Of a stretch of DNA of 64,000 nt, positions 1-64,000 are shown one piece after another (the first letter of the stretch is position 1; the number at the start of each line of letters is the position of its first letter). The notes under the pieces were generated by a model that was not told where the DNA came from, ran no database searches, and saw nothing but the letters and a program-made list of their open reading frames with translations. Source of the DNA: Komarekiella atlantica HA4396-MV6 (GTDB taxonomy: Bacteria; Cyanobacteriota; Cyanobacteriia; Cyanobacteriales; Nostocaceae); contig JAHHHK010000022.1 of assembly GCA_019359395.1 (NCBI GenBank), forward strand, positions 62,001 to 126,000. The letters are read 5' to 3'. A program made the position numbers and the translations under genes.

Positions 1-44
1 GCCCATGATTATAGTACTACATTCTCCTAATTAAAAGTCACAAA

Positions 45-173
45 TTAGAAGAAAACTCTCCACCGTCCGAGAAAAACCTCGCGGCTTCGACCGTATGGCC
101 ACGCCAACGTCGTCTTAATTGCATCACCCAACTCAATTACTTGAGGTTTAGAGTATTGTTTCTTGGTGGTCAT
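45..173 (-). CDS. lasso-peptide precursor, copy 1 (42 aa)
   Basis: This short gene reads as a ribosomally made lasso-peptide precursor. In the leader, Tyr7, Pro10, Val12, Gly16 and Thr22 fit the lasso motif YxxPxLxxxGxxxxxT, which in known systems binds the RRE/B1 protein and has its Thr at position -2 of the cleavage site. Cleavage after Leu23 would release AWPYGRSREVFLGRWRVFF, 19 residues with Ala1 and Glu9, which is the right spacing for a nine-residue macrolactam ring. The tail is cationic and aromatic. An AAGGAG box lies about 8 bases before the ATG. The maturation enzymes (leader peptidase, RRE protein, asparagine-synthetase-like cyclase, often an ABC exporter) are not in the window and should lie to the left, downstream on this strand. 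Leader fit and ring spacing are seen in the sequence; function is inferred. Confidence 0.8.
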   Translation of the reverse strand: MTTKKQYSKPQVIELGDAIKTTLAWPYGRSREVFLGRWRVFF

Positions 174-281
174 TTTTTTTCTCCTTAGTTATTGGTAGTT
201 TTGAATCGGCTTTCGTTATCAAGAGCCGTTGATTAGCTCAACAGCCCATGATTACAGTGCTACATTCTTAAAAGTCACAAA

Positions 282-410
282 TTAGAAGAAGATTCTCTTC
301 CGTCCGAGAAAAACCTCGCGGCTTCGACCGTATGGCCACGCCAACGTCGTCTTAACTGCATCACCCAACTCAACTACTTGAGGTTTAGAGTATTGTTTCT
401 TGGTGGTCAT
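282..410 (-). CDS. lasso-peptide precursor, copy 2 (42 aa)
   Basis: This is a paralogue of the precursor 108 bases downstream, with the same length and leader motif (Tyr7, Pro10, Gly16, Thr22). The predicted core is AWPYGRSREVFLGRKRIFF. It differs from copy 1 at core position 15 (Lys for Trp) and 17 (Ile for Val), and in the leader at residues 13 and 19 (Val for Ile). The presumed ring, Ala1 to Glu9, is identical, so variation falls in the tail. Multiple precursors served by one enzyme set are known for lasso clusters. The ATG is preceded by a weaker AGGA at about 8 bases. Being first in the transcript, this copy is probably read from a promoter in the gene-free region to its right. Confidence 0.8.
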   Translation of the reverse strand: MTTKKQYSKPQVVELGDAVKTTLAWPYGRSREVFLGRKRIFF

Positions 411-438
411 TTTTTTTCCTAGTTATTGGTAGTTTGAA

Positions 439-1136
439 CTGTTTTTGGTTGAAAAGCTAAATTTGTGAATCTATAAACTAGATTTCTTAGCTAATTCAAA
501 TTTATTAAATTCAACTTAGTAACACAAGATGTTTAGGCTTTTACAAAACACATAAATTAGACAATTATGTTTTAAAAAATTTAAATTTAATTATGAATAA
601 CAAAGCAAAAAAGAGTTATATTAGATAATTTCACTAATAAATCTAATAAAACTACTGTAAAACAAAGTATGAAAATGCCTCATTTTTTAATCAATCTTTT
701 CGAGACAAGTAAGTTAGCTTTATTTTATTTAATTAAAATATAGTTTTTCATTCTTAAAAATCCAGGACTTTTGTTTTTAGTATTTTTAAATATATAAATG
801 TAGGAAAGACAAGGGCGTTTTTTAGTACTCTCTTCTGCTTACAGATGCAAACTTTAGTCCTGAATTCTTCCACTTTAAGGAGTAAATTCGTTTTTCCATT
901 GCATAAAAATTAATTATAGCTATTGATGAACTAGACTATTGGAAAGTGCTGCAATTGGTAGTAAGGTCATGTAGGAGCAATGCGATCGCTGACGACAAAC
1001 CGCTGCGCGTCTACACTCCATTAAAAATGAACAAACACAGTTGCTTTATGCCTACATCACGGCTTCATGCATACACAATTATCTTGCTCAGTAATGGTTT
1101 GTAGTTCACTCAACTACTACTTTATTAGGGGGTGTA
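439..1136. other. AT-rich intergenic region
   Basis: No convincing gene is seen in these 700 bases. The region lies between divergent transcription units and should hold the promoters of the lasso precursors (leftward) and of the exoprotein gene (rightward). One HIP1 octamer occurs near 986. I could not identify promoter boxes with confidence. Confidence 0.5.
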
Positions 1137-4088
1137 ATGTCTGAAATTTTATGCAGACAGCGTTTGGGCTGGCAATTAGGGTTAGTGATTGGTGGTGCGA
1201 TCGCTTCAACTGCAAATTGTACCAACGCCCAAATTATCCCTGATGGTACTTTACCCAATAATTCTAATGTCGCACCCTCAGATAATACCAGGATTATTGA
1301 AGGAGGAACCCAAGCAGGAAGCAACCTGTTCCACAGCTTTCAACAGTTTTCTATACCGACTGGTGGCACAGCTTACTTTAATAATGCTTTAGATATTCAA
1401 AACATCATTAGTCGGGTAACGGGTAAATCTATTTCTAATATTGATGGCTTAATTCAAGCTAACGGCACAGCCAATCTATTTCTAATTAATCCCAATGGAA
1501 TTATCTTTGGCAAAAATGCAAGTTTGAATATTGGTGGGTCATTTGTAACAACAACTGCTAATGCAATTGAGTTTGGTAATCAAGGTTTTTTCAGTGCTGA
1601 CAATCCAAATACTCCTGCATTACTAACAGTTAATCCTTCAGCTTTTTTATTCAATCAAATTGCTGCACCCATTCAAAACAACTCAATAGCACCAGCCGGA
1701 ATCGCTCCATCTGGCTATAAATATTTTGGTTTACGTGTTAAAGATGGTCAAAGTTTATTGTTAGTTGGTGGCAATATCATCATGGATAGAGGGGTATTGA
1801 ATGCCTTTGGTGGGCATATAGAGTTAGGAGGATTAGCAGGACAAGGGACAGTAAAACTAAACACTGACAACAACTTAAGTTTGAGTTTTCCCAATAATGT
1901 AGAGCAAGCTGATGTATTGTTTACTAATGCTGCTGAAGCTAATGTTCGCGCTAATAACGGTGGCAGTATTACCATCACTGCTCGGAACATAGACATTAAC
2001 GATTTTAGTAAACTTGATGGTGGTTTAGAGAGAAATTTAGGATTTCCTGGTGCTCAAGCCGGAGATATTAAACTTCATGCTCAGGGAATAATTACACTTA
2101 CAAATGGTTTTATTAGCAACACGGTAGATGCTGGAGCAGTGGGCAATAGTGGTGATATCAATATCACAGCTGACTCACTCTTTTTGAATGATGGCGCTCA
2201 ATTAGATACTAGTATTTTGAAACAAAGTTCACTATTAAACCCTTTGACACGGGGCAATGCCGGAAACGTGAATGTAAATGTCCGCGATACAGTTTCCTTT
2301 GATAGCGAAGTTGGCGGCATAAGATTCACTACTACTGGCGCATTCAGTCGTGTAGAAGATAGAGCCGTAGGCAATGGCGGTGAAATCAATATTACAGCGA
2401 GAGCGCTTTTGGTGAAAAATGGAGCTGTTCTAGATGCCAGTAACTCTGAAAGTGGCAGTGCCGGGACTATAAATTTAAATGCCCGTGATACAGTCTCTAT
2501 TGATGGGGATGATAGCAGTGTAAAACTTGGAACTGTTGATAAGAGTAGTGTAATTGAAATTTTCAGCAAGGAAAATAACATTAATATTACAACTAATTCA
2601 CTATCAATAACTAATGGTGCTCAAGTAAGTACCAGCACTGATGGAAAAAGAGATGCTGGCGACATCATAATTACTGCCTCTAATGTAGAGGTAAGTGGCG
2701 CATCGAAAAACGGTAACTTTTTTAGTCGCTTGACAACTAGCACTGGGGGCGATGGCGCTGGGGGAGATTTAAGAATTACCACAGGAAAGTTAGTAATTCG
2801 TGATGCAGGACAAGTATCTAGTGGTACTTCATTTGGTAGTACTGGGAATGGGGGAACTCTGATTATAAACGCTGCTGACTCTGTAGAAGTGAGTGGATTC
2901 ATCATCAGAAAAAACGGTACAGTAGTTAGCCGTTTAACAACTCGGACTGAGGGTACTGGAAATGCTAATAATTTAGCGATTAAAACCAGAAAGTTAGTCA
3001 TCCGCGATGGGGGACAAGTATCTAGTGGGAATATATTTGGTAGTACAGGTAATGGAGGGGATTTAAATGTAGATGCCTCTGATTCTGTAGAGGTGATTGG
3101 AAAAGTAAATGGCCCAGGTGGTGAAATTAGAAGCCGTTTAACAAATCGGACTGAGGATGGTATAACTGGAAACTTGAGCATTAATACTAGAGATTTGATT
3201 ATCCGGGATAGAGGTGAAGTAGGTGTTAATAGTCTGGGAAAGTCTGCTAGGGCAGGAAACCTAAAAGTTACGGCTCGTTCTATTAAACTGGACAACGAAG
3301 GAAGACTAAATGCTAGAGCTACATCGGCGGTTGACGGCGGAAACATTACACTGAATGTGCAGGATTTCTTGCTGTTACGTCGCAATAGTCAGATATCTGC
3401 CACTGCGGACAGAGAAGGTGGTAGTGGAAACGGCGGTAACATCACAATTTATGCTCCTAATGGTTTCATTGTTGCCGTCCCTAATGAAAATAGCGATATC
3501 GCTGCTAATGCTTCCACAGGCAAAGGCGGTAGAGTCGAAATCACAGCCCAAAGTATTTTTGGATTAACACCGCGTAGCCGGCAAGAACTTCAAACTTTAT
3601 TGGAAACTAATGATCCCACAGAACTAAACCCTGCAAATCTTTCTAGTAGTGACATTACCGCGATTTCGCAAACAAATCCCTCCCTTAGTGGTCAGCTACG
3701 TCTCAACGCCCCAGATGTTAACCTCAGTCGTAGTTTAGTCAACTTGCCAGCCGTACTAGTTGATACTGAAGTAGCACAAGCTTGTACTGCGGGTGGAAAT
3801 GTCGCAAAAAGCGAATTTATGATTACTGGTCGCGGCGGCTTGCCTCCAAATCCAGGAGAAGCCCTCAGCACGGATGCTGTGCAGGTAAATTTAGTTACTC
3901 TTAAGCGAGAAGTTCAACCTCCAACAGCAGTCTTTATTAATCCGACTAGTTCAAAACCCGCTCCCCTTGTAGAAGCTCAGGGTTTAGTAATTAATGCCAA
4001 TGGCAACATGGTTCTCACCGCAAATACTCCCACTGTCACACCTTATACATCGTGGCAAAATGCTAATTGTCAAAAGCTAAAAAATTAA
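1137..4088 (+). CDS. two-partner-secretion exoprotein (filamentous haemagglutinin N-terminal domain), 983 aa
   Basis: This is a large secreted beta-helix protein of the TpsA/filamentous haemagglutinin type. The N-terminus has a hydrophobic signal region ending near residue 30 (ANCTNAQ). A TPS secretion domain follows with the typical NPNGI(I)FG motif near residue 119. The body is long and rich in Gly, Asn, Ser and Thr, with repeated GxxGxLxIxT-type strands expected of a right-handed beta-helix. The C-terminal block (VDTEVAQACTAGG, then MITGRGGLPPNPGEAL) is shared with the second exoprotein at 7474. Family members are exported by a TpsB/ShlB-type outer-membrane pore, which is not encoded here. 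The ATG is chosen because a strong AGGGGG box lies 4 to 9 bases upstream. It is followed by a TPR-CHAT gene on the same strand, 130 bases away. Confidence 0.88.
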   Translation: MSEILCRQRLGWQLGLVIGGAIASTANCTNAQIIPDGTLPNNSNVAPSDNTRIIEGGTQAGSNLFHSFQQFSIPTGGTAYFNNALDIQNIISRVTGKSISNIDGLIQANGTANLFLINPNGIIFGKNASLNIGGSFVTTTANAIEFGNQGFFSADNPNTPALLTVNPSAFLFNQIAAPIQNNSIAPAGIAPSGYKYFGLRVKDGQSLLLVGGNIIMDRGVLNAFGGHIELGGLAGQGTVKLNTDNNLSLSFPNNVEQADVLFTNAAEANVRANNGGSITITARNIDINDFSKLDGGLERNLGFPGAQAGDIKLHAQGIITLTNGFISNTVDAGAVGNSGDINITADSLFLNDGAQLDTSILKQSSLLNPLTRGNAGNVNVNVRDTVSFDSEVGGIRFTTTGAFSRVEDRAVGNGGEINITARALLVKNGAVLDASNSESGSAGTINLNARDTVSIDGDDSSVKLGTVDKSSVIEIFSKENNINITTNSLSITNGAQVSTSTDGKRDAGDIIITASNVEVSGASKNGNFFSRLTTSTGGDGAGGDLRITTGKLVIRDAGQVSSGTSFGSTGNGGTLIINAADSVEVSGFIIRKNGTVVSRLTTRTEGTGNANNLAIKTRKLVIRDGGQVSSGNIFGSTGNGGDLNVDASDSVEVIGKVNGPGGEIRSRLTNRTEDGITGNLSINTRDLIIRDRGEVGVNSLGKSARAGNLKVTARSIKLDNEGRLNARATSAVDGGNITLNVQDFLLLRRNSQISATADREGGSGNGGNITIYAPNGFIVAVPNENSDIAANASTGKGGRVEITAQSIFGLTPRSRQELQTLLETNDPTELNPANLSSSDITAISQTNPSLSGQLRLNAPDVNLSRSLVNLPAVLVDTEVAQACTAGGNVAKSEFMITGRGGLPPNPGEALSTDAVQVNLVTLKREVQPPTAVFINPTSSKPAPLVEAQGLVINANGNMVLTANTPTVTPYTSWQNANCQKLKN

Positions 4089-4218
4089 ACCTCTCTGTCA
4101 CCCCTTAATCTCTTATCTTTGCGTCTTTGCGCCTTTGCGCGAAACAAAATTCATCCTATTAATCAGCAACACCAGATTTTTTAGTTTAGTAAAGATGCGG
4201 TATGAATGAGGGCAAAAC

Positions 4219-6801
4219 ATGGTGAGAAAATCTAAGTTCCGCAGAATCAAACGCTTTTTAAGTTTACTGCTACTTTTGGGTATGTTCTTGGGTGCAGGGT
4301 TATTGCCGCCTACTTTCGCTTATATGACTGCGGAAAACTCAGTTATTAGCTTGCCTAATGCCCAAAATTTACTAGAACAGGGAAGAAAATTCTATGAAGC
4401 TGAGCGGTTTGCTGAGGCGGCTGAAATATGGCAACAGGCGGTGACTGCACTGAAAGCTAATGGGGATGAACTTACACAAGCCATGACACTGGGCAATCTA
4501 TCATTAGCTTATCAGCAACTTGGACAGTGGACTGAAGCAGAAGGTGCGATCGCTCAAAGTCTTAATCTCTTAGATAATCAAAATATCAACACTAAAGAAC
4601 GTCCCCAAATCCTTGCTCAAGTCTTAGATATTCAAGGTCGCCTGCAACTAGCTCAAAGTCAAGCAGAAAATGCCCTGAATACTTGGCAACAGGCAGTTGA
4701 CATTTATACTAAAATTGGTAATGAACAAGCAATTCTTCAAAATCGCATCAACCAAGCGCAAGCCTTACAAGCTTTGGGGTTTTATCGTCAAGCCGAAAAA
4801 ACGTTAGAAGAAAGTACCAAAATCCTCCAAAGTCAACCCAACTCGCCTGTTAAAGTTACAGGATTGCGTAGTCTCGGCAACGTTCTGCAAGTCACGGGTG
4901 ATTTAGAACAATCTCGGCAGAAATTGCAGCAGAGTTTAGAGGTAGCTTTATCTTTGCCAGATAAACAAGCAACAGGTGATATTTTGCTGAGTTTAGGCAA
5001 TACAGCCCGCGCTTTAGGGCAAACTCAACAAGCTATAGATTATTATCAAAAAGCTACTAGCACTGCCTTTTCACCCATCACGCGTATCCAAGCTCAAGTC
5101 AATCAACTCAAACTACTGCTGAAAACTCAGCAATTCAAAGATTTTCAAGCGTTATTGTCTCCAATCCAGAATCAGTTTACTGACTTACCCCCCAGTCGCA
5201 CAGCAATTTCTGCTCGTATCAACTTTGCCGAAAGTCTAACGCAATTCAAAAAAGATACCACCGCAGATATTCCTTCATGGTTGGATATTGCCCAAATACT
5301 CTCAACTGCTGTTAAGCAAGCAAAAAGTCTGCAAGATAGACGCACAGAATCTTATGCTCTTGGTGTCTTGGGAAAAGTGTACGAACAAACCCAGCAGAAG
5401 TCTGATGCCCAAAACCTTACTCAGCAAGCTTTGTTCATAGCTCAAGCTATTGATGCTAAAGATATTAGCTATCGATGGCAATGGCAATTGGGGCGTTTGT
5501 TAAAAGCTAATGGAGATATGGAAGGAGCTACTGTTGCTTATACCGAAGCAGTTAACAATCTCCAAGCCTTACGTAATGATTTAGTTGCTGTTAATCCTGA
5601 AGTTAAATTTTCCTTTCGGGATGAAGTCGAACCTGTATATCGAGAATTAGTACAGTTGCTTTTGCAACCAGTGGGAAATTCCCAACCTAGTCAAAAAAAT
5701 ATTAAGCAAGCTAGCGAAACAATCGAATTGTTGCAAGTGGCAGAACTTGACAACTTTTTTCGCAACACCTGTTTAAATGCTCAGATTCCAGATAAAAAAC
5801 AAGACCAAACAACAGCAGCAGTCATCTATCCATTTATTTTACCAGACAGATTAGAGGTGATTTTGCAGTTACCACAAAAAGGTTGGCTGCACTATGCTAC
5901 TCCTGTAGGCGAAAAGGAAGTACAAAGTACTTTAAAACAACTACAACAAAATTTAGCAAAGCCTCACACAATCAAACAAGTTCAGTCTTTATCACAAAAG
6001 GTTTACAACTGGCTGATTAAACCTGCTGAAGCTGACTTAGCTGATAGTAAAATCCCAACTTTGGTGTTTGTGCTGGATGGGTTTTTGCGGAATGTGCCGA
6101 TGGCGGTTCTCTATGACGGCAACCACTATCTAATTGAGAAGTATGGCATTGCTCTAACCCCTGGTTTGCAAATAATTGAACCCAAACCATTGCAGAAAGA
6201 ATTAAAAGCAATAGTCGCAGGATTGTCTGAACCAAGTTCTGGATTTTCTGCACTACCCAACGTCAAGCGCGAATTAGAAGAAATCCGCTCTCAAATACCC
6301 AGCAGTATACTTCTTAATCAAGAATTTACCAGATCAGCTTTGCAGAATCGCATAAATTCTCTACCTTTCCCAGTTGTTCATCTTGCAACTCATGGTCAAT
6401 TTAGCTCCAAGGCAGAAGAGACATTTATTGTCGCTTGGCAAGACCGTATTTATGTTAAGCAGTTTAATCAATTAGTCCGAACTATAGAGCAAAACAAACC
6501 CGAAGCTATTGAACTGCTCATCTTGAGTGCCTGTCAAACCGCTGCTGGCGATGAGCGGGCCGGACTGGGAATTGCTGGTGTTGCTTTCCAAGCAGGAGCG
6601 CGGAGTACTATCGCTTCTCTGTGGAATTTAGATGATGAGTCTACCGCCGTGTTGATGAGTCAATTTTACCAAGAGTTAGCTAACCAAAAACTCACTAAAG
6701 CCGAAGCACTACGTCGCGCTCAGTTAACACTTTTGCAGAGTCCCAAATACAAACGTCCTATGTATTGGGCCCCTTATGTTTTGCTAGGTAATTGGCTATA
6801 A
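4219..6801 (+). CDS. secreted TPR-CHAT domain protein, 860 aa
   Basis: Residues 1 to about 35 form a basic then hydrophobic signal peptide. Tetratricopeptide-type helical repeats fill residues 45 to 450, including a canonical QAMTLGNLSLAYQQLGQW unit. The C-terminal 300 residues form a CHAT (caspase HetF-associated with TPR) domain. The expected catalytic His is in HLATHGQF near residue 720 and the Cys in SACQT near residue 770, so this copy looks catalytically intact. CHAT proteins belong to the caspase-like clan CD and often pair with TPR repeats that bind a partner. It lies between two haemagglutinin-type exoproteins, which suggests a role in processing or controlling surface proteins; that is inference from context. 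Confidence 0.9.
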   Translation: MVRKSKFRRIKRFLSLLLLLGMFLGAGLLPPTFAYMTAENSVISLPNAQNLLEQGRKFYEAERFAEAAEIWQQAVTALKANGDELTQAMTLGNLSLAYQQLGQWTEAEGAIAQSLNLLDNQNINTKERPQILAQVLDIQGRLQLAQSQAENALNTWQQAVDIYTKIGNEQAILQNRINQAQALQALGFYRQAEKTLEESTKILQSQPNSPVKVTGLRSLGNVLQVTGDLEQSRQKLQQSLEVALSLPDKQATGDILLSLGNTARALGQTQQAIDYYQKATSTAFSPITRIQAQVNQLKLLLKTQQFKDFQALLSPIQNQFTDLPPSRTAISARINFAESLTQFKKDTTADIPSWLDIAQILSTAVKQAKSLQDRRTESYALGVLGKVYEQTQQKSDAQNLTQQALFIAQAIDAKDISYRWQWQLGRLLKANGDMEGATVAYTEAVNNLQALRNDLVAVNPEVKFSFRDEVEPVYRELVQLLLQPVGNSQPSQKNIKQASETIELLQVAELDNFFRNTCLNAQIPDKKQDQTTAAVIYPFILPDRLEVILQLPQKGWLHYATPVGEKEVQSTLKQLQQNLAKPHTIKQVQSLSQKVYNWLIKPAEADLADSKIPTLVFVLDGFLRNVPMAVLYDGNHYLIEKYGIALTPGLQIIEPKPLQKELKAIVAGLSEPSSGFSALPNVKRELEEIRSQIPSSILLNQEFTRSALQNRINSLPFPVVHLATHGQFSSKAEETFIVAWQDRIYVKQFNQLVRTIEQNKPEAIELLILSACQTAAGDERAGLGIAGVAFQAGARSTIASLWNLDDESTAVLMSQFYQELANQKLTKAEALRRAQLTLLQSPKYKRPMYWAPYVLLGNWL

Positions 6802-6852
6802 GAGGGAAAAGGTTAAAGGGGAAGAGGGAAAGAGGAATCTCATGCTTAAAAG

Positions 6853-7107
6853 CTTGTCATTACCCACATTTTTGTGACAGTGATGTCGCGTTGAGTGACA
6901 TCCCGCCCAGAACTTAAGTTCTGGGATAATAGCTCAAGTCCACGCTTAGTGGACTGAAATTTTCCCTTTGACAGAGTTTAGTCATCGATATTGCCTAAAA
7001 TCTTATATCTAGTTCTCTTGAGAGGACTTTAGCTATTAGCCTGGGAATAAATTCCAAGGCGGGTTAGCAACAAAGCGGAAGATTTAAAAGATGTGGGTAA
7101 TGACAAG
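6853..7107. mobile_element. 255-bp MITE-like element with perfect terminal inverted repeats and 10-bp target duplication
   Basis: The ends are perfect 17-base inverted repeats: cttgtcattacccacat at 6853-6869 and its complement at 7091-7107. Immediately outside, the 10-base sequence tgcttaaaag occurs at both 6843-6852 and 7108-7117, as expected for a target-site duplication. There is no reading frame for a transposase. The interior contains the 20-base palindrome cccagaacttaagttctggg and further imperfect palindromes. It would need to be mobilised in trans by a transposase recognising these ends. Confidence 0.82.
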
Positions 7108-7117
7108 TGCTTAAAAG

Positions 7118-7473
7118 CAGGGGTTTTAACAAGGACGAATTAAAACAGGCGTGTAAGCACTCTCGATTTAAATTTCTATTTCTTTTCCATAAATAACTTC
7201 AGGGGCTTTAGACCTCTTGGGGAAGGCATTTCACGTTCTTTTCTTTCTTCGGTAATTATGATATCCAGTTGAATATCCGTGGATTGAAGCGGCGTGAACA
7301 CCAGTATTAAATTTCGCATCTATTCGGCAATATATTGATGATTTTTGTAAAGAAAATAGAAAGTTTTGCGTAAAACTAGCGCCATTAAAACAGAGAAATG
7401 GGCAGAGGTTATTTCAACCACCAGTCAGTGACAAACCAAAATTCTGCAACTGTTGTTTGCTTAGGAGGATATA
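7118..7473. other. intergenic leader of second exoprotein gene
   Basis: No gene is seen here. An AGGAGG box at about 7464-7469 serves the ATG at 7474. The stretch is the remaining gap after the mobile element and presumably holds the promoter of the exoprotein gene. Confidence 0.5.
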
Positions 7474-10287
7474 ATGTCTGAGATGAGTAATCGTTGGGGC
7501 TGGTTTATAGGGATTGCGATCGCTAGCGTACTTCCTTTCTCTACAAATGACGCTAATGCCCAAATCACCCCAGATGGGACTCTTCCAAATAATTCCATTG
7601 TTACACCAGATGGCAGCACCCTCAATATTACTGAAGGAACCCAAGCAGGAACTAACCTGTTCCACAGTTTTGCGGAGTTTTCTGTCCCTACTGGCGGCAC
7701 TGCTTTCTTTAATAATGCTGGAGATATCCAGAATATAATTAGTCGCGTAACAGGTGGGTCAGTTTCTAACATTGATGGGTTAATCCGCGCTAATGGTACA
7801 GCTAACCTGTTTTTGATTAATCCCAATGGGATTATTTTTGGGCGTAATGCTTCATTGAATATTGGTGGCTCTTTTGTAACAAGTACAGCTAATGCAATTG
7901 GCTTTGGTAATCAAGGTTTTTTCAGTGCTGACAATCCCAACACTCCTGAACTGTTAACGGTCAATCCTTCAGCTTTACTATTTAATCAGATCAAAACCGC
8001 ATATATCGAAAATAACTCAGTTGCAAACTCCGGTCTAAACCCATCTTCTGCGTTTACTGCTAGGGGCTTACGTGTACCAGATGGCAAAAATTTACTATTG
8101 GTAGGCGGTAATATCAATATGAATGGTGGAGGTTTATATGCTTTTGGTGGGCGAGTAGAGTTAGGTGGGTTAGCAGGTGCGGGAACAGTTGGATTGAAGG
8201 GGGATGGTAATAATCTGAGCTTGAGTTTTCCCGATAGTGTAGAAAAAAGTGATGTTTTCCTTAGCAATGGAGCTGGGGTAGCGGTGATTGCTGGTGATGG
8301 TGGAAGTATTGCAATTAATGCCCAAAACTTATATATAACAGGAAGGAGTTTCCTGTATGCAGGAATAGAGAGTGGGCTGGGTTCTAATAATAGTAAGGCG
8401 GGAAATATTGAGATTAATGCGACTGGAGCAATAAACCTTAACAATAGGAGTTTAATTGCTATTCTGGTGCAACCAGAAGCAAAAGGACAGGGGGGTAATA
8501 TAAATCTAAGTGCTAATACGTTGCAAGTTGAGGGTGGTGCATCGGTAAATAGTAGTACATCCGGTTCCGGCAAAGCGGGAAACTTGACTGTTGATGCCAA
8601 AGACGTACAACTAATTGGTAGAAGCGCTGATGGTCAGGTTACTAGCTTGTTTGCTTCCACAGGGCAAAACTCAACAGGGGATGCGGGAGATTTGACGATT
8701 AAAACTGATACCTTGCTAGTGCGAGATGGGGCACAGGTGGGTAATGGTACACGTGGTTCGGGCAAGGGGGGAAATTTGACCGTTGATGCCAAAGACGTGC
8801 AACTGATTGGTAGAAGTGTCGATGGTCAGGCTAGTGGCTTGTTTGCCTCCGCAGAGCCAAACTCAACAGGGAATGCGGGAGATGTGACGCTTAAAACTAA
8901 TACCTTGCTAGTGCGAGATGGAGCACAGGTGAGTGCTGTTACGTTTGGTTTAGGCAAGGGAGGGAATTTGACCGTTGATGCCCAAAATGTGCAACTAATT
9001 GGGACTGCCAGTGGCTTGGGTGCCGACGCACAGCCAAACTCAACAGGAAATGCGGGAGATTTGACGATTAAAACTAATACCTTGCTAGTGCGAGATGGGG
9101 CAGTGGTGGGTGCTGGTACATTTGGTAAAGGCAAGGGGGGAAATTTGACCGTTGATGCCCAAGATGTGCAACTAATTGGTATAGGTGCTAATGGGTTTTT
9201 CAGTGTCTTGACTGCTTCCGCAGAGCCAAACTCAACAGGAAATGCGGGAAATTTGACGATTAAAACTAATACCTTGCTAGTGCGAGATGGAGCACAAGTA
9301 GGTGCTCGTACATTTGGTAAAGGCAAGGGGGGAAATTTGACCGTTGATGCCCAAGATGTGCAACTAATTTCTAAATCAGCCGATAGTCGGTTTACCAGTG
9401 GCTTATTTGCTTCCGCAGACCAAAACTCAACAGGAGATGCGGGAGATTTAACGATTAAAACTAATACCTTGCTAGTGCGAAATGGAGCTGGAGTATTTGT
9501 GAGCAGTTTAGGAACAGGAACCGCAGGCAACATGACAGTAAACGCTCGTTCTATCCGTTTAAACAACAATGCTTTACTTAGCGCTAGTACACGCAGTGCT
9601 AAAGTTGACCCCAACAGGGAACAGGCGACAGTTAACATTAACTCAGAAAATCTGATAATGAGTCGCAATAGCAACATCTTCACCAACGCAATAGGGGAAA
9701 ACGTTATCGGCGGCGACATCAATATTAATACCGATATCCTTGTTGGGTTTGACAATAGTGATATCAGCGCCAATTCTGCTAACTTCCGTGGTGGGAATGT
9801 GCGAATCAATGCCCAAGGTATCTTTGGTATACAGTTCCGAGATGTGGCATCTGATAAAACAAGTGACATTACCGCGACTGGGGTAAATCCTGAGTCCAGC
9901 GGTAATGTAGAAATAAATATACCTGATATTGAGCCTAATAGTGGCTTAGTCAACTTGCCAGTAATATCAGTTGACACGGAAGTAGCACAGACCTGTCAGG
10001 CTGGCGGAACTGTAGCTAAGAGCCAATTTATGATTACTGGACGCGGTGGCTTGCCCCCTAACCCAGGTGAAGCCCTCAGTACTGATGCAGTGCAGGTAGA
10101 TTTGGTGAGTCTCAAGCCAAGTGGTGATAACCGCAGTAGTCCATCTGTTACCAGCAAAGCAATTACCACTGCACCAAAACGTATTGTGGAAGCTACTGGT
10201 TTGGTGCTAAACAAAAAAGGGGAAGTCGTCCTGACTGCAAATCTTCCCACTACGCCCCATAGTCTTTGGTTAAATGCATCTTGCTAA
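7474..10287 (+). CDS. two-partner-secretion exoprotein (filamentous haemagglutinin N-terminal domain), 937 aa
   Basis: This is a paralogue of the exoprotein at 1137. It has a short signal region ending at about DANAQ, a TPS domain with NPNGIIFG, then a beta-helix body and the shared C-terminal block (VDTEVAQTC, MITGRGGLPPNPGEAL). Residues of about 370 to 685 consist of five consecutive units of 59 to 65 residues, each starting LTVDA(K/Q)(D/N)VQLI and containing NSTG(D/N)AG and TLLVR(D/N)GA. The DNA of the units is very similar, so they probably arose by recent tandem duplication and could vary in number between strains. The start is supported by an AGGAGG box about 4 bases before the ATG. No outer-membrane TpsB partner is present nearby. 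Confidence 0.88.
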   Translation: MSEMSNRWGWFIGIAIASVLPFSTNDANAQITPDGTLPNNSIVTPDGSTLNITEGTQAGTNLFHSFAEFSVPTGGTAFFNNAGDIQNIISRVTGGSVSNIDGLIRANGTANLFLINPNGIIFGRNASLNIGGSFVTSTANAIGFGNQGFFSADNPNTPELLTVNPSALLFNQIKTAYIENNSVANSGLNPSSAFTARGLRVPDGKNLLLVGGNINMNGGGLYAFGGRVELGGLAGAGTVGLKGDGNNLSLSFPDSVEKSDVFLSNGAGVAVIAGDGGSIAINAQNLYITGRSFLYAGIESGLGSNNSKAGNIEINATGAINLNNRSLIAILVQPEAKGQGGNINLSANTLQVEGGASVNSSTSGSGKAGNLTVDAKDVQLIGRSADGQVTSLFASTGQNSTGDAGDLTIKTDTLLVRDGAQVGNGTRGSGKGGNLTVDAKDVQLIGRSVDGQASGLFASAEPNSTGNAGDVTLKTNTLLVRDGAQVSAVTFGLGKGGNLTVDAQNVQLIGTASGLGADAQPNSTGNAGDLTIKTNTLLVRDGAVVGAGTFGKGKGGNLTVDAQDVQLIGIGANGFFSVLTASAEPNSTGNAGNLTIKTNTLLVRDGAQVGARTFGKGKGGNLTVDAQDVQLISKSADSRFTSGLFASADQNSTGDAGDLTIKTNTLLVRNGAGVFVSSLGTGTAGNMTVNARSIRLNNNALLSASTRSAKVDPNREQATVNINSENLIMSRNSNIFTNAIGENVIGGDININTDILVGFDNSDISANSANFRGGNVRINAQGIFGIQFRDVASDKTSDITATGVNPESSGNVEINIPDIEPNSGLVNLPVISVDTEVAQTCQAGGTVAKSQFMITGRGGLPPNPGEALSTDAVQVDLVSLKPSGDNRSSPSVTSKAITTAPKRIVEATGLVLNKKGEVVLTANLPTTPHSLWLNASC

Positions 10288-10312
10288 GCAAGTTAGCATT
10301 AGACTTCACTAG

Positions 10313-10501
10313 GCTGACAATGCGATCGCATCGAGTCACAATTCGATTGTATCGCCTGACAATGCGATTGTATCGAGTCACAATTCGATTGTATCGAGTC
10401 ACAATTCGATTGTATCGCCTGACAATGCGATTGTATCGAGTCACAATGCGATTGTATCGCCTGACAATGCGATTGTATCGCCTGACAATGCGATCGCATT
10501 G
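10313..10501. repeat. 21-bp tandem repeat array, nine units
   Basis: Nine consecutive 21-base units alternate between two variants, cctgacaatgcgattgtatcg and agtcacaattcgattgtatcg. Each unit contains the short inverted repeat ACAAT-NCG-ATTGT. The two outermost units carry the HIP1 octamer gcgatcgc where the inner units have gcgattgt. The array lies between the stop of the exoprotein and a small gene. It is open in several frames only because the period is a multiple of three. Confidence 0.9.
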
Positions 10502-10626
10502 ACCCACATAAATGAGCTTACCCTTTCTTTAACCTTAACCTTGTCTTGTTTAAAAACCTCGCCTTACCGTTAGCTTTAGAGTGGCAATGGGCACATTAAA
10601 TATATAGTTTATTACGGTATAGATAT

Positions 10627-11001
10627 ATGCCTGCCCAAGACAAAACACGCCGTTTGCCTCCTCAAACAATTAGTCAAGATATTAGTTCATTGCATGGTTT
10701 GCAAACCATTAGCACCTACGATACAAGCCGGGCTAATACTTCTGTTGCAGACTTACAGCAAGTTTATCAGGCTATGTTGACGCAGCAACAAGCCGAAACC
10801 GAAAAACTAACTTTATACCGTGCGGCTGCTGATGCTGCCCGATTAGCGGAATGGGAATTTCATAATGCTATATTAGCTATGAAAGAAGTCGTGCGCGGGC
10901 AATATGGTTCAGATAGCGACCAAGCTCAGGCGGTTGGATTGAAGAAAAAATCAGACCGCAAGCGTCCCAACCGCAAGAAGTCAGTTGCAGTTGCAAGTTA
11001 G
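10627..11001 (+). CDS. conserved-looking hypothetical protein, 124 aa
   Basis: I do not recognise this protein. It is hydrophilic and has no signal peptide or membrane segment. Residues 45 to 95 are strongly helical and Gln/Ala/Glu rich, including a QQAETEKLTLYRAAADAARL stretch that could form a coiled coil. The last 20 residues are very basic (KKKSDRKRPNRKK), which suggests nucleic acid binding or an unstructured tail. It is followed by an 18-base perfect palindrome that may end its transcript, and it faces the DUF928 gene convergently. Confidence 0.6.
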   Translation: MPAQDKTRRLPPQTISQDISSLHGLQTISTYDTSRANTSVADLQQVYQAMLTQQQAETEKLTLYRAAADAARLAEWEFHNAILAMKEVVRGQYGSDSDQAQAVGLKKKSDRKRPNRKKSVAVAS

Positions 11002-11011
11002 CACGCGTAAG

Positions 11012-11029
11012 GGCACAATATATTGTGCC
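11012..11029 (+). terminator. perfect 18-bp palindrome between convergent genes
   Basis: The sequence ggcacaatatattgtgcc is fully self-complementary and lies 10 bases after the stop of the 124-aa gene, in the gap before the convergent DUF928 gene. There is no clear run of T after it, so a terminator role is only a suggestion from position. Confidence 0.35.
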
Positions 11030-11152
11030 TCTGCTGTATTTCACACCGCAGTCACGCCTCACGGTTTATGGCATCCGCTATGTTTGGTTTGCAAGAACCG
11101 CAAACCAATGAGCAATACTCTGTCCCTACAACATGTGTGGTTCAATTAATAA

Positions 11153-11956
11153 TTAGAAACTGCTCTCAGATAACTTTTCTAGGTTACAGCACTCAACTTT
11201 TGGTTCAGTTGCCATATTATTTAAACCAACAGCTTGCAAGAGTTCCGTCCAAGAAGTATCTTGCAAATTGGTGCGACGCAGTTCACTAGCTGTGCTTAGC
11301 GCTTCATACCAAATACCATTAGCTGCATAAAGGTTTAGCCGTTGGTGTGGTGTTACTTTTTCTAACTGAGTTTTCAAAGCAAAGTTCAGTGGCTCCCGTT
11401 TGATATATCCTTCAACGTTACCAATAAGTTGGTTATCTTTTTTACAGTAAATGTTAAAATACCAGCGATATTGCTTACCAATCTCTAAAGGTGTCGCTTT
11501 TGATGGCAAGCGAAGGTTTACTACTCCTGATGTCGCTGCTAAAGGAGTTTTATAAACAGACTGATTTTGTGCCTCATCTTCTAAAACAAACTCGCCATAG
11601 GTAAAGGATGACAAATAGGGAACATAAAACCAGAAATTAGGATACTCAGCAATCGTTGCTCCAAATACGGCTTCTGGGTTTGAATAAACAGGTACTAAGG
11701 CTGTGAGCCGCTTTTGAGAAGAAGTCAGGGGTTTGTTGATGTTCTGACTACAGCCACGGCTACCTGCTTCGGCTCGTTTACCTGGTTCCCCGATATCTGA
11801 TGGCGGGGGTGGTGCAGCGAAAACCAACGTTTTGTTTAAAGTTGGGTTTTGTCCAAGAAGTAAGGAGTTGACAGGCTGTGCTTGCACAGGTGTAAAACTA
11901 AGTACTGCCCAACTGATAGCGAGGGTAAGTTGAATCTTTCGCACAGGTAATTTCAT
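11153..11956 (-). CDS. DUF928 family secreted protein, about 267 aa
   Basis: The sequence matches the cyanobacterial DUF928 family: an N-terminal signal peptide (hydrophobic stretch ending VQAQ), a Pro-rich linker with GEPGKRAEAGSRGC, then a domain containing LTALVPV, NFWFYVPY and YRWYFNIYC-type segments. The ATG at 11956 is preferred to a GTG at 11977 because the signal peptide then starts with basic MKLPVRK. Genes of this family commonly lie next to CHAT/CHASE2 and haemagglutinin-type genes in cyanobacteria, as here. Function is unknown; an envelope role is inferred from the signal peptide and neighbours. It lies about 260 bases downstream of the CHAT-CHASE2 gene on the same strand. Confidence 0.8.
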   Translation of the reverse strand: MKLPVRKIQLTLAISWAVLSFTPVQAQPVNSLLLGQNPTLNKTLVFAAPPPPSDIGEPGKRAEAGSRGCSQNINKPLTSSQKRLTALVPVYSNPEAVFGATIAEYPNFWFYVPYLSSFTYGEFVLEDEAQNQSVYKTPLAATSGVVNLRLPSKATPLEIGKQYRWYFNIYCKKDNQLIGNVEGYIKREPLNFALKTQLEKVTPHQRLNLYAANGIWYEALSTASELRRTNLQDTSWTELLQAVGLNNMATEPKVECCNLEKLSESSF

Positions 11957-12220
11957 CTGAGTTGGGGTGCTTCTCACTTTTGTAGGAACACAGCAAACTA
12001 CAAACTACAGTTCAAGTATTTCGGATTATTAAGTAAAAGAGTAAAGGTAAAAGAATGATAATAGTTGCCTACAATTCCACTCGATTTTTAGCTTTAAGTA
12101 GGTAGGTATAATTAAATATAAAATAAAATTTTAGTTCGTAAGTGAGATTCATCGCTCAAAACAAGGATTATTAGGACTAAAGTCCTTACTACAAACTTTA
12201 ATTTATTTACGCCTAGCTAC

Positions 12221-14548
12221 TTACTCCTTCTGTTTTCCCTTTTTTTGATAAATTGCCACAGCGCCACCAGTAACCACTAATACTAAGGCTGAAGGGACAA
12301 GAGGAACCCAACGACCTTGATTCAAAAGGACTAAGCAAAGAACATATAAAACTAAAAGTGTGCTTCCACTGGCTAGTATTAGATATAGTGCTGAGCGATC
12401 GCGCCGAGCGATCGCCTGCAACACAACTACACTAATCGCACCTCCAACCACTGACCAACTCCACACCCACAACACTTCACCCCAAACAGGTAATACTGAT
12501 ATCAAAGGTCGCTCATCCATAACTGCACTCACTAGTTGGCTCACCATTTGTGCTTGCAGAATCACCCCTGGTATTTCTTGATTAAAACCCTCTTCAATCA
12601 TGTAGGGGGTCAGATTATAATCACGGAAGCTTTGGGCAGTAGTACCAATGAGAACAATTCGGTCTTTGACTTGATCAGGGTTAATTTTACCTCTAAGAAC
12701 ATCTTGGAGTGTGACTTTAGGAGCAATTTCTAAAGGAGAACCTTGATAAGAGCGGTAATTGAGTAATATTTGATATCCTTCTGTATCCGCTTGTTGATAG
12801 CCACCCATCTGCGATCGCAACCGCTTAAAAACAACGTTACCTAGCTGCAAATCCCCCTTGGCATATTTGGCAGCAATTCCCTCTTTTTCCAAGTAGTGGA
12901 ATGCTAGTTGAGCACTCAACGCGTAGGGTGCTGTACAAGGCGATGTAGGATCTGCTGGTTGCATTGCTAATAAATGACGACGCAAAATCCCATCTGAATC
13001 TAAAACAATATCACTAAATCCTTGACGTTTTAGTGGAACTCCCAAGGGCGGAGAAACTCCTAGATGGTCTTTAGTACGGTCTTTTACTTTACAAATTGCA
13101 AATAATTTGTCGTCTGTCAGCAAACGAGTGACTTGATATGCTTGATTCGGTTCTAATGGCTTGTCACGATAGATATCTAAGCCAATGGTTCGCGGTTGAA
13201 ACTGTGCAAGTTTTTCTAATAGCTGCTTCAGTGCTACGTCTGAGAGCGATCCTTTTGCTTGTTGCTGTTCTGGAAGCTGCAAATCATCTTCGGTGACAGT
13301 GACTAGCAACAAGCGCGAATCTTGTTTTTCTTGGGGACGCGATCGCATTAATTGGTCAAAAGCTTGCAGTTCCCATGTCTGCAATCCTCCTTGATGTCGC
13401 ACTCCTAGAATGCCGGCGGTGATTAGTATACTTGAAAGCAGCAAGGTTTTAAAGTTGCGACTGTAGTCAATTCGAGATCTAGGCCAAGTCATTGGTGCTA
13501 CAGTAGGATTTTGGCAAATCACTGGCAACCAGCTCGCAGATGGATATTCACTTTCTAATCCTTGCAGCCTCTCTCTAGCAGAGCGAACCGCAGCATATAA
13601 AGACTGTCCTGAAGAAAAAGCTACTAGGAAGTGTTTTAAAAATTGTTGAGCTACTATGTCTGGTACTGGCTCCCGCATAACAATTATTTGCGGAATTTGT
13701 AAATCTTGTAGTTCTCGCGCTAATCCTAACCCATCACAGGAGTTAAAAATTGCTAATTTTAACCCATTAGCAACAGCATTTCTCAGAGCATATTTGAGTT
13801 CTGCGATGGTTAAACTATCTGTTTGATTAATATAGATGCGCCCAGTGTTTCCCTCAGTCTTGCTATGACCAGCAAAAAATAGAATATCCCAAGGTTTGCT
13901 CCACAAATGATCATTGATTTTTTGACGTTGGGGTTGCTCTACAAAGGTCGTGGTGGCATTAGATAATTTTTCTAGCAATTGGCGGTCTTGCGTTACTTCA
14001 ATATCTGTGCTGTCTCCCAAAATCGCTAATATTCTGACTTTACCTCTAGAGGTAGATGTCTGCGATGCAATTACTTGTTCTGACTCTGGAACACTCAAGG
14101 CTACTTCGGCTTTGGGATAATCTCGGTCAACCAAATCCCACAAATGCCAAGGAAGTTTCTCTAGCTGCATTGAAGCTGTGCGAATCAGTATTCGTACTTC
14201 GTCGGAGGGCATTAAGTGTTTAAGCCACTTTTCTCTAATTGGGAGAAAAGACTTTGACGATAGCCAGTTATTCAGGTGCGATCGCAATTCATCAGCTTTA
14301 TTGTGGCAGTCTTCGCGTCGCTTGGAAATTGATCCATCGTAAACAATTTTTTTGACTTTGATGCGGGCATTTCCCAAACTGCAATAAGTTGACCGCCACT
14401 CGTTAATTGCTCTGGCCATGTCTGGATTTGGCGGTAACTGACCAGAAATTTCTGTACTGGGACGAGAGTTTTCTTGTCCAATTTCTAGCGTTACCTTTAC
14501 TCCCATCTCTAAATTACCATCTAGCTTTAGAACAACTAATTTTTTCAT
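12221..14548 (-). CDS. CHAT-CHASE2 membrane protein, about 775 aa
   Basis: An N-terminal cytoplasmic region carries a CHAT-type domain with AGHSKTE near residue 226 and NSCDG near residue 271, the expected His/Cys positions. A membrane segment (LLLSSILITAGILGV) follows near residue 370. An extracytoplasmic CHASE2 sensor domain covers about residues 395 to 660, with the typical QAFDQLMRSRP and TIGLDIY motifs. Three more membrane segments close the C-terminus. CHASE2 is an extracellular sensory domain, so this protein could couple an outside signal to a caspase-like protease domain inside. The ATG at 14548 is used because GGAG lies 8 bases upstream; a GTG three codons earlier is possible. It heads a leftward set with the DUF928 gene. 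Confidence 0.85.
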   Translation of the reverse strand: MKKLVVLKLDGNLEMGVKVTLEIGQENSRPSTEISGQLPPNPDMARAINEWRSTYCSLGNARIKVKKIVYDGSISKRREDCHNKADELRSHLNNWLSSKSFLPIREKWLKHLMPSDEVRILIRTASMQLEKLPWHLWDLVDRDYPKAEVALSVPESEQVIASQTSTSRGKVRILAILGDSTDIEVTQDRQLLEKLSNATTTFVEQPQRQKINDHLWSKPWDILFFAGHSKTEGNTGRIYINQTDSLTIAELKYALRNAVANGLKLAIFNSCDGLGLARELQDLQIPQIIVMREPVPDIVAQQFLKHFLVAFSSGQSLYAAVRSARERLQGLESEYPSASWLPVICQNPTVAPMTWPRSRIDYSRNFKTLLLSSILITAGILGVRHQGGLQTWELQAFDQLMRSRPQEKQDSRLLLVTVTEDDLQLPEQQQAKGSLSDVALKQLLEKLAQFQPRTIGLDIYRDKPLEPNQAYQVTRLLTDDKLFAICKVKDRTKDHLGVSPPLGVPLKRQGFSDIVLDSDGILRRHLLAMQPADPTSPCTAPYALSAQLAFHYLEKEGIAAKYAKGDLQLGNVVFKRLRSQMGGYQQADTEGYQILLNYRSYQGSPLEIAPKVTLQDVLRGKINPDQVKDRIVLIGTTAQSFRDYNLTPYMIEEGFNQEIPGVILQAQMVSQLVSAVMDERPLISVLPVWGEVLWVWSWSVVGGAISVVVLQAIARRDRSALYLILASGSTLLVLYVLCLVLLNQGRWVPLVPSALVLVVTGGAVAIYQKKGKQKE

Positions 14549-14680
14549 TTGCAGCACTCCGGCTGGTTGTAATTCGCTCTGGGGCTACGCTGTACTGCGT
14601 TAAGGTAATTAAGAAAGTTTAGATGTAAGCTAGATAGACCATAAATTTAGAATGCACCGAGTTGCGAGTCTGTAGTTAGC

Positions 14681-15241
14681 TTATGGAAACCAGCTTCTTC
14701 CATCGTTGTAAAACTGAAGCCGTCCAAAGCCAAGAAATTGACCGTGAGATTTTTCACCTACAGGGAACGCTGTGACGCCCAATAAATAAACACCGGAAAA
14801 GCTAGGATTTTTCAATGGGCGTAGAGCAATTGTGATTGTTTTTCCTGGAGTCACAGGCGGATTAAAGTTTACAGAAATAGTACGTGTTTCACGTTCTCTT
14901 GTCACCGAGCCTAGTGTTAGTTGCGCTCCTTTGCGATCGCCTGTTTCTACAAATGCGCGGGTATCATCAAGATCATAACGGATATTTTCTACTCCCTCTC
15001 GTTGAGTAATCGTTACCCTCTGGAGGGGTTCGCCGGCATTTTCCGGCAGGTTAATAGTAAAATAGTAAGTCCCTCCCCAGACATTTACACCTTTATATGT
15101 AGTCACTACATTAACTAAGTTTGGCGGTTGAACAAAGTAGACTTTGCCATCTCTAAGTTGCACTGCTTGAGTAACTTGAGTTGCAACTCCCAAAATACCT
15201 AGCGCTAACGAGAGTGTTGTTCCAAATGTTGTAAGGCGCAT
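14681..15241 (-). CDS. DUF2808 family secreted protein, 186 aa
   Basis: The protein has an N-terminal signal peptide (LSLALGILGVATQVTQA) followed by a single domain typical of DUF2808: VQLRDGKVYFVQPP, YYFTINLPENAGEPLQRVTI, VNFNPPVTPGKTITIAL and a C-terminal FLGFGRLQFYN. These proteins are common in cyanobacteria and have no established function. The Ca-dependent or surface roles sometimes suggested are not supported by anything visible here. It lies 123 bases upstream of the CHAT-CHASE2 gene on the same strand. Confidence 0.8.
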   Translation of the reverse strand: MRLTTFGTTLSLALGILGVATQVTQAVQLRDGKVYFVQPPNLVNVVTTYKGVNVWGGTYYFTINLPENAGEPLQRVTITQREGVENIRYDLDDTRAFVETGDRKGAQLTLGSVTRERETRTISVNFNPPVTPGKTITIALRPLKNPSFSGVYLLGVTAFPVGEKSHGQFLGFGRLQFYNDGRSWFP

Positions 15242-15269
15242 GGTTAAATATTAAATAAAAAAAATGTAC

Positions 15270-15707
15270 TCATTCTAATTCCAATTCTTTAGGAATCAAC
15301 GACTTTGGAATTAGAGAAGCTTGTTGTTCTCGATTTGAAGGTTTTGTATACCACCAAGCCCAAGCAATTAAAACTGCTTGTAAGGGAAGTCTGATTACAT
15401 GAACCCAAGGTGAATTTGGTATATGATCAACCTTAATAAGATTAACTGCCATGTTGATATTAGCAGGGTAAACAGCAATAAAAAGAGCAATTAATCCCCA
15501 AGCAGCTGCTTGACTCACAGGTGGCACTAATAATCCAATACCACCTAAGATTTCGTAAAAGCCACTGAGATAGACTAATTCTAAAGGGTAGGGAAGTTGT
15601 GGAGGGACGATTCTGACATACTGGTCTGGTACAATAAAGTGTGTCACTCCAACTACAATAATCGATACCGCCAGAATAACGCGTAATAATTCCTTATATT
15701 TACTCAT
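15270..15707 (-). CDS. DoxX-like membrane protein, 145 aa
   Basis: This small integral membrane protein has four hydrophobic segments. The layout is that of DoxX-like proteins: an N-terminal helix, GFYEILGGIGLLVP, then AAWGLIALFIAVYPANINMA and a final helix LQAVLIAWAWW. DoxX-family proteins have been linked to quinone-related redox in some bacteria, but no substrate can be read from the sequence. It ends 29 bases before the start of the DUF2808 gene and may share its transcript. Confidence 0.75.
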   Translation of the reverse strand: MSKYKELLRVILAVSIIVVGVTHFIVPDQYVRIVPPQLPYPLELVYLSGFYEILGGIGLLVPPVSQAAAWGLIALFIAVYPANINMAVNLIKVDHIPNSPWVHVIRLPLQAVLIAWAWWYTKPSNREQQASLIPKSLIPKELELE

Positions 15708-15869
15708 AAGTTTTGCCTGATTCTATACTTGTCTAGTTTGATTGACTAAATGTCAGTCTGACTTCGACCGATAGTAAGAAAATTGGCAAACTTTTTTTAA
15801 AATACTACTTACGATTTTTAAGTATTTTAGTTAGTTAAAAATTGGGGTTGTTGAATGGATTTATCTCAC

Positions 15870-16035
15870 GCAGAGGAGCCAGTGCGTTGCGGAGAGAAGT
15901 CTGAGCGGAGGCTTCCTCCGTTGGCGCAGCCCGCCGTAGGCATCAGAACTTCTCCTAGCGGAGACGCTGCGCGAACGGCGGGTTCCCCGCGTTGTAGCAA
16001 CTGGCGTCGCGCGAAGGCGCAGAGAGAGAGATTGA
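15870..16035. repeat. cluster of palindromic interspersed repeats
   Basis: This stretch is built of overlapping GC-rich palindromic modules (gcggagacgctgcgcgaac, gttggcgcagcccgccg, ggcgtcgcgcgaaggcgc). The same modules recur near 45770-46090, inside putA near 47900-48050 and in shorter form in the kinase gene near 26230. Reading frames across it on both strands look like by-products of the repeats. Confidence 0.7.
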
Positions 16036-16063
16036 GTTTTCATACTTTTACTCAGCAACACTT

Positions 16064-16387
16064 TCACTTAAGGGGGTCATGTCCCCAATTTTTTAAAGAG
16101 TAGCGCCAGCGTGTATGTTCAATATCGCCTGATGGCTGCTGTGCTGTGTGGCGGTGAACGTAACTAATAACTTTCTTCATGTGCGATATGTCATCTTCAG
16201 TATAGTCATCCTTTTGCAACAACTGAATGATATACCGCCCGGACTTGTGACCGATAGACTCGTCGTCTTCATTCTTTTGTCCCACTGTTTTAGAATCATC
16301 TGTATCTAACCAGGAGTCTAATTCTTTGGGAGTCATATTGACGACTTTATGAAATTCGGCAATCACTGTTTTAGCATCGTTACTCAT
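16064..16387 (-). CDS. DUF3140 family protein, 107 aa
   Basis: This small acidic protein matches DUF3140: F(H)KVVNMTPKELDSWL, DESIGHKSGRYIIQLLQK and MKKVISYVHRHTAQ followed by the C-terminal RYSLKNWGHDP. In other bacteria DUF3140 genes often sit beside DUF2945 genes, as here: the DUF2945 gene ends 9 bases upstream. The family function is not established. No signal peptide or membrane segment is seen. Confidence 0.82.
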   Translation of the reverse strand: MSNDAKTVIAEFHKVVNMTPKELDSWLDTDDSKTVGQKNEDDESIGHKSGRYIIQLLQKDDYTEDDISHMKKVISYVHRHTAQQPSGDIEHTRWRYSLKNWGHDPLK

Positions 16388-16396
16388 GACTGAGTG

Positions 16397-16612
16397 TTAC
16401 TCCTCTATTTTCTTAAGAGCATCAGGTTTGTGAGCAGCTTGATTTCCTGTGTTATCACTTTCGACTAAGTATTCTGGGTTATCTTCCGATGCTGCAACGT
16501 GATGTCCTTTAATATCTGTGGGGGACGTAAGTTTTTTTACGACTTTACCAGTTGTCTTGCCTTGTGCAGTGTTCCATTCAACCTTGTCGCCTTTTTTGAA
16601 TTGCTCAGTCAC
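16397..16612 (-). CDS. DUF2945 / TUDOR-like hypervirulence-associated domain protein, 71 aa
   Basis: The protein has the family pattern FKKGDKVEWNTAQGKTTGKV near the N-terminus and NPEYLVESDNTG, AHKPDAL near the C-terminus. It is predicted as a small SH3/Tudor-like barrel. It begins with GTG, with AGGAAA about 8 bases upstream. It pairs with DUF3140 in a likely two-gene operon; the biochemical role is unknown. Confidence 0.82.
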   Translation of the reverse strand: MTEQFKKGDKVEWNTAQGKTTGKVVKKLTSPTDIKGHHVAASEDNPEYLVESDNTGNQAAHKPDALKKIEE

Positions 16613-16960
16613 GATTGTTTCCTAATTTTCTGTTAGCGTAGCCCGTGATGAGTACCGAGCTCTGAGAAGAAGCATTTAACTTACTTAGTACTCAGCATTA
16701 ATGAAATTATGGTTGCAGTTTTAAAAATAGCCATCGTTCTGGTGATAGAGAAAACACCCTTTATTTGCTGATAAATTCTAGCCTTGAGGAAGTCTGCTAG
16801 CGGTCGTTATCAAAGTACAGTGATAGTCGATATTATATTCACTCCAGCAAAACTTGCGCGGATTGATGAGGTGTCACCCAAGAGTGTGGCAGTAAGCGAT
16901 CGCTACGCTGATATGAGCACCGTCAACCGTTAAAATCTATCTGCTAAGATGTAATTAATA
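16613..16960. other. intergenic region between divergent genes
   Basis: No gene or RNA is recognised. The gap separates the leftward DUF2945/DUF3140 pair from the rightward S41 peptidase gene and contains one HIP1-like gcgatcgc near 16898. Confidence 0.45.
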
Positions 16961-18232
16961 ATGAAGATATTTCGACTCCCTTACTTAAAACGCTTAGCTA
17001 AAGCAATTTTTCTCAGTGTGTCAGTTTTGCTCTTACTGTGGTTGAGTTCACCACTGCTACCAACCCTAGCAAAACCAGAAACTCAAGTTTTTGAGCAAGT
17101 TTGGCAAACCGTAAATGACAACTTTTACGACCCCAAGTTGAATGGAGTAGACTGGAAAGCCATTCGCGAAAAGTATAAACCTCAAGCAGAACAAGCCAAG
17201 TCTAAAGAAGAGTTTGCTGCTGTAGTCAATCAGATGCTTTCGCAATTGCGGACTTCTCACACTCGCTTCTACACTCAAGATGAACCAGCCTACTATCAAC
17301 TTTTAGGGATTTTTCTGCCCAACAATCCAGAATTACAGAAGCAGTTAAAAAAGTTTTTTCCTCAAGGCATTGAATATAGTGGCATTGGCATATTCACCAA
17401 AAACATCAATAGCAAGACCTTTGTCAGTGCCATTTTAGATGGAAGTCCAGCAGCGAAAGCTGGTTTAAAGGTGGGCGACCAAATTTTGAGTGTAGATGGT
17501 AAACCTTATCAGCCGATACAATCTTTTGTTGGTAAAGCGGATCAAAAAGTCAAGCTGTTGATTCAGCGCACGCCCAATGCTAGTAATCAGCAAGAAATTG
17601 CGATCGCCCCAAAGATACTCGATGCCACTACAATGTTTCTAGACGCTCAAGAAGCCAGTACCCAGGTCATTGAACGAGAAGGCAAGAAAATAGGCTATGT
17701 TCATATCTGGTCTTATGCAGGCGAGCAATACCAGCAACAACTTGAGGCAAACTTAATCTATGGTCGTCTTAAAAACGCAGATGCGTTAGTTTTAGATTTG
17801 AGAGAGGGATGGGGTGGTGCGTCTCCCAGTTATCTCAATATTTATACTGCTGATGGCCCAAGTTTGACTAGTATTCGACGCAATGGTAGGCAAAATACCT
17901 ATAACTATCAATGGAAAAAGCCAGTGGTTATGTTAGTAAATGAGGGTAGCCGGAGTGGTAAGGAAATACTAGCGTTTGGCTTTCAGCAAAATAAAATTGG
18001 GCCAGTAATTGGCTCTCAGACTCCAGGAGCAGTCGTTGCTGGCAGTCCTTTTATAATGCAAGATGGCAGCGTGCTTTACTTAGCAGTTGCAGACGTGTTT
18101 CTCAACGGCAACCAAAGGTTGGAGGGTAAAGGCATCACACCGGATATTAGCGTTCCATTCTCCTTAGAATACGCAGAAGGAGCAGACCCTCAAAAACAGC
18201 AGGCCATAGAGACTGTGCTCAAGGCACTCTAA
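16961..18232 (+). CDS. S41 family peptidase with PDZ domain, 423 aa
   Basis: A signal or anchor helix occupies about residues 14 to 36. The N-terminal helical domain has the S41 pattern VWQTVNDNFYDP...DW and ends with LRTSHTRF near residue 98. A PDZ domain (GIGIF...SPAAKAGLKVGDQILSVDG) spans about 130 to 205. The protease core follows with NEGSRSGKEILAF near residue 330, where Ser-x-x-Glu matches the S41 nucleophile motif. The general-base Lys found 25 residues after the Ser in CtpA-type enzymes is Ala here, but the upstream Ser-His (TSHT) resembles the tricorn-type charge relay. It is probably an envelope or lumenal protease; the substrate is unknown. Confidence 0.85.
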   Translation: MKIFRLPYLKRLAKAIFLSVSVLLLLWLSSPLLPTLAKPETQVFEQVWQTVNDNFYDPKLNGVDWKAIREKYKPQAEQAKSKEEFAAVVNQMLSQLRTSHTRFYTQDEPAYYQLLGIFLPNNPELQKQLKKFFPQGIEYSGIGIFTKNINSKTFVSAILDGSPAAKAGLKVGDQILSVDGKPYQPIQSFVGKADQKVKLLIQRTPNASNQQEIAIAPKILDATTMFLDAQEASTQVIEREGKKIGYVHIWSYAGEQYQQQLEANLIYGRLKNADALVLDLREGWGGASPSYLNIYTADGPSLTSIRRNGRQNTYNYQWKKPVVMLVNEGSRSGKEILAFGFQQNKIGPVIGSQTPGAVVAGSPFIMQDGSVLYLAVADVFLNGNQRLEGKGITPDISVPFSLEYAEGADPQKQQAIETVLKAL

Positions 18233-18369
18233 TTCTATAATTATTGAATAATTTTACCAGGCGATCGCTAGCTCCTGATTGAAGAGTCGCTAGAATCTGG
18301 GGCGCTTACCAAATACCTAAAGCGATCGCATTTTTTATTAATTTCTGGTAAAATGAATTCCAATAGCAA

Positions 18370-18402
18370 AACCCGGCTCTATGTCTGGAAAACATCCGGG
18401 TT
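18370..18402 (+). promoter_or_regulatory. hairpin upstream of the 272-aa gene
   Basis: Arms aacccgg and ccgggtt, with a second ATGT/ACAT pairing inside, form a strong stem-loop 50 bases before the preferred start codon. If translation began at the earlier ATG (18353) the hairpin would be coding. Its position fits a leader structure or a terminator for upstream transcripts; there is no T-run. Confidence 0.4.
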
Positions 18403-18451
18403 CTGCTTAACCATTACTAGCCAGATGAGTAATCATCTCGGCCGATTTCTT

Positions 18452-19270
18452 ATGACTACTTTAGCAGCTCCAGGCGTAAATGATCAACAAGAATTTGCAA
18501 ATCAGTTTCTTGAGCAAGCAGATGACTTCTTCCCCAACATCCAAAAGCAGGCAACAACATTAACTCGTGCATTCCTGAGTTTCTGCCAAGGTATATACGC
18601 TGCCAAGATTACAAGCCAACGCAAACAGTGGCGGCAAACGAAGGAATCATTGGGATGGGACAGTACTACAGAAACGCCCTACGCCAAAATTGGTGAGTGG
18701 TTTATGGGGATTGAGCCGTCTAACCTAGAACTGTTAGACATTAACACCCTTAAGACATTGTGCAATGAGAAATATCGCCCAATCATCGAGCGACTTCAGG
18801 TGGAACGTTTGACGGTCAAGGAGGTACGCGGCGAGATGACAGCGACAAACAAAGCATTGAAAAAGCCAGCATCATCTCCACCCGTGCTGGAGTGGAGGAG
18901 GACGAAGGGGGGATCGCGCTCATTGATTGCTCGGTTAGACGCAGAAGCAGGTGCAGAATTTGAGGCTAAATACAAAGCTTCAGGACAACCACTACCTTTG
19001 TTTGTTCGCAGCTTATTGCAACGAGAATCCCGGCAAACGGCTGCCCAAACATTGCACAAAGCGCAACAGGAGTTTGACGCTTATATTCAGCAACAAAGCG
19101 AACAAGTCAGTAATGTGGAGTGGTTAGTAGGCGAAGTTCAGCGGTTTGATAGGTTAATCACCGAGTATCAAGATTCTCAAAACCCATCAGAGAGAATGGT
19201 TGCGCGAGTTGCTCAAGAAGACAAAACCCAAATCCAGCAACAGCTGATGCAGCTTCAGGTGGTGGCGTGA
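18452..19270 (+). CDS. hypothetical protein, about 272 aa, related to the gene at 20388
   Basis: I cannot name this family. The protein is soluble and mostly helical. Its middle region (SLGW, then YAKIGEWF, SNLELLDINTLKTL, KYRPIIERL, LTVKEVRGEM, and LEWRRTKGGSRSLIARL) lines up in order and spacing with the protein at 20388-21059 (QGW, YLKIAAAF, QDLAQVEPRTIYQL, KYQQVIDRL, ITQEAIRSL, IWRRLKNGGRYCQIPP), so the two are divergent relatives. The WRR-K-GGR/S block is basic and may bind nucleic acid. A Gln-rich helical tail ends the protein. The ATG at 18452 is preferred over 18353 because its N-terminus aligns with the relative and leaves the upstream hairpin untranslated. Confidence 0.55.
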   Translation: MTTLAAPGVNDQQEFANQFLEQADDFFPNIQKQATTLTRAFLSFCQGIYAAKITSQRKQWRQTKESLGWDSTTETPYAKIGEWFMGIEPSNLELLDINTLKTLCNEKYRPIIERLQVERLTVKEVRGEMTATNKALKKPASSPPVLEWRRTKGGSRSLIARLDAEAGAEFEAKYKASGQPLPLFVRSLLQRESRQTAAQTLHKAQQEFDAYIQQQSEQVSNVEWLVGEVQRFDRLITEYQDSQNPSERMVARVAQEDKTQIQQQLMQLQVVA

Positions 19271-19517
19271 AAACTTTTCGCTATTTTCACAGTAATTTCG
19301 TAATCTATAGCTAGTTACTAGGCGCGATCGCCCCTTAGCGTAAATCATACAAAGAACTGCTAAAACGTTTAGGCCACGGAAAATCAAAGCTAATTATTAA
19401 TCTTGACTGGAGCTTTAACTCCATCTGGCTGTTTGTAACATTATTTCATAAAAGCTTAATTAAAATTCAAGTAATTTAAGTGTGATAGCTAACACTACCT
19501 GATTTTTGCTTAAACTA

Positions 19518-20243
19518 ATGAGCTTTTGGTTTTATCTATTTGTTGGAAGTGCAGTTGTTTCCTCTGCTCTATCTTTCAGGTGTAGTAGTCGGCAGGACAA
19601 ACTACGACGACGAAACTTAAATCGTTCAGCAAGTTGTGGGTTGACTGGTTATGAAGTTGCAACGCTGATCTTAAGAGAGAATAATCTGGGTGCGATATCT
19701 GTACAAAATGATCAAACCTCCCAAAAAGCCGCTTTCAGACCAAAAGAGGGAAAGCGAGGAACCATACGTCTTCCCCCAGATATTTTTGCAGATTCCTCTC
19801 TACGTGCCATAGCAATCAGCGCTCATGAGTGCGGACATGCCTTGCAGTATTATTTTGGCCGCTCTTACTTTTCCATTTCTAAGCTGACATTTTTTCTATT
19901 TTGGAGTTTCATCGGCAGCGGATTTTTTCTTTTGAATTTCAGCTTTATTTTTTTAAGTTTTATGGGAAGTGAATTTTTTCTTATTCCTTTTTTGATTGTC
20001 CTTTTGGCAGCTGTTCCTGGAATATGTTACGTAGTGGGTACTCTCCAGTCCGAATCTGATGCCACTCATCGCGGTATTACGATGTTAGAGCTAAAAAAGT
20101 TAATAGACTATCACGAAACTAGTTTTGTAAAACAGTGGCTAGAAGCTTCTTTTCTCAACTACGTGTCTAATTCCTGGTTATTTGCTACTGTTTGGAGCTT
20201 TGCAATGGCTGGTATTATTATGTGTTATGCTCGGTCATCTTGA
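19518..20243 (+). CDS. YugP-like membrane zinc metallopeptidase, about 241 aa
   Basis: The zinc-binding HExxH motif is present as AHECGHALQ near residue 105, with a nearby hydrophobic segment before it and at least two strongly hydrophobic segments after it (LTFFLFWSFIGSGFFLLNFSF and the FLIPFLIVLLAAVPG region). ESDATHRG about 80 residues downstream resembles the E-x-D-A third-ligand motif of YugP/M48-like peptidases. The order, N-terminal helix, HExxH, membrane helices, then ExDA, fits the YugP-type neutral zinc peptidases. ATG 19518 is chosen over an in-frame TTG four codons earlier. It lies between two related genes of unknown function. Confidence 0.75.
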   Translation: MSFWFYLFVGSAVVSSALSFRCSSRQDKLRRRNLNRSASCGLTGYEVATLILRENNLGAISVQNDQTSQKAAFRPKEGKRGTIRLPPDIFADSSLRAIAISAHECGHALQYYFGRSYFSISKLTFFLFWSFIGSGFFLLNFSFIFLSFMGSEFFLIPFLIVLLAAVPGICYVVGTLQSESDATHRGITMLELKKLIDYHETSFVKQWLEASFLNYVSNSWLFATVWSFAMAGIIMCYARSS

Positions 20244-20304
20244 ATTGAATAGGATTTACGCCACAACTCTATCAAATTCTTACCGCTCAGACTTTTCGCT
20301 GTGC

Positions 20305-20340
20305 CTTAGTGGTTTAAAAACTAACTTTGAAACCACTAAG
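20305..20340. terminator. hairpin between convergent genes
   Basis: Perfect 11-base arms cttagtggttt (20305-20315) and aaaccactaag (20330-20340) lie in the 144-base gap between the convergent genes ending at 20243 and 20388. The sequence belongs to a dispersed cactaagacacaaagacac-type repeat, also seen near 52784. A bidirectional terminator role is inferred from position. Confidence 0.5.
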
Positions 20341-20387
20341 ACACAAAGACACTAAGAAAAATACATTACACCGTAGTTATCTAATCT

Positions 20388-21059
20388 CTACCTTCCTGAA
20401 CTACGTACCAGTTGCCCTTCCTTGTAAGCTTGCCGCAAGGCAATTGCCTCTGCCACAATGTGCTGAGCGCTAAATCCTTCTTCATCCATCATTTTTTGCA
20501 AGGTAATTCCAGTAGATTCTGAAGCTTCGTGAATCGGCGGAATTTGACAATACCTCCCGCCATTCTTGAGCCGCCGCCAGATACTTGGTTTTTCAGGTCT
20601 TGCTTCTTTAGAAGTACGTTGTTTTTTAGTGAGAGAACGTATAGCTTCTTGGGTAATTGCACTTAAATCAAGTAGTCTATCTATTACTTGTTGATACTTC
20701 TTACTGTTCTCTGCTAACTGATATATGGTTCTTGGCTCGACTTGTGCCAAATCTTGCGGCGAAAATTTACCAAATGCTGCTGCAATTTTGAGATACCGTT
20801 TTTCTTCACCTTTCCAGCCCTGATCAAGCAGTAGTTGTTTATACTCTTTGACGGAGAGATTTTGTTGTTGTTCTGCTAACCAAAAGGCATGATGCAATAT
20901 TGTTTTGGTAACTTCGGCAAGGGTTTGAAAAGAAAAATTTTCGGTACTAAGGCTTTTGCTTGTATTAGCTCTTTCTTCAACGAATTGCTCAAAATTGGGT
21001 CTGTTAACTTGGGCTGCAACTACACCCTGTGCATGTGTCATCATAGTATTAGATCTCAT
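20388..21059 (-). CDS. hypothetical protein, 223 aa, related to the gene at 18452
   Basis: This helical, soluble protein shares an ordered set of motifs with the 272-aa protein across the zinc peptidase gene: KEYKQLLLDQGW, YLKIAAAF, QDLAQVEPRTIYQLAEN, KYQQVIDRLL, ITQEAIRSL and IWRRLKNGGRYCQIPP. Its C-terminal 45 residues (TLQKMMDEEGFSAQHIVAEAIALRQA) have no counterpart of equal strength there and could be a small helix-turn-helix or ribbon fold. The ATG at 21059 is the longest; ATGATG at 21044 and 21041 are alternatives. No function is known to me. Possible roles in DNA binding rest only on the basic WRR block. Confidence 0.6.
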   Translation of the reverse strand: MRSNTMMTHAQGVVAAQVNRPNFEQFVEERANTSKSLSTENFSFQTLAEVTKTILHHAFWLAEQQQNLSVKEYKQLLLDQGWKGEEKRYLKIAAAFGKFSPQDLAQVEPRTIYQLAENSKKYQQVIDRLLDLSAITQEAIRSLTKKQRTSKEARPEKPSIWRRLKNGGRYCQIPPIHEASESTGITLQKMMDEEGFSAQHIVAEAIALRQAYKEGQLVRSSGR

Positions 21060-21330
21060 CTAGGGTATTTCTAAAAGGCGATGTTTAACGACAACCTGCT
21101 TCCGAAGTTTTGATGATCACAAGCCAACTCGCAGATAACTCCGGGTATCTACGTACTTCGTTGGCGGAAGTTTGAAAATTAGATTTTGTTCGGATCTGTT
21201 GCCGGATAAAAGGCGATCGCTAAAATTAAAAGATTCTACTAGAACAATTGTACTACTATAAATAGAAGAAAAAACCCTAAACATACCCAAATTTTTGGGA
21301 AAATGATGAAAGCTTTATACAAAAGAGCTT

Positions 21331-21915
21331 TTACAAGACTGCGAGTAAAGTTTTAATGTATCGCCGCACAAGGTATCGCTGCTGATCTGGATGAAACTGT
21401 TCAGGATTAATAACAAACCCTGTGCCAATACCATCGACGAGTGCTATTAGGGCATTTGCTTCAAGCGTTAAGTCAATATCTTCTCGAATCAGCTTTGCTG
21501 TTTGCAAATTAGTCAACTCTTGGCAAATGGACTGATGCAGTAATTCGTAGCGTTTTCGATGTTCCTGAATTAGCTTTTCACGTCCAATTGCATACCCTAG
21601 AAAAGCAATCCAAATCTGCCAACCTTGTCCGCCACTGGGTTCAAAAGGCAGCACTGCGAAAATCATTTGCTCAAACCGCTCAATTCCGTACAATCCTTCT
21701 GTACAGGCTTTTATATCCCTAAATAGGTTTTCAAAGACTCGTTCTAGTACAAATAGCGTCAGTTCGTCTTTATCTCGAAAATAGTGGGTAAGAACACCTG
21801 TAGTACAGCCAAGTTCTTGAGCGATCGCCCGCATACTGGCGCGATCAAGTCCTTCACGAATAATCACGCGCCATGTTGCTTCAGTCACTTCGAGACGGCG
21901 ATCACTGTAACTCAT
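21331..21915 (-). CDS. TetR/AcrR family transcriptional regulator, 194 aa
   Basis: The N-terminal helix-turn-helix is clear: ATWRVIIREGLDRASMRAIAQELGCTTGVLTHYFRDKDEL at residues 13 to 52. The C-terminal ligand domain (WIAFLGYAIGREKLIQEH, LIALVDGIGTGFVINP) resembles the BetI/TetR_C_6 type. It is transcribed divergently from a GST gene, followed by a MATE efflux gene, and the 124-base gap holds a perfect inverted repeat that fits its operator. It is therefore probably a repressor of its own gene and of the GST-MATE pair, released by a toxic or signal compound. The ligand cannot be told from sequence. Confidence 0.9.
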   Translation of the reverse strand: MSYSDRRLEVTEATWRVIIREGLDRASMRAIAQELGCTTGVLTHYFRDKDELTLFVLERVFENLFRDIKACTEGLYGIERFEQMIFAVLPFEPSGGQGWQIWIAFLGYAIGREKLIQEHRKRYELLHQSICQELTNLQTAKLIREDIDLTLEANALIALVDGIGTGFVINPEQFHPDQQRYLVRRYIKTLLAVL

Positions 21916-21956
21916 TGTTTTAATGGTGTTCTAATTAAATCTGTTGACATCTTATC

Positions 21957-21994
21957 ACAACAGTTGTTATCTTAATTTGCATAACAACTGTTGT
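21957..21994. promoter_or_regulatory. likely TetR operator, 14-bp inverted repeat
   Basis: Arms acaacagttgttat (21957-21970) and ataacaactgttgt (21981-21994) are exact reverse complements with a 10-base spacer. Each arm also contains the near-palindrome ACAAC-A/T-GTTGT, so the site could bind two dimers. It lies midway between the divergent TetR and GST start codons. Confidence 0.8.
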
Positions 21995-22039
21995 CATCTA
22001 AAGACACTGTCACGAGCATGAGAGGAGAAGTAAATTAGA

Positions 22040-22834
22040 ATGCTTGAACTCTACTACTTTCCGGGTTCACTCTGCTCTCAAAAGGTAAAGCTAGTTTTGG
22101 CAGAGAAAAATCTCAAATGGAGCGATCGCCTGATTAATCTTCTGACCTTTGAAAACTTGCAACCTAGCTACATCTATCTCAATCCTAAAGGTGTTGTTCC
22201 AACTCTAGTTCATGATGGCAAAATCATTTGTGATTCAGCCACGATTATTCGTTACTTGGATGAACAATTTCCGAATCCGAGTTTGATTCCGAATGAATTA
22301 GTGTTGCAAAAAAGCATGGATGCATGGGTTGATCTCCAAAATCATTTTCCTATGCGAGAAGTGATGTACGGCAACTACAAAGGAATTGATGGCATCGTAT
22401 TGCAACGCTCAGTTCAAATTAAAGAAAAGCTTATTCCTCAACTCATGCAAGCAAATCCTGAATTGAAAGAAAGATATGCTGCTAAATTGGAGGATGTGAA
22501 ACAGTGGAACCAAACAATTCGGGATTCTAAGAAAATTGCTGATATCAATGCACGAATTGAGCCGTTATTAGAGCAACTAGAACAACAATTGAGTCAAACT
22601 AAATGGTTGTGCGGTGAAACGTATTCCCTAGCTGATGTTGTATGGACAGCAGTTCTAAATCGCTTAAATGAATTGAATTTTGGCTATTTATGGAAAGACA
22701 ATTCAAAATCTGCAATTGCAAGATATTTTCAATGTCTAAAAGAACGCCCTAGTTTTCAGGCAGCAATTCAGCAGGACAAGATGCCATTGTTCATGATTAC
22801 AGCTGGTTTAAGACGAATTTTTCTAGATTTTTGA
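22040..22834 (+). CDS. glutathione S-transferase family protein, 264 aa
   Basis: The N-terminal thioredoxin-fold domain is recognisable: LYYFPGSLCSQKVKLVLAEKN, then NPKGVVPTLVHDG and the glutathione-binding DSATIIRYLDE at residues 69 to 79. The C-terminal helical domain contains LCGETYSLADVVWTAVLNRL. It is somewhat longer than typical GSTs (200 to 230 aa) owing to extra sequence around residues 100 to 180. It probably conjugates or dechlorinates an electrophilic compound. It lies under the TetR operator and is followed 109 bases later by the MATE efflux gene, which suggests a conjugate-and-export unit. Confidence 0.88.
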   Translation: MLELYYFPGSLCSQKVKLVLAEKNLKWSDRLINLLTFENLQPSYIYLNPKGVVPTLVHDGKIICDSATIIRYLDEQFPNPSLIPNELVLQKSMDAWVDLQNHFPMREVMYGNYKGIDGIVLQRSVQIKEKLIPQLMQANPELKERYAAKLEDVKQWNQTIRDSKKIADINARIEPLLEQLEQQLSQTKWLCGETYSLADVVWTAVLNRLNELNFGYLWKDNSKSAIARYFQCLKERPSFQAAIQQDKMPLFMITAGLRRIFLDF

Positions 22835-22943
22835 TGTTATTCAAGTGGTAGACAGATCCCTGACTTTTTTTTAAAGTTGGGGATCTTATTTGTCACTTAA
22901 ACTGAAAGAGTTCGATTTAGATCAATTTCAGTACAGACAATCT

Positions 22944-24302
22944 ATGGCATTTGTGATCCCAACCAAGTATGACTTCTTGCCTCGCTTTTACCGACTAGCA
23001 AGCGTCAGTGTGCTTTCTAACATGATGGTTCCTTTAGCGGGTCTGGTTGACATTGCCTTCTTGGGACATTTAGCAGACATCCGTCACTTGGCTGGAGTCA
23101 TCTTAGCAACTATTCTTTTTGATTATCTTTATCGTGTGTTGAAATTTCTGCGCTCAAGTACTAATGCGATCGCTGCACAAGCTGTGGGACTCGATGACCC
23201 CAAAGCCGTTTTATTAGCAGGACTGCGAAGTGGTTTGATTGCGTTAGGAATCGGTTTACTGATCCTGCTGCTGCAATACCCCCTGCAAAAAATTGGATTT
23301 ACAATTTTGAGTGGTTCCCCTGAGATTGAAGCCTCTGGGGCTAATTATTTCAGCGCTCGGATTTGGGGCGCTCCTGCTGTTTTGCTCAACTTTGTTTTGA
23401 TTGGTTGGTTTCTGGGCAGGGAAATGAATGGCGTAGTGCTGCTTATGTCTATTGTTGGCAATGCTTCTAATGTGGCGCTGGATTATCTGATGATTGTCAG
23501 GTTAGGTTGGGAAAGTATGGGAGCTGGACTAGCAACAGCGGTGAGTCAGTATTTAGCGCTATTGATTGGTTTGGTTTGGGTCTGCTTTAGTATACCGTGG
23601 CAAGTGTTACCAGCCGCTATGCAAGAGGTTTTTGATTGGACAGCCCTTAAAGATACTATTGCGCTCAAAAGTAACATTCTGATTAGATTTTTAGCCCTAA
23701 TTTCCACCTACGCTATCTTCACAAATCTGAGTGCAGCAATGGGAACGACTGTCTTGACAGAAAACGGTCTGCTTCTCCAAATTGCTCTGCTAAGTCAATT
23801 CACTGTTCAAGGAGTAGGGATGACAACCCAAACGCTGACTGGAAACTTCAAGGGCAAAGGAGCTACAGAACAGATGAGTCCACTGCTGACTGTTTCTATC
23901 GTGACTAGTTTATTAATTGCACTGGCTTTTGCAACAATTTCTGTTCTGTTCCCAGACAAGTTATTTAGGCTGTTAACTAATCACGCAGAGATCAATAATC
24001 ATATTAATAACTACACAATTTGGTTATTGCCTCTTTTAGGATTTACTGCCATTGCTTTCATGCTGGAAGGCTACTTCATTGGTTTAAAGGAAAGTGCAAA
24101 ACTACGTGATGCCGTTCTACTCGCTTTTGGCTTGGGTTTTATCCCCCTAGCTGTTACGGCACGGTATTTTCACAATAACCACCTGCTATGGATATCTCTT
24201 GTATCATATATGGCAACTATTATAATCGTACTTGGGTTACAGCTACCCCGGACGTTTAACACTCAAAACTTGCTCAACCAAAGAGCGTTTCCTACCTCTT
24301 GA
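22944..24302 (+). CDS. MATE family efflux transporter (DinF-like), about 452 aa
   Basis: The protein is strongly hydrophobic, with about 12 membrane segments and MATE motifs MVPLAGLVDIAFLGHL near the N-terminus and RSSTNAIAAQAVG thereafter. The second half repeats the pattern (NLSAAMGTTVLTENGLLLQIALLSQFTVQGVGMTTQTLTG). DinF-like MATE proteins export organic cations or oxidised compounds using Na+ or H+. The ATG at 22944 is chosen; an in-frame TTG at 22890 would add 18 polar residues. It is probably co-transcribed with the GST gene under the TetR regulator. Confidence 0.88.
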   Translation: MAFVIPTKYDFLPRFYRLASVSVLSNMMVPLAGLVDIAFLGHLADIRHLAGVILATILFDYLYRVLKFLRSSTNAIAAQAVGLDDPKAVLLAGLRSGLIALGIGLLILLLQYPLQKIGFTILSGSPEIEASGANYFSARIWGAPAVLLNFVLIGWFLGREMNGVVLLMSIVGNASNVALDYLMIVRLGWESMGAGLATAVSQYLALLIGLVWVCFSIPWQVLPAAMQEVFDWTALKDTIALKSNILIRFLALISTYAIFTNLSAAMGTTVLTENGLLLQIALLSQFTVQGVGMTTQTLTGNFKGKGATEQMSPLLTVSIVTSLLIALAFATISVLFPDKLFRLLTNHAEINNHINNYTIWLLPLLGFTAIAFMLEGYFIGLKESAKLRDAVLLAFGLGFIPLAVTARYFHNNHLLWISLVSYMATIIIVLGLQLPRTFNTQNLLNQRAFPTS

Positions 24303-24641
24303 TGTGATTTAAACTCAGCAAAAAGGAAGGCCCAGAGAGTTAGGGGAGAAAAGAGAATGATTTTAATTCTGGTCAAATAGCTCAAATTATTACTGGATAA
24401 AGAGTATAAGCGTTTGTTATTTCTTATTCTTGTATTTGCTTCCCCAGCCTCCCCAACTTCCTCCGCTCCCTCTGCTTTCTTCGCTGACATTTCTGTTTCC
24501 CTTTTAGGGATCATAATGGCAACTGGTTCACCCGATTGGGTGAATGCGATGCTAGCAGATGGAATATACCCTGAAAGAAGAAGCTAGTTTAATCCGTTTA
24601 GTGGTTATTCCTACAGAATAAAAACTGCCAAACTGTCTATT
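24303..24641. other. intergenic region
   Basis: No gene is supported. The stretch contains a purine/pyrimidine-biased segment around 24435-24500 that gives an open but non-protein-like frame on the minus strand. It should hold the promoter of the kinase starting at 24642. Confidence 0.45.
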
Positions 24642-26909
24642 GTGGCTTCAAATCAGACAACAGTAGCTCGTGTATCAAAGGGTCAAAGAGTGGATGAAAC
24701 CTTAAAATCACTGCAAACATCAAATTGTCAGCAAGATTATATTAACCTGCTTTCAAGAGTTGCTGTAAATTTACCAGGAATGATTTTCCAAGTTCTGCAA
24801 CGGCGGGATGGTTCTCTTTGTGTCCTTTACGTGAGTTCTGGCTGTCAAGATTTGTGTGGATTAGAACCAGAGATTATCCAAGCAGACTTTCAGGGATTGC
24901 TCAAGCTGATTCATCCGCAAGATATAAAAATATTTACAAAATCTATATCTGTTTCTACTGATGCATTTTCACCTTGGTGTTGGGAAGGTCGCATTATTAC
25001 GCCCAGTGGCATGAAGTGGATTCAATGTACTTGCCAACCTCAAAGACAAGCTAACGGCGATTGTCTTTGGGATGGTTTGGTCATGGATATTACAGACCGA
25101 AAGCAAGCAGAAGAGAAATTGCGAGAGAGTGAGGCTCGTTATAAAGCAATTTTAGATGCTATCCCTGATTTAATGTTTCGCATCAGCCGCGATGGCAAGT
25201 ATCTAGACTTGAAAAGCGAGGGAGCAAATATAACTCTTTCTAAAAAAGAAATAGTTGGTAAAAATTTGTGGGAGTTATTACCAAGCGATGTGGCGGCGAT
25301 TACCCAAGAAGCGATCGCAAAAACTTTGGATTCTGGAACTTTGCAAACTTATGAATATCAGCTACCTACGCCTCTAGGAGTGCGAGACTATGAAGCGCGA
25401 TTGGTAGTAAGCGCTCCAGACGAAGTATTAGCAATTGTCCGAGATATTACAGAACGCAAGCAGGTGGAAGCACAATTACACCTCTCGGCACAGCGCGATC
25501 GCTTGTTAACAGAAACCCTAGCGCGAATTCGGTCTTCGCTGAAGTTAGACCAAATTCTCCAAACCACCGTGACTGAAGTCAGGCAATTTCTACAAGCAGA
25601 TCGGGTGTTTATTGGTCTAAATAATGCCAAGCTAAAAGGTAGAACTCTTGCCGAATCAGTAGATCCAAACTATCCATCAGTCTCAGGTTGGTCTACAAAC
25701 GACGAAGCCTACCTGCAAGAATTGCAAAATTTATTAAAGACGAATCTTGTGCGTGTTATTGAAGATATAACGCAAACAACAATATCTGCAAAAGTCAAGG
25801 CACACTTTCAAAAATTTCAAACTAGGGCTAGCTTAACTGTACCAATTATGCTAGGCGACAAATTATTTGGGGCGTTGATTGCTAACCAATGCTCTGGGCC
25901 ACGTAATTGGCAGCCAATGGAAATTGATTTACTACAGCAGATGTCTGAACAGGTAGCGATCGCCATTCAGCAAAGCCTGATCCACCAAGAACTGGCAGAA
26001 CTCAATACTAATTTAGAACACCAGGTGCAAGAACGTACAGCCCAGTTACAGCAGAAAATGCAAGAAATCGAAGAATTGCACCGGGTAAAAGATGTTGTTT
26101 TACATACGGTTGCCCACGATTTACGAACTTCAGTTATGGGTAACTTGATGGTGCTACAGAATTTGCTCAAACGGGGACTAGAGGCTGGGGACTGTGGGCT
26201 GGAGACTGGGGACGGGGACACTTCTGTTCTCTACGAGACGCTCCGCGAACGAGACGCTCCGCGTAGCTTGCTTAAGCGCGGGGGTACAACAAGCTCAGTG
26301 CATCGCTGGGAACTAGGGAAAGAATCTGCTCAATCCCCAATCTCCGTATCTCCCTCGATTATCGAGCGGATGATTCAAGGCAATGACCGCCAACTAACGA
26401 TGATTAACTCATTATTGGAAATACATTCCTGTGAAAAAGAAGGAATTTCTATCAAGCGGGAACTAGTGCAATTGAATACCCTAATGGAAGGAATGATCGC
26501 TGATTTGCAACCAATACTGACACAAAATCAAGCGACTCTAAAGAACTTGGTTCCTAAAGATTTACCATTAGTAATGGTGGATGCAAATCGGTTACAAAAA
26601 GTTTTGGCAAGTTTGTTGACTCATAGCTTGCAACACAATCCACCAGGCTTAAATTTTACGATGAAAGCTACTTTTGAAGCAGGAATTATTCGCACTCAGA
26701 TCCAACATAACGGTATGGCGATGAGTAAACTAGAGTGCGATCGCCTTTTTGATTTGTATGTACGCGATCCTCAAGATTGTTGTTCTACAAGCATTGGCTT
26801 AAAAATGTATCTTTGCCGGAAAGTTATTAAAGCGCATGGTGGTGAAATCGGTGTCACTACTAACCATAAACGCGGGTTAACTTTCTGGTTCACATTACCA
26901 ATTAACTAG
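24642..26909 (+). CDS. PAS-PAS-GAF sensor histidine kinase with degenerate ATPase motifs, 755 aa
   Basis: Two PAS domains lie at about residues 35 to 150 and 165 to 275, each ending in the usual DITDRKQAE or DITERKQVE. A phytochrome-type GAF domain follows at about 290 to 450. A dimerisation helix carries the candidate phospho-His in VAHDLRTSV near residue 490. Residues of about 513 to 566 are an in-frame insertion made of GC-rich repeat modules inside or just after the HisKA helices. The C-terminal ATPase domain lacks the usual DxGxG (it reads QHNGMAM) and has a weak GxGL box (TSIGLKM), so kinase activity is doubtful. It starts with GTG. It may act as a sensor or phosphatase rather than a full kinase. 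Confidence 0.82.
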   Translation: MASNQTTVARVSKGQRVDETLKSLQTSNCQQDYINLLSRVAVNLPGMIFQVLQRRDGSLCVLYVSSGCQDLCGLEPEIIQADFQGLLKLIHPQDIKIFTKSISVSTDAFSPWCWEGRIITPSGMKWIQCTCQPQRQANGDCLWDGLVMDITDRKQAEEKLRESEARYKAILDAIPDLMFRISRDGKYLDLKSEGANITLSKKEIVGKNLWELLPSDVAAITQEAIAKTLDSGTLQTYEYQLPTPLGVRDYEARLVVSAPDEVLAIVRDITERKQVEAQLHLSAQRDRLLTETLARIRSSLKLDQILQTTVTEVRQFLQADRVFIGLNNAKLKGRTLAESVDPNYPSVSGWSTNDEAYLQELQNLLKTNLVRVIEDITQTTISAKVKAHFQKFQTRASLTVPIMLGDKLFGALIANQCSGPRNWQPMEIDLLQQMSEQVAIAIQQSLIHQELAELNTNLEHQVQERTAQLQQKMQEIEELHRVKDVVLHTVAHDLRTSVMGNLMVLQNLLKRGLEAGDCGLETGDGDTSVLYETLRERDAPRSLLKRGGTTSSVHRWELGKESAQSPISVSPSIIERMIQGNDRQLTMINSLLEIHSCEKEGISIKRELVQLNTLMEGMIADLQPILTQNQATLKNLVPKDLPLVMVDANRLQKVLASLLTHSLQHNPPGLNFTMKATFEAGIIRTQIQHNGMAMSKLECDRLFDLYVRDPQDCCSTSIGLKMYLCRKVIKAHGGEIGVTTNHKRGLTFWFTLPIN

Positions 26910-26917
26910 AAAAAACG

Positions 26918-27451
26918 TTACAAATTAACGATAAAACTATCTCGCTTGTGAAAGTCAGCCTCCGCTCCTCGATGAGTCAGCGCCCAGTAAGTCACCTCAT
27001 TATTTCTGTATTTGATGACACTGGTGATTGCTATTTCCCAGGTTTGTACCGAAATTTTACCTAAATCGACATCTAGAGCAACTGCTAAACCGTCGGCTTG
27101 ATTCTGGACACTAAACGGGAGTGTTATGAAAGCTGTCTCCTCTTGCATTCCTTGACGATACCCATCGAAACGATAGACATTCCAGTGTCCGGCGGGAGAG
27201 AGGTTAAATTCCCAATACTGTTCAGAATCTTTTATACCCAGGAAAAATTCAAAGCATGTATCTTTCCACAGTTCGTGCTTTCGAGCTGGTTTATCTGATA
27301 CTGGGGCGATGATAACTTCCTTGAGCTCGTCGAAAAGTGTGTAGCGGATGGCTAGTTGATTAGCGTGTCGAGTAATACTAACTGTGATTTTCAGATCAGA
27401 CAGCGGTTTAGTAGAGGGGAAAGGTTTTAGAGAGAATATTTGATCGTTCAT
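26918..27451 (-). CDS. DOMON-like domain protein, 177 aa
   Basis: The protein reads as a single DOMON-like beta-sandwich domain: ITVSITRHANQLAIRYTL, RKHELWKDTCFEFFLGIKDSEQYWEFNLSPAGHWNVYRF and a C-terminal YWALTHRGAEADFHKRDSF. The pattern is that of carbohydrate- or haem-binding DOMON folds, but no ligand residues can be assigned. There is no signal peptide. Its start overlaps the stop of the upstream phosphotransferase gene by ATGA, so the two are translationally coupled and probably work together. It is convergent with the kinase gene at only 8 bases. Confidence 0.8.
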   Translation of the reverse strand: MNDQIFSLKPFPSTKPLSDLKITVSITRHANQLAIRYTLFDELKEVIIAPVSDKPARKHELWKDTCFEFFLGIKDSEQYWEFNLSPAGHWNVYRFDGYRQGMQEETAFITLPFSVQNQADGLAVALDVDLGKISVQTWEIAITSVIKYRNNEVTYWALTHRGAEADFHKRDSFIVNL

Positions 27452-28569
27452 TTCATGTCCTGAATAATATTGCGAATCTGTGTTTCTTGGGATTCGATAC
27501 TCTCAGTGAGCTTAAACTGAACGAGTGCCCTTGCGAGGTTGTGTTCTGAGTGCTTGACTTTAAAGTAGACATTCCCTGCTAAATAGTCAGCAAAAAATCT
27601 CAGTCCTAATTCAAAGGCGATTAGACGAATGGCATCGTACATGTATGTATAGTCATTCTCCGTCAGAAACGCTTTGGCTACAGGGAGATAACCCTGGAGG
27701 ATTCCCTGACACAATTCGGTGTCGAAATAAACACTTTCCCATTGCTCGGTTTCTTCTCCTGCGGGATTACAACCCGATCGCAGACAATCGCCAATGTCGT
27801 AATGTACCAGACCAGGTTTAACGGTGTCGAGGTCTACGACGCTAACAGCTTGCTGGGTAGCAGTATCAAACATGACGTTGTTAATTTTGGGATCGCCATG
27901 CATCAGGCGTAGCGGCAGGTTGCCTGTGTCTTTAGCATTTTCTAGGATATGTGCAAAGGTTTGGCGATCGCTAACAAACTGCAAACAATAATTTACTTCC
28001 GAAGATAGATGCGGGATAGTTTGAGCCAGAACTTCCTCGTAGTGCTGGAGGTAAAGCGGCGTAATATGAAAACCTTCGAGAGTGTCAGCGAGTTTCTCTG
28101 GTGGTAGGTCGCTAATCAAATTGTGGAACATCCCCAGAGCATAGCCGATTTCTGTAGCGTGTGAGCGATCGCGCATGGTGTCGAAAGACTGCGAGCCTTT
28201 AATAAAGCTGATTGCCCGCCAGAACGACCCATCAGCATCCCTCCAATGGTCTTGAGCATCCTTAGTCAATAACACACGGGGTACTTCCCAGCGCCTATTC
28301 AATGAAGAATTTTGTAATTTTTGATAAACATGCTCAGTGAAGATACGCATGTTTTGCATCACAAGCTGGGGTTGACGAAATACCTTTGTATTGATGCGTT
28401 GTAAGACAAAATGCTGTTCTTCAGCAGAATCTAGGTTAACTAGAAATGTGTCATTTATATTACCACTTCCAAATGCTTGGACACCTGTAACCTGCCCCAG
28501 TCGTGCGAATTGGTCAGCAGCAATAGTAACCAGATTCTCCCCGCTCTGTATTTTAATATTTTCTGTCAT
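27448..28569 (-). CDS. phosphotransferase (aminoglycoside/choline-kinase fold), 373 aa
   Basis: The catalytic motifs of the aminoglycoside phosphotransferase fold are present: LMHGDPKINNVMFD (catalytic Asp and Asn) and VSVVDLDTVKPGLVHYDIGD (metal-binding Asp). The N-lobe has FGSGNINDTFLV and VLQRIN. The overall layout is closest to N-acetylhexosamine 1-kinase-like and related sugar kinases, which suggests a sugar or amino-sugar substrate rather than an antibiotic; this is inference. The downstream DOMON-like gene overlaps it by four bases, which would fit a carbohydrate role for the pair. Confidence 0.82.
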   Translation of the reverse strand: MTENIKIQSGENLVTIAADQFARLGQVTGVQAFGSGNINDTFLVNLDSAEEQHFVLQRINTKVFRQPQLVMQNMRIFTEHVYQKLQNSSLNRRWEVPRVLLTKDAQDHWRDADGSFWRAISFIKGSQSFDTMRDRSHATEIGYALGMFHNLISDLPPEKLADTLEGFHITPLYLQHYEEVLAQTIPHLSSEVNYCLQFVSDRQTFAHILENAKDTGNLPLRLMHGDPKINNVMFDTATQQAVSVVDLDTVKPGLVHYDIGDCLRSGCNPAGEETEQWESVYFDTELCQGILQGYLPVAKAFLTENDYTYMYDAIRLIAFELGLRFFADYLAGNVYFKVKHSEHNLARALVQFKLTESIESQETQIRNIIQDMK

Positions 28570-28956
28570 ATTCGTGTACCTACACTACTCCCCACGTGAT
28601 TGCACAAAGGCAATAGGGGATATCGTAGCGTAAGTATTGCGATCTTCGGTTGGGTGCAATGAGGTTTTAGATAGATTAGCTTACGACTTGGAACGTAATT
28701 CAAATGTCATTTGGGAACGGTAGAAGCAGACATCAAATTCCAGAATAAAAGTTCATACGTCCTAAAAGTCTTAGAGCATTAACCATAGGACTTATGCATT
28801 GGGAGTATCTCACCTTTGCAAATATACCCGGCGATTTCTAAGATATTATTGGCGAATTGATGAGTGGTAAAACTCATATAGCCACAGTAGGCGATCGTAA
28901 ATTAGCATAAATGAGTGGGAGCAAGAGCAGCAAAGCGAGCTCAGCGAGTAGAGTCC
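28570..28956. other. intergenic region
   Basis: No gene is recognised. The stretch lies upstream of the phosphotransferase gene and should contain its promoter. It borders a transposase remnant on its right side and may include decayed insertion-sequence DNA. Confidence 0.4.
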
Positions 28957-29143
28957 CTTGGTATCTGCTGCCACCAAGCCCACATTTGTGCAAGGTTAAT
29001 TGCTGCGGCCGTTGCCAGATGTTGAAGACGTGTATTTGCTAGACCAATATAACGAGAATGTCGTAGTTGGTAAGCACGAATGCCTTGGGATAAAGTGCCT
29101 TCAACACCAGTTCGTTGAGCATAGCGTTGTTTAAAAGACTCAG
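28957..29143 (-). pseudogene. C-terminal remnant of an IS1182-type transposase
   Basis: Read on the minus strand, this segment encodes KQRYAQRTGVEGTLSQGIRA followed by a RHSRYIGLANTRLQH-type stretch and AAAINLAQMWAW. That is the hallmark C-terminal end of IS1182-family DDE transposases. No start or upstream catalytic region remains: an in-frame stop lies just before the segment. It is therefore a decayed insertion-sequence fragment, directly abutting the end of the following hypothetical gene. Confidence 0.8.
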
Positions 29144-29144
29144 T

Positions 29145-29672
29145 TTATCCCGGAACTTCCAGGGGTTCTAATACTGTCCAGACCGCCTTAGTCTTCTTAC
29201 CGGATACCTGCCACCGCATACCATCTAATTCTACCCAACCTTGCTCTTGGGCTTGGGATGCTAGCTTGTTGTAGTCTCCATCACTCATAGCATACCGCTC
29301 AATCAGATCTACTCGGCTCAACTGAGTAGGCTTAGGAGCTATCTCTTTTTCATCTTTGATTAACTGGTCTGCCTCAATAATTGCTGAAGAATTTAAATCC
29401 TTATCTTGATGTTTACTATCATCAGTATCTTTCAAGCTATCCTGAACTACTTCCTTTAAAGTACTTTGCTTGTCTTTTAGTATCTCTGTTAGGCTGGCTA
29501 TTGTTTCCTGTTGGGATTTGATGATATCCACCAAGGCGCTTGGTGGGGTACTCTCAGTCAGTATCTTAGAAACTATGTATTCCTGCTGAGTTGACGCAGA
29601 AGCAACCACTTGTGCCTTAAATTGAGCTAACTGTTTATCATTTAAGAGAAACTTCACTTGGTTCTTAGACAT
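29145..29672 (-). CDS. hypothetical protein, possible DNA-binding autoregulator, about 175 aa
   Basis: I do not recognise a named family. The first 45 residues (KNQVKFLLNDKQLAQFKAQV and the following STQQEYIVSKIL) look like a short strand and two helices, as in small ribbon-helix-helix-type proteins. A charged, coiled central linker follows. The C-terminal 55 residues (LSRVDLIERYAMSDGDYNKLASQAQEQGWVELDG) resemble a winged or helical domain. ATG 29672 is preferred over the longer start at 29696. Immediately upstream lie a 10-base perfect inverted repeat and a second aagtac-type palindrome, which would suit self-regulation. A plasmid- or mobile-element-type origin is possible given the adjacent transposase remnant. 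Confidence 0.5.
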   Translation of the reverse strand: MSKNQVKFLLNDKQLAQFKAQVVASASTQQEYIVSKILTESTPPSALVDIIKSQQETIASLTEILKDKQSTLKEVVQDSLKDTDDSKHQDKDLNSSAIIEADQLIKDEKEIAPKPTQLSRVDLIERYAMSDGDYNKLASQAQEQGWVELDGMRWQVSGKKTKAVWTVLEPLEVPG

Positions 29673-29692
29673 AACTCTTAGATACCTCTGGT

Positions 29693-29774
29693 ACATGGTA
29701 CTTATTCATAGTACCATGTGAAAGCTATTCTATTAAAGAACCCTGAGTTTTTAAGTACCTAGTACCTAGTACTT
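29693..29774. promoter_or_regulatory. inverted repeats upstream of the possible autoregulator
   Basis: Arms acatggtact (29693-29702) and agtaccatgt (29710-29719) are perfect complements with a 7-base loop, 20 bases before the preferred start codon. A second set, aagtacctagtacctagtac at 29753-29772 ending in a complementary tt, repeats the same gtac core. This clustering of a shared half-site suggests operator sequences. Confidence 0.5.
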
Positions 29775-29800
29775 GACCTAATTTGACGGATAAGCGGGTG

Positions 29801-30391
29801 CTAATTTACCACTTGGTTTCCATGACTGCGGGGGTCATCTTGACTAGCTGTTGGTGCTACTGGAGTTGAGAATTTGGAAACTTGCCCACTAGCTTGAGCA
29901 TAGGGGAGAGATGAACCAGTAACCAAAGCCTCTAAGTTGCTAGACATAATAGTGCGGGGTTGGTCGCCGATCGCTTGGGCTATGGTTTCTCCATTCTGGC
30001 TCAAAAATACAAAGTGGGGAATCCCATCTACCCGATATTTCAGCATTTCTGGTAGCCATTTGTTGTTATCTACATTCAGCATGACAAAATTCAGCTTGTC
30101 AGCATACTGTGTTTCTAGTTGGGCAATATCTGGTGCCATTTTTTGGCAGACAGTACACCAATCAGCATAAAATTCTACTAACGATGGTTTACCATTGCTA
30201 ACAGCTACTTCTAAAGGTGTAGAACCCTGATCTAACTTGGCGAGGGAAACTGAGGTTGTTTGAGTTCGCAGTCCCAAGAATAAGGCAATGCTGAGAGCGA
30301 TCGCTACAATTGCTATTAAGAAATTTCTCACACGCGTTCCCAACATGGATTCAGACTTTGCGGGAGAATTAACAGGTGAATCCGTACTCAT
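29801..30391 (-). CDS. txlA: TxlA/HCF164-type membrane-anchored thioredoxin, 196 aa
   Basis: One membrane anchor lies at about residues 24 to 42. A thioredoxin domain follows, with FYADWCTVCQKMAPDI giving the redox-active Cys-x-x-Cys near residue 78 and the cis-Pro motif VDGIPHFVFL near residue 125. This arrangement and the motif WCTVC are typical of cyanobacterial TxlA and its plant homologue HCF164, thiol-disulphide proteins that face the thylakoid lumen and are needed for cytochrome b6f or photosystem assembly. The Pro/Ser/Thr-rich tail has no known role. Confidence 0.82.
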   Translation of the reverse strand: MSTDSPVNSPAKSESMLGTRVRNFLIAIVAIALSIALFLGLRTQTTSVSLAKLDQGSTPLEVAVSNGKPSLVEFYADWCTVCQKMAPDIAQLETQYADKLNFVMLNVDNNKWLPEMLKYRVDGIPHFVFLSQNGETIAQAIGDQPRTIMSSNLEALVTGSSLPYAQASGQVSKFSTPVAPTASQDDPRSHGNQVVN

Positions 30392-30525
30392 AACAGAATT
30401 ATTAAAACTTATTAAGTACTCGCATCTTTAGTTTAACTGACCTCAACTCCGTTTCCGCGCAGAAACATTAAAGGGCAAAGGATAACCCTTTACCCGTGAC
30501 CTTGCCAAGTTCTGTGAGCAGACTA

Positions 30526-33162
30526 CTAAAGCTTTGTACTTTGACTGTAAAGAATCTCTGTAGCTTTCTGGACAGTAAGCGGTCGATAGAATAAAAAGCC
30601 CTGTACATCTTCGCAATTGATAGATTTCAAAAATTCTAATTCTTCTTCCTTCTCTACTCCTTCAGCGGTCAGCCTCAGCCCCAAACTCTGCCCCAAGCTA
30701 ACTATCGCCTTGATAATATGAGCTACTTTGACATCTGTCGTTAAATCTCGAATGAAAGACCGATCAATTTTTAGATTGTGGAGTGGCAACACTTGTAGGC
30801 GTGAGAGTGAAGAGTGACCTGTACCAAAGTCATCTATGGAGATGTAAACGCCCATCTGCTCTAGTTCCTGTAGCACAGTTCTGGTGAAGTTTAGATCCTC
30901 GATCGCAGTCGTTTCTGTAATCTCTAACTCTAAAAACCGGGCTTCTAGTCCCGTCTGTTTTAAAATTATGGCTATAGTCTCGACTAAATTGGGTTGACGG
31001 AACTGCTTAAGAGAAAGATTGACGGCCATTGTCAGAGGTGGCAATCCGGCATCTTGCCAAGCCTTATTTTGATTACAGGCTGTCTGTAGTACCCATTCAC
31101 CGATGGGGAGAATTAATCCACTTTCTTCAGCAAGGGGAATGAAGACATTGGGTGCAACTAATCCCATCTCAGGATGCTGCCAACGCAACAGAGCCTCCAT
31201 GCCAGTAATTTGTCCTGTAGTAATGTTTACCCTGGGCTGGTAATACACTGTTAATTCTGCTCGTTCTAAGGCATAGCGCAAATTTTTCTCTAAAGTCAGA
31301 AGTTCGGGATTCTTGGCACTCAGAGATACGCTGTAGAATTGGTAGTTATTCCTGCCTTTGTCTTTAGCATGATATAGAGCGGCATCTGCGTGCTGGATTA
31401 AAGTTTCGGCATCAGGGCTGTTTTGATCAAGCAATGCAATACCAAGGCTGGCACTGACGTAAAGTTCGTGTCCTTGGAGAGGAAAGACATTCTCTAAAGC
31501 TTGTAACATTCTTTGAGCAACCTGGGACACCTCTTCAATATGATTCACTCGCGGCAGTAGAATAGTGAATTCGTCCCCTCCCCAACGGGCAAGGGTATCT
31601 CCGCCTCTAAGGGAATCTTTCAATCTTTGAGCCACACGTCGTAACAATTGATCCCCTAGTGTGTGCCCAAGAGTATCATTAATCACCTTGAAGCGATCCA
31701 AGTCGAGAAATATTACAGCTAAACTGTCCTCATTCCGCCGCGCGTTGGGTAATGCGGTGGCTAGCATCTCGTTAAATAATAGGCGATTGGGCAAGCCTGT
31801 AAGTAGATCATGAAGGGCTTGATAGCGAATCTTCTCCTCCACCTGTTGACGTTGCCGTGCACCAATTATACTGGCAGCCATCGTCAAGAGGGTGGATTCT
31901 TCGTGTCTTGACCAATGACGTTCACAAGTACAGTCTGCCAAGCCAATATAACCCCAAAACTCGTCATCTAACCGCAGAGGAACCAAGAGCAGAGATTGTA
32001 TCCCATCGCGGGTAAGATGTTCTCGTTCGGCTGCGGGAAATTCTTGGCTGAGTCCGCTAATGGACTGTCCGCTAGAGAGAGCAGTGTACCAGCGAGCTAG
32101 TCCAGAAACCTGATAAGGCTGATTTTGCCAATGATGGCGAGAAGGTTCAAGCGATAGACGTGTCCATTCAAATCGCAGGCTTACTGATATCTCCTTTGTA
32201 TCAGGATGGGGATGGTTCTGGAAAAAGTAGGCACGATCCACCTTGGCAGCTTCACCCAAAGTGGCGAGAGCTTTATCAATAGCTATCTCGTAATTCATTT
32301 CCATCAGCAAATAATTAGCGGCTTCTGCAACTGCCTGTAGCAAGCGATCGCGCTGATGTAGTTCTGCTTCAGCTTGCTTTTGCTCAGTAATATCCCTAAC
32401 AATAAAAGTCCTAATTAAATCACTTTCAGGAAGGTAGTGAACAGATTGTTCAAAAACTTCTGTGCCAACTTCTACCTCCCGAACAAAAGAATTTTTTTCT
32501 AGATTCTTAACCGCACTCAAGAGCCCTGCCAAAATCGGGTGCTGCTTACCAGTTTCCCTAAGTTGGGGGAACTTGAGAGACGCTGCTGGATTGAGATAAG
32601 TGACTGTTCCCTCTAAATCTGTCTCGATAATCGCATTGGGGATAAGTTCAGGAAAGGATGCTAAGCGAGCTAAGGCTGTATCGCTAGCTCCTTCAAAGCT
32701 AGGATCGACAACTAGGGTTTGAAAAGGATTAACGGGATTGGCTTGCTCCGACAGAAAACCAGATAGGTCATCAACTTGACAAGATTCAGAAAATGCTTTT
32801 TCTGACAGGTTAGAAATTGCATAATATTTGGCCTGAGCTTGATTATCGCCAAATACAATAACATCTCCATGTTTGAGGTCATGGTAAGAGCATTTAGAGC
32901 CATTCACGAATAAGCCATTAGTACTCCCTTTGCCGTTGAAGTTGCCATCAATAACCCGAAAGCCATATTGGTCAGTCTGTGGAAGAGTTACCCGCAATAA
33001 AATGGCATGTTGCTTAGATACTGACCGGGAACGGAGGACGATCGCATTCCCACTATGCCGCCCAAGAGAATAAGTAGCCTCTTTCAAGGGGATAGTTCGC
33101 TCCCCTTGCGGGTCTTGGACGACCAACAGGTGGCGTATTTTTTCCCGCTCATTTCCTGACAT
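30526..33162 (-). CDS. FHA-PAS-GAF-GGDEF-EAL cyclic-di-GMP protein, 878 aa
   Basis: An FHA domain (SLGRHSGNAIVLRSRSVSKQHA, then GSTNGLFVNG) fills about residues 8 to 115 and should bind phospho-Thr peptides. A PAS domain ends at VRDITEQKQAEAEL near 265, and a GAF domain spans about 285 to 440. The GGDEF domain keeps an intact GGDEF near residue 525 and the EAL domain an intact EALLRW near 655, with DDFGTGHSSL further on. Both cyclase and phosphodiesterase motifs are therefore present, so the net effect on cyclic-di-GMP cannot be predicted. The FHA domain suggests control by a Ser/Thr kinase. Confidence 0.92.
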   Translation of the reverse strand: MSGNEREKIRHLLVVQDPQGERTIPLKEATYSLGRHSGNAIVLRSRSVSKQHAILLRVTLPQTDQYGFRVIDGNFNGKGSTNGLFVNGSKCSYHDLKHGDVIVFGDNQAQAKYYAISNLSEKAFSESCQVDDLSGFLSEQANPVNPFQTLVVDPSFEGASDTALARLASFPELIPNAIIETDLEGTVTYLNPAASLKFPQLRETGKQHPILAGLLSAVKNLEKNSFVREVEVGTEVFEQSVHYLPESDLIRTFIVRDITEQKQAEAELHQRDRLLQAVAEAANYLLMEMNYEIAIDKALATLGEAAKVDRAYFFQNHPHPDTKEISVSLRFEWTRLSLEPSRHHWQNQPYQVSGLARWYTALSSGQSISGLSQEFPAAEREHLTRDGIQSLLLVPLRLDDEFWGYIGLADCTCERHWSRHEESTLLTMAASIIGARQRQQVEEKIRYQALHDLLTGLPNRLLFNEMLATALPNARRNEDSLAVIFLDLDRFKVINDTLGHTLGDQLLRRVAQRLKDSLRGGDTLARWGGDEFTILLPRVNHIEEVSQVAQRMLQALENVFPLQGHELYVSASLGIALLDQNSPDAETLIQHADAALYHAKDKGRNNYQFYSVSLSAKNPELLTLEKNLRYALERAELTVYYQPRVNITTGQITGMEALLRWQHPEMGLVAPNVFIPLAEESGLILPIGEWVLQTACNQNKAWQDAGLPPLTMAVNLSLKQFRQPNLVETIAIILKQTGLEARFLELEITETTAIEDLNFTRTVLQELEQMGVYISIDDFGTGHSSLSRLQVLPLHNLKIDRSFIRDLTTDVKVAHIIKAIVSLGQSLGLRLTAEGVEKEEELEFLKSINCEDVQGFLFYRPLTVQKATEILYSQSTKL

Positions 33163-33276
33163 GCCTGTTCCTTAAATCCTCTATATGCCCAATTAGCAAG
33201 CTAGTCTTTTTAATAGAAATCCTAACCGTTCACTTAACTCAAGAATCAGATTTCTCGACTTTATCCATACAATCAG

Positions 33277-33401
33277 TAAACTTCTTGCAAAAGTCCGAAA
33301 ATTATGAGTGTCATTCTGACCATAACGTAGTGGAGGGAAGAATCTCCGAGATGTTTCGCTCCGCTCAACATGACAATTTAAGCATTTATGCAAGAGGTCT
33401 A
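33277..33401. mobile_element. 125-bp MITE-like element, copy A
   Basis: The inner sequence (tgtcattctga, cgtagtggag, gaagaatctc, gatgtttcgctccgctcaac, then tttaagcatttatgcaagag) is the same as in the element at 58132-58256. The right end, gcaagaggtcta, is intact; the left end, taaacttcttgc, has three changes from the expected inverted repeat. No coding capacity is present. Members of this shape with TA at the junction are typical of IS630/Tc1-related MITEs; that assignment is inference. Confidence 0.75.
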
Positions 33402-34201
33402 CTGTTCTTCACTTTTTCCTTTCTTAAATAACCAGAATAAAATTAAATACCCAATAGAACACATGGTATATTTGCGGATTTTTGTTTAGAGCTAGCATAA
33501 ACCTACGATGAGAGGAAAACTAACGCCATTAAACTTATTCAGTATAGTGAACTTAAAAAAATGCTTATTGCAATTACACACATTAAAATAAATAATATTT
33601 AAAAGTAAGATTGTACCATTTTTTAATGGTTACACAAAACTTGTTGCAACAACTATCCCAACTACTGCCAAATTCATGAATGATGCTGGCTTGGTACATT
33701 CTCTACTCTCTAAACGAGAGGTGAATGACTCTGAATCAGAATACTAGTTTTAGATAATTCAGGCTGAGAAATTACTAAAATTGGTGTACCTCACTCATGC
33801 GAGAACCGCTATATTAAATTGATCGTTGAAGAATGATCCAAATTTCTAACTTGCTTATTTTGTGTATAAATATCTAATAACTATTTGCCATAAATCGCTT
33901 GCTCTCAAAGTCGCAATTATGCTCATCAATGATGTTAAAGATAAAGCCTGCAACTGGCAAACTGTTAGCTTGGAGACAGAGAAACATTTAGTCAAAAGCC
34001 AGACAAGACCTCAACTATTGCAACAGAGGTTACTACGTGCCATCCAGCGACAATTGTTTCAACACATGAATAATAAATAACTGTTGATTAAGTATACGGG
34101 AGTTCTGAACGACAGTTTTTACATTTATTTAATCTGTATGATGCTAAAATCCACCTGCACTGTCTACGTGAGGTAGCTTTGAAGGTATCATATTATATAG
34201 C
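33402..34201. other. intergenic region with no supported gene
   Basis: The sequence is AT-rich. A 72-codon frame at 33862 starts with GTG and looks unlike a protein with recognisable features. The right-hand end runs into the PAS-domain remnant at 34202, so part of this region may be decayed coding DNA of the truncated kinase. Confidence 0.4.
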
Positions 34202-34434
34202 TGTGAAATTATTTGAGATGCCAATGGTAATTTGGCTAAAATAAATAGTTATGAAGTTAGAGAACTAATTGGCAAGAGGTTTTAAAACTTGTTGTTTTAA
34301 AATCACAAGATTTATTTAGAAACAATATACTTTCCGGTTATGAAAAACCCTATGAAGTAATTGTAGTTAGAAAAGATTGTTCTACTTTTCCTGTAGAGCT
34401 ACAAGGCAAAATTATTTCTTCCCAGGGGCAACCA
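34202..34434 (+). pseudogene. decayed PAS-domain remnant upstream of a kinase
   Basis: In frame 2 the sequence reads [20 protein letters not shown] just after a TGA, which is a typical start of a PAS domain, and then stops after KRF. In frame 1, from about 34275, it continues as [16 protein letters not shown] and FPVELQGKI, which is the typical end of a PAS domain and runs without a stop into the kinase gene at 34435. One stop codon and one frameshift therefore split an ancestral PAS domain. The kinase is probably a 5'-truncated gene that now starts inside its old PAS domain. Confidence 0.7.
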
Positions 34435-36258
34435 ATGCAAATGGTAGCGGTTAGAGATATTATAGAGCGCAAGCAAGCCCAAGAGGCTTTACAAGTAAGA
34501 GAAAATGGTCGGAGTCGGCGAAAACAAAGCCAGACGCTAGTGCAACTTGCAAAGAGCAAGACGTTTCAACAAGGCAATTTGAATGCGGCGTTAAGAGAAA
34601 TCACAGAAACCGCTGCTCAGACACTTTTAGTGGAGCGGGTTGGTGTGTGGTTATATAACGAAGACCGCTCAAAAATTGAATGCATTGATTTGTATGATAT
34701 GTCTACTAAAGAGCATACCTCTGGTATGTCGCTCTTGAAAGCAAGTTATCCTGCTTATTTCCAGGCTTTGGAAGAAGAATGTAATATTGCTGTGTATGAT
34801 ATTAAAAACGATATCAGAACTCAAGAATTATCTAAATCTAATCTTTCTGTGTTAGGCATCACATCCCTACTAGATGCGCCGATTTGGTTAGGTGATAGTT
34901 TGGTGGGTGTATTGTGCCATGAACATGTTGGCGACTTTCGTCAGTGGACTTTGCAGGAAGAGAATTTTGCTAGCTCGATTGCAGATTTCGTGACGCTGGC
35001 TATAGAAGCGAGCGAGCAAAAGACTGTACACGAATCACTGCGACAGAGTGAGGCACAATTTCGAGCAATTTTTGAGCGCTCCTCTATCGGCATTGCACTT
35101 ATAGATATGAAAGCACAGATAGTTGATAACAATCCGGCGCTGTGTGAGATTCTAGGATATAGCCAAGAAGAACTATATGGTAAAAGCTTTACAGATTACA
35201 TTGCAATCCAAAGGGGAGATTTAGAACTTTACAAACAACTGGTTTCAGAAATTCGTGTAGATACAGAGAAAAGTACAAGGGTTGGCTTCCAAGCATCGGA
35301 ACTTCTTCCAAGGGGAGACGCCAAGGGTGATGAGGAGCAGCTTGTTACTAAACATCGTATTGAGATGAAAAGACGCTGCTTGCATAAAGATGGTAACTTA
35401 GTTTTGGCTCATATTTCTGTTTCTGTCATTCCAGGCACAAGTGGTGAACCGGAGTTGTTTCTGGCGATGATTGAGGATATTACTGAGCGCAAGCAAACAG
35501 AATTGCAACTACGTACTTCTCAAGAAGCAGCAGAAGCCGGTAGTCGGGCAAAAAGTGAATTTTTAGCAACTATGAGCCACGAACTACGGACGCCTCTCAA
35601 TGCAATTATGGGCTTGTCGCAGTTGTTGCAACAAGAAATGGTTGGCTCTCTCAATGAAAAGCAGCAAGAATATATAAGTTGTATATATAGTAGTGGTGAA
35701 CACCTGTTAGCACTGATCAACGATATTCTTGACTTATCTAAGGTGGAGGCAGGTAAAGAAGACCTGTTGCTGCTACCTTTGTCAGTACCAGAGTTATGTA
35801 ATTATGCCATATTAACAGTAAGCGATCGCGCCTCTGAAAAAGGATTGCAACTCACAAGCGAAGTTGACCCAGAAGCCGATATTTGTATTGCCGATGAGCG
35901 GCGCATCAAGCAAATGCTACTCAATTTGCTCACAAATGCCATTAAATTCACCTCAGTAGGTCACGTGTCGCTGGTAGTGAAAAAAGTAGCCGAAGGGATG
36001 ACGTTTACAATTTCAGATACCGGAATTGGTATTGACTCAAGTCAGTTTCAATTTTTATTTGAACCGTTTAAACAGCTTGATAGCCAGTTAAATCGTCAGT
36101 ATGAAGGGACTGGTTTGGGTTTAGCCTTAACACGCAAATTAGCACGTTTGCATGGTGGGGATGTGACAGTAACATCGACTTTGGGAGAAGGTAGTCAGTT
36201 CAGTTTATTTCTGCCAAATCTAACGCCTTTGGAAGAAGAGGAAGGCATTAACGGATAA
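34435..36258 (+). CDS. GAF-PAS sensor histidine kinase, truncated at the N-terminus, 607 aa
   Basis: The first residues ([16 protein letters not shown]) are the tail of a PAS domain whose start lies in the decayed sequence upstream. A GAF domain follows at about residues 45 to 200, a PAS domain at about 205 to 360 ending in [11 protein letters not shown], then HisKA with [14 protein letters not shown] near residue 378, and an ATPase domain with LLTNAIKFT near 498, DTGIGI and GTGLGLAL. All kinase motifs are intact, so a shortened but active kinase is possible. No receiver domain is attached. Whether it has a promoter of its own is unclear. Confidence 0.82.
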
Positions 36259-36321
36259 AAAGCATCTATCCCAAACCAAGTTTTTATTTTTTAATTAAAA
36301 AAAATGTGACAGATAAACCAT

Positions 36322-36368
36322 GTAGAGACGTTGCAATATGTAGAGACGTTGCATTGCAACGTCTCTAC
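36322..36368. repeat. gtagagacgttgca palindromic repeat, copy 1
   Basis: A perfect 29-base palindrome occupies 36340-36368, with arms gtagagacgttgca and tgcaacgtctctac around one base. An extra half copy lies just before it at 36322-36336. Related copies occur at 45594, 46207 and 63003. It follows the stop of the kinase gene by 80 bases and could also work as a terminator. Confidence 0.8.
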
Positions 36369-36552
36369 ACGTACCGCGATGTCTTTATCAAAATTAAAAT
36401 AAATAGTGTCAAAATTTCAGTCTAAAGACACTGTTATCTGTTGTAAAAAACATGGTAGCTATTTCTAGGTTACTAAAATTTTATATTTTTGAATTAGCAA
36501 AATTATCGATTGTGATCATTTCTATTTAATTCTTCCTTCTATATCTATTCAA

Positions 36553-39500
36553 ATGTCAGCACTTCAGTTTCTCTTGCTCGAAGCCAATCTACCTGATGCA
36601 GAAGTGGTGCAAGCTGCGCTGAGAGAGGGCGGTATTGACTATAAACTACTGCGGGTAGAGACTCGCGCTGATTTTATCAAGGCATTGGAAACCGACGAGA
36701 TCGACCTGATTTTGGCAGACTATGCTTTGTCTGGGTTTGATGACATTGCAGCGCTGACGATCGCCCATCGCCTACGTCCTGAGATACCGTTTATTTTCAT
36801 CTCTGGCAGTTTGGGCGAAGAATTGGCGATCGCAGCGATCAAACAGGGCGCGACAGATTATGTACTCAAGCAACGCTTAGGGCGGTTAGTGCCATCTGTA
36901 CAACGGGCATTGCAGGAAGCGCAGGAACTTGACAAAAACACAACCGAGTGCAAGTCCGAAGCAGCCATTGAGTCAGACCTGAAAGATACGCAACTGCTGC
37001 ACGAACTGAGCGCGAGGCTTGTAACCGAAGGCGACATTCAGACGCTTTACCAGGAGATTATAGCTGTTGCGATCGCCCTCACACGAGCCGATGCCGGAAC
37101 GGTACAACTTCTGGATGAAACGACGCAAGATTTGCTGCTGCTGGCAACTCAGGGCTTTGAGCAAAATCTAATCGAGCATTTCTATCGCGTCAACGCCAGC
37201 TCTAACACGCCTTGCAGTATAGCATTGACAATGGGCAAGCGCGCCTTCGTTGATTTCGATGTGCCCCAGAGCGAAGATCCGCATGGCTCGATGCGACTGC
37301 ACCGTGAGGCGGGGTATCTCTCGGCGCAGTCCACACCGCTAATTACCCGTTCGGGTAAAGCGATCGGCATGGTTTCGACCCACTGGTGCAAACACCATCG
37401 ACCGAGCGATCGCGAACTGCGCTTTCTCGATTTACTGGGCCGCCAAGCCGCTGATTTGATTGAGCAGCGACATGCCAAAGATGCCTTGCGCGAATCGGAA
37501 GAAAAATTCCGCGCTTTTGTCAGTGCAGCTTCGGACATTATTTATGAAATGAGCGCAGATTGGCGGGAAATGCGTTCTCTTGAAGGCAAAGAGTTTATCG
37601 CCACGACTGAAGATCCGCGCCGCGATTGGATAGAGGCGTACATTCCCGAAACCGACAAACCGCGAGTTAGGGCGGCGATCAACCGCGCGATCGCAACCGG
37701 CAGCAATTTTGAATTGGAACACCGCGTTATTCGGTTAGACGGCACTGTGGGCTGGACGTTCTCCCGCGCCATTCCGCTGATCAACGAAACGGGCGAAATC
37801 GTCAAATGGTTTGGTGCGGCGAGCGACATCACCGAGCGGGTAGAAGCCGAAGCAGCCTTACGCGCATCGGAGGAAAAATATCGCTCGCTGTTCGATTCGA
37901 TTGACGAAGGCTTCTGTATTTTCGAGATGATTTATGGCGAAACCCCAAAGGCGGTTGATTACCGTTTTTTGGAAGTGAATCGAGTCTTCGAGCAGCAGAC
38001 GGGACTCGAAAACGTGGTGGGCAAGTTGGGAAGCGAGATTGTCCCGAACACTGAAAGCTACTGGCTTGAAGCCTATGACGATGTGGTAAAGACGGGAAAA
38101 CCCCAGCGTATTGAAAATTACAACCAATCTACCGAGCGTTGGTATCAGGCTTACGCTTCGCGCGTCGGCAAAGCGGGCAGTCGTCAAATCTGCGCTGTCT
38201 TTAATGACATCACCGATCGCAAACGGCACGATGCAAATCTCGCCTTTTTAGCCGAAGTCAGCCATGACCTGGCGCGTCTGACGAACATTGACGAGACGAT
38301 GAATGCGCTGGGCGAAAAAATCGGCAGACATTTCGACTTGTCGGCATGCGCCTTTGCCGAACTTTATGAGGCGGCTGAAATTGCAGTCATCGACCACAAC
38401 TGGCATCGCAGCGACGTGCCGAGCCTGCTTGGCACGTATCGCACGCAAGAGTTTTTTACACCCGAAGTTCGGCGGCTTTGTCTCGCCGGAGAAGATGTCG
38501 TCATCCGCGACGTGTTCGACGACCCCCTGATCGATGGCGAGCAGTTTGCGGCTCTGAACATCGGCTCCTTCCTCAGCATACCGCTCGTGCGTAATGGCGA
38601 GTGGCGCTTCCTGCTCGTCATCTATCGTACCGAACCCTATGACTGGCGCGACGACGAAATCGAACTGACCCGTGAACTCGCCAACCGCATCTGGACGCGG
38701 CTTGAACGCGCCCGTGCTGAAGCCGCCCTGCGCGAATCGGAAGAAAAATATCGATCACTATTCACGACGATGGCTCAAGGCTTCTGCATCATCGAAAAGA
38801 TCGAGACGGCGGCAGGTCAACCGAGCGACTTCCGATACCTGACGGCAAACCAAGCATTTGAGCATCATACTGGAATGCACAATGTCGTCGGCAGGACGAT
38901 CCGCGAGTTCGTGCCCAATGTTGAGCAATCAATCATAGACATCTACGACGAAGTGGTGCGAACAAGACAGCATCGGCAATTCGAGGACTATGTTTCAGAA
39001 CTCGACGTGTGGATAGAAGCGGAGGTTTTTCCATCTCAGATGCCAGGACAGATCGCTGTCCTATTCAGCAATGTCTCGGAGCGCAAACGCTCAGAAGCAC
39101 AATTGCGCCGTGCTGCCGAGATGGATGCGTTTCGGGTCAAGTTATCGGATGGGCTGCGATCGCTTTCCGATGCGGTTGAAATTCAGGCAACCGTGACGCG
39201 CACCACCATGAACTTCTTTGAAGCGGACAGATGTTACTACTGCGAAATTATTGACGGCAGCGCCATCATTCGGCGGGATGCCTCACAAGCAGATTTGCCT
39301 TCGGTGGTGGGGGCATACCCTCTAGAAAACTCCCCCATCTTCAGAACCATGCTCGATGCCGGTCAGCCTTTTGTCTTTCAGGATGTACACACAACGAACT
39401 TGCTGGATGGAAACTTGAGAGAGACCTGCTTGCAGTTGCAGATTATTTCCGGTCTGATGGTGCCTGTGATCAAGCAGGGAGATCCTGTCGGCATCCTCAC

Positions 39501-42500
39501 TATCACCCAGACCACACCGAGGAACTGGACAGAGTTTGAGATGGATCTGGCAGACGAAATTGCCGATCGTACCTGGGCAACCATTGAACGCACCCGCGTC
39601 GAAGTTGCCTTGCGCGAGTCGGAAGAGAAATATCGATCGCTGTTTGAGTCGATGAACGAGGGTCTTGCGATCAACGAGCTTGTCCGCGACGAGAGTGGTC
39701 GCGCTGTGGATACCCGATATCTTGAACTCAACCCAGCCTTTGAGAAGCAGACAGGACTTGACCGGAGCAGCGCCCTCGGCCGGTTAGCGAGTGAAGTCTT
39801 TCCATACTATCGCTCCTGGTTGGAGATTGTTGAGCGCGTCATTAGAACCGGACAGCCGGAACGCTTTGAACGTTTCATGCCGGACAATGAGAGGTGGTTT
39901 GCTTTCCACGTTACTCCTTTTGGCGGAGCAGACGGCTTCACAGTGCTTTACGACGACATCACCGAGCGCAAGCGGCAAGAACAACGACAGGACTTTCTCT
40001 TACAACTCTCCGACGCATTGCGACCGCTCGTCGATGCTATCGAAATCCAGAAAACCGCGATGGACTATGTGGCCGAGCATTACGGCGTAGACAGCGCGGT
40101 CTATCACGAGTTCGATGCGGACGGTGACTACGTAGTGACGCGGGAGGGACGCACGAACTCGCGCATCGCCATGCCGCCCGTGTGGCGGCTGCGGGACTTC
40201 GGGTTTTATGATGATTTGATTGCTGGACGGACGATCTATTACGACGACACGGAAACCGACCCACGGTTGCAAGCCAGCCGCGAGGTCTATCGCGCGACGA
40301 GAATCCGATCGGGCGTGGGTGTCGCCTTGATGAAGCGCGGCCGGCTGGCTGCTATGCTCGGAATAACTCACAGCGAGCCGCGCCATTGGATCGACTCCGA
40401 CTTGCGGCTGCTCGAAGAGGTGGCCGAGCGTACCTGGGATGCGGTGGAGCGCTCCCGCGCCGAAGCTGCCCTGCGCGAATCGGAACTTCAACGAATTCGA
40501 GAACAATCTGCCCGCGAACAAGAACGCCAACGCGCCGAGTCACTAGCAGAACTTGATCGCGCCAAAACCCTCTTCTTCAGCAACGTCAGCCACGAATTTC
40601 GCACTCCGCTAACGTTGATACTCGCTCCGGTGCAAGATGCCTTGAGCGATTCGGTAAATCCCTTAACTTCTTCACAACGGGAACAGCTAGAACTAGCACA
40701 TCGCAACAGCTTGCGTTTACTGAAACTGGTCAATACCCTGCTCGACTTCTCTCGCATCGAAGCCGATCGCCTGAAGGCAAACTACGAACCCACCGACTTA
40801 TCCACCTACACGGCTGAACTAGCAAGTGTTTTCCGCTCGGCGATTGAGAATGCTAATTTGCAGTTAGTCGTCGATTGTCCCCCCCTGCCCGATCCCATTT
40901 ACGTTGATCGCGAGATGTGGGAAAAGATTGTGTTGAATCTGCTCTCCAATGCCTTAAAATTTACCTTCGAGGGTATCATTTCTGTCTCGCTCAAACCCAA
41001 AGCAAACACGGTGGAATTGATAGTCAGCGACACTGGCGTAGGTATTTCCGCTTACGAACTGCCTCATCTCTTTGAGAGGTTCTATCAAGTCAAAGGCGCG
41101 AAAGGGCGCACCTATGAAGGCTCAGGCATTGGCTTGTCTCTGGTGCAGGAACTCGTCAAGCAGCATGGCGGCGCGATCGCGGTTACGAGCGCAGTAGACC
41201 AAGGCACAACCTTCACCGTCACTATCCCCACCGGCATCGCCCATCTACCCGCCGACCAAATTGAGGTTGCCTCGACACTGGCATCGACGGCTGTAAATGC
41301 AAACGCTTTTGTTGATGAAGCCTTACGCTGGCTATCTGAAGAAAGCACAGAATTTCAGAACTCGGAGGTTCAAGCTCAGAACTCGGAAGTTGGTGTTCAG
41401 AACTCGAAAGTTGGTGTTCAGAACTCGGAGGTTCAAGCTCAAAGCTCGGAAGTTGGTGTTCAGAACTCGGAAGTTGGTGTTCAGAACTCGGAAGTTGGTG
41501 TTCAGAACTCGGAAGTTGGTGCTCAGAACTCGAAAGTTCAAGTTCAGAACTCGGAGGTTCAAGCTCAAAGCTCGGAAGTTGATGCTCAGAACTCGGAAGT
41601 TGATGCTCAGAACTCGGAAGTTCAAGTTCAGAACTCCAAGAGGGCGCGTATTCTCCTAGTAGATGACAACGCCGATATGCGCGGCTATCTCAGGCGGTTG
41701 TTAAACCAGTACTACGAGGTGGAAGCTGTAAATGACGGGTTAGCGGCACTGACTGCGATTCGCTCTGGCAAAAGTACCATCTATGACTTGGTGTTAGCAG
41801 ATGTGATGATGCCCAGAATGGATGGATTTGAGTTGCTGCGATCGCTACGGGCTTCACCAAATACCCAGACAATCCCGATTATTTTGCTCTCTGCCCGTGC
41901 TGGTGAAGAATCACGGGTGCAAGGTTTAGAAACTGGGGCAGATGACTACTTAATTAAACCATTCTCGGCACGAGAACTGTTAGCGCGAGTTGATGTGAAC
42001 CTAAAATTGGCACAACTGCGCCGTGAAGCGGTCTACCGCGAACAGGTGATGCAAGCGGTACAAACACTCAATGAACGCTTAGAGCAACAAGTGAAAGCCC
42101 GGACAGCTCAACTAGAAGCAATCAACCAAGAACTAGAGGCGTTTTCTTCCACAGTATCCCACGACTTGCGAACGCCGCTACGCTACATCAGCAGCTTTGC
42201 CGAACGGTTGCAAGGTAAGCTCAATCCAACTCTCGTCGATGCATCTAGTTTCCAGATTCTCAACATTATCGCGAAATCTGCTCTTGAGGCAGAAAAAATG
42301 GTAGACGACTTGCTGGAATTTTCCCGCCTGGGGAAGACAGAAATGCATTTGACTACTGTTAATATCAGTCAATTGGTGCAGCAGGTACAAGCACAGTTGC
42401 AATCAGAACTGGTTGGGCGATCGCTTTACTGGCAAATAGAGCCATTAGCAACGGTAGAGGGCGACCCAACGCTGCTACGGTTAGTAGTGCAAAATTTGTT

Positions 42501-42804
42501 GTCGAATGCCGTCAAGTACACCCGCAATAACACTGAAGCTGCAATCACGATTGGTAGTATTGAACAGGAGCAGGAAGTGATTTTCTTTGTTAAAGATAAT
42601 GGTGCAGGGTTCGACATGAAATACTGCGATCGACTATTTAGCATGTTTCAACGGCTGCATCCCCAGGAGGAGTTTCCTGGCACGGGAGTCGGGCTTGCCA
42701 CTGTCCGGCGGATCATTCATCGACATGGCGGACGCATCTGGGCACAAGGTGCAATCGACCAAGGTGCAACGTTCTACTTCTCGCTGCCAAAGCATGAGGT
42801 GTAG
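36553..42804 (+). CDS. giant hybrid histidine kinase with two kinase cores, 2083 aa
   Basis: Domain order: receiver-like (1 to 125), GAF (150 to 310), PAS (316 to 430), PAS (433 to 560), GAF (565 to 720), PAS (722 to 850), GAF (865 to 1010), PAS (1016 to 1135), GAF (1150 to 1300), HisKA (SHEFRTPL near 1342), ATPase (NALKFT near 1462, DTGVGI, GSGIGL), a linker of 13 seven-residue repeats (1602 to 1694), receiver (LLVDDNADMR, ADVMMPRMDG), and a second HisKA (SHDLRTPL near 1869) with ATPase (GTGVGL). The N-terminal receiver keeps the Asp of LILADYAL but reads LLLEAN where EDN is expected, so its acidic pocket is altered. Its middle third is richer in G+C than its surroundings. The next kinase starts 2 bases after its stop. 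Confidence 0.92.
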   Translation: MSALQFLLLEANLPDAEVVQAALREGGIDYKLLRVETRADFIKALETDEIDLILADYALSGFDDIAALTIAHRLRPEIPFIFISGSLGEELAIAAIKQGATDYVLKQRLGRLVPSVQRALQEAQELDKNTTECKSEAAIESDLKDTQLLHELSARLVTEGDIQTLYQEIIAVAIALTRADAGTVQLLDETTQDLLLLATQGFEQNLIEHFYRVNASSNTPCSIALTMGKRAFVDFDVPQSEDPHGSMRLHREAGYLSAQSTPLITRSGKAIGMVSTHWCKHHRPSDRELRFLDLLGRQAADLIEQRHAKDALRESEEKFRAFVSAASDIIYEMSADWREMRSLEGKEFIATTEDPRRDWIEAYIPETDKPRVRAAINRAIATGSNFELEHRVIRLDGTVGWTFSRAIPLINETGEIVKWFGAASDITERVEAEAALRASEEKYRSLFDSIDEGFCIFEMIYGETPKAVDYRFLEVNRVFEQQTGLENVVGKLGSEIVPNTESYWLEAYDDVVKTGKPQRIENYNQSTERWYQAYASRVGKAGSRQICAVFNDITDRKRHDANLAFLAEVSHDLARLTNIDETMNALGEKIGRHFDLSACAFAELYEAAEIAVIDHNWHRSDVPSLLGTYRTQEFFTPEVRRLCLAGEDVVIRDVFDDPLIDGEQFAALNIGSFLSIPLVRNGEWRFLLVIYRTEPYDWRDDEIELTRELANRIWTRLERARAEAALRESEEKYRSLFTTMAQGFCIIEKIETAAGQPSDFRYLTANQAFEHHTGMHNVVGRTIREFVPNVEQSIIDIYDEVVRTRQHRQFEDYVSELDVWIEAEVFPSQMPGQIAVLFSNVSERKRSEAQLRRAAEMDAFRVKLSDGLRSLSDAVEIQATVTRTTMNFFEADRCYYCEIIDGSAIIRRDASQADLPSVVGAYPLENSPIFRTMLDAGQPFVFQDVHTTNLLDGNLRETCLQLQIISGLMVPVIKQGDPVGILTITQTTPRNWTEFEMDLADEIADRTWATIERTRVEVALRESEEKYRSLFESMNEGLAINELVRDESGRAVDTRYLELNPAFEKQTGLDRSSALGRLASEVFPYYRSWLEIVERVIRTGQPERFERFMPDNERWFAFHVTPFGGADGFTVLYDDITERKRQEQRQDFLLQLSDALRPLVDAIEIQKTAMDYVAEHYGVDSAVYHEFDADGDYVVTREGRTNSRIAMPPVWRLRDFGFYDDLIAGRTIYYDDTETDPRLQASREVYRATRIRSGVGVALMKRGRLAAMLGITHSEPRHWIDSDLRLLEEVAERTWDAVERSRAEAALRESELQRIREQSAREQERQRAESLAELDRAKTLFFSNVSHEFRTPLTLILAPVQDALSDSVNPLTSSQREQLELAHRNSLRLLKLVNTLLDFSRIEADRLKANYEPTDLSTYTAELASVFRSAIENANLQLVVDCPPLPDPIYVDREMWEKIVLNLLSNALKFTFEGIISVSLKPKANTVELIVSDTGVGISAYELPHLFERFYQVKGAKGRTYEGSGIGLSLVQELVKQHGGAIAVTSAVDQGTTFTVTIPTGIAHLPADQIEVASTLASTAVNANAFVDEALRWLSEESTEFQNSEVQAQNSEVGVQNSKVGVQNSEVQAQSSEVGVQNSEVGVQNSEVGVQNSEVGAQNSKVQVQNSEVQAQSSEVDAQNSEVDAQNSEVQVQNSKRARILLVDDNADMRGYLRRLLNQYYEVEAVNDGLAALTAIRSGKSTIYDLVLADVMMPRMDGFELLRSLRASPNTQTIPIILLSARAGEESRVQGLETGADDYLIKPFSARELLARVDVNLKLAQLRREAVYREQVMQAVQTLNERLEQQVKARTAQLEAINQELEAFSSTVSHDLRTPLRYISSFAERLQGKLNPTLVDASSFQILNIIAKSALEAEKMVDDLLEFSRLGKTEMHLTTVNISQLVQQVQAQLQSELVGRSLYWQIEPLATVEGDPTLLRLVVQNLLSNAVKYTRNNTEAAITIGSIEQEQEVIFFVKDNGAGFDMKYCDRLFSMFQRLHPQEEFPGTGVGLATVRRIIHRHGGRIWAQGAIDQGATFYFSLPKHEV
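41356..41640 (+). repeat. 21-bp tandem array encoding seven-residue repeats in the giant kinase
   Basis: Thirteen full 21-base units and a partial one (cagaactcggaagttggtgtt type) encode Q-(N/S)-S-(E/K)-V-x-(A/V) repeats. They join the first ATPase domain to the internal receiver. Units fall into GV, QA, DA and QV subtypes in a patchy order, which indicates slippage or unequal exchange. The linker is probably flexible or a coiled rod and its length should vary between strains. Confidence 0.92.
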
Positions 42805-42806
42805 TT

Positions 42807-45596
42807 ATGACAGCACTGCGGTTTCTTTTGCTCGAAGACAATTCCCTTGACGCAGAGGTGATACATCTTTGCCTGACCGATGGCGGCGCTGATTGTGAAC
42901 TGTTCCGGGTGGAAACTCGCGCTGAGTTTGTGAAGGCATTAGAAACCAATGCGTTTGACTTGATTTTGGCAGACTATGCCTTGCCCGGTTTTGATGGCAT
43001 TTCCGCCTTGAGAATTGCCCAAAACCTGTGTCCTGACACGCCCTTTATTTTCGTCTCTGGCAGTATGGGCGAAGAATTGGCGATTGAAGCGCTGAAACTG
43101 GGAGCCACCGACTATGTGCTCAAGCGCAACTTACGGCGGTTGGTTCCTTGTGTCCAACGAGCGCTGCGAGAAGCCAAAGAAAAGCGCGATCGCCAACATG
43201 CCGAAGCCCGCCTGCGTCAAGTTGCGGCCAAACTGCCTCATGGCGCTGTGTTCATTGTGGATCGAGATTTGCGCTACCAGTTGGCAGAAGGCGAAGCCCT
43301 GGAGCAAGCCGGCATGACTACTGAAAACTTTATCGGCAAAACACTCTGGGAAGCCCTCGACCCAACCCTGGCAGACAGCTACGAACCCTACTTCCGTCAA
43401 GCTCTCAATGGTGAATCATTTACCTTAGAACACAACAGCCACAATCGCTACTATATCTCTCATGGCACACCCTTACACAATGCTCTTGGTGAAGTTGATG
43501 CTGTGCTGGCAATGTCCTACGACATTACCAATCGCAAACAAACCGAAATTGCCCTTAAACAAAGTGAAGCTCGCTTTCGGTTAATGGTGGCAAGTGCAAA
43601 AGAATATGCTATTTTCACCCTTGATCTCAACGGTGTGATTACAAGCTGGAATCCCGGTGCCGAAAACTTGTTGGAGTATTCAGCAGCAGAAATAATTGGT
43701 TGTGACAGTCGCAGCCTATACACTCCTGAAGATAACGCCCAAGACCGCGCTGGGAGAGAATTGCAGACCGCCCAAACTCAAGGACAGGCAGAAAATGAGT
43801 GCTGGCATGTCCGAAAGGGCGGTAGCCGCCTTTGGGGTAGTGGCTTTGTAATGCCCTTACGCGATGAAGCCGACGACGTGCAAGGATTTATCAAAATCAT
43901 GCGCGACGTCACCTCACAGCGGCAAGCCGATGAACGCTTGCGGTTGCTCTATGACATCACCAGCGATCTCCTGGAGGTCGAGCAACCAATGACGCTAATG
44001 CACAACCTATTCAGCAAACTCGCACCCCAGCTAGGGTTGGACTTTTACTACAACTACATCGTCGAGTCAAAAGACAACCGCCTCATCCTACATTTGAAAA
44101 ACCATCAGGGCATTCCTCAAGAGATCGTAGAGGCGATCGAGTGGCTTGAGTTCGGTGAAGACCTCTGTGGATTAGTGGCTCAAGAACGCCAGCAAATCGT
44201 TCTCGACCACGCCCAAATTGCCACTCATCCTCGTGCCCAAACCGTCCGCGACTTGAGTGGCACCACTTATGTCGGTCAACCGTTAATTGTCCAAGAACGG
44301 TTATTGGGAACCATCTGCTTTGGTAGCCGCACTCGCACTCGCTTTACCTCAAAAGAAATCGATTTGCTGCAATTGATTTCTGAGCAGATAGCGATCGCTC
44401 TTGACCGAGCCAACCTAATTGTTTCGATTCAGCAACAGGCAGAACAGTTGCAACGAGCCAACCAGATTAAAGACGAGTTTTTAGCAGTGCTGTCTCATGA
44501 GTTGCGATCGCCCCTCAACCCCATCTTGGGCTGGGCACAACTGCTGCAAAAAGGCAAGCTCAACGCTGCCCGTCAACGCGAAGCACTACTAACGATTGAG
44601 CGCAACGCCAAACTGCAATCACAATTAATTGAAGACTTACTTGACATTTCGCGGATTATGCGGGGCAAGCTGTCCTTAACAGTGGCTTCCCTTAATTTAA
44701 TCCCTGTTATTTCTGCTGCCCTGGAAACGGTGCGTTTAGCAGCCCAAGCAAAGAATATTAACTTACATATCGATCTCGATCCGACTGCACCTATCTCTGG
44801 TGACGCTGCCCGCTTGCAGCAAGTGGTGTGGAACTTGCTTACCAATGCCGTCAAATTTACACCAGATGACGGACAAGTAATCATCGAATTAAGGCAAATT
44901 GACGGGCTGGCTCAGATTCGGGTGATTGATACTGGCATTGGCATTCAACCGAAATTTCTGCCGCATGTATTTGATTATTTCCGGCAAGAAGATAGCTCGA
45001 CGACACGCAGATTTGGGGGGTTGGGGCTAGGCCTGGCGATCGTCCGCCAAATTGTGGAAATGCACGGTGGCACAGTCAAAGCAGAAAGCTTAGGTAAGAA
45101 TCAAGGCGCAACCTTTACAGTTCAAATACCGATCTTGAACCAGGAATCACCAATTGTACTTGAGCCAGCCCACGCTAAAGCAAAAAGCGTAGAGATTCCC
45201 CTAAGCAATCTGCAAATTTTGCTCGTGGATGATGATACTGATACTCGCGAGTATCAAGCATTTTTGCTAGAACAAAATGGTGCAAAGGTGACAACTGTAG
45301 CTTCTGGGCTAGAAGCATTGCAAGTACTTGATTGTTTTATTCCTGATGTAATTGTCAGTGATGTAGGCATGGCCCAGATGGATGGCTACATGCTGATCCA
45401 GCAGATTCGTTCACGTCCACCCAATCAGGGGGGAACAATTCCAGTGATCGCATTAACTGCTTATGCCGCAGATCTTGACCAGCAAAAAGCACTAACTGCG
45501 GGGTTTCAAGCTCACATTGCCAAGCCATTGGAACCAGAGGTATTAGTAAAGATGATTGTCTATCTTTTGAAGGAAAGTACAGCAAAAAAACTCTAG
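42807..45596 (+). CDS. hybrid histidine kinase REC-PAS-PAS-GAF-HisKA-ATPase-REC, 929 aa
   Basis: The N-terminal receiver (LLLEDNSLDAEV, LILADYALPG) is intact and closely resembles the N-terminal receiver of the preceding giant kinase (shared VETRA(D/E)F(I/V)KALET), which shows duplication of that module. PAS domains lie at about residues 137 to 250 and 255 to 375, a GAF domain at 385 to 540, HisKA with LSHELRSPLNPILGW near 561, ATPase with LLTNAVKFT, DTGIGI and GLGLGLAI, and a C-terminal receiver (LLVDDDTDTR, VSDVGMAQMDG) from about 801. All key residues appear present. The start is 2 bases after the stop of the giant kinase, so the two are almost certainly one operon. Confidence 0.93.
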   Translation: MTALRFLLLEDNSLDAEVIHLCLTDGGADCELFRVETRAEFVKALETNAFDLILADYALPGFDGISALRIAQNLCPDTPFIFVSGSMGEELAIEALKLGATDYVLKRNLRRLVPCVQRALREAKEKRDRQHAEARLRQVAAKLPHGAVFIVDRDLRYQLAEGEALEQAGMTTENFIGKTLWEALDPTLADSYEPYFRQALNGESFTLEHNSHNRYYISHGTPLHNALGEVDAVLAMSYDITNRKQTEIALKQSEARFRLMVASAKEYAIFTLDLNGVITSWNPGAENLLEYSAAEIIGCDSRSLYTPEDNAQDRAGRELQTAQTQGQAENECWHVRKGGSRLWGSGFVMPLRDEADDVQGFIKIMRDVTSQRQADERLRLLYDITSDLLEVEQPMTLMHNLFSKLAPQLGLDFYYNYIVESKDNRLILHLKNHQGIPQEIVEAIEWLEFGEDLCGLVAQERQQIVLDHAQIATHPRAQTVRDLSGTTYVGQPLIVQERLLGTICFGSRTRTRFTSKEIDLLQLISEQIAIALDRANLIVSIQQQAEQLQRANQIKDEFLAVLSHELRSPLNPILGWAQLLQKGKLNAARQREALLTIERNAKLQSQLIEDLLDISRIMRGKLSLTVASLNLIPVISAALETVRLAAQAKNINLHIDLDPTAPISGDAARLQQVVWNLLTNAVKFTPDDGQVIIELRQIDGLAQIRVIDTGIGIQPKFLPHVFDYFRQEDSSTTRRFGGLGLGLAIVRQIVEMHGGTVKAESLGKNQGATFTVQIPILNQESPIVLEPAHAKAKSVEIPLSNLQILLVDDDTDTREYQAFLLEQNGAKVTTVASGLEALQVLDCFIPDVIVSDVGMAQMDGYMLIQQIRSRPPNQGGTIPVIALTAYAADLDQQKALTAGFQAHIAKPLEPEVLVKMIVYLLKESTAKKL

Positions 45597-45620
45597 AGAC
45601 ATTGCAATGCAACGTCTCTA
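45594..45620. repeat. gtagagacgttgca palindromic repeat, copy 2
   Basis: An imperfect palindrome (tagagacattgca / tgcaacgtctcta) overlaps the stop codon of the hybrid kinase. It is a member of the repeat family at 36322, 46207 and 63003 and may end the kinase transcript. Confidence 0.7.
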
Positions 45621-45659
45621 CGAAATAATCGGTTTTTCTCGCCCCTATCTTGAATACTA

Positions 45660-46130
45660 GACCTCTTGCATAAGTCGAGATTTGTTAAATCGAACCACCG
45701 ATGAACACAGATAAATATCGGTGTTCATCGGTGTTCATCTGTCTTGAAAAGTTTCCTGCCCAGGGTTGCCCTCCCCGTTCGCGCAGCGTCTCCCCTTGGG
45801 AGAAGTTTGCTTGGAAGGAAACCCTCTTGGCAACTTCTCTCCGCAGAACTTTTCGCTCTCTTACCCCTTCGGGGTTCGCCAGTCCACTCGGCGGCAGAGC
45901 CGCACGTGTGGCTGGTCTCACAAAGTTCAGATCCGATAGCGCAGCGAAGCGCGAGTCTGCGTACCCCTACGGAGAAGCAAGCTACGCGAAGCATCTCGTA
46001 GAGAGCGTCGGAAGCCTCTCTACGAGACGCACTCGCGTTCGGCAAGAGACGCCAGTCGCCTGGCTGTCGGGAGACCCTACCAAGAGCGCTGGCTCGACTT
46101 TGCGCTCTCTTGTTGACCACTAAATTAAAA
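45660..46130. repeat. dense cluster of palindromic repeats in a 720-bp gene-free gap
   Basis: The gap between the hybrid kinase and putA (45597-46315) has no supported gene. It starts with a lone MITE end, tagacctcttgcataa at 45660, the same terminus as the elements at 33277 and 58132. Then come gttcatcggtgttcatc direct repeats and many GC-rich palindromic modules (cgttcgcgcagcgtctcc, agcgctggctcgactttgcg, cgaagcatctcgtagagag). Several modules recur inside putA and at 15870. Frames of 80 to 140 codons across it are repeat by-products. Confidence 0.75.
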
Positions 46131-46206
46131 ATTTAGTGGGCGCTTGAACCTATTTAATTATGAATTACGTTTAATGTGGATTAGATGCTAAAACCCTGTA
46201 TTTCTC

Positions 46207-46235
46207 GTAGAGACGTAGCAATGCTACGTCTCTAC
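46207..46235. repeat. gtagagacgt palindromic repeat, copy 3
   Basis: A perfect 29-base palindrome with arms gtagagacgtagca and tgctacgtctctac. The central bases differ from copies 1 and 4 but pair with each other, so the change is compensated, which suggests selection for or creation by the folded form. It lies just downstream of the putA stop. Confidence 0.8.
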
Positions 46236-46315
46236 AGTACGCAGAATTTTTGATATGTCGTTGATTTTCATAATTCACATCAGGCGTGAATTATGAATTA
46301 TGAATTACGAATTAT

Positions 46316-49300
46316 TTAATCAACGCCTTCAATTGGTGCAAAACCTTGACGCTGAATGTTTTCTGTCAAAGTGCGCGGTTCGAGGAATTGTAGCAGGTAA
46401 TCAGGGCCTCCTGCCTTAGAACCAACACCAGAAAGTTTGAATCCACCAAAGGGTTGCCGTGCAACTATAGCACCTGTGATCGTGCGGTTAATGTACAAAT
46501 TCCCGACTTCAAACTCTGTCTGCGCTTGCTGAATGTGCGAAGGTGTGCGTGAGTAAAGTCCCCCAGTTAAAGCATAGTTTGTACCGTTGGCGACTGCTAA
46601 AGCTTCTGGGAAATCCTGCACCCGAATTACTGCAACAACAGGCCCAAATATCTCTTGTTGGGAAATTACGGCATTTGGCGGTACTTCCGTAAAGATGACA
46701 GGCCCGATAAAATATCCTTGATTTGGTGCTGGTAACTCCAGTGCTAATTGCGCTTCTGTCTTACCTTTGTCAATATACTCGCAGATGCGATCGCGGGCAT
46801 TAGCATCAATCACCGGGCCAACTTGCGTGCTAGGTAACTCTGCTTCTCCAATGTTCAAGGATTTTGTCGCTTCTACTAACCGCCGCACAAAAGCATCATA
46901 AATCGGTTGCAGCACAACTACCCGCGAACAGGCAGAACATTTTTGTCCGCTATAACCGAACGCTGACTGCACTACACCCACAACCGCCTGGTCTAAATCA
47001 GCACTTTCATCCACAATAATGGTGTTTTTGCCACCCATTTCAGCAATCACCCGTTTCATGTGCTTTTGACCAGGTTTGACTATTGCTGCTTCTGCATAAA
47101 TTTTACAGCCCACTTCCTGAGAACCTGTAAAAGCAATCACATGAGTATCAGGGTGATTTACCAAGTAAGCACCAACTTTGGAACCCTTACCAGGCACGTA
47201 TTGAAATACACCTTTCGGGATACCAGCCTCTATTAAAATTTCTGTGAGTTTAGCAGTAATCACAGAAGATGTTTCAGCAGGCTTAAGGAGAGTACAATTG
47301 CCTGCAACCAAGGCTGCAACAGTCATTCCACAGGCGATCGCTAGCGGAAAATTCCAGGGAGAAATCACCACAGCAATTCCCCGTGGCTGGTATATATAAC
47401 GATTAGTTTCACCAGGAATGTCATAATTAACACCCTTGTCCAGCCGCTCCATCTCATCCGCGTAGTAGCGACAAAAATCTATCGCTTCAGAAACCTCCGC
47501 ATCTGCTTCCTTAACAGGTTTTCCAACTTCCAAAACTATCCAAGCCGAAAGTTCATTCCGGCGTTGTTCCATCAAATCAGCCGCCTTCCGCAAAACATCC
47601 GCGCGTTGTTTAGCTGGCGTCTTCCTCCACCCAGGAAACGCTGCTTTAGCAGCCTGCATTGCCTGTTCCGCTTGTTCAACACTAATCAATCCAACTTTCC
47701 CAATTACCTCACTAAAATTAGAAGGATTCAGAGAATCCACAACTGACGCCGTATCAACATACTCCCCATTAATCAACGGCAAATAAGTTCTACCAAGTTC
47801 TTGACGAACCCCTTGAAAAGCTTGCGCCGCCATCCTTCTCCCCTCCTCCTCCGCATAATCCGTATCCACTGCCCCCACAAAACTCACACCTTCCTCTCTG
47901 CGCCTCTGTCTTGAAAAGTTCTGATCGCCGGAAGCCGGCGCTCCGACGCCAGTCGCCTGCGGAGGGAAACCCTCCCGCAGCGCTGGCTCGACTTTTCGCT
48001 GCGCCTCTGTCTTGGAAAGTTCTGATCGCCGGGAGCCGGCGCTCCGACTTTCCGCTGCGTGAGAAATATCCACCATCGGCGCCGCCAACAATTCTTCAAT
48101 CGGTCGGTTTTCCAAATTTTGCCGTAAAAAAGAACTATTAGCCGTATTTTCCAACAACCGCCGAATCAGATAAGCCATCCCCGGTAGTAACTCACCATAA
48201 GGACAGTAAACCCTTACCCGATAACCCCTATCAACCAATGCCTTTGCAACTTTATCACCCATACCGTAGAGGACTTGCATCTCAAAGCGACGACGGGGGA
48301 CATTTAAACTTTCAGCTATGGCAATAGCACGAGCGTGCGATCGCACATTATGGCTACCAATGGCAGAATACACATATTGATGATTCTCCAGCAATAACTG
48401 AGTAATCGTTTCAAAGTTAGCATCTGTTGCAGCTTTGTCATTGTAAACTGGCTGTGGCCAATGTTTCTGTGCTGCTTTGATAGTTTCTTGATCCCAATAT
48501 GCGCCTTTTACCAAGCGAATTGTCAGGGGATAACCACGCTCTTTCAGCCAATTAATCAAATCTTCGGCATCTTGCTCGCTATCACGCAGATATGCTTGGA
48601 TTGTGATGCCAATATCTGTACGTTGCCTAAACTCTGCTTCCAGCAACAGTTTTTTTAGAATACTGAGAGTTATATCTTTGTAGGCATACTGTTCCATATC
48701 AAAATGTACAGCTGTGCCTAATTCTTGAGCACGACGTAACAGGGTACGGATGCGATCGCTAACTTTTTCCTCACTACCCTTAGCATCTAATGGGTCAAAT
48801 TGAGAATAAAACGCCGTTAACTTCACAGAAACCTGGACTTTTGGTAGCAGTTCGCCATCTGCTTCATCAATAGCCGGGATAGTTGCCCAATTCTTTGATG
48901 CTTCCACTAATTGTTGCATCAATTCTATATAGCGTTCTAAATAAGACTGCGCTTCTACTTCAGTAATCACCGCTTCACCAAGCAAGTCAATGGTAAAAGC
49001 CATTTTCTCTTTTCGCAGTCGTTCAACTGTCTTGATGACTTGTTTAATATTTTCCCCAGCAATATATTTATGAGCAAGAGTCTCAACCGCTGTACCAACA
49101 GTTGTAGCCGCAACTTGCCCCGGCATAGAGTCCGGGTTAGCAAAGTTTAGCATTCCCTTCAGGGCTGTCGGTAATTCTACAGATTCATCTCCCAAATATT
49201 CTTGTAAATGTGAGGCAATTTCTGATTTACTATGCAAAGCAGGCAGTGTGTCTATAAAACGAAATAGCTGCACCCGCAACCCAGGATTGCTCATCGCCCA

Positions 49301-49441
49301 GCCTAGTAATTTATCATCCCAGCGCATTTGATCGCGTAGAGAAGCAAAAAATGAGCGATTTTCTTGTGTTACTGCTAGAAGTTGTTTAGCAATTTCTTGA
49401 GTTTTAGCTTCGTAGGTGCTTGTTTGTACTTGTAATACCAC
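46316..49441 (-). CDS. putA: bifunctional proline dehydrogenase / glutamate-semialdehyde dehydrogenase
   Basis: This enzyme oxidises proline to glutamate in two steps. The FAD-binding proline dehydrogenase part covers about residues 80 to 450, with VKLTAFYSQFDP, TIRLVKGAYWDQE and YCPYGELLPGMAYLIRRLLEN. The aldehyde dehydrogenase part starts at about 540 and has PWNFPLAI, AFTGSQEVG, IAEMGGKN and the catalytic Cys in GQKCSACSRV. Residues of about 457 to 520, in the linker, are encoded by inserted palindromic repeats and are Arg/Ser/Glu rich. The GTG at 49441 is preferred as start: AAGGAG lies 10 bases upstream and the resulting VLQVQTSTYEAKTQ N-terminus fits the family. No DNA-binding RHH domain is present, so it is not a PutA repressor. 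Confidence 0.93.
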   Translation of the reverse strand: MVLQVQTSTYEAKTQEIAKQLLAVTQENRSFFASLRDQMRWDDKLLGWAMSNPGLRVQLFRFIDTLPALHSKSEIASHLQEYLGDESVELPTALKGMLNFANPDSMPGQVAATTVGTAVETLAHKYIAGENIKQVIKTVERLRKEKMAFTIDLLGEAVITEVEAQSYLERYIELMQQLVEASKNWATIPAIDEADGELLPKVQVSVKLTAFYSQFDPLDAKGSEEKVSDRIRTLLRRAQELGTAVHFDMEQYAYKDITLSILKKLLLEAEFRQRTDIGITIQAYLRDSEQDAEDLINWLKERGYPLTIRLVKGAYWDQETIKAAQKHWPQPVYNDKAATDANFETITQLLLENHQYVYSAIGSHNVRSHARAIAIAESLNVPRRRFEMQVLYGMGDKVAKALVDRGYRVRVYCPYGELLPGMAYLIRRLLENTANSSFLRQNLENRPIEELLAAPMVDISHAAESRSAGSRRSELSKTEAQRKVEPALREGFPPQATGVGAPASGDQNFSRQRRREEGVSFVGAVDTDYAEEEGRRMAAQAFQGVRQELGRTYLPLINGEYVDTASVVDSLNPSNFSEVIGKVGLISVEQAEQAMQAAKAAFPGWRKTPAKQRADVLRKAADLMEQRRNELSAWIVLEVGKPVKEADAEVSEAIDFCRYYADEMERLDKGVNYDIPGETNRYIYQPRGIAVVISPWNFPLAIACGMTVAALVAGNCTLLKPAETSSVITAKLTEILIEAGIPKGVFQYVPGKGSKVGAYLVNHPDTHVIAFTGSQEVGCKIYAEAAIVKPGQKHMKRVIAEMGGKNTIIVDESADLDQAVVGVVQSAFGYSGQKCSACSRVVVLQPIYDAFVRRLVEATKSLNIGEAELPSTQVGPVIDANARDRICEYIDKGKTEAQLALELPAPNQGYFIGPVIFTEVPPNAVISQQEIFGPVVAVIRVQDFPEALAVANGTNYALTGGLYSRTPSHIQQAQTEFEVGNLYINRTITGAIVARQPFGGFKLSGVGSKAGGPDYLLQFLEPRTLTENIQRQGFAPIEGVD
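47900..48048. repeat. duplicated palindromic repeat inside putA
   Basis: Two 48-base copies, at 47900-47947 and 48001-48048, differ at only two positions seen (gcgcctctgtcttgaaaag vs ttggaaag; gccggaagccgg vs gccgggagccgg). Between them lies agtcgcctgcggagggaaac followed by the agcgctggctcgacttttcg module, also found in the 45660-46130 cluster. The whole block keeps the putA reading frame open and falls exactly between the two enzyme domains. Confidence 0.85.
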
Positions 49442-49540
49442 TGATAGTAAACTCCTTAATTTTGGGGGCTGGGAATTGGGTAAGTAGTCTTTCGCGCTTA
49501 AAAACCGCAATGAGGGACAAGGGGAAGATGAAGGAATAAC

Positions 49541-49651
49541 AGACGCGATTAATCGTGTCTCTACTCTTGACCCTTGTACAGACGCAATTAATCGCGTCTC
49601 TACTCTTGACTTTTGTACAGCCGCGATTAATCGCGTCTCTACTCTTGACCA
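49541..49651. repeat. three 39-bp tandem repeats with 20-bp palindromes
   Basis: Units begin at 49541, 49580 and 49619 (last one partial). Each has agacgcgattaatcgcgtct or a one-base variant, a perfect 20-base palindrome in its ideal form, followed by ctactcttgac. They lie in the 307-base gap between the putA start and cobI, where no gene is seen. Confidence 0.85.
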
Positions 49652-49748
49652 ATACCCAGTCTTTATTAAAGGCTGTGTCTTCTATTTTGACGCGTTCATT
49701 TGGCAGTTACGACTTTGAGATGACTAATCATGCCCATGTTTTACCACC

Positions 49749-50453
49749 TTATAGTCGATTTTTGCTTGGCACTACAATCATTGAGAAATAAGGTACTGCT
49801 GCTGGATCAACTTCATCTAGGGGTACAATTCTTTGTTGTGTCATTGTCGCCCGCTCAATGTATCTTGCCCGTGATGCTAATCCTAACTGATGTAGGATTT
49901 CCCGTACTTTCGGAAAATGGCGACCCAACTTCATAATCGCCGCTGCGTCGGTTGCTAGTAAATGTGTAATTAACTCTTCTGCTGGCAGTGGGGCAGGTAG
50001 AACTGTCAAAATATCAGTGTAATAAGTGAAGGGTACGCCCAAGGCAACCGGACAAGCCATTAGAGAGGAAACTCCGGGGACAACTTCCGTTTCGTAATGC
50101 TCAGATAAACGTGTGAACACGTACATAAAGGAACCGTAAAAAAACGGGTCTCCTTCGCACAGCACCACCACATCTCGCCCGGCTGCCAGATGTTCAGCGA
50201 TTGGTTCAACTTCTTTATCGTAAATGGACTGTGCCTTTTCTGGCTCTAAGGCACGGGGTAGGTGAAATGCTACCTCAGTTTGATCGCCAGTTAAATACTG
50301 CGAGACGATCGCCCGCGCTATACTCTCTTTGTCTGTTGCTGATTGATATGCGACCACAGGAGCAGCCTGTAATAGCCGTAGCGCTTTCAGGGTCAATAAT
50401 TCTGGATCACCCGGCCCCACACCAATTCCATAGAGACGACCTTTGCTTTTCAT
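49749..50453 (-). CDS. cobI: precorrin-2 C20-methyltransferase
   Basis: This SAM-dependent tetrapyrrole methylase acts on carbon 20 of precorrin-2 in B12 synthesis. Seen are the family motifs GRLYGIGVGPGDPELLTLKA at the N-terminus, VVVLCEGDPFFYGSFMY near residue 95, EVVPGVSSLMACPVALGVP near 123, and IMKLGRH further on. Length (234 aa) is normal. It begins 2 bases after the cobH stop and is the third gene of an operon led by a cobalamin riboswitch. Confidence 0.93.
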   Translation of the reverse strand: MKSKGRLYGIGVGPGDPELLTLKALRLLQAAPVVAYQSATDKESIARAIVSQYLTGDQTEVAFHLPRALEPEKAQSIYDKEVEPIAEHLAAGRDVVVLCEGDPFFYGSFMYVFTRLSEHYETEVVPGVSSLMACPVALGVPFTYYTDILTVLPAPLPAEELITHLLATDAAAIMKLGRHFPKVREILHQLGLASRARYIERATMTQQRIVPLDEVDPAAVPYFSMIVVPSKNRL

Positions 50454-50455
50454 TT

Positions 50456-51082
50456 TTATTCTTCCTCTGTTGCCAAGGCGTTAACTGCTGCTGCTGCGAT
50501 CGCACTACCGCCGCGCCGACCATGTAATGTTAAAAATGGTACATTTCTGCTGTCTGCTGCCAATGCTGCTTTCGATTCTGCTGCACCGACAAATCCAACT
50601 GGAAAGCCCAAGATTACAGCAGGTTTAGTCACGACTGTATCCAGCATTTCTAACAGCCGGAATAGTGCTGTGGGCGCATTCCCAATTGCTATCACTGCTC
50701 CTTCTAGGTGCTTACGCCATAATTCCAGGGCAGCCGCCGACCTCGTTGTACCCATACGCTGAGCAAGTTCGGGTACTTCAGGATAGTTTAGGGTACAGAT
50801 AACTTGGTTGTTTGCAGGCAGCCGTCGCCTAGTAACGCCTTCGGCAACCATCCGGCAATCGCACAAAATTGGCGCTCCCATAGCCAGTGCTGCCCGCCCA
50901 GACTGTACTGCTGTTGGCGAATATCCCAAGTCGGTAACAATATCCGTCATTCCACAGGCATGAATTAGACGCACTGCAACTTTTGCTACATCTGTTGGTA
51001 GCACATCTAGACTCGCTTCTGACCGGATAATGGCAAAGGAATTACGGTAGATTTCATTGGCATCTCGGATGTAGTCGGGCAT
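50456..51082 (-). CDS. cobH: precorrin-8X methylmutase
   Basis: The enzyme moves a methyl group from C11 to C12 to give hydrogenobyrinate. Motifs seen: DYIRDANEIYRNSFAIIR at the start, VRLIHACGMTDIVTDL with the likely catalytic His near residue 43, APILCDCRMVAEGVTRR, IGNAPTALFRLLEM and AVILGFPVGFVGAAESK. Length is as expected. Its start lies 76 bases inside the end of cobG in another frame, an unusually long overlap that would couple their translation. Confidence 0.93.
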   Translation of the reverse strand: MPDYIRDANEIYRNSFAIIRSEASLDVLPTDVAKVAVRLIHACGMTDIVTDLGYSPTAVQSGRAALAMGAPILCDCRMVAEGVTRRRLPANNQVICTLNYPEVPELAQRMGTTRSAAALELWRKHLEGAVIAIGNAPTALFRLLEMLDTVVTKPAVILGFPVGFVGAAESKAALAADSRNVPFLTLHGRRGGSAIAAAAVNALATEEE

Positions 51083-52536
51083 TGGATTTGAGAATTAAAA
51101 TTTGGGCTAGCAAAGAACTGCTTTAATTGAGCGATCGCATACCGATTGGCAAATTCCCCAAAGGACTCATCGGAATTCCTGCGTTGGATTTTATACGTCT
51201 TTAGCATCCGCTCTAACAGTGCAGGCAGTTCCTCAAAAGTCACATGCTGGTAAAGTTGATGACCAAATTTCTGGTTATTATCACTGTCACCAACATAAAC
51301 GTCATAACCCTCCACAGTTCCATTATCCATCTCAACGTTGACACCGAGCAGGGTAATATCACTCTTGGTGTGCTGGGCGCAGGATTTTTCGCAACCGCTG
51401 AAGTGGATATTGACTGGGCGATCTAGAGTCAGGCTTGTTTCGAGATACTCTGCTAATGCTAAGGCGTGTCTTTTAGTGTCAGTGGCAGAAGCGGCACAGC
51501 CTTTGTTGCCAGAACAAGCAACTAATGAACTCTTAATATTAGTTACCGAGGAATCTAATCCTAATAAAGCAAGTTCACTCTGTACATTGACAACCAATTG
51601 CTGAGGAATATCAGTTAGGAGCAAATTTTGCCAGGGAGTTAGCCTGATTCCATTACTGTATTTTTCTGCCAAATTAGCCAAACCCCGCATTTGGGTGCTT
51701 TCTAGCCGTCCAAGTGGCAGCACGACACCGATATAGAATAAACCTTGCTGACGCTGGGGATGGATGCCGATATGTTGATATTTGGCAGTTGCGATTTGAG
51801 TTTGACACTCTTGAGTACGGAAAAGAGGAAAACGTAGACGTTGCTCAACTTCCTGGAGATAATTTTCACAACCTAAAGTATTCAACAACTCTCGCAGACG
51901 TAGCTTGCGCTTACTTGTAGTGTCAATATGAGCTAGATAAACATCAGCCAAAGCTGCCAAAATTTGCAAGCATTGTGATGGCAACAAAATTCCGACATCG
52001 CTTAGCGCTCCCTTTGCACCTACACTGAGATAGAGGCGGAAGTAAACATCACCGTCAACTAAGACAGCAGCAAAGGTGATATCATTCAGGCGATCGCGTA
52101 CTGAAACTATGCCACCACCATCGAAGCAAACGCTAAATTTTGCAGATAGTCCCGATAGGGCAGGATGTGCAGCAATATAATTATCCCAGGCTTGAACAAA
52201 AGGGCAGGTGTCGATCAATTCTTGTGGATCAATACCAGCGGTGGGACTAGTCATTATATTGCGGATGTGGTCTACAGCACTATTACTAGAACCCAATCCT
52301 ATATCCTGTAAATGCTTAAGAACTTGAGCGTTGATTTTCGTGTGGATTTCGCGGACTTGTAGATTGGCGCGATTAGTTACATCTACATAACCACCGCCGT
52401 GATGGTCTGCTATATCTGCGATCGCCCGGCACTGTAAACTATCAAGAATCCCGCCTGGTATTCTGATTCGAGATAATATACCATCTTCGGCAGGTGTCGA
52501 GTAAAACAAGCCAGGACAAGTGGCACTGGATAACAA
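51007..52536 (-). CDS. cobG: precorrin-3B synthase
   Basis: CobG is an iron-sulphur mono-oxygenase related to nitrite/sulphite reductases that makes precorrin-3B in aerobic B12 synthesis. The 4Fe-4S ligands are in ACSGNKGCAAS and FSGCEKSCAQH, and the siroheme-reductase-like halves with ANLQVRE and LTPWQNLLL are present. At 509 aa it is longer than many CobG proteins owing to its C-terminal 60 residues, which run past the start of cobH. TTG at 52536 is the likely start: AAGGAG lies exactly 8 bases upstream and no nearby in-frame ATG fits as well. First gene of the riboswitch operon. Confidence 0.88.
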   Translation of the reverse strand: MLSSATCPGLFYSTPAEDGILSRIRIPGGILDSLQCRAIADIADHHGGGYVDVTNRANLQVREIHTKINAQVLKHLQDIGLGSSNSAVDHIRNIMTSPTAGIDPQELIDTCPFVQAWDNYIAAHPALSGLSAKFSVCFDGGGIVSVRDRLNDITFAAVLVDGDVYFRLYLSVGAKGALSDVGILLPSQCLQILAALADVYLAHIDTTSKRKLRLRELLNTLGCENYLQEVEQRLRFPLFRTQECQTQIATAKYQHIGIHPQRQQGLFYIGVVLPLGRLESTQMRGLANLAEKYSNGIRLTPWQNLLLTDIPQQLVVNVQSELALLGLDSSVTNIKSSLVACSGNKGCAASATDTKRHALALAEYLETSLTLDRPVNIHFSGCEKSCAQHTKSDITLLGVNVEMDNGTVEGYDVYVGDSDNNQKFGHQLYQHVTFEELPALLERMLKTYKIQRRNSDESFGEFANRYAIAQLKQFFASPNFNSQIQCPTTSEMPMKSTVIPLPLSGQKRV

Positions 52537-52597
52537 GACTATAACTCCTTCCCCGTGCGACGCAGGGAGTAGACAATGAGTATGAATTTAGAACATC

Positions 52598-52718
52598 CCT
52601 AGAGTTGGCATTCTGACTTGGGCAATCCCATCACAGCTGCGGCACAGTCCCGGAATTTCACCGGAGTTTCCCAACACCAGGCTTTAGTAATCTAGCACGA
52701 GAAGGTAATCAGAATGTT
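52598..52718 (-). promoter_or_regulatory. cobalamin riboswitch
   Basis: On the minus strand the sequence carries the conserved cobalamin aptamer parts in order: GGTGTTGGGAAACTCCGGTG with AATTCCGGGACTGT, the GCCGCAGCTGTGAT segment, and the B12-box-like AAGTCAGAATGCC close to the 3' end. It ends about 60 bases before the cobG start, so B12 probably shuts off cobG-cobH-cobI expression. The family match is by recognition of these motifs. Confidence 0.9.
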
Positions 52719-52783
52719 GAACACTTTATAGGATTTAGGACTAGCCATTTCAAGGTGCAATCCTAAACAATAAGTTTTCTTCG

Positions 52784-52847
52784 TGTCTTGGTGCCTTTGT
52801 GGTTAAATAAAATTTATCTTTTCACCACAAAGACACAAAGACACCAA
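52784..52847 (-). terminator. hairpin formed by dispersed caccaaagacac-type repeat
   Basis: Arms gtgtcttggtgcctttgtggt-like (52784-52804) and accacaaagacacaaagacac-like (from 52825) pair imperfectly over about 20 bases. It lies after the stop of the GDSL gene on that strand and before the riboswitch, so it may separate the two transcripts. A related repeat lies at 20305. Confidence 0.45.
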
Positions 52848-52943
52848 GTTGAATCATGAAAAACCAGGTAATGAAAGCAGATTTTTCACTTACCTTGAAA
52901 GGGCTGGTTTTAGGTTTCTCTAACAGGGACATTCGCCCGTTTA

Positions 52944-54029
52944 CTATGACCGAACCATGACTTTTTTTTGTTTCCATTTCCGAACAACCCTAGACCCTAG
53001 GAAGACACCAGATGCTAGCTGAGCCAAGACAAGTGAAGGTTCAGGAACAGGTTCAGACTGATTCGTTAGGGTTTCAAAAGCTAGGTTTCCAAGAGCTTTA
53101 TGTGCAGCACTTGTCGGGTGAAGATCATCCCAGAACAAGTATTCATCTGGATTATTACAAACTGTGATTGGGTTGTCTGCTGAGATGGGATTAAATAGAG
53201 GAGAGTTGACTAAGCAAGGGGAAGTTACATTCGTAAAACCAAAAGTTGCAGGCTTTTTGATAGCTGTATTGAACAGGGAACCTACATCCAGGGTTTTTAA
53301 GTTAATTCCGGGTAAGTTACTCAGTTGTCCAAAAGCCTGAGAAAAAACTAAATTGTGCCCCGCACTCAATTGGTTAAGTTGATTAGAAATTTGATCGCCC
53401 CGACGCAGACCAATTGGCGTAGCACCTAAAGATGGCAGATTTGCGACTAAGAAATTGCGAGCACCTGCGTCAAAAAGTGTTGTGACTGCATTAGACAAAT
53501 TTGTAACCGGCTGGGTTGGATCTGTTACACCACCACCCAAATAATCGTTTGCACCAGCCCACAAAACGTAAAGCGCTTCGGGATCTACGGTAGTGTTGTC
53601 TTGTTTAAATTGAGCAACCTGCTCTTGTAAACCTACGAAACCATCTAGGGGAAGAGGGAAAGTGTTTTCATCTCCTGTGGTTGCGGCATTGGTAGCAAAG
53701 TTAACGCCTGTAGGACTAGCTCCTCCCACAGAGCGAGATATTGGGGGTAACGGAATTTCTAATTTAGCTGCTAGAGTATCTAACCATATAGGGCCATTAG
53801 CAAACCGCCCCTTAAAATATCCCAGTTCGCTGGGAGGAATAGCAATTGGTATGGTCTTCTCGGTAATATCAAAGGAATTACCTGTGTCAGAAAGACTATC
53901 ACCGAAGGCATATATGCGGCTAAAGATTGCCGCTTGTGCTGCTGACGGAATCAAAGCTACAAGTGTAAGGGGCAGCGAAGTTAAGAACACAGCGCGGCAC
54001 ACTTGAGTAAAGACTTGTCGAAGGTGCAT
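52944..54029 (-). CDS. SGNH/GDSL hydrolase with sorting-type C-terminus, about 361 aa
   Basis: A signal peptide (LTSLPLTLVALIPSAAQA) leads a GDSL-type esterase domain. Block I is FGDSLSDTGNSF with the catalytic Ser, block III is GANDY, and block V is DDLHPTSAAH with the catalytic Asp and His. The C-terminus reads VPEPSLVLAQL, a hydrophobic stretch, then RKWKQKK, which resembles a PEP-CTERM sorting signal. It is therefore probably an exported or surface lipase/esterase. ATG 54029 has GGAG 10 to 11 bases upstream and gives a proper signal peptide; a TTG start at 54074 is less likely. It is not related to the B12 genes on either side. Confidence 0.88.
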   Translation of the reverse strand: MHLRQVFTQVCRAVFLTSLPLTLVALIPSAAQAAIFSRIYAFGDSLSDTGNSFDITEKTIPIAIPPSELGYFKGRFANGPIWLDTLAAKLEIPLPPISRSVGGASPTGVNFATNAATTGDENTFPLPLDGFVGLQEQVAQFKQDNTTVDPEALYVLWAGANDYLGGGVTDPTQPVTNLSNAVTTLFDAGARNFLVANLPSLGATPIGLRRGDQISNQLNQLSAGHNLVFSQAFGQLSNLPGINLKTLDVGSLFNTAIKKPATFGFTNVTSPCLVNSPLFNPISADNPITVCNNPDEYLFWDDLHPTSAAHKALGNLAFETLTNQSEPVPEPSLVLAQLASGVFLGSRVVRKWKQKKVMVRS

Positions 54030-54173
54030 TCTCAATTTTCTCCACAAATTTAACAGGGACGGGTTTGATGTCAAATACTACATTATTTTTTGGTTAAGCT
54101 AAATTCTGATAAGTTTTACCGATGATATACGTTAAGCTTGTCTATTTTCAGATTTTGGGAAAGTGTGCTGATT

Positions 54174-55385
54174 ATGACACGAAAATGGCTCTCTATTGTA
54201 GGGATTGGCGAAGACGGGTTACAGGGGTTGAGCGCGATCGCTCATTCTCTAATTGCTCAAGCTGAAATCCTCGTAGGAGGCGATCGCCATTTAGCAATGT
54301 TGCCCACAAATGACCAACGTCATAAAATAGTTTGGACTTCGCCAATTAGCGCCTCGGTAGATGAAATCATCCGCCGTCGGGGTCAGTCCATCTGCGTACT
54401 TGCAAGCGGTGATCCTATGTGCTACGGCATCGGTGTCACCTTAATGCGGCGAATTCCTGTGTCTGAAATGACGATTATTCCTGCACCTTCAACCTTTAGC
54501 CTCGCCTGCGCCAGATTAGGATGGTCTTTAACTGAGGTGGAAACCTTAAGTTTGAATGGTCGTCCACCTTCTTTGCTCCAGTCATACATTTATCCCGGCG
54601 CACGGCTATTGATTTTGAGTGAAGGCAAGGATACACCCGCAATTGTTGCTCAACTCTTGACAAATCGCGGCTATGGTAGTAGTGAAATTACTGTCTTGGA
54701 ACATATGGGCGGTAGTCAGGAACGGATTGTCGAAGGTACGGCTGTATCCTGGAGTGAAACAGAAATCGCGGTCTTGAATGCGATCGCAGTTAATTGTATT
54801 GCCGATGCTGGGGTTGTCCCTTTGCCGAGACTGCCAGGACTACCAGACAGTGCTTACCACCACGATGGACAGCTAACTAAGCACGAAGTTAGGGCAATCA
54901 CCTTAGCAACTCTAGCTCCCACACCCGGAAAACTACTGTGGGATGTCGGTGCGGGTTGCGGCTCTATTTCTATCGAATGGATGCGGACTCATCCCCGGTG
55001 TCGGGCGATCGCCATCGAACAAAACTCGTCCAGAATACGCTACATTGCTGATAACGCCGCAGCTTTAGGTACTCCAAATCTGCAAATCATTGAAGGTACA
55101 GCCCCTAATGCTCTCAAAGACTTGCCTGCACCCGATGCCATCTTCATTGGTGGTGGGGTGACAGCAGCGGGACTTTTCGATGTCTGCTGGCAAGCACTGC
55201 GATCGGGTGGACGTTTGGTAGCAAATGTTGTGACAGTAGAAGGCGAGCAAACGTTATTTAAATGGCATGAACAAGTTGGAGGCAATTTAACCCGTATTGC
55301 CATTCAAAGAGCAGAACCTATTGGTAAATTTTTGGGCTGGCGAGCAATGACACCTGTTACGCAATGGATAACGGTAAAACAGTGA
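54174..55385 (+). CDS. cobL: precorrin-6Y C5,15-methyltransferase (decarboxylating), CbiE-CbiT fusion
   Basis: The N-terminal half is a CbiE-type tetrapyrrole methylase (WLSIVGIGEDGLQGLS, ILVGGDRHLAML, ICVLASGDPMCYGIG). The C-terminal half is a CbiT-type methyltransferase (LWDVGAGCGSISIEWMRTHP, AIEQNSSRIRYIADNA, PDAIFIGGG). The fusion is the usual CobL arrangement that methylates C5 and C15 and decarboxylates the ring. The ATG at 54174 gives the standard MTRKWLSIVG start. It is separated from the cobG-cobH-cobI operon by the GDSL gene and reads the other way; no riboswitch is seen upstream. Confidence 0.92.
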   Translation: MTRKWLSIVGIGEDGLQGLSAIAHSLIAQAEILVGGDRHLAMLPTNDQRHKIVWTSPISASVDEIIRRRGQSICVLASGDPMCYGIGVTLMRRIPVSEMTIIPAPSTFSLACARLGWSLTEVETLSLNGRPPSLLQSYIYPGARLLILSEGKDTPAIVAQLLTNRGYGSSEITVLEHMGGSQERIVEGTAVSWSETEIAVLNAIAVNCIADAGVVPLPRLPGLPDSAYHHDGQLTKHEVRAITLATLAPTPGKLLWDVGAGCGSISIEWMRTHPRCRAIAIEQNSSRIRYIADNAAALGTPNLQIIEGTAPNALKDLPAPDAIFIGGGVTAAGLFDVCWQALRSGGRLVANVVTVEGEQTLFKWHEQVGGNLTRIAIQRAEPIGKFLGWRAMTPVTQWITVKQ

Positions 55386-55911
55386 CCTAGGAGCAATTCA
55401 TGAATTGCCCTTACAGCGCGGGTCTGTTGACAATCAAAGAATAATTAATAAAAACCTGAAACGACTATAAAAACAGATTTATGTATATCTTGCGCCGAGT
55501 TTTGACTTGAATAATACAAATTTCTTTACAAAGTTAAAACAACATTAAGAATCTTTTCAAAATTAGAGAACTTTAAGAGTGTAAACAGTTACTCATGGGA
55601 AAATAAAGTTAAACATCAACAAATACTTTTTGTAAATTTCTGTTTTGTATTCAACAAGAAAATGCGTGTATGGAAACGCGTTTTCCATTATGACATTGGT
55701 TTAAATATTTGTTGCTTGATTTTGGGGTGTGAGTCGAAATAAATCAACTCGTGGCTACAAGAAATAAGGTTGCGATCGCGTTATGTGTAGCTTACTACGA
55801 GGGTTTTTAGACTCAAGTAGCCTATAGTCTCAAAAATTAACTCTACTTTACTTAGTGCAGGCTTGATTAATCAAGTCTTGTACAAACTTACTAAAAATTG
55901 GAGGTTATAAA
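55386..55911. other. AT-rich intergenic region with two palindromes
   Basis: No gene is recognised. Near 55671 a near-palindrome atggaaacgcgttttccat could be a terminator or binding site. At 55862-55875 the perfect palindrome cttgattaatcaag lies 36 bases before the next start codon and could be an operator or promoter-proximal element. Confidence 0.5.
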
Positions 55912-56049
55912 ATGGCAGTACGAAATAACTTAGTTAGCAATTTATGGCAGAGAGTGCAACAAGATTCTGTGAGTTGGGGATCGTTAGCTCTTTGGGTTAG
56001 TTCATTAATTGTAGTTTTAGTAATGCTTTTCATGTTTGCTAACGCTTAA
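55912..56049 (+). CDS. single-pass small membrane peptide, 45 aa
   Basis: The frame starts with ATG 6 to 10 bases after a strong GGAGG box and encodes a short polar N-terminus (MAVRNNLVSNLWQRVQQDS) followed by one membrane helix (LALWVSSLIVVLVMLFMFAN). Size and layout resemble the small single-helix subunits found in thylakoid complexes, but I do not recognise it as any named one. It has its own long upstream region with a palindrome and no overlapping gene, which supports a real, separately expressed gene. Confidence 0.65.
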   Translation: MAVRNNLVSNLWQRVQQDSVSWGSLALWVSSLIVVLVMLFMFANA

Positions 56050-56146
56050 TCTCAGCAAGATTATGCTAGTTCCTGGGCAGCAGCCTAGGAACTAAATTAG
56101 AATGAACTGTCGTCTCTAGAAAATTAAACTTGAGACATATCAACTT

Positions 56147-56461
56147 ATGAACTGCAAAATTCTGGCAACAGTCATAATTTTAGCTACTAGTAGCTTAGTT
56201 TCTCCTGTTAAAGCTCAAGAATCTACTAACAACACTCCCGTAAAATCAGATCAAGTTGCAAATGCTTGCGTTCAAAACCAAGCCCAGACATTACCAAATC
56301 CCTTTAGCGATGTGCCATCAGACCATTGGGCTTTCAAAGCGGTCATGACTATGCACTACTGTGGAGCCTTTCGCCAAGCCACACCACCTGCTTTATTTGA
56401 GAAACTTCGACCCACCGAAAACCAGCAGCAACCACAGAGAGAACAGCAGTTTCAAAAATAG
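56147..56461 (+). CDS. secreted protein with partial SLH-like motif, 104 aa
   Basis: A signal peptide (ILATVIILATSSLVSPVKAQ) is followed by a polar stretch and then FSDVPSDHWAFKAVMTMHYCGAF, which matches the beginning of an S-layer homology motif (F-x-D-V-P-x-x-H-W-A). Only one such unit is present. Two Cys residues could form a disulphide. The Gln-rich tail has no recognisable function. An envelope location is likely. Confidence 0.65.
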   Translation: MNCKILATVIILATSSLVSPVKAQESTNNTPVKSDQVANACVQNQAQTLPNPFSDVPSDHWAFKAVMTMHYCGAFRQATPPALFEKLRPTENQQQPQREQQFQK

Positions 56462-56542
56462 AAAACAGGGTCAGGTTAAAAGTATTGAATTTTCCTTTTC
56501 CCCTTAACCTTTACCCTTATCCCGACTTTTGCCATAAGTCTA

Positions 56543-57289
56543 TTACGCAACTATCAACTCAGAATCGTTTTCTGAAGGCGCACCATCCTGAACTAAAGAA
56601 CGGGTTTCGCCGTTACGCTGGAGAAGACCGCCAACCATTGCCAATAAGGCATCTACCTTACGGGTACGCCACTCATCCACCAATTTTTGCACTTGGTTAG
56701 CAGACATCCGCCGCATCATTGCTTCGTAGAGATAAGCTGCATGACCAGTTTCATCTTGAGCAACACTCAACATTCCCATCTTGAGGTTGCGAGTGGTTGG
56801 CTCATCGTCGGGTAACACATTCGCCATCCGAGCAAAGTCTTTACTAGCATCCAACTCCAGAATGTAAGTGCTAGCCATAAAAACATCCCAGTCAATGGCG
56901 GCAGGTTTTAGCTGTTCTGGGGTATAACCTTCAAAGAATGCTGCAAAAAATGGACTGCGCTGCTGTTGTGATTTATTTGCAGATGTGGTTTGGGGCTGAC
57001 GCTTGAAATCTATAACTTGTTTATTTAGCTGTTTTAAAGCGTGGGCAAAAATTTGACCATGCCTAGTTTCATCGGATGCATGTTTTGTTAGTTTCTCTGC
57101 TAGCCATGTATCGCCTTCTGCGGCGGCGCGATCGCTAAGTGCAGACAAAAACGGCACAGAACCAGATTCCGCCAACTGAAACCCCGCCAGAACGTTAGGG
57201 CGAGTTTTAGAGTCACGGATCTGAGCAGCTGAGTAATAAGCCACAGCACCCGAACCTGCTAAATGCATGACATAAGTCAAGAAGTTCAT
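56543..57289 (-). CDS. ferritin-like domain protein, 248 aa
   Basis: The sequence shows the paired E/ExxH metal-binding pattern of ferritin-like di-iron four-helix bundles: an AESGSVPFL helix, HASDETRHGQIF, a DWDVFMASTYILELDASKDF helix and VAQDETGHAAYLYE. A linker around residues 95 to 115 is rich in Gln and Ser. Such proteins can be oxygenases, hydroxylases or oxidases; the substrate is not evident. It stands alone, convergent with the preceding small gene. Confidence 0.75.
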   Translation of the reverse strand: MNFLTYVMHLAGSGAVAYYSAAQIRDSKTRPNVLAGFQLAESGSVPFLSALSDRAAAEGDTWLAEKLTKHASDETRHGQIFAHALKQLNKQVIDFKRQPQTTSANKSQQQRSPFFAAFFEGYTPEQLKPAAIDWDVFMASTYILELDASKDFARMANVLPDDEPTTRNLKMGMLSVAQDETGHAAYLYEAMMRRMSANQVQKLVDEWRTRKVDALLAMVGGLLQRNGETRSLVQDGAPSENDSELIVA

Positions 57290-57535
57290 GAGAGATTCCC
57301 GCTGACTGTTGGAAGTTTACATTTCTTATACTATTCTGCCTTTTCTATTCGTTAAATTCGGTTATTAGTGACGAGATTGTATTTGAATTAGATCTTAAGT
57401 AAAACTTTCTGCTTATACAGGTAAAGAACTCTGGCTGACTGTTTCCTAATTATCGGTGGCAGTTTGTCAACACCTAACAAAAAGATATTTTCATTTTGCT
57501 ACTATCATCCATCAGAGGTAGTTTGGTGAGTTTGG

Positions 57536-58108
57536 ATGGAGAAATCAACTAAGCAAGTACAACTTTGGCTTTGTGCAACTATCATCCTGTTGGGTTTGAT
57601 AAGCTGTGATCGCCTTATTGGTAACTCTGGAAACGTGGTTGAGCGAGTTAGTGATGGCGATACTTTAGTAGTGAGAGACACCAATGGTCAAAATGTCACT
57701 GTGCGCTTTGCTTGTGTTGACGCGCCGGAAGTAGCCCATTCTAATAGAGAAAAACAAAGTAGACGTAGCAGCGATCGCAATCAGTTTACTTGGGGTGTAA
57801 GAGCGCAAGAACGGGTGAGGGAACTGGTGAGACAAGGAGGCGATCGCGTTAACTTGAATATTACCGATAGCGATCGTTATGGCAGGCAAGTTGCAGAAGT
57901 CCGCCTGAGAGATGGGACTCTTGTGCAAGAAGTGTTAGTGCAAGAAGGTTTAGCAAAGGTGTATCGTCCTTATTTAAATAAATGTCCCAGTAGAAACTTA
58001 GTCCAACAAGCGGAGGCTGAGGCCAGACAACAACGGCTTGGCGTTTGGAGTGATTCTAGGTTTGTTAATCCCTGGGAGTACCGCAGTTTTAATAAGATAC
58101 AAAAGTAA
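57536..58108 (+). CDS. thermonuclease-family (SNase-like) lipoprotein, 190 aa
   Basis: A hydrophobic N-terminus with LGLISC is a fair lipobox, so the mature protein probably starts at Cys23 and is membrane anchored outside the cytoplasm. The SNase domain follows: VSDGDTLVV, VRFACVDAPE (active-site Arg and metal Asp), DSDRYGRQVAEVRLRDGTLVQEVLVQEGLA and YLNKCP, with C-terminal GVWSDSRFVNPWEYR. It should cut DNA or RNA in a calcium-dependent manner. It stands alone; a MITE-like element begins 23 bases after the stop. Confidence 0.88.
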   Translation: MEKSTKQVQLWLCATIILLGLISCDRLIGNSGNVVERVSDGDTLVVRDTNGQNVTVRFACVDAPEVAHSNREKQSRRSSDRNQFTWGVRAQERVRELVRQGGDRVNLNITDSDRYGRQVAEVRLRDGTLVQEVLVQEGLAKVYRPYLNKCPSRNLVQQAEAEARQQRLGVWSDSRFVNPWEYRSFNKIQK

Positions 58109-58131
58109 GATGCGTAATGCTTACCATTATT

Positions 58132-58256
58132 AGACCTCTTGCGAAATTCCAAAAATCAGGAATGTCATTCTGAGTGTAACGCAGTGGAGAGAAGAATCTC
58201 ACTCAGATGTTTCGCTCCGCTCAACATGACAATTTAAGCATTTATGCAAGAGGTCT
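58132..58256. mobile_element. 125-bp MITE-like element, copy B, intact ends
   Basis: Perfect terminal inverted repeats agacctcttgc (58132-58142) and gcaagaggtct (58246-58256), each flanked by T/A so that TA is present at both junctions. The interior matches the copy at 33277-33401 almost base for base, including gatgtttcgctccgctcaac. No coding capacity. A third, solo end lies at 45660. Confidence 0.82.
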
Positions 58257-58323
58257 ATTGTTTGTAGTAGGTATTATTCAGATCATACTTATTCTGGGCG
58301 TTACATTTTCTGATGATTTGTAG

Positions 58324-59574
58324 CTATGGTTTTGATGCTGATTTAGAGGCATTACTAAATAACCAAGACAAAAGATTAGCAACTGTAGCAGCTCCAAAAG
58401 AGAATAGCGCAATAATTGCATCACGAGGTAAAACACTATCTAACCAGCTACCCTGGATTCTGGAAACTGGAAAATCTTGATCTAGACCGATTTGAATCTG
58501 TTTCGTTATACCAGAAAAACGGGCTTCTATTCCCTTTTTAGGAACAATTTGTAAATGGCGGATAAGTTTAATATCTAGAGGAGCATCAGGACTTTCTCCC
58601 ATAAGAAATTGATTTTGTTTAATTTCTTGTTCCTGTCCTATCATGCGGATTTTGCCTTCTACAATAGTAGAAATATCTAAGTCATCTCTGAGGTCACTGC
58701 CATTTCTATCTACATCTATAAATTGAACATTTTTGGTTTCTATCTTGCCTCTAAACCATTGTTCAGATTCATATTTGGCAGGTTTAGCTAAGGTAATATA
58801 AATACTAGTGTTTTGTATTAATTCTAAATTTAATTCTTTATTATCTGGGTTTAAAATAAATTCTAGCGGTGTTTGATCATCTGATTGATTTTGTAAATTT
58901 AAATATGGTAATTCGTAACCTTCTATTGTAACTTTGATTGGTTGTTCACCTAAATAGAGTTTTAATATATTCGGGTTGTTTTTTAGGTTTAGTTTGGGGT
59001 TTGGCTGTAGAGAAAAAGCCAGTTGATTACGATAAAAGTCATAATTGATTCTAGCTACTTTGGTATTCGGTTGCAACCGCAATTCATTCAAATCAATTTC
59101 ACTCGTTCCATTGGGATTAGCTGGAGCGATAATCCATTTACTTTCGCGCTCTTTAAGCTTGATTTTTAAAGAGTTTAACTGATTAAGTTGGGGTAATGAT
59201 TCACTTTGAAAATTGCCTGTAAAAGTTAAGGTTTGGATACCTTCATTTTCTAGTTCTTTGATGCCACGAATATTTTCAATAAAGCGTTTGGGTTGCTGTC
59301 CATTATAGATAAAGCTCATTTTTTGAGAAATGATGTTACCTTCAAATGTATGAGTGCTAGGTAAAATCGCGGCAAAGGTAACGATAGTCAAAACGAAAAG
59401 TAACAACAATACCAAAAACGAACTTTGCTGTTTTGAAATAGTTCGTAGTAAGCGCTTCAGCGCTGAAGCGCCGACTACAAACAAAGCAATAAGATATCTT
59501 TTCAAATAATTAAAACATTGGCGAATATTGATAAATTTGGAAAAACTTTGTTTGGCTTTTTGCCGAGATGCCAT
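58324..59574 (-). CDS. hypothetical membrane protein, 416 aa
   Basis: I do not recognise a family. A basic N-terminus leads to a membrane helix at about residues 50 to 72 (SSFLVLLLLFVLTIVTFAAI). A long beta-rich extracytoplasmic region follows, and a second helix near residue 385 to 405 (AIIALFSFGAATVANLLSWL). The start region around residue 36 (VVGASALKRLL) is encoded by a palindromic repeat (agcgcttcagcgctgaagcg at 59451-59470) that seems to have been inserted in frame. It is the third gene of an operon with a secreted protein and the TPR-protease, starting 3 bases after the gene before it. Confidence 0.6.
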   Translation of the reverse strand: MASRQKAKQSFSKFINIRQCFNYLKRYLIALFVVGASALKRLLRTISKQQSSFLVLLLLFVLTIVTFAAILPSTHTFEGNIISQKMSFIYNGQQPKRFIENIRGIKELENEGIQTLTFTGNFQSESLPQLNQLNSLKIKLKERESKWIIAPANPNGTSEIDLNELRLQPNTKVARINYDFYRNQLAFSLQPNPKLNLKNNPNILKLYLGEQPIKVTIEGYELPYLNLQNQSDDQTPLEFILNPDNKELNLELIQNTSIYITLAKPAKYESEQWFRGKIETKNVQFIDVDRNGSDLRDDLDISTIVEGKIRMIGQEQEIKQNQFLMGESPDAPLDIKLIRHLQIVPKKGIEARFSGITKQIQIGLDQDFPVSRIQGSWLDSVLPRDAIIALFSFGAATVANLLSWLFSNASKSASKP

Positions 59575-59577
59575 GCT

Positions 59578-60306
59578 TTATTTCAACCAATTTGGGTTAT
59601 GTTCAAATGTAATTCGCCTTTCGATGCGATCGCTAGGTTCATTTCTGCGTTCAATATTAGCAACATAGCGCAGTTCATAGCGCCCTGCTGGGGCGTTGCG
59701 TCCATCCCAGGTAAAAATAGTTTCACCTTTTTTCGGGTTAGGGCGGGTAGTACTATAGATTGATTTTTCACCTTGGGGCAGAATTTCAAAGGTGGTAAAT
59801 CTCACTCGATCGTCGGAATAAAAGACGAATTCATACTTGCCAGAAGTTTGTCCTAGAATGACTGGAACATATACAGGCTGGGAATCAAGGCTATAGGATG
59901 CCACAGCGCGGAGTTTGCTTACTGGTACTTTTGCTTGCCTGAGAACGTAAGTATCCCAGCTAAAGCTGAAACGCGAACCACTGTTAGACAGTAACAAGTC
60001 ATCCATTTGATAGTGATAATTATCGCCCAATGATTTCACTATTACTTGAGGGTTTTTTCCACCATTTATTTGCGGAACTTGTACTGTGAGAGTTTTGCCG
60101 AAATTGGCAAGGTTGCGGGTGGCAATGGAAATTAGGCTCAAGCTGTTACCGCTTAAGGGTTCGAGTTTGATACCTTCGCAACGGTTGGGTGGCTTGCGGC
60201 GGATATAATCTGTAGATTGGGGGTTTCCTTCTGGGCAAGCAGCATTAGCCGGAAGATGGCTGACGCTAAGGATTAATAGGCTAGCAAGAATAATTTTATA
60301 ATTCAT
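59578..60306 (-). CDS. secreted hypothetical protein, about 242 aa
   Basis: A clear signal peptide (IILASLLILSVSHLPANAA) precedes a beta-rich domain. No named family is recognised. Segments such as GRYELRYVANIERRN and TTFEILPQGEKS suggest an immunoglobulin-like or C2-like sandwich at the C-terminus. ATG 60306 is preferred over an earlier start at 60405 because it gives the signal peptide and follows the protease stop by 7 bases. It lies between the TPR-protease gene and a membrane-protein gene in one operon. Confidence 0.62.
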   Translation of the reverse strand: MNYKIILASLLILSVSHLPANAACPEGNPQSTDYIRRKPPNRCEGIKLEPLSGNSLSLISIATRNLANFGKTLTVQVPQINGGKNPQVIVKSLGDNYHYQMDDLLLSNSGSRFSFSWDTYVLRQAKVPVSKLRAVASYSLDSQPVYVPVILGQTSGKYEFVFYSDDRVRFTTFEILPQGEKSIYSTTRPNPKKGETIFTWDGRNAPAGRYELRYVANIERRNEPSDRIERRITFEHNPNWLK

Positions 60307-60313
60307 AGCTTGT

Positions 60314-62479
60314 TTAACGAATGCTCCAGGTAAGCAGTTGTTTTTGAATTTCAGACATGGGATAAGCAAAATTTTGTTCTTCACCTTTTTTTCGGGCAAA
60401 CACAATGCCTAAAAGCCGATTTTGCGAATCAATTACAGGACTGCCAGAAAAACCAGGTTTGAGTGCAGCTTGAGATATTTCTAATTGCTGGTTTTGATAG
60501 CTAATTTGTCCTGATTCCATAGACCAAGATTTATCTTCTCCCCTTTGAGCAGAATGACCAATAATCCGAATGGGCATTTTCGGGGTGATTGCAGTTGAGG
60601 AGATAGGTAAGGGCTGGATATCTTCTGGCAGATTATCGGTAACTTCCAAAACGGCTAAATCGAGTTGTTTGTCAACGGAAGTCATTTGGAACAGCTTGGC
60701 ATCTCGCCGCATTCGCACTCGGTTTGATGGTGGTGAACTGAAAAATTCAACTTGGATATTTTGACCTTGTTCATAGTCATCAAAAATGACATGACGATTA
60801 GTGAGAATTAATGTCTGGTTGCCTTTTCGCTTAATTACTACACCAGTGCCAATCTCTATTCCCTGGCGTTCGCGGCTAGAAAACTCGGCAGTGATGCGTA
60901 CCACAGAACGCTTTACAGGTATAGTTGGATCATTCTTAGGCAACCATTGGCGATCGTCTACTACGCCCTTAGCTTCGGTATCGTCTTTCGTTTTCCATAA
61001 CTGCCTTGCTTCTATATTGTTGTTACTCGCATAGACAAAATTGGGGTCAATTGCTTCTGCTTTGTCAAACTGTTCAATGGCTTCTTTTAGTTTTCCTTGT
61101 TGTTGGAATGCTAAACCTAAGCCATTATTAGCGAGAGTATGAGCGCTGGCTGGGGTTCCAGAATTATTTTCTGGCAATATTAGGGCTTTTTGGTAGGCGG
61201 CAACTGCTTCATCTAATTTCTTCTGCTTTGTCAGGGCATTGCCGAGACTGATATAAGCATTAGCTAAGTTGGGGTTGAGTTGAATTGCTTTTTGGTAAGC
61301 GGCAACTGCTGCATCTAGTTTCTTCTGCTCTCTCAAGGCAATGCCGAGACTGATATAAGCATTAGCTAAGTTGGGGTTGAGTTGAATTGCTTTTTGGTAA
61401 GCGGCAACTGCTGCATCTAATTTCTTCTGCTTTCTCAAGGCAATGCCGAGATTGTTGTAAGCAATAGCATAGTTAGGGTTGAGTTGAATTGCTTTTTGGT
61501 AAGCGGCAACTGCTGCATCTAATTTCTTCTGCTTTGTCAGCGCATTGCCGAGATTAATGTAAGCAAAAGCATAGTTGGGGTTGAATTGAATTGCTTTTTG
61601 GAAGGCGGCAACTGCTGCATCTAATTTCTTCTGCTTTGTCAGGGCAATGCCGAGATTGTAGTAAGCATCAGCATCGTTGGGGTTGAGTTGAATTGCTTTT
61701 TGGTAAGCGGCAACTGCTGCATCTAATTTCTTCTGCTTTGTCAGCGCATTGCCGAGATTAATGTAAGCAAAAGCATAGTTGGGGTTGAGTTTAATTGCTT
61801 TTTGGAAGGCGGCAACTGCTGCATCTAATTTCTTCTGGTCACTCAGCGCATTGCCAAGATTGTTGTAAGCAGTAGCAAAGCTGGGGTTGAGTTGAATAAC
61901 TTTTTGGAAGGCGGCGACGGCAGCATCTAATTTCCTCTGCTCTCCCAGGGCAATGCCGAGATTATAGTAAGCAAAAGCAAAGTTGGGGTTGAGTTGAATC
62001 GCTTTTTGAAAGGCGGCGACGGCGGCATCTAATTTCTTCTGAGCATTCAAGGCATTGCCCAGACCGTTGTAAGCAATAGCCAAGCCGGGATTAAGTTGCA
62101 AGGCTTTCTTATGAGATGCCAATGCCTCCTCTAATTTCCCTTGAGCATTTAGCACATTCCCTATACCAACGTAAGCTTCCGCATCATTAGGGTTCAGTTG
62201 TAAAGCCTTTTGGTGAAATGCTAATGCTTCCTCTAGTTTCCCCTGTCGCCGCAAAACATTACCCAAATTGTTATAAGCTTTGCCATTATTGGGATCAACT
62301 TGTAAAACTTTACGCCAAATTGTTTCTGCTTGGGAATTATTACCGAGTGTTTCGGCAGCTTCGCCTTGTTGAAATAGCTGTTCAGTATTATTTTGAGCGA
62401 CTACAAACTGGGGTGTCGTAGCTAGAGATAGAGTTAAAAATAAAGTAGTAAATATACGGTTGTGCATAATAATGCTCAT
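60314..62479 (-). CDS. secreted TPR-repeat protein with trypsin-like protease domain, 721 aa
   Basis: A signal peptide is followed by about a dozen tetratricopeptide repeats at residues 30 to 460, most reading as AVAA(Y/F)QKAIQLNPN..A..NLG.AL..QKKLD variants. The DNA of the repeats is nearly identical (102-base period), so copy number should be unstable. The C-terminal domain is trypsin-like: His in LTNRHVI near 556, Asp in LDLAVLEV near 606 and Ser in KPGFSGSPVID near 679 complete the triad. It is probably a periplasmic protease whose TPR part binds partners. First gene of a three-gene operon. Confidence 0.85.
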   Translation of the reverse strand: MSIIMHNRIFTTLFLTLSLATTPQFVVAQNNTEQLFQQGEAAETLGNNSQAETIWRKVLQVDPNNGKAYNNLGNVLRRQGKLEEALAFHQKALQLNPNDAEAYVGIGNVLNAQGKLEEALASHKKALQLNPGLAIAYNGLGNALNAQKKLDAAVAAFQKAIQLNPNFAFAYYNLGIALGEQRKLDAAVAAFQKVIQLNPSFATAYNNLGNALSDQKKLDAAVAAFQKAIKLNPNYAFAYINLGNALTKQKKLDAAVAAYQKAIQLNPNDADAYYNLGIALTKQKKLDAAVAAFQKAIQFNPNYAFAYINLGNALTKQKKLDAAVAAYQKAIQLNPNYAIAYNNLGIALRKQKKLDAAVAAYQKAIQLNPNLANAYISLGIALREQKKLDAAVAAYQKAIQLNPNLANAYISLGNALTKQKKLDEAVAAYQKALILPENNSGTPASAHTLANNGLGLAFQQQGKLKEAIEQFDKAEAIDPNFVYASNNNIEARQLWKTKDDTEAKGVVDDRQWLPKNDPTIPVKRSVVRITAEFSSRERQGIEIGTGVVIKRKGNQTLILTNRHVIFDDYEQGQNIQVEFFSSPPSNRVRMRRDAKLFQMTSVDKQLDLAVLEVTDNLPEDIQPLPISSTAITPKMPIRIIGHSAQRGEDKSWSMESGQISYQNQQLEISQAALKPGFSGSPVIDSQNRLLGIVFARKKGEEQNFAYPMSEIQKQLLTWSIR

Positions 62480-62548
62480 AAGTTCTCAGATTTTACCAAG
62501 ACTCACCCGAAAATCGTCAAAAACCGGATGAATTTTTGATACATACTC

Positions 62549-62811
62549 GTGAATGAACCTCAAAGCTTCGTCGATGAACCTCAGAGCATTGTGAATGAAC
62601 CTCAGAGCTTCGTGAACGAGTCTTTGATATTTGTGAATGAGTCCTTGATACTCGTAAATGAACTTCAGAGCTTCGTTGGTAAACTTCAGAGCTTTGTGAA
62701 TGAGTCTTTGATATTCGCGGACGAGTCTTTGATATTCGTGAATGAACCTCAGAGCTTCGTGAATGAGTCTTTGATATTCGCGGACGAGTCTTTGATATTC
62801 GTGAATGAGAA
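62549..62811. repeat. 21-bp tandem repeat array, twelve units plus a partial
   Basis: Twelve full 21-base units start at 62549 and mix gtgaatgaacctcagagcttc, gtgaatgagtctttgatattc and gcggacgagtctttgatattc types. The last three types repeat in the same order (738-800 follows the pattern of 696-737), pointing to block duplication. The frames over it encode seven-residue repeats on both strands, without a sign that either is a real gene. Confidence 0.9.
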
Positions 62812-63002
62812 TCGTAACTTGCTTGCACCAAGCGACTGGAAGTCGCGGCTACACAGGCAAAACCCGCCTACGCGGGTTGAAAACTTTGACTTTCCCTTAG
62901 TCCGCGCAGGCTGACTTTGTTTGTATAGCCACGATTTCTAATCGCCAAGGCTAGAACACCGATTCAGTATTCAATAATAGGGGCTAAAAAACCGATTCTT
63001 TC

Positions 63003-63031
63003 GTAGAGACGTTGCATTGCAACGTCTCTAC
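63003..63031. repeat. gtagagacgttgca palindromic repeat, copy 4
   Basis: A perfect 29-base palindrome, identical in sequence to copy 1 at 36340-36368. It lies in the otherwise gene-free stretch between the 21-bp array and the toxin gene, which also holds no other recognised feature from about 62830 to 63240. Confidence 0.8.
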
Positions 63032-63241
63032 AGTCAACGAGAATTGGTCGTTTTACCAAAAATAAATCGGGTTTTTGCGATTACTAAATCGATGCTCTAA
63101 GTTGTAACAGGATTTTTAGCACATTTTGCAGTGCGTTTATCGTTTCTGTTGGGGTAAACTCATTTATCAAACAGTTGATTTTCAACTTCTGCTATTTGTT
63201 CATCAACGTAATTACATATTTTAATAAATTCGAGTGTACCG

Positions 63242-63505
63242 TCAATTCTTATCTTTATAAATATTACTACGATGTCCAATTTCTACAATAATTATCAATA
63301 GAATATCATCTAAAATGTTGTATATAACACGATAATTACCTACTCTAATGCGATAACCGTCTCTATTTTTCAGCTTTTTAACCCCGTCTGGACGTGGTTC
63401 TATAGCTAAATCATCAATTTTTAATTGTATGCGTTCCTGAAGTTCTGGCGATAGTTTTTTAAGTTGTTTTAATGCACCCTTTGAAATTTCAATTTGATAA
63501 ATCAC
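63242..63505 (-). CDS. RelE/ParE-type toxin, 87 aa
   Basis: The protein has the RelE fold pattern: YQIEISKGALKQLKKLSPELQERI at the N-terminus, GVKKLKNRDGYRIRVGNYRVIYNI and a C-terminal IIIVEIGHRSNIYK. The YRIR-GNYR-IY block and the final GHR are typical of ribosome-dependent RelE-type mRNA endonucleases. It starts with GTG overlapping the antitoxin stop by GTGA (63502-63505), so translation is coupled. It should slow translation when the antitoxin is degraded. Confidence 0.88.
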   Translation of the reverse strand: MIYQIEISKGALKQLKKLSPELQERIQLKIDDLAIEPRPDGVKKLKNRDGYRIRVGNYRVIYNILDDILLIIIVEIGHRSNIYKDKN

Positions 63506-63729
63506 GCCACTTCCTTATTTATTTCTTTTTTAACTTCTTCCCAAGCTACTGTACCGTTAATACGTATATCTTCTTTACCTTCATCATAGGCTTTTAATTC
63601 TTCTTCTTCTTCTTCCTCTTCAATCCGTTGTAATAATGCGAGAATTTCATCTAAAGTGCTATCGTAAGCTTGGTTTAGCAATACGTTGATAGCCTTGATA
63701 ATTTCTTCTCTTTCGATTTCGGTTTTCAT
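63502..63729 (-). CDS. antitoxin of the RelE-type pair, 75 aa
   Basis: This small acidic protein is encoded directly before the RelE-type toxin and overlaps it by 4 bases, the usual order. Residues 38 to 46 are an unbroken run of Glu (EEEEEEEE-type) encoded by a ttc/ctt triplet tract on the plus strand. The C-terminal part (GTVAWEEVKKEINKEVA) probably wraps the toxin. I do not recognise a DNA-binding N-terminal fold with certainty. Identification rests mainly on position, size and coupling. Confidence 0.75.
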   Translation of the reverse strand: MKTEIEREEIIKAINVLLNQAYDSTLDEILALLQRIEEEEEEEELKAYDEGKEDIRINGTVAWEEVKKEINKEVA

Positions 63730-63822
63730 ATTTAGACCATAAATATTGAATGTAGTTACATTCTATTGTAGTGATAGTAGTCTGGGAGCAGGGCGATCGC
63801 TACAATTACAATTGAGTACGAA

Positions 63823-64000
63823 TTACGCTTTACGCTTAACGGGATTCATCCACGCTTCTAACTTGCTAAATGCTTGAGAAGAAAGCAGCGTTAAGCACAA
63901 ATACACCAAAGCTACACCCGTGTAAATTTCAAAGGCGCGATAGTTATCAGCGACAATTAACTGTCCTTTGCGGAACAATTCTTCAAACCCAATGACTGCA
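63823..64000 (-). CDS. amino-acid ABC transporter permease, C-terminal end only
   Basis: The window ends inside this gene; 58 codons and the stop are present. The visible part reads AVIGFEELFRKGQLIVADNY, then RAFEIYTGVALVYLCLTLLS and a tail with LEAWMNPVKRKA. That is the typical end of HisM/GlnP-type permeases, with the EL-F-KGQ loop after the EAA region and the last membrane helix. Its substrate cannot be judged from this piece. Confidence 0.75.
   Translation of the reverse strand, partial: AVIGFEELFRKGQLIVADNYRAFEIYTGVALVYLCLTLLSSQAFSKLEAWMNPVKRKA

Follow-up and report, generated by a model that had tools for sequence, protein, structure and literature searches.

The DNA analysed here, referred to as the window, is a stretch of 64,000 nucleotides from Komarekiella atlantica HA4396-MV6 (bases 62001-126000 of contig C16 in a 7.78 Mb genome). 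At its left edge lie two short genes in tandem, and within 5.2 kb to the left of the window lie the genes C, B1, B2 and D. Features outside the window are numbered in locus L005, in which position 18001 is window position 1.

L005:12926-14908, minus strand: D, ABC transporter with an ABC ATPase domain
L005:15100-16998, plus strand: C, asparagine-synthetase-like cyclase, 632 aa (NF033561, Pfam Asn_synthase)
L005:17079-17354, plus strand: B1, PqqD-like leader binder, 91 aa (Pfam PqqD)
L005:17426-17845, plus strand: B2, transglutaminase-like leader peptidase, 139 aa (NF033537, PF13471)
L005:17971-18013 (right end, window 1..13), folded on the minus strand: hairpin of 19 perfect pairs between B2 and copy 1
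Window 45..173, minus strand: A1, lasso precursor gene copy 1, open reading frame of 42 aa with ATG start, predicted core AWPYGRSREVFLGRWRVFF after Leu23
Window 181..186, minus strand: AAGGAG, ribosome-binding-like, 5' of copy 1, read from the sequence
Window 214..256, minus strand: second, diverged hairpin between A1 and A2, 3' of copy 2 (fold, repeat and genome pattern search)
Window 282..410, minus strand: A2, lasso precursor gene copy 2, open reading frame of 42 aa with ATG start, predicted core AWPYGRSREVFLGRKRIFF after Leu23
Window 417..420, minus strand: AGGA, a weaker ribosome-binding-like site 5' of copy 2, read from the sequence

The order is therefore D (-), C B1 B2 (+) >< hairpin, A1, hairpin, A2 (-), with the enzyme genes converging on the precursors. 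To the left of D, two overlapping frames encode an IS4-family transposase (L005:11635-12787).

Precursor genes and maturation enzymes

Both 42-codon frames are real lasso-peptide precursor genes. An initial annotation of the window had interpreted them in this way, and the adjoining C, B1, B2 and D genes support that interpretation. The frames lie where it had placed them, on the minus strand with ATG starts, and the residues of its leader pattern (with Val at the Leu place), of the cleavage site at Leu23 and of the Ala1/Glu9 cores match. Copies 1 and 2 share the leader residues Y7, P10, V12, G16, T22 and L23, which gives each a short leader with Tyr-x-x-Pro and Thr at the penultimate place, and in both cores an acidic residue stands within positions 7-9. 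This residue, Glu9, is the only acidic one in each core, so an Ala1-Glu9 bond is the sole side-chain macrolactam possible. The predicted monoisotopic masses of the closed forms are 2410.26 for the copy 1 core and 2366.29 for that of copy 2, with net charges, counting R, K, D and E, of +3 and +4.

The two copies differ in four codons, all nonsynonymous, with no silent differences; the leader has I13V and I19V, and the core has W15K and V17I. A case for positive selection on the cores would have just these four codon differences behind it. The duplicated unit takes in a 3' hairpin as well as the gene. The 151-nt gene-bearing stretch is 96% alike between the copies and the 51-nt hairpin stretch 78%, indicating that the frames have been held while the stretch 3' of them drifts. 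Copy 2 passes the NCBIfam lasso leader model NF033521 (19.3 bits, cut-off 19), whereas copy 1 scores below it (13.6 bits). In its own genome, copy 1 matches the precursor profile A1 at E 3.7e-21, a profile that includes copy 1's own row. A regular expression for leader plus acceptor, composed after the finding was known, matches 2 stretches of the window itself and none in 100 mononucleotide-shuffled versions of it.

Maturation genes had been expected within 10 kb to the left and on the minus strand. The distance proved right, as C, B1, B2 and D show, but of these four the strand held only for the transporter D; C, B1 and B2 are encoded on the plus strand. C passes NF033561, the model of albusnodin/ikarugamycin-type macrolactam cyclases (352.7 bits, cut-off 300), and Pfam Asn_synthase (92.2, cut-off 21); it carries SGGFDS and has no Cys at position 2. 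B1 passes Pfam PqqD (46.1 bits, cut-off 23.4) and stays below the cut-off of the NCBIfam lasso B1 model (51.3 bits vs 70), while B2 passes both NF033537 (66.4 bits, cut-off 33) and PF13471 (64.4, cut-off 26). All 12 aligned B2 proteins keep the Cys in GRxACxE and the His in HxWxE, and the residue 12 after this His is Glu in 12/12. Microcin-type B proteins have Asp at this spacing. D matches PF00005 at 117.9 bits (cut-off 25), with a transmembrane region just short of its Pfam cut-off (27.7 vs 28), and is the probable exporter of the peptide; an ABC exporter is usual in lasso clusters and not required. The locus thus holds a PqqD-like B1/RRE, a transglutaminase-like B2, a macrolactam cyclase C and an ABC exporter. 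The initial annotation had named a different RiPP enzyme set as evidence against its reading, and a scan of nine proteins (D, C, B1, B2, the two A, both transposase frames and one further ABC ATPase) showed no modifying enzyme beyond the lasso set. Against solved structures, phmmer found no relative of C (E up to 0.001) and for B1 a single weak match, an engineered protein (E 0.0082); neither the cyclase nor copy 1 had a matching record in a plasmid collection.

Hairpins 3' of the precursor genes

The copy 1 hairpin folds at -27.8 kcal/mol (z -7.85) and the copy 2 hairpin at -20.6 kcal/mol (z -4.41). A similar hairpin with paired changes also lies 3' of precursor genes in two relatives (L013 and L009). 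When the two regions here, that of L013 and two of L009 were aligned on the structure of copy 1, 90.4% of cells paired, and both sides had changed in 6 of the 19 pairs. Six double-changed pairs were reached by 1/500 shuffles, the covariation score by 0/500 and the number of pair types by 41/500, values to be read with the five sequences being few and chosen for a similar hairpin and the shuffles ignoring relatedness. Among 14 precursor 3' regions folded, those of L006, L008a/b, L010a, L010b1 and L011 also beat all 40 shuffles, with hairpins of a sequence other than the one here; for L008c/d and L010b2 the fold was not better than all 40.

These hairpins are most likely terminators or transcript ends. 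A simple terminator scan of window 1-1200, a range that cuts the first hairpin, gave no consensus terminator, and promoter-like sites in the same range stood at chance level (4 found vs 3.8 expected). A dispersed repeat was also considered for the hairpin and rejected. Its pattern, allowing 2 mismatches at most, occurs at 7 places genome-wide and that of a reversed control at 1; two of the 7 are at the lasso locus, 4 of the other five have a different common core sequence, GGTCTTTTGGGGAAT, and none of these five shares a contig with a precursor-profile match.

Related loci and their predicted cores

A search of genome contigs with C, which reaches close relatives only, returned 8 loci, all with cyanobacterial names. 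The comparison covered 13 cyclase loci, namely the window locus, relatives, a second locus of the same genome (L020, contig C61), and L024 and L025 from two further genomes; L023 was left out because it duplicates the stretch of L007, and L010 holds two cyclases. A precursor stands beside 12 of the 13, the exception being L012, where the contig ends about 590 bases past B2, and the C-B1-B2-A set recurs, whole or in part. At 8/12 loci the enzyme genes are followed by precursors on the opposite strand; at the other 4 (L007, L020, L024, L025) the precursors precede the enzyme genes on the same strand. The locus of Nostoc sp. MG11 (L013) is arranged alike, as D, C B1 B2 >< A, with D, C, B1 and B2 identical to those here at 96, 88, 97 and 88%, a core, AFRVPNRREIVFNRGRIFF, with Ala1 and Glu9, and the similar hairpin 3' of A. 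It differs in that one precursor gene was found where there are two here, and only 3/9 ring residues are shared with copy 1. At L010, no separate B1 match goes with the second C, and in Scytonematopsis contorta (L006:8001-10275) C and a precursor occur with no B1 or B2 match adjoining; as L006 and L010 belong to one genome, their B proteins may be shared and act in trans.

The distribution of the cluster is sparse and patchy within the order. The cyclase protein (E <=1e-100) was found in 4/388 sampled genomes of the order, K. atlantica included, and the precursor profile (E <=1e-4) in the same 4, while among 388 sampled genomes of the class the NF033561 family (E <=1e-60) was found in K. atlantica alone. 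The sole other genome of the genus in the list, G347, had neither cyclase nor precursor. The cyclase tree does not establish a single origin of the convergent gene order: 5 of its 10 inner branches are open, and Microseira, with co-directional precursors, adjoins the Ala1/Glu9 clade (93/91, not starred).

An alignment of 16 precursors has invariant Tyr, Pro, Thr(-2) and Leu(-1), and one invariant core Arg. Together with L008d and a further Microseira precursor of L039, and excluding identical second copies in L007 and L010, these rows yield 18 distinct cores, each with exactly one Asp/Glu within positions 7-9 (at 8 in 3, at 9 in 15). Arg immediately precedes this ring-closing residue in 18/18, a count drawn from related sequences collected by homology rather than from independent draws. 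By eye, this Arg is absent from two other loci of the same genome, L022 and L021, which have other cyclase types. Assuming cleavage after Thr-Leu throughout, the predicted first core residues are Ala, Gly, Ser, Leu and Trp, and also Arg and His in Nostoc sp. PA-18-2419. In that strain four precursor genes stand in tandem (L008:11279-12675), three of which have predicted cores starting with Arg or His; either is unusual as the first residue of a lasso ring. At L009:11065-11190, a paralogous precursor with the leader Gly replaced by Asp has a Gly1-Glu8 core and adjoins an Ala1-Glu9 precursor, so that the predicted ring size differs inside one cluster.

Related cores have bulky tail residues. The initial annotation had described a shared ring and a variable tail, which holds for the pair in the window but not for their kin, in which the ring is no less variable than the tail. 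Averaged over all pairs of the closest clade's six precursors, identity is 0.70 for the leader, 0.46 for the ring and 0.57 for the tail, and copy 1 compared with four precursors of other species gives about equal values for ring (0.33-0.50) and tail (0.40-0.50). These identities indicate that a shared ring with a variable tail is no rule here. As judged from the aligned cores, Arg before the acceptor is a possible subfamily signature. A broader proposal, which we regard as rather doubtful, is that these loci form a cyanobacterial sublineage of their own whose lasso peptides are basic, with an obligatory Arg before the acceptor, a nearly free residue 1 and a B2 with Glu in place of Asp; this branch of cyclases would recognise the Arg as a handle on its substrate.

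The same genome holds further lasso-type loci. A second lasso cluster with the same cyclase family (L020:6003-11443) has a precursor core, GWRGWRRDHRYHRRRRRHGGGHGGHGGHGGWH, whose acceptor is Asp8 and whose long tail, rich in His and Gly, has a metal-binding look by eye. The third locus (L021:4314-8269, contig C66) has a fused B1-B2 protein of 257 aa, a cyclase, a 2OG-Fe(II)-oxygenase-like protein whose weak match (34 bits) stays under the cut-offs of the models, and a candidate precursor, picked by eye only and with no model match, that ends in GYWGYWDDWGGYYS. The fourth (L022:2473-8175, contig C22) comprises a cyclase relative, a B2 match, an ABC transporter relative, a second cyclase piece with a stop within the aligned stretch and a precursor resembling NCBIfam lasso_cyano (NF033528, 30.5 bits vs 33).

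Proposed pathway and place among lasso peptides

Taken together, the locus is read, with a probability of roughly 0.94, as a complete-looking split-B lasso-peptide cluster of which the left edge of the window holds only the two precursor genes. From the observed genes, with their family assignments and arrangement, and from the hairpins, a pathway can be inferred. The precursors would be translated from their own minus-strand transcript or transcripts, with the hairpin after each gene acting as a terminator or 3' stabiliser. Going by known RRE systems and the invariance seen here, B1 would bind the leader via Tyr7 and Pro10, after which B2 would cleave behind Thr22-Leu23. C would then activate Glu9 using ATP and link it to the Ala1 amine, forming a nine-residue ring around the tail, which bulky residues (candidates are Trp15 or Lys15, Arg16, Phe18 and Phe19) would hold in place, and D would export the peptide. 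Two products are predicted, with Trp or Lys at 15 and Val or Ile at 17. As to their role, our guess is a secreted cationic peptide, most likely directed against related bacteria.

Threading is not readable from sequence, copy 2 has the weaker ribosome-binding-like site, and the codon changes between the copies are all non-silent; a lasso-like cluster with a closed but unthreaded (branched-cyclic) product, or with one copy unprocessed, could account for these points. This is nevertheless unlikely, as the full enzyme set of threaded lasso pathways is present, the frames are open and related cores carry bulky tail residues. The two-frame transposase left of D could suggest a decayed cluster whose genes are silent or dead beside a broken IS4-type element, yet all six genes, the two precursors included, have open frames, and C, B1, B2 and D retain 88-97% identity to the Nostoc sp. 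MG11 set, which makes decay very improbable. The least probable alternative, one to which we give hardly any weight, is a different RRE-dependent RiPP pathway with the same leader style. The leader models are short and their matches weak, but the enzyme set is the lasso set and no other modifying enzyme occurs among the nine proteins scanned.

As a system, the split-B lasso cluster is ordinary and its peptide class is known; similarly built cyanobacterial lasso clusters have already been published. A lasso cluster has also been reported from Chlorogloeopsis. In the passages describing Roseofilum MAGs, which name no precursor, a lasso cluster has an RRE of 98 aa, a transglutaminase-like peptidase of 135 aa, a cyclase of 633 aa and flanking ABC-transporter genes, sizes near the 91, 139 and 632 aa here (PMC9967302). 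The Cyanocohniella sp. LLY cluster, as described, has a precursor, C, B2 and B1, but its peptide starts with Gly (PMC9332814), whereas here residue 1 is Ala and there are two precursors, which converge on the enzyme genes; for both clusters the comparison is with the published descriptions. Despite the cyclase match, the albusnodin precursor model NF033525 is not passed (copy 2, 12.3 bits vs 30; copy 1, no match), and no acetyltransferase, a trait of the albusnodin family, is among the nine proteins scanned, a scan that reaches rightwards as far as the precursors. Neither copy matches NF033528 up to E 1. Caulonodin-type lasso peptides are proteobacterial, have a fused B protein and reportedly carry Ala and Ser as N-terminal residues. 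A residue 1 other than Gly is the likeness to them, and the title announcing these peptides speaks of "unprecedented N-terminal residues" (Zimmermann 2014). In the literature as covered, these cores and the Arg rule were not found reported, although the RODEO survey may list some (PMC5391289), and the phrase "cyanobacterial lasso peptide" matched no paper in a literature search.

Cyanobacterial lasso peptides have been termed underexplored in the Roseofilum account (PMC9967302), and the cluster belongs to this little-studied branch of the family. From one strain it yields two predicted masses, and the 18 related cores provide a set on which an Arg-before-acceptor cyclase rule can be tested.
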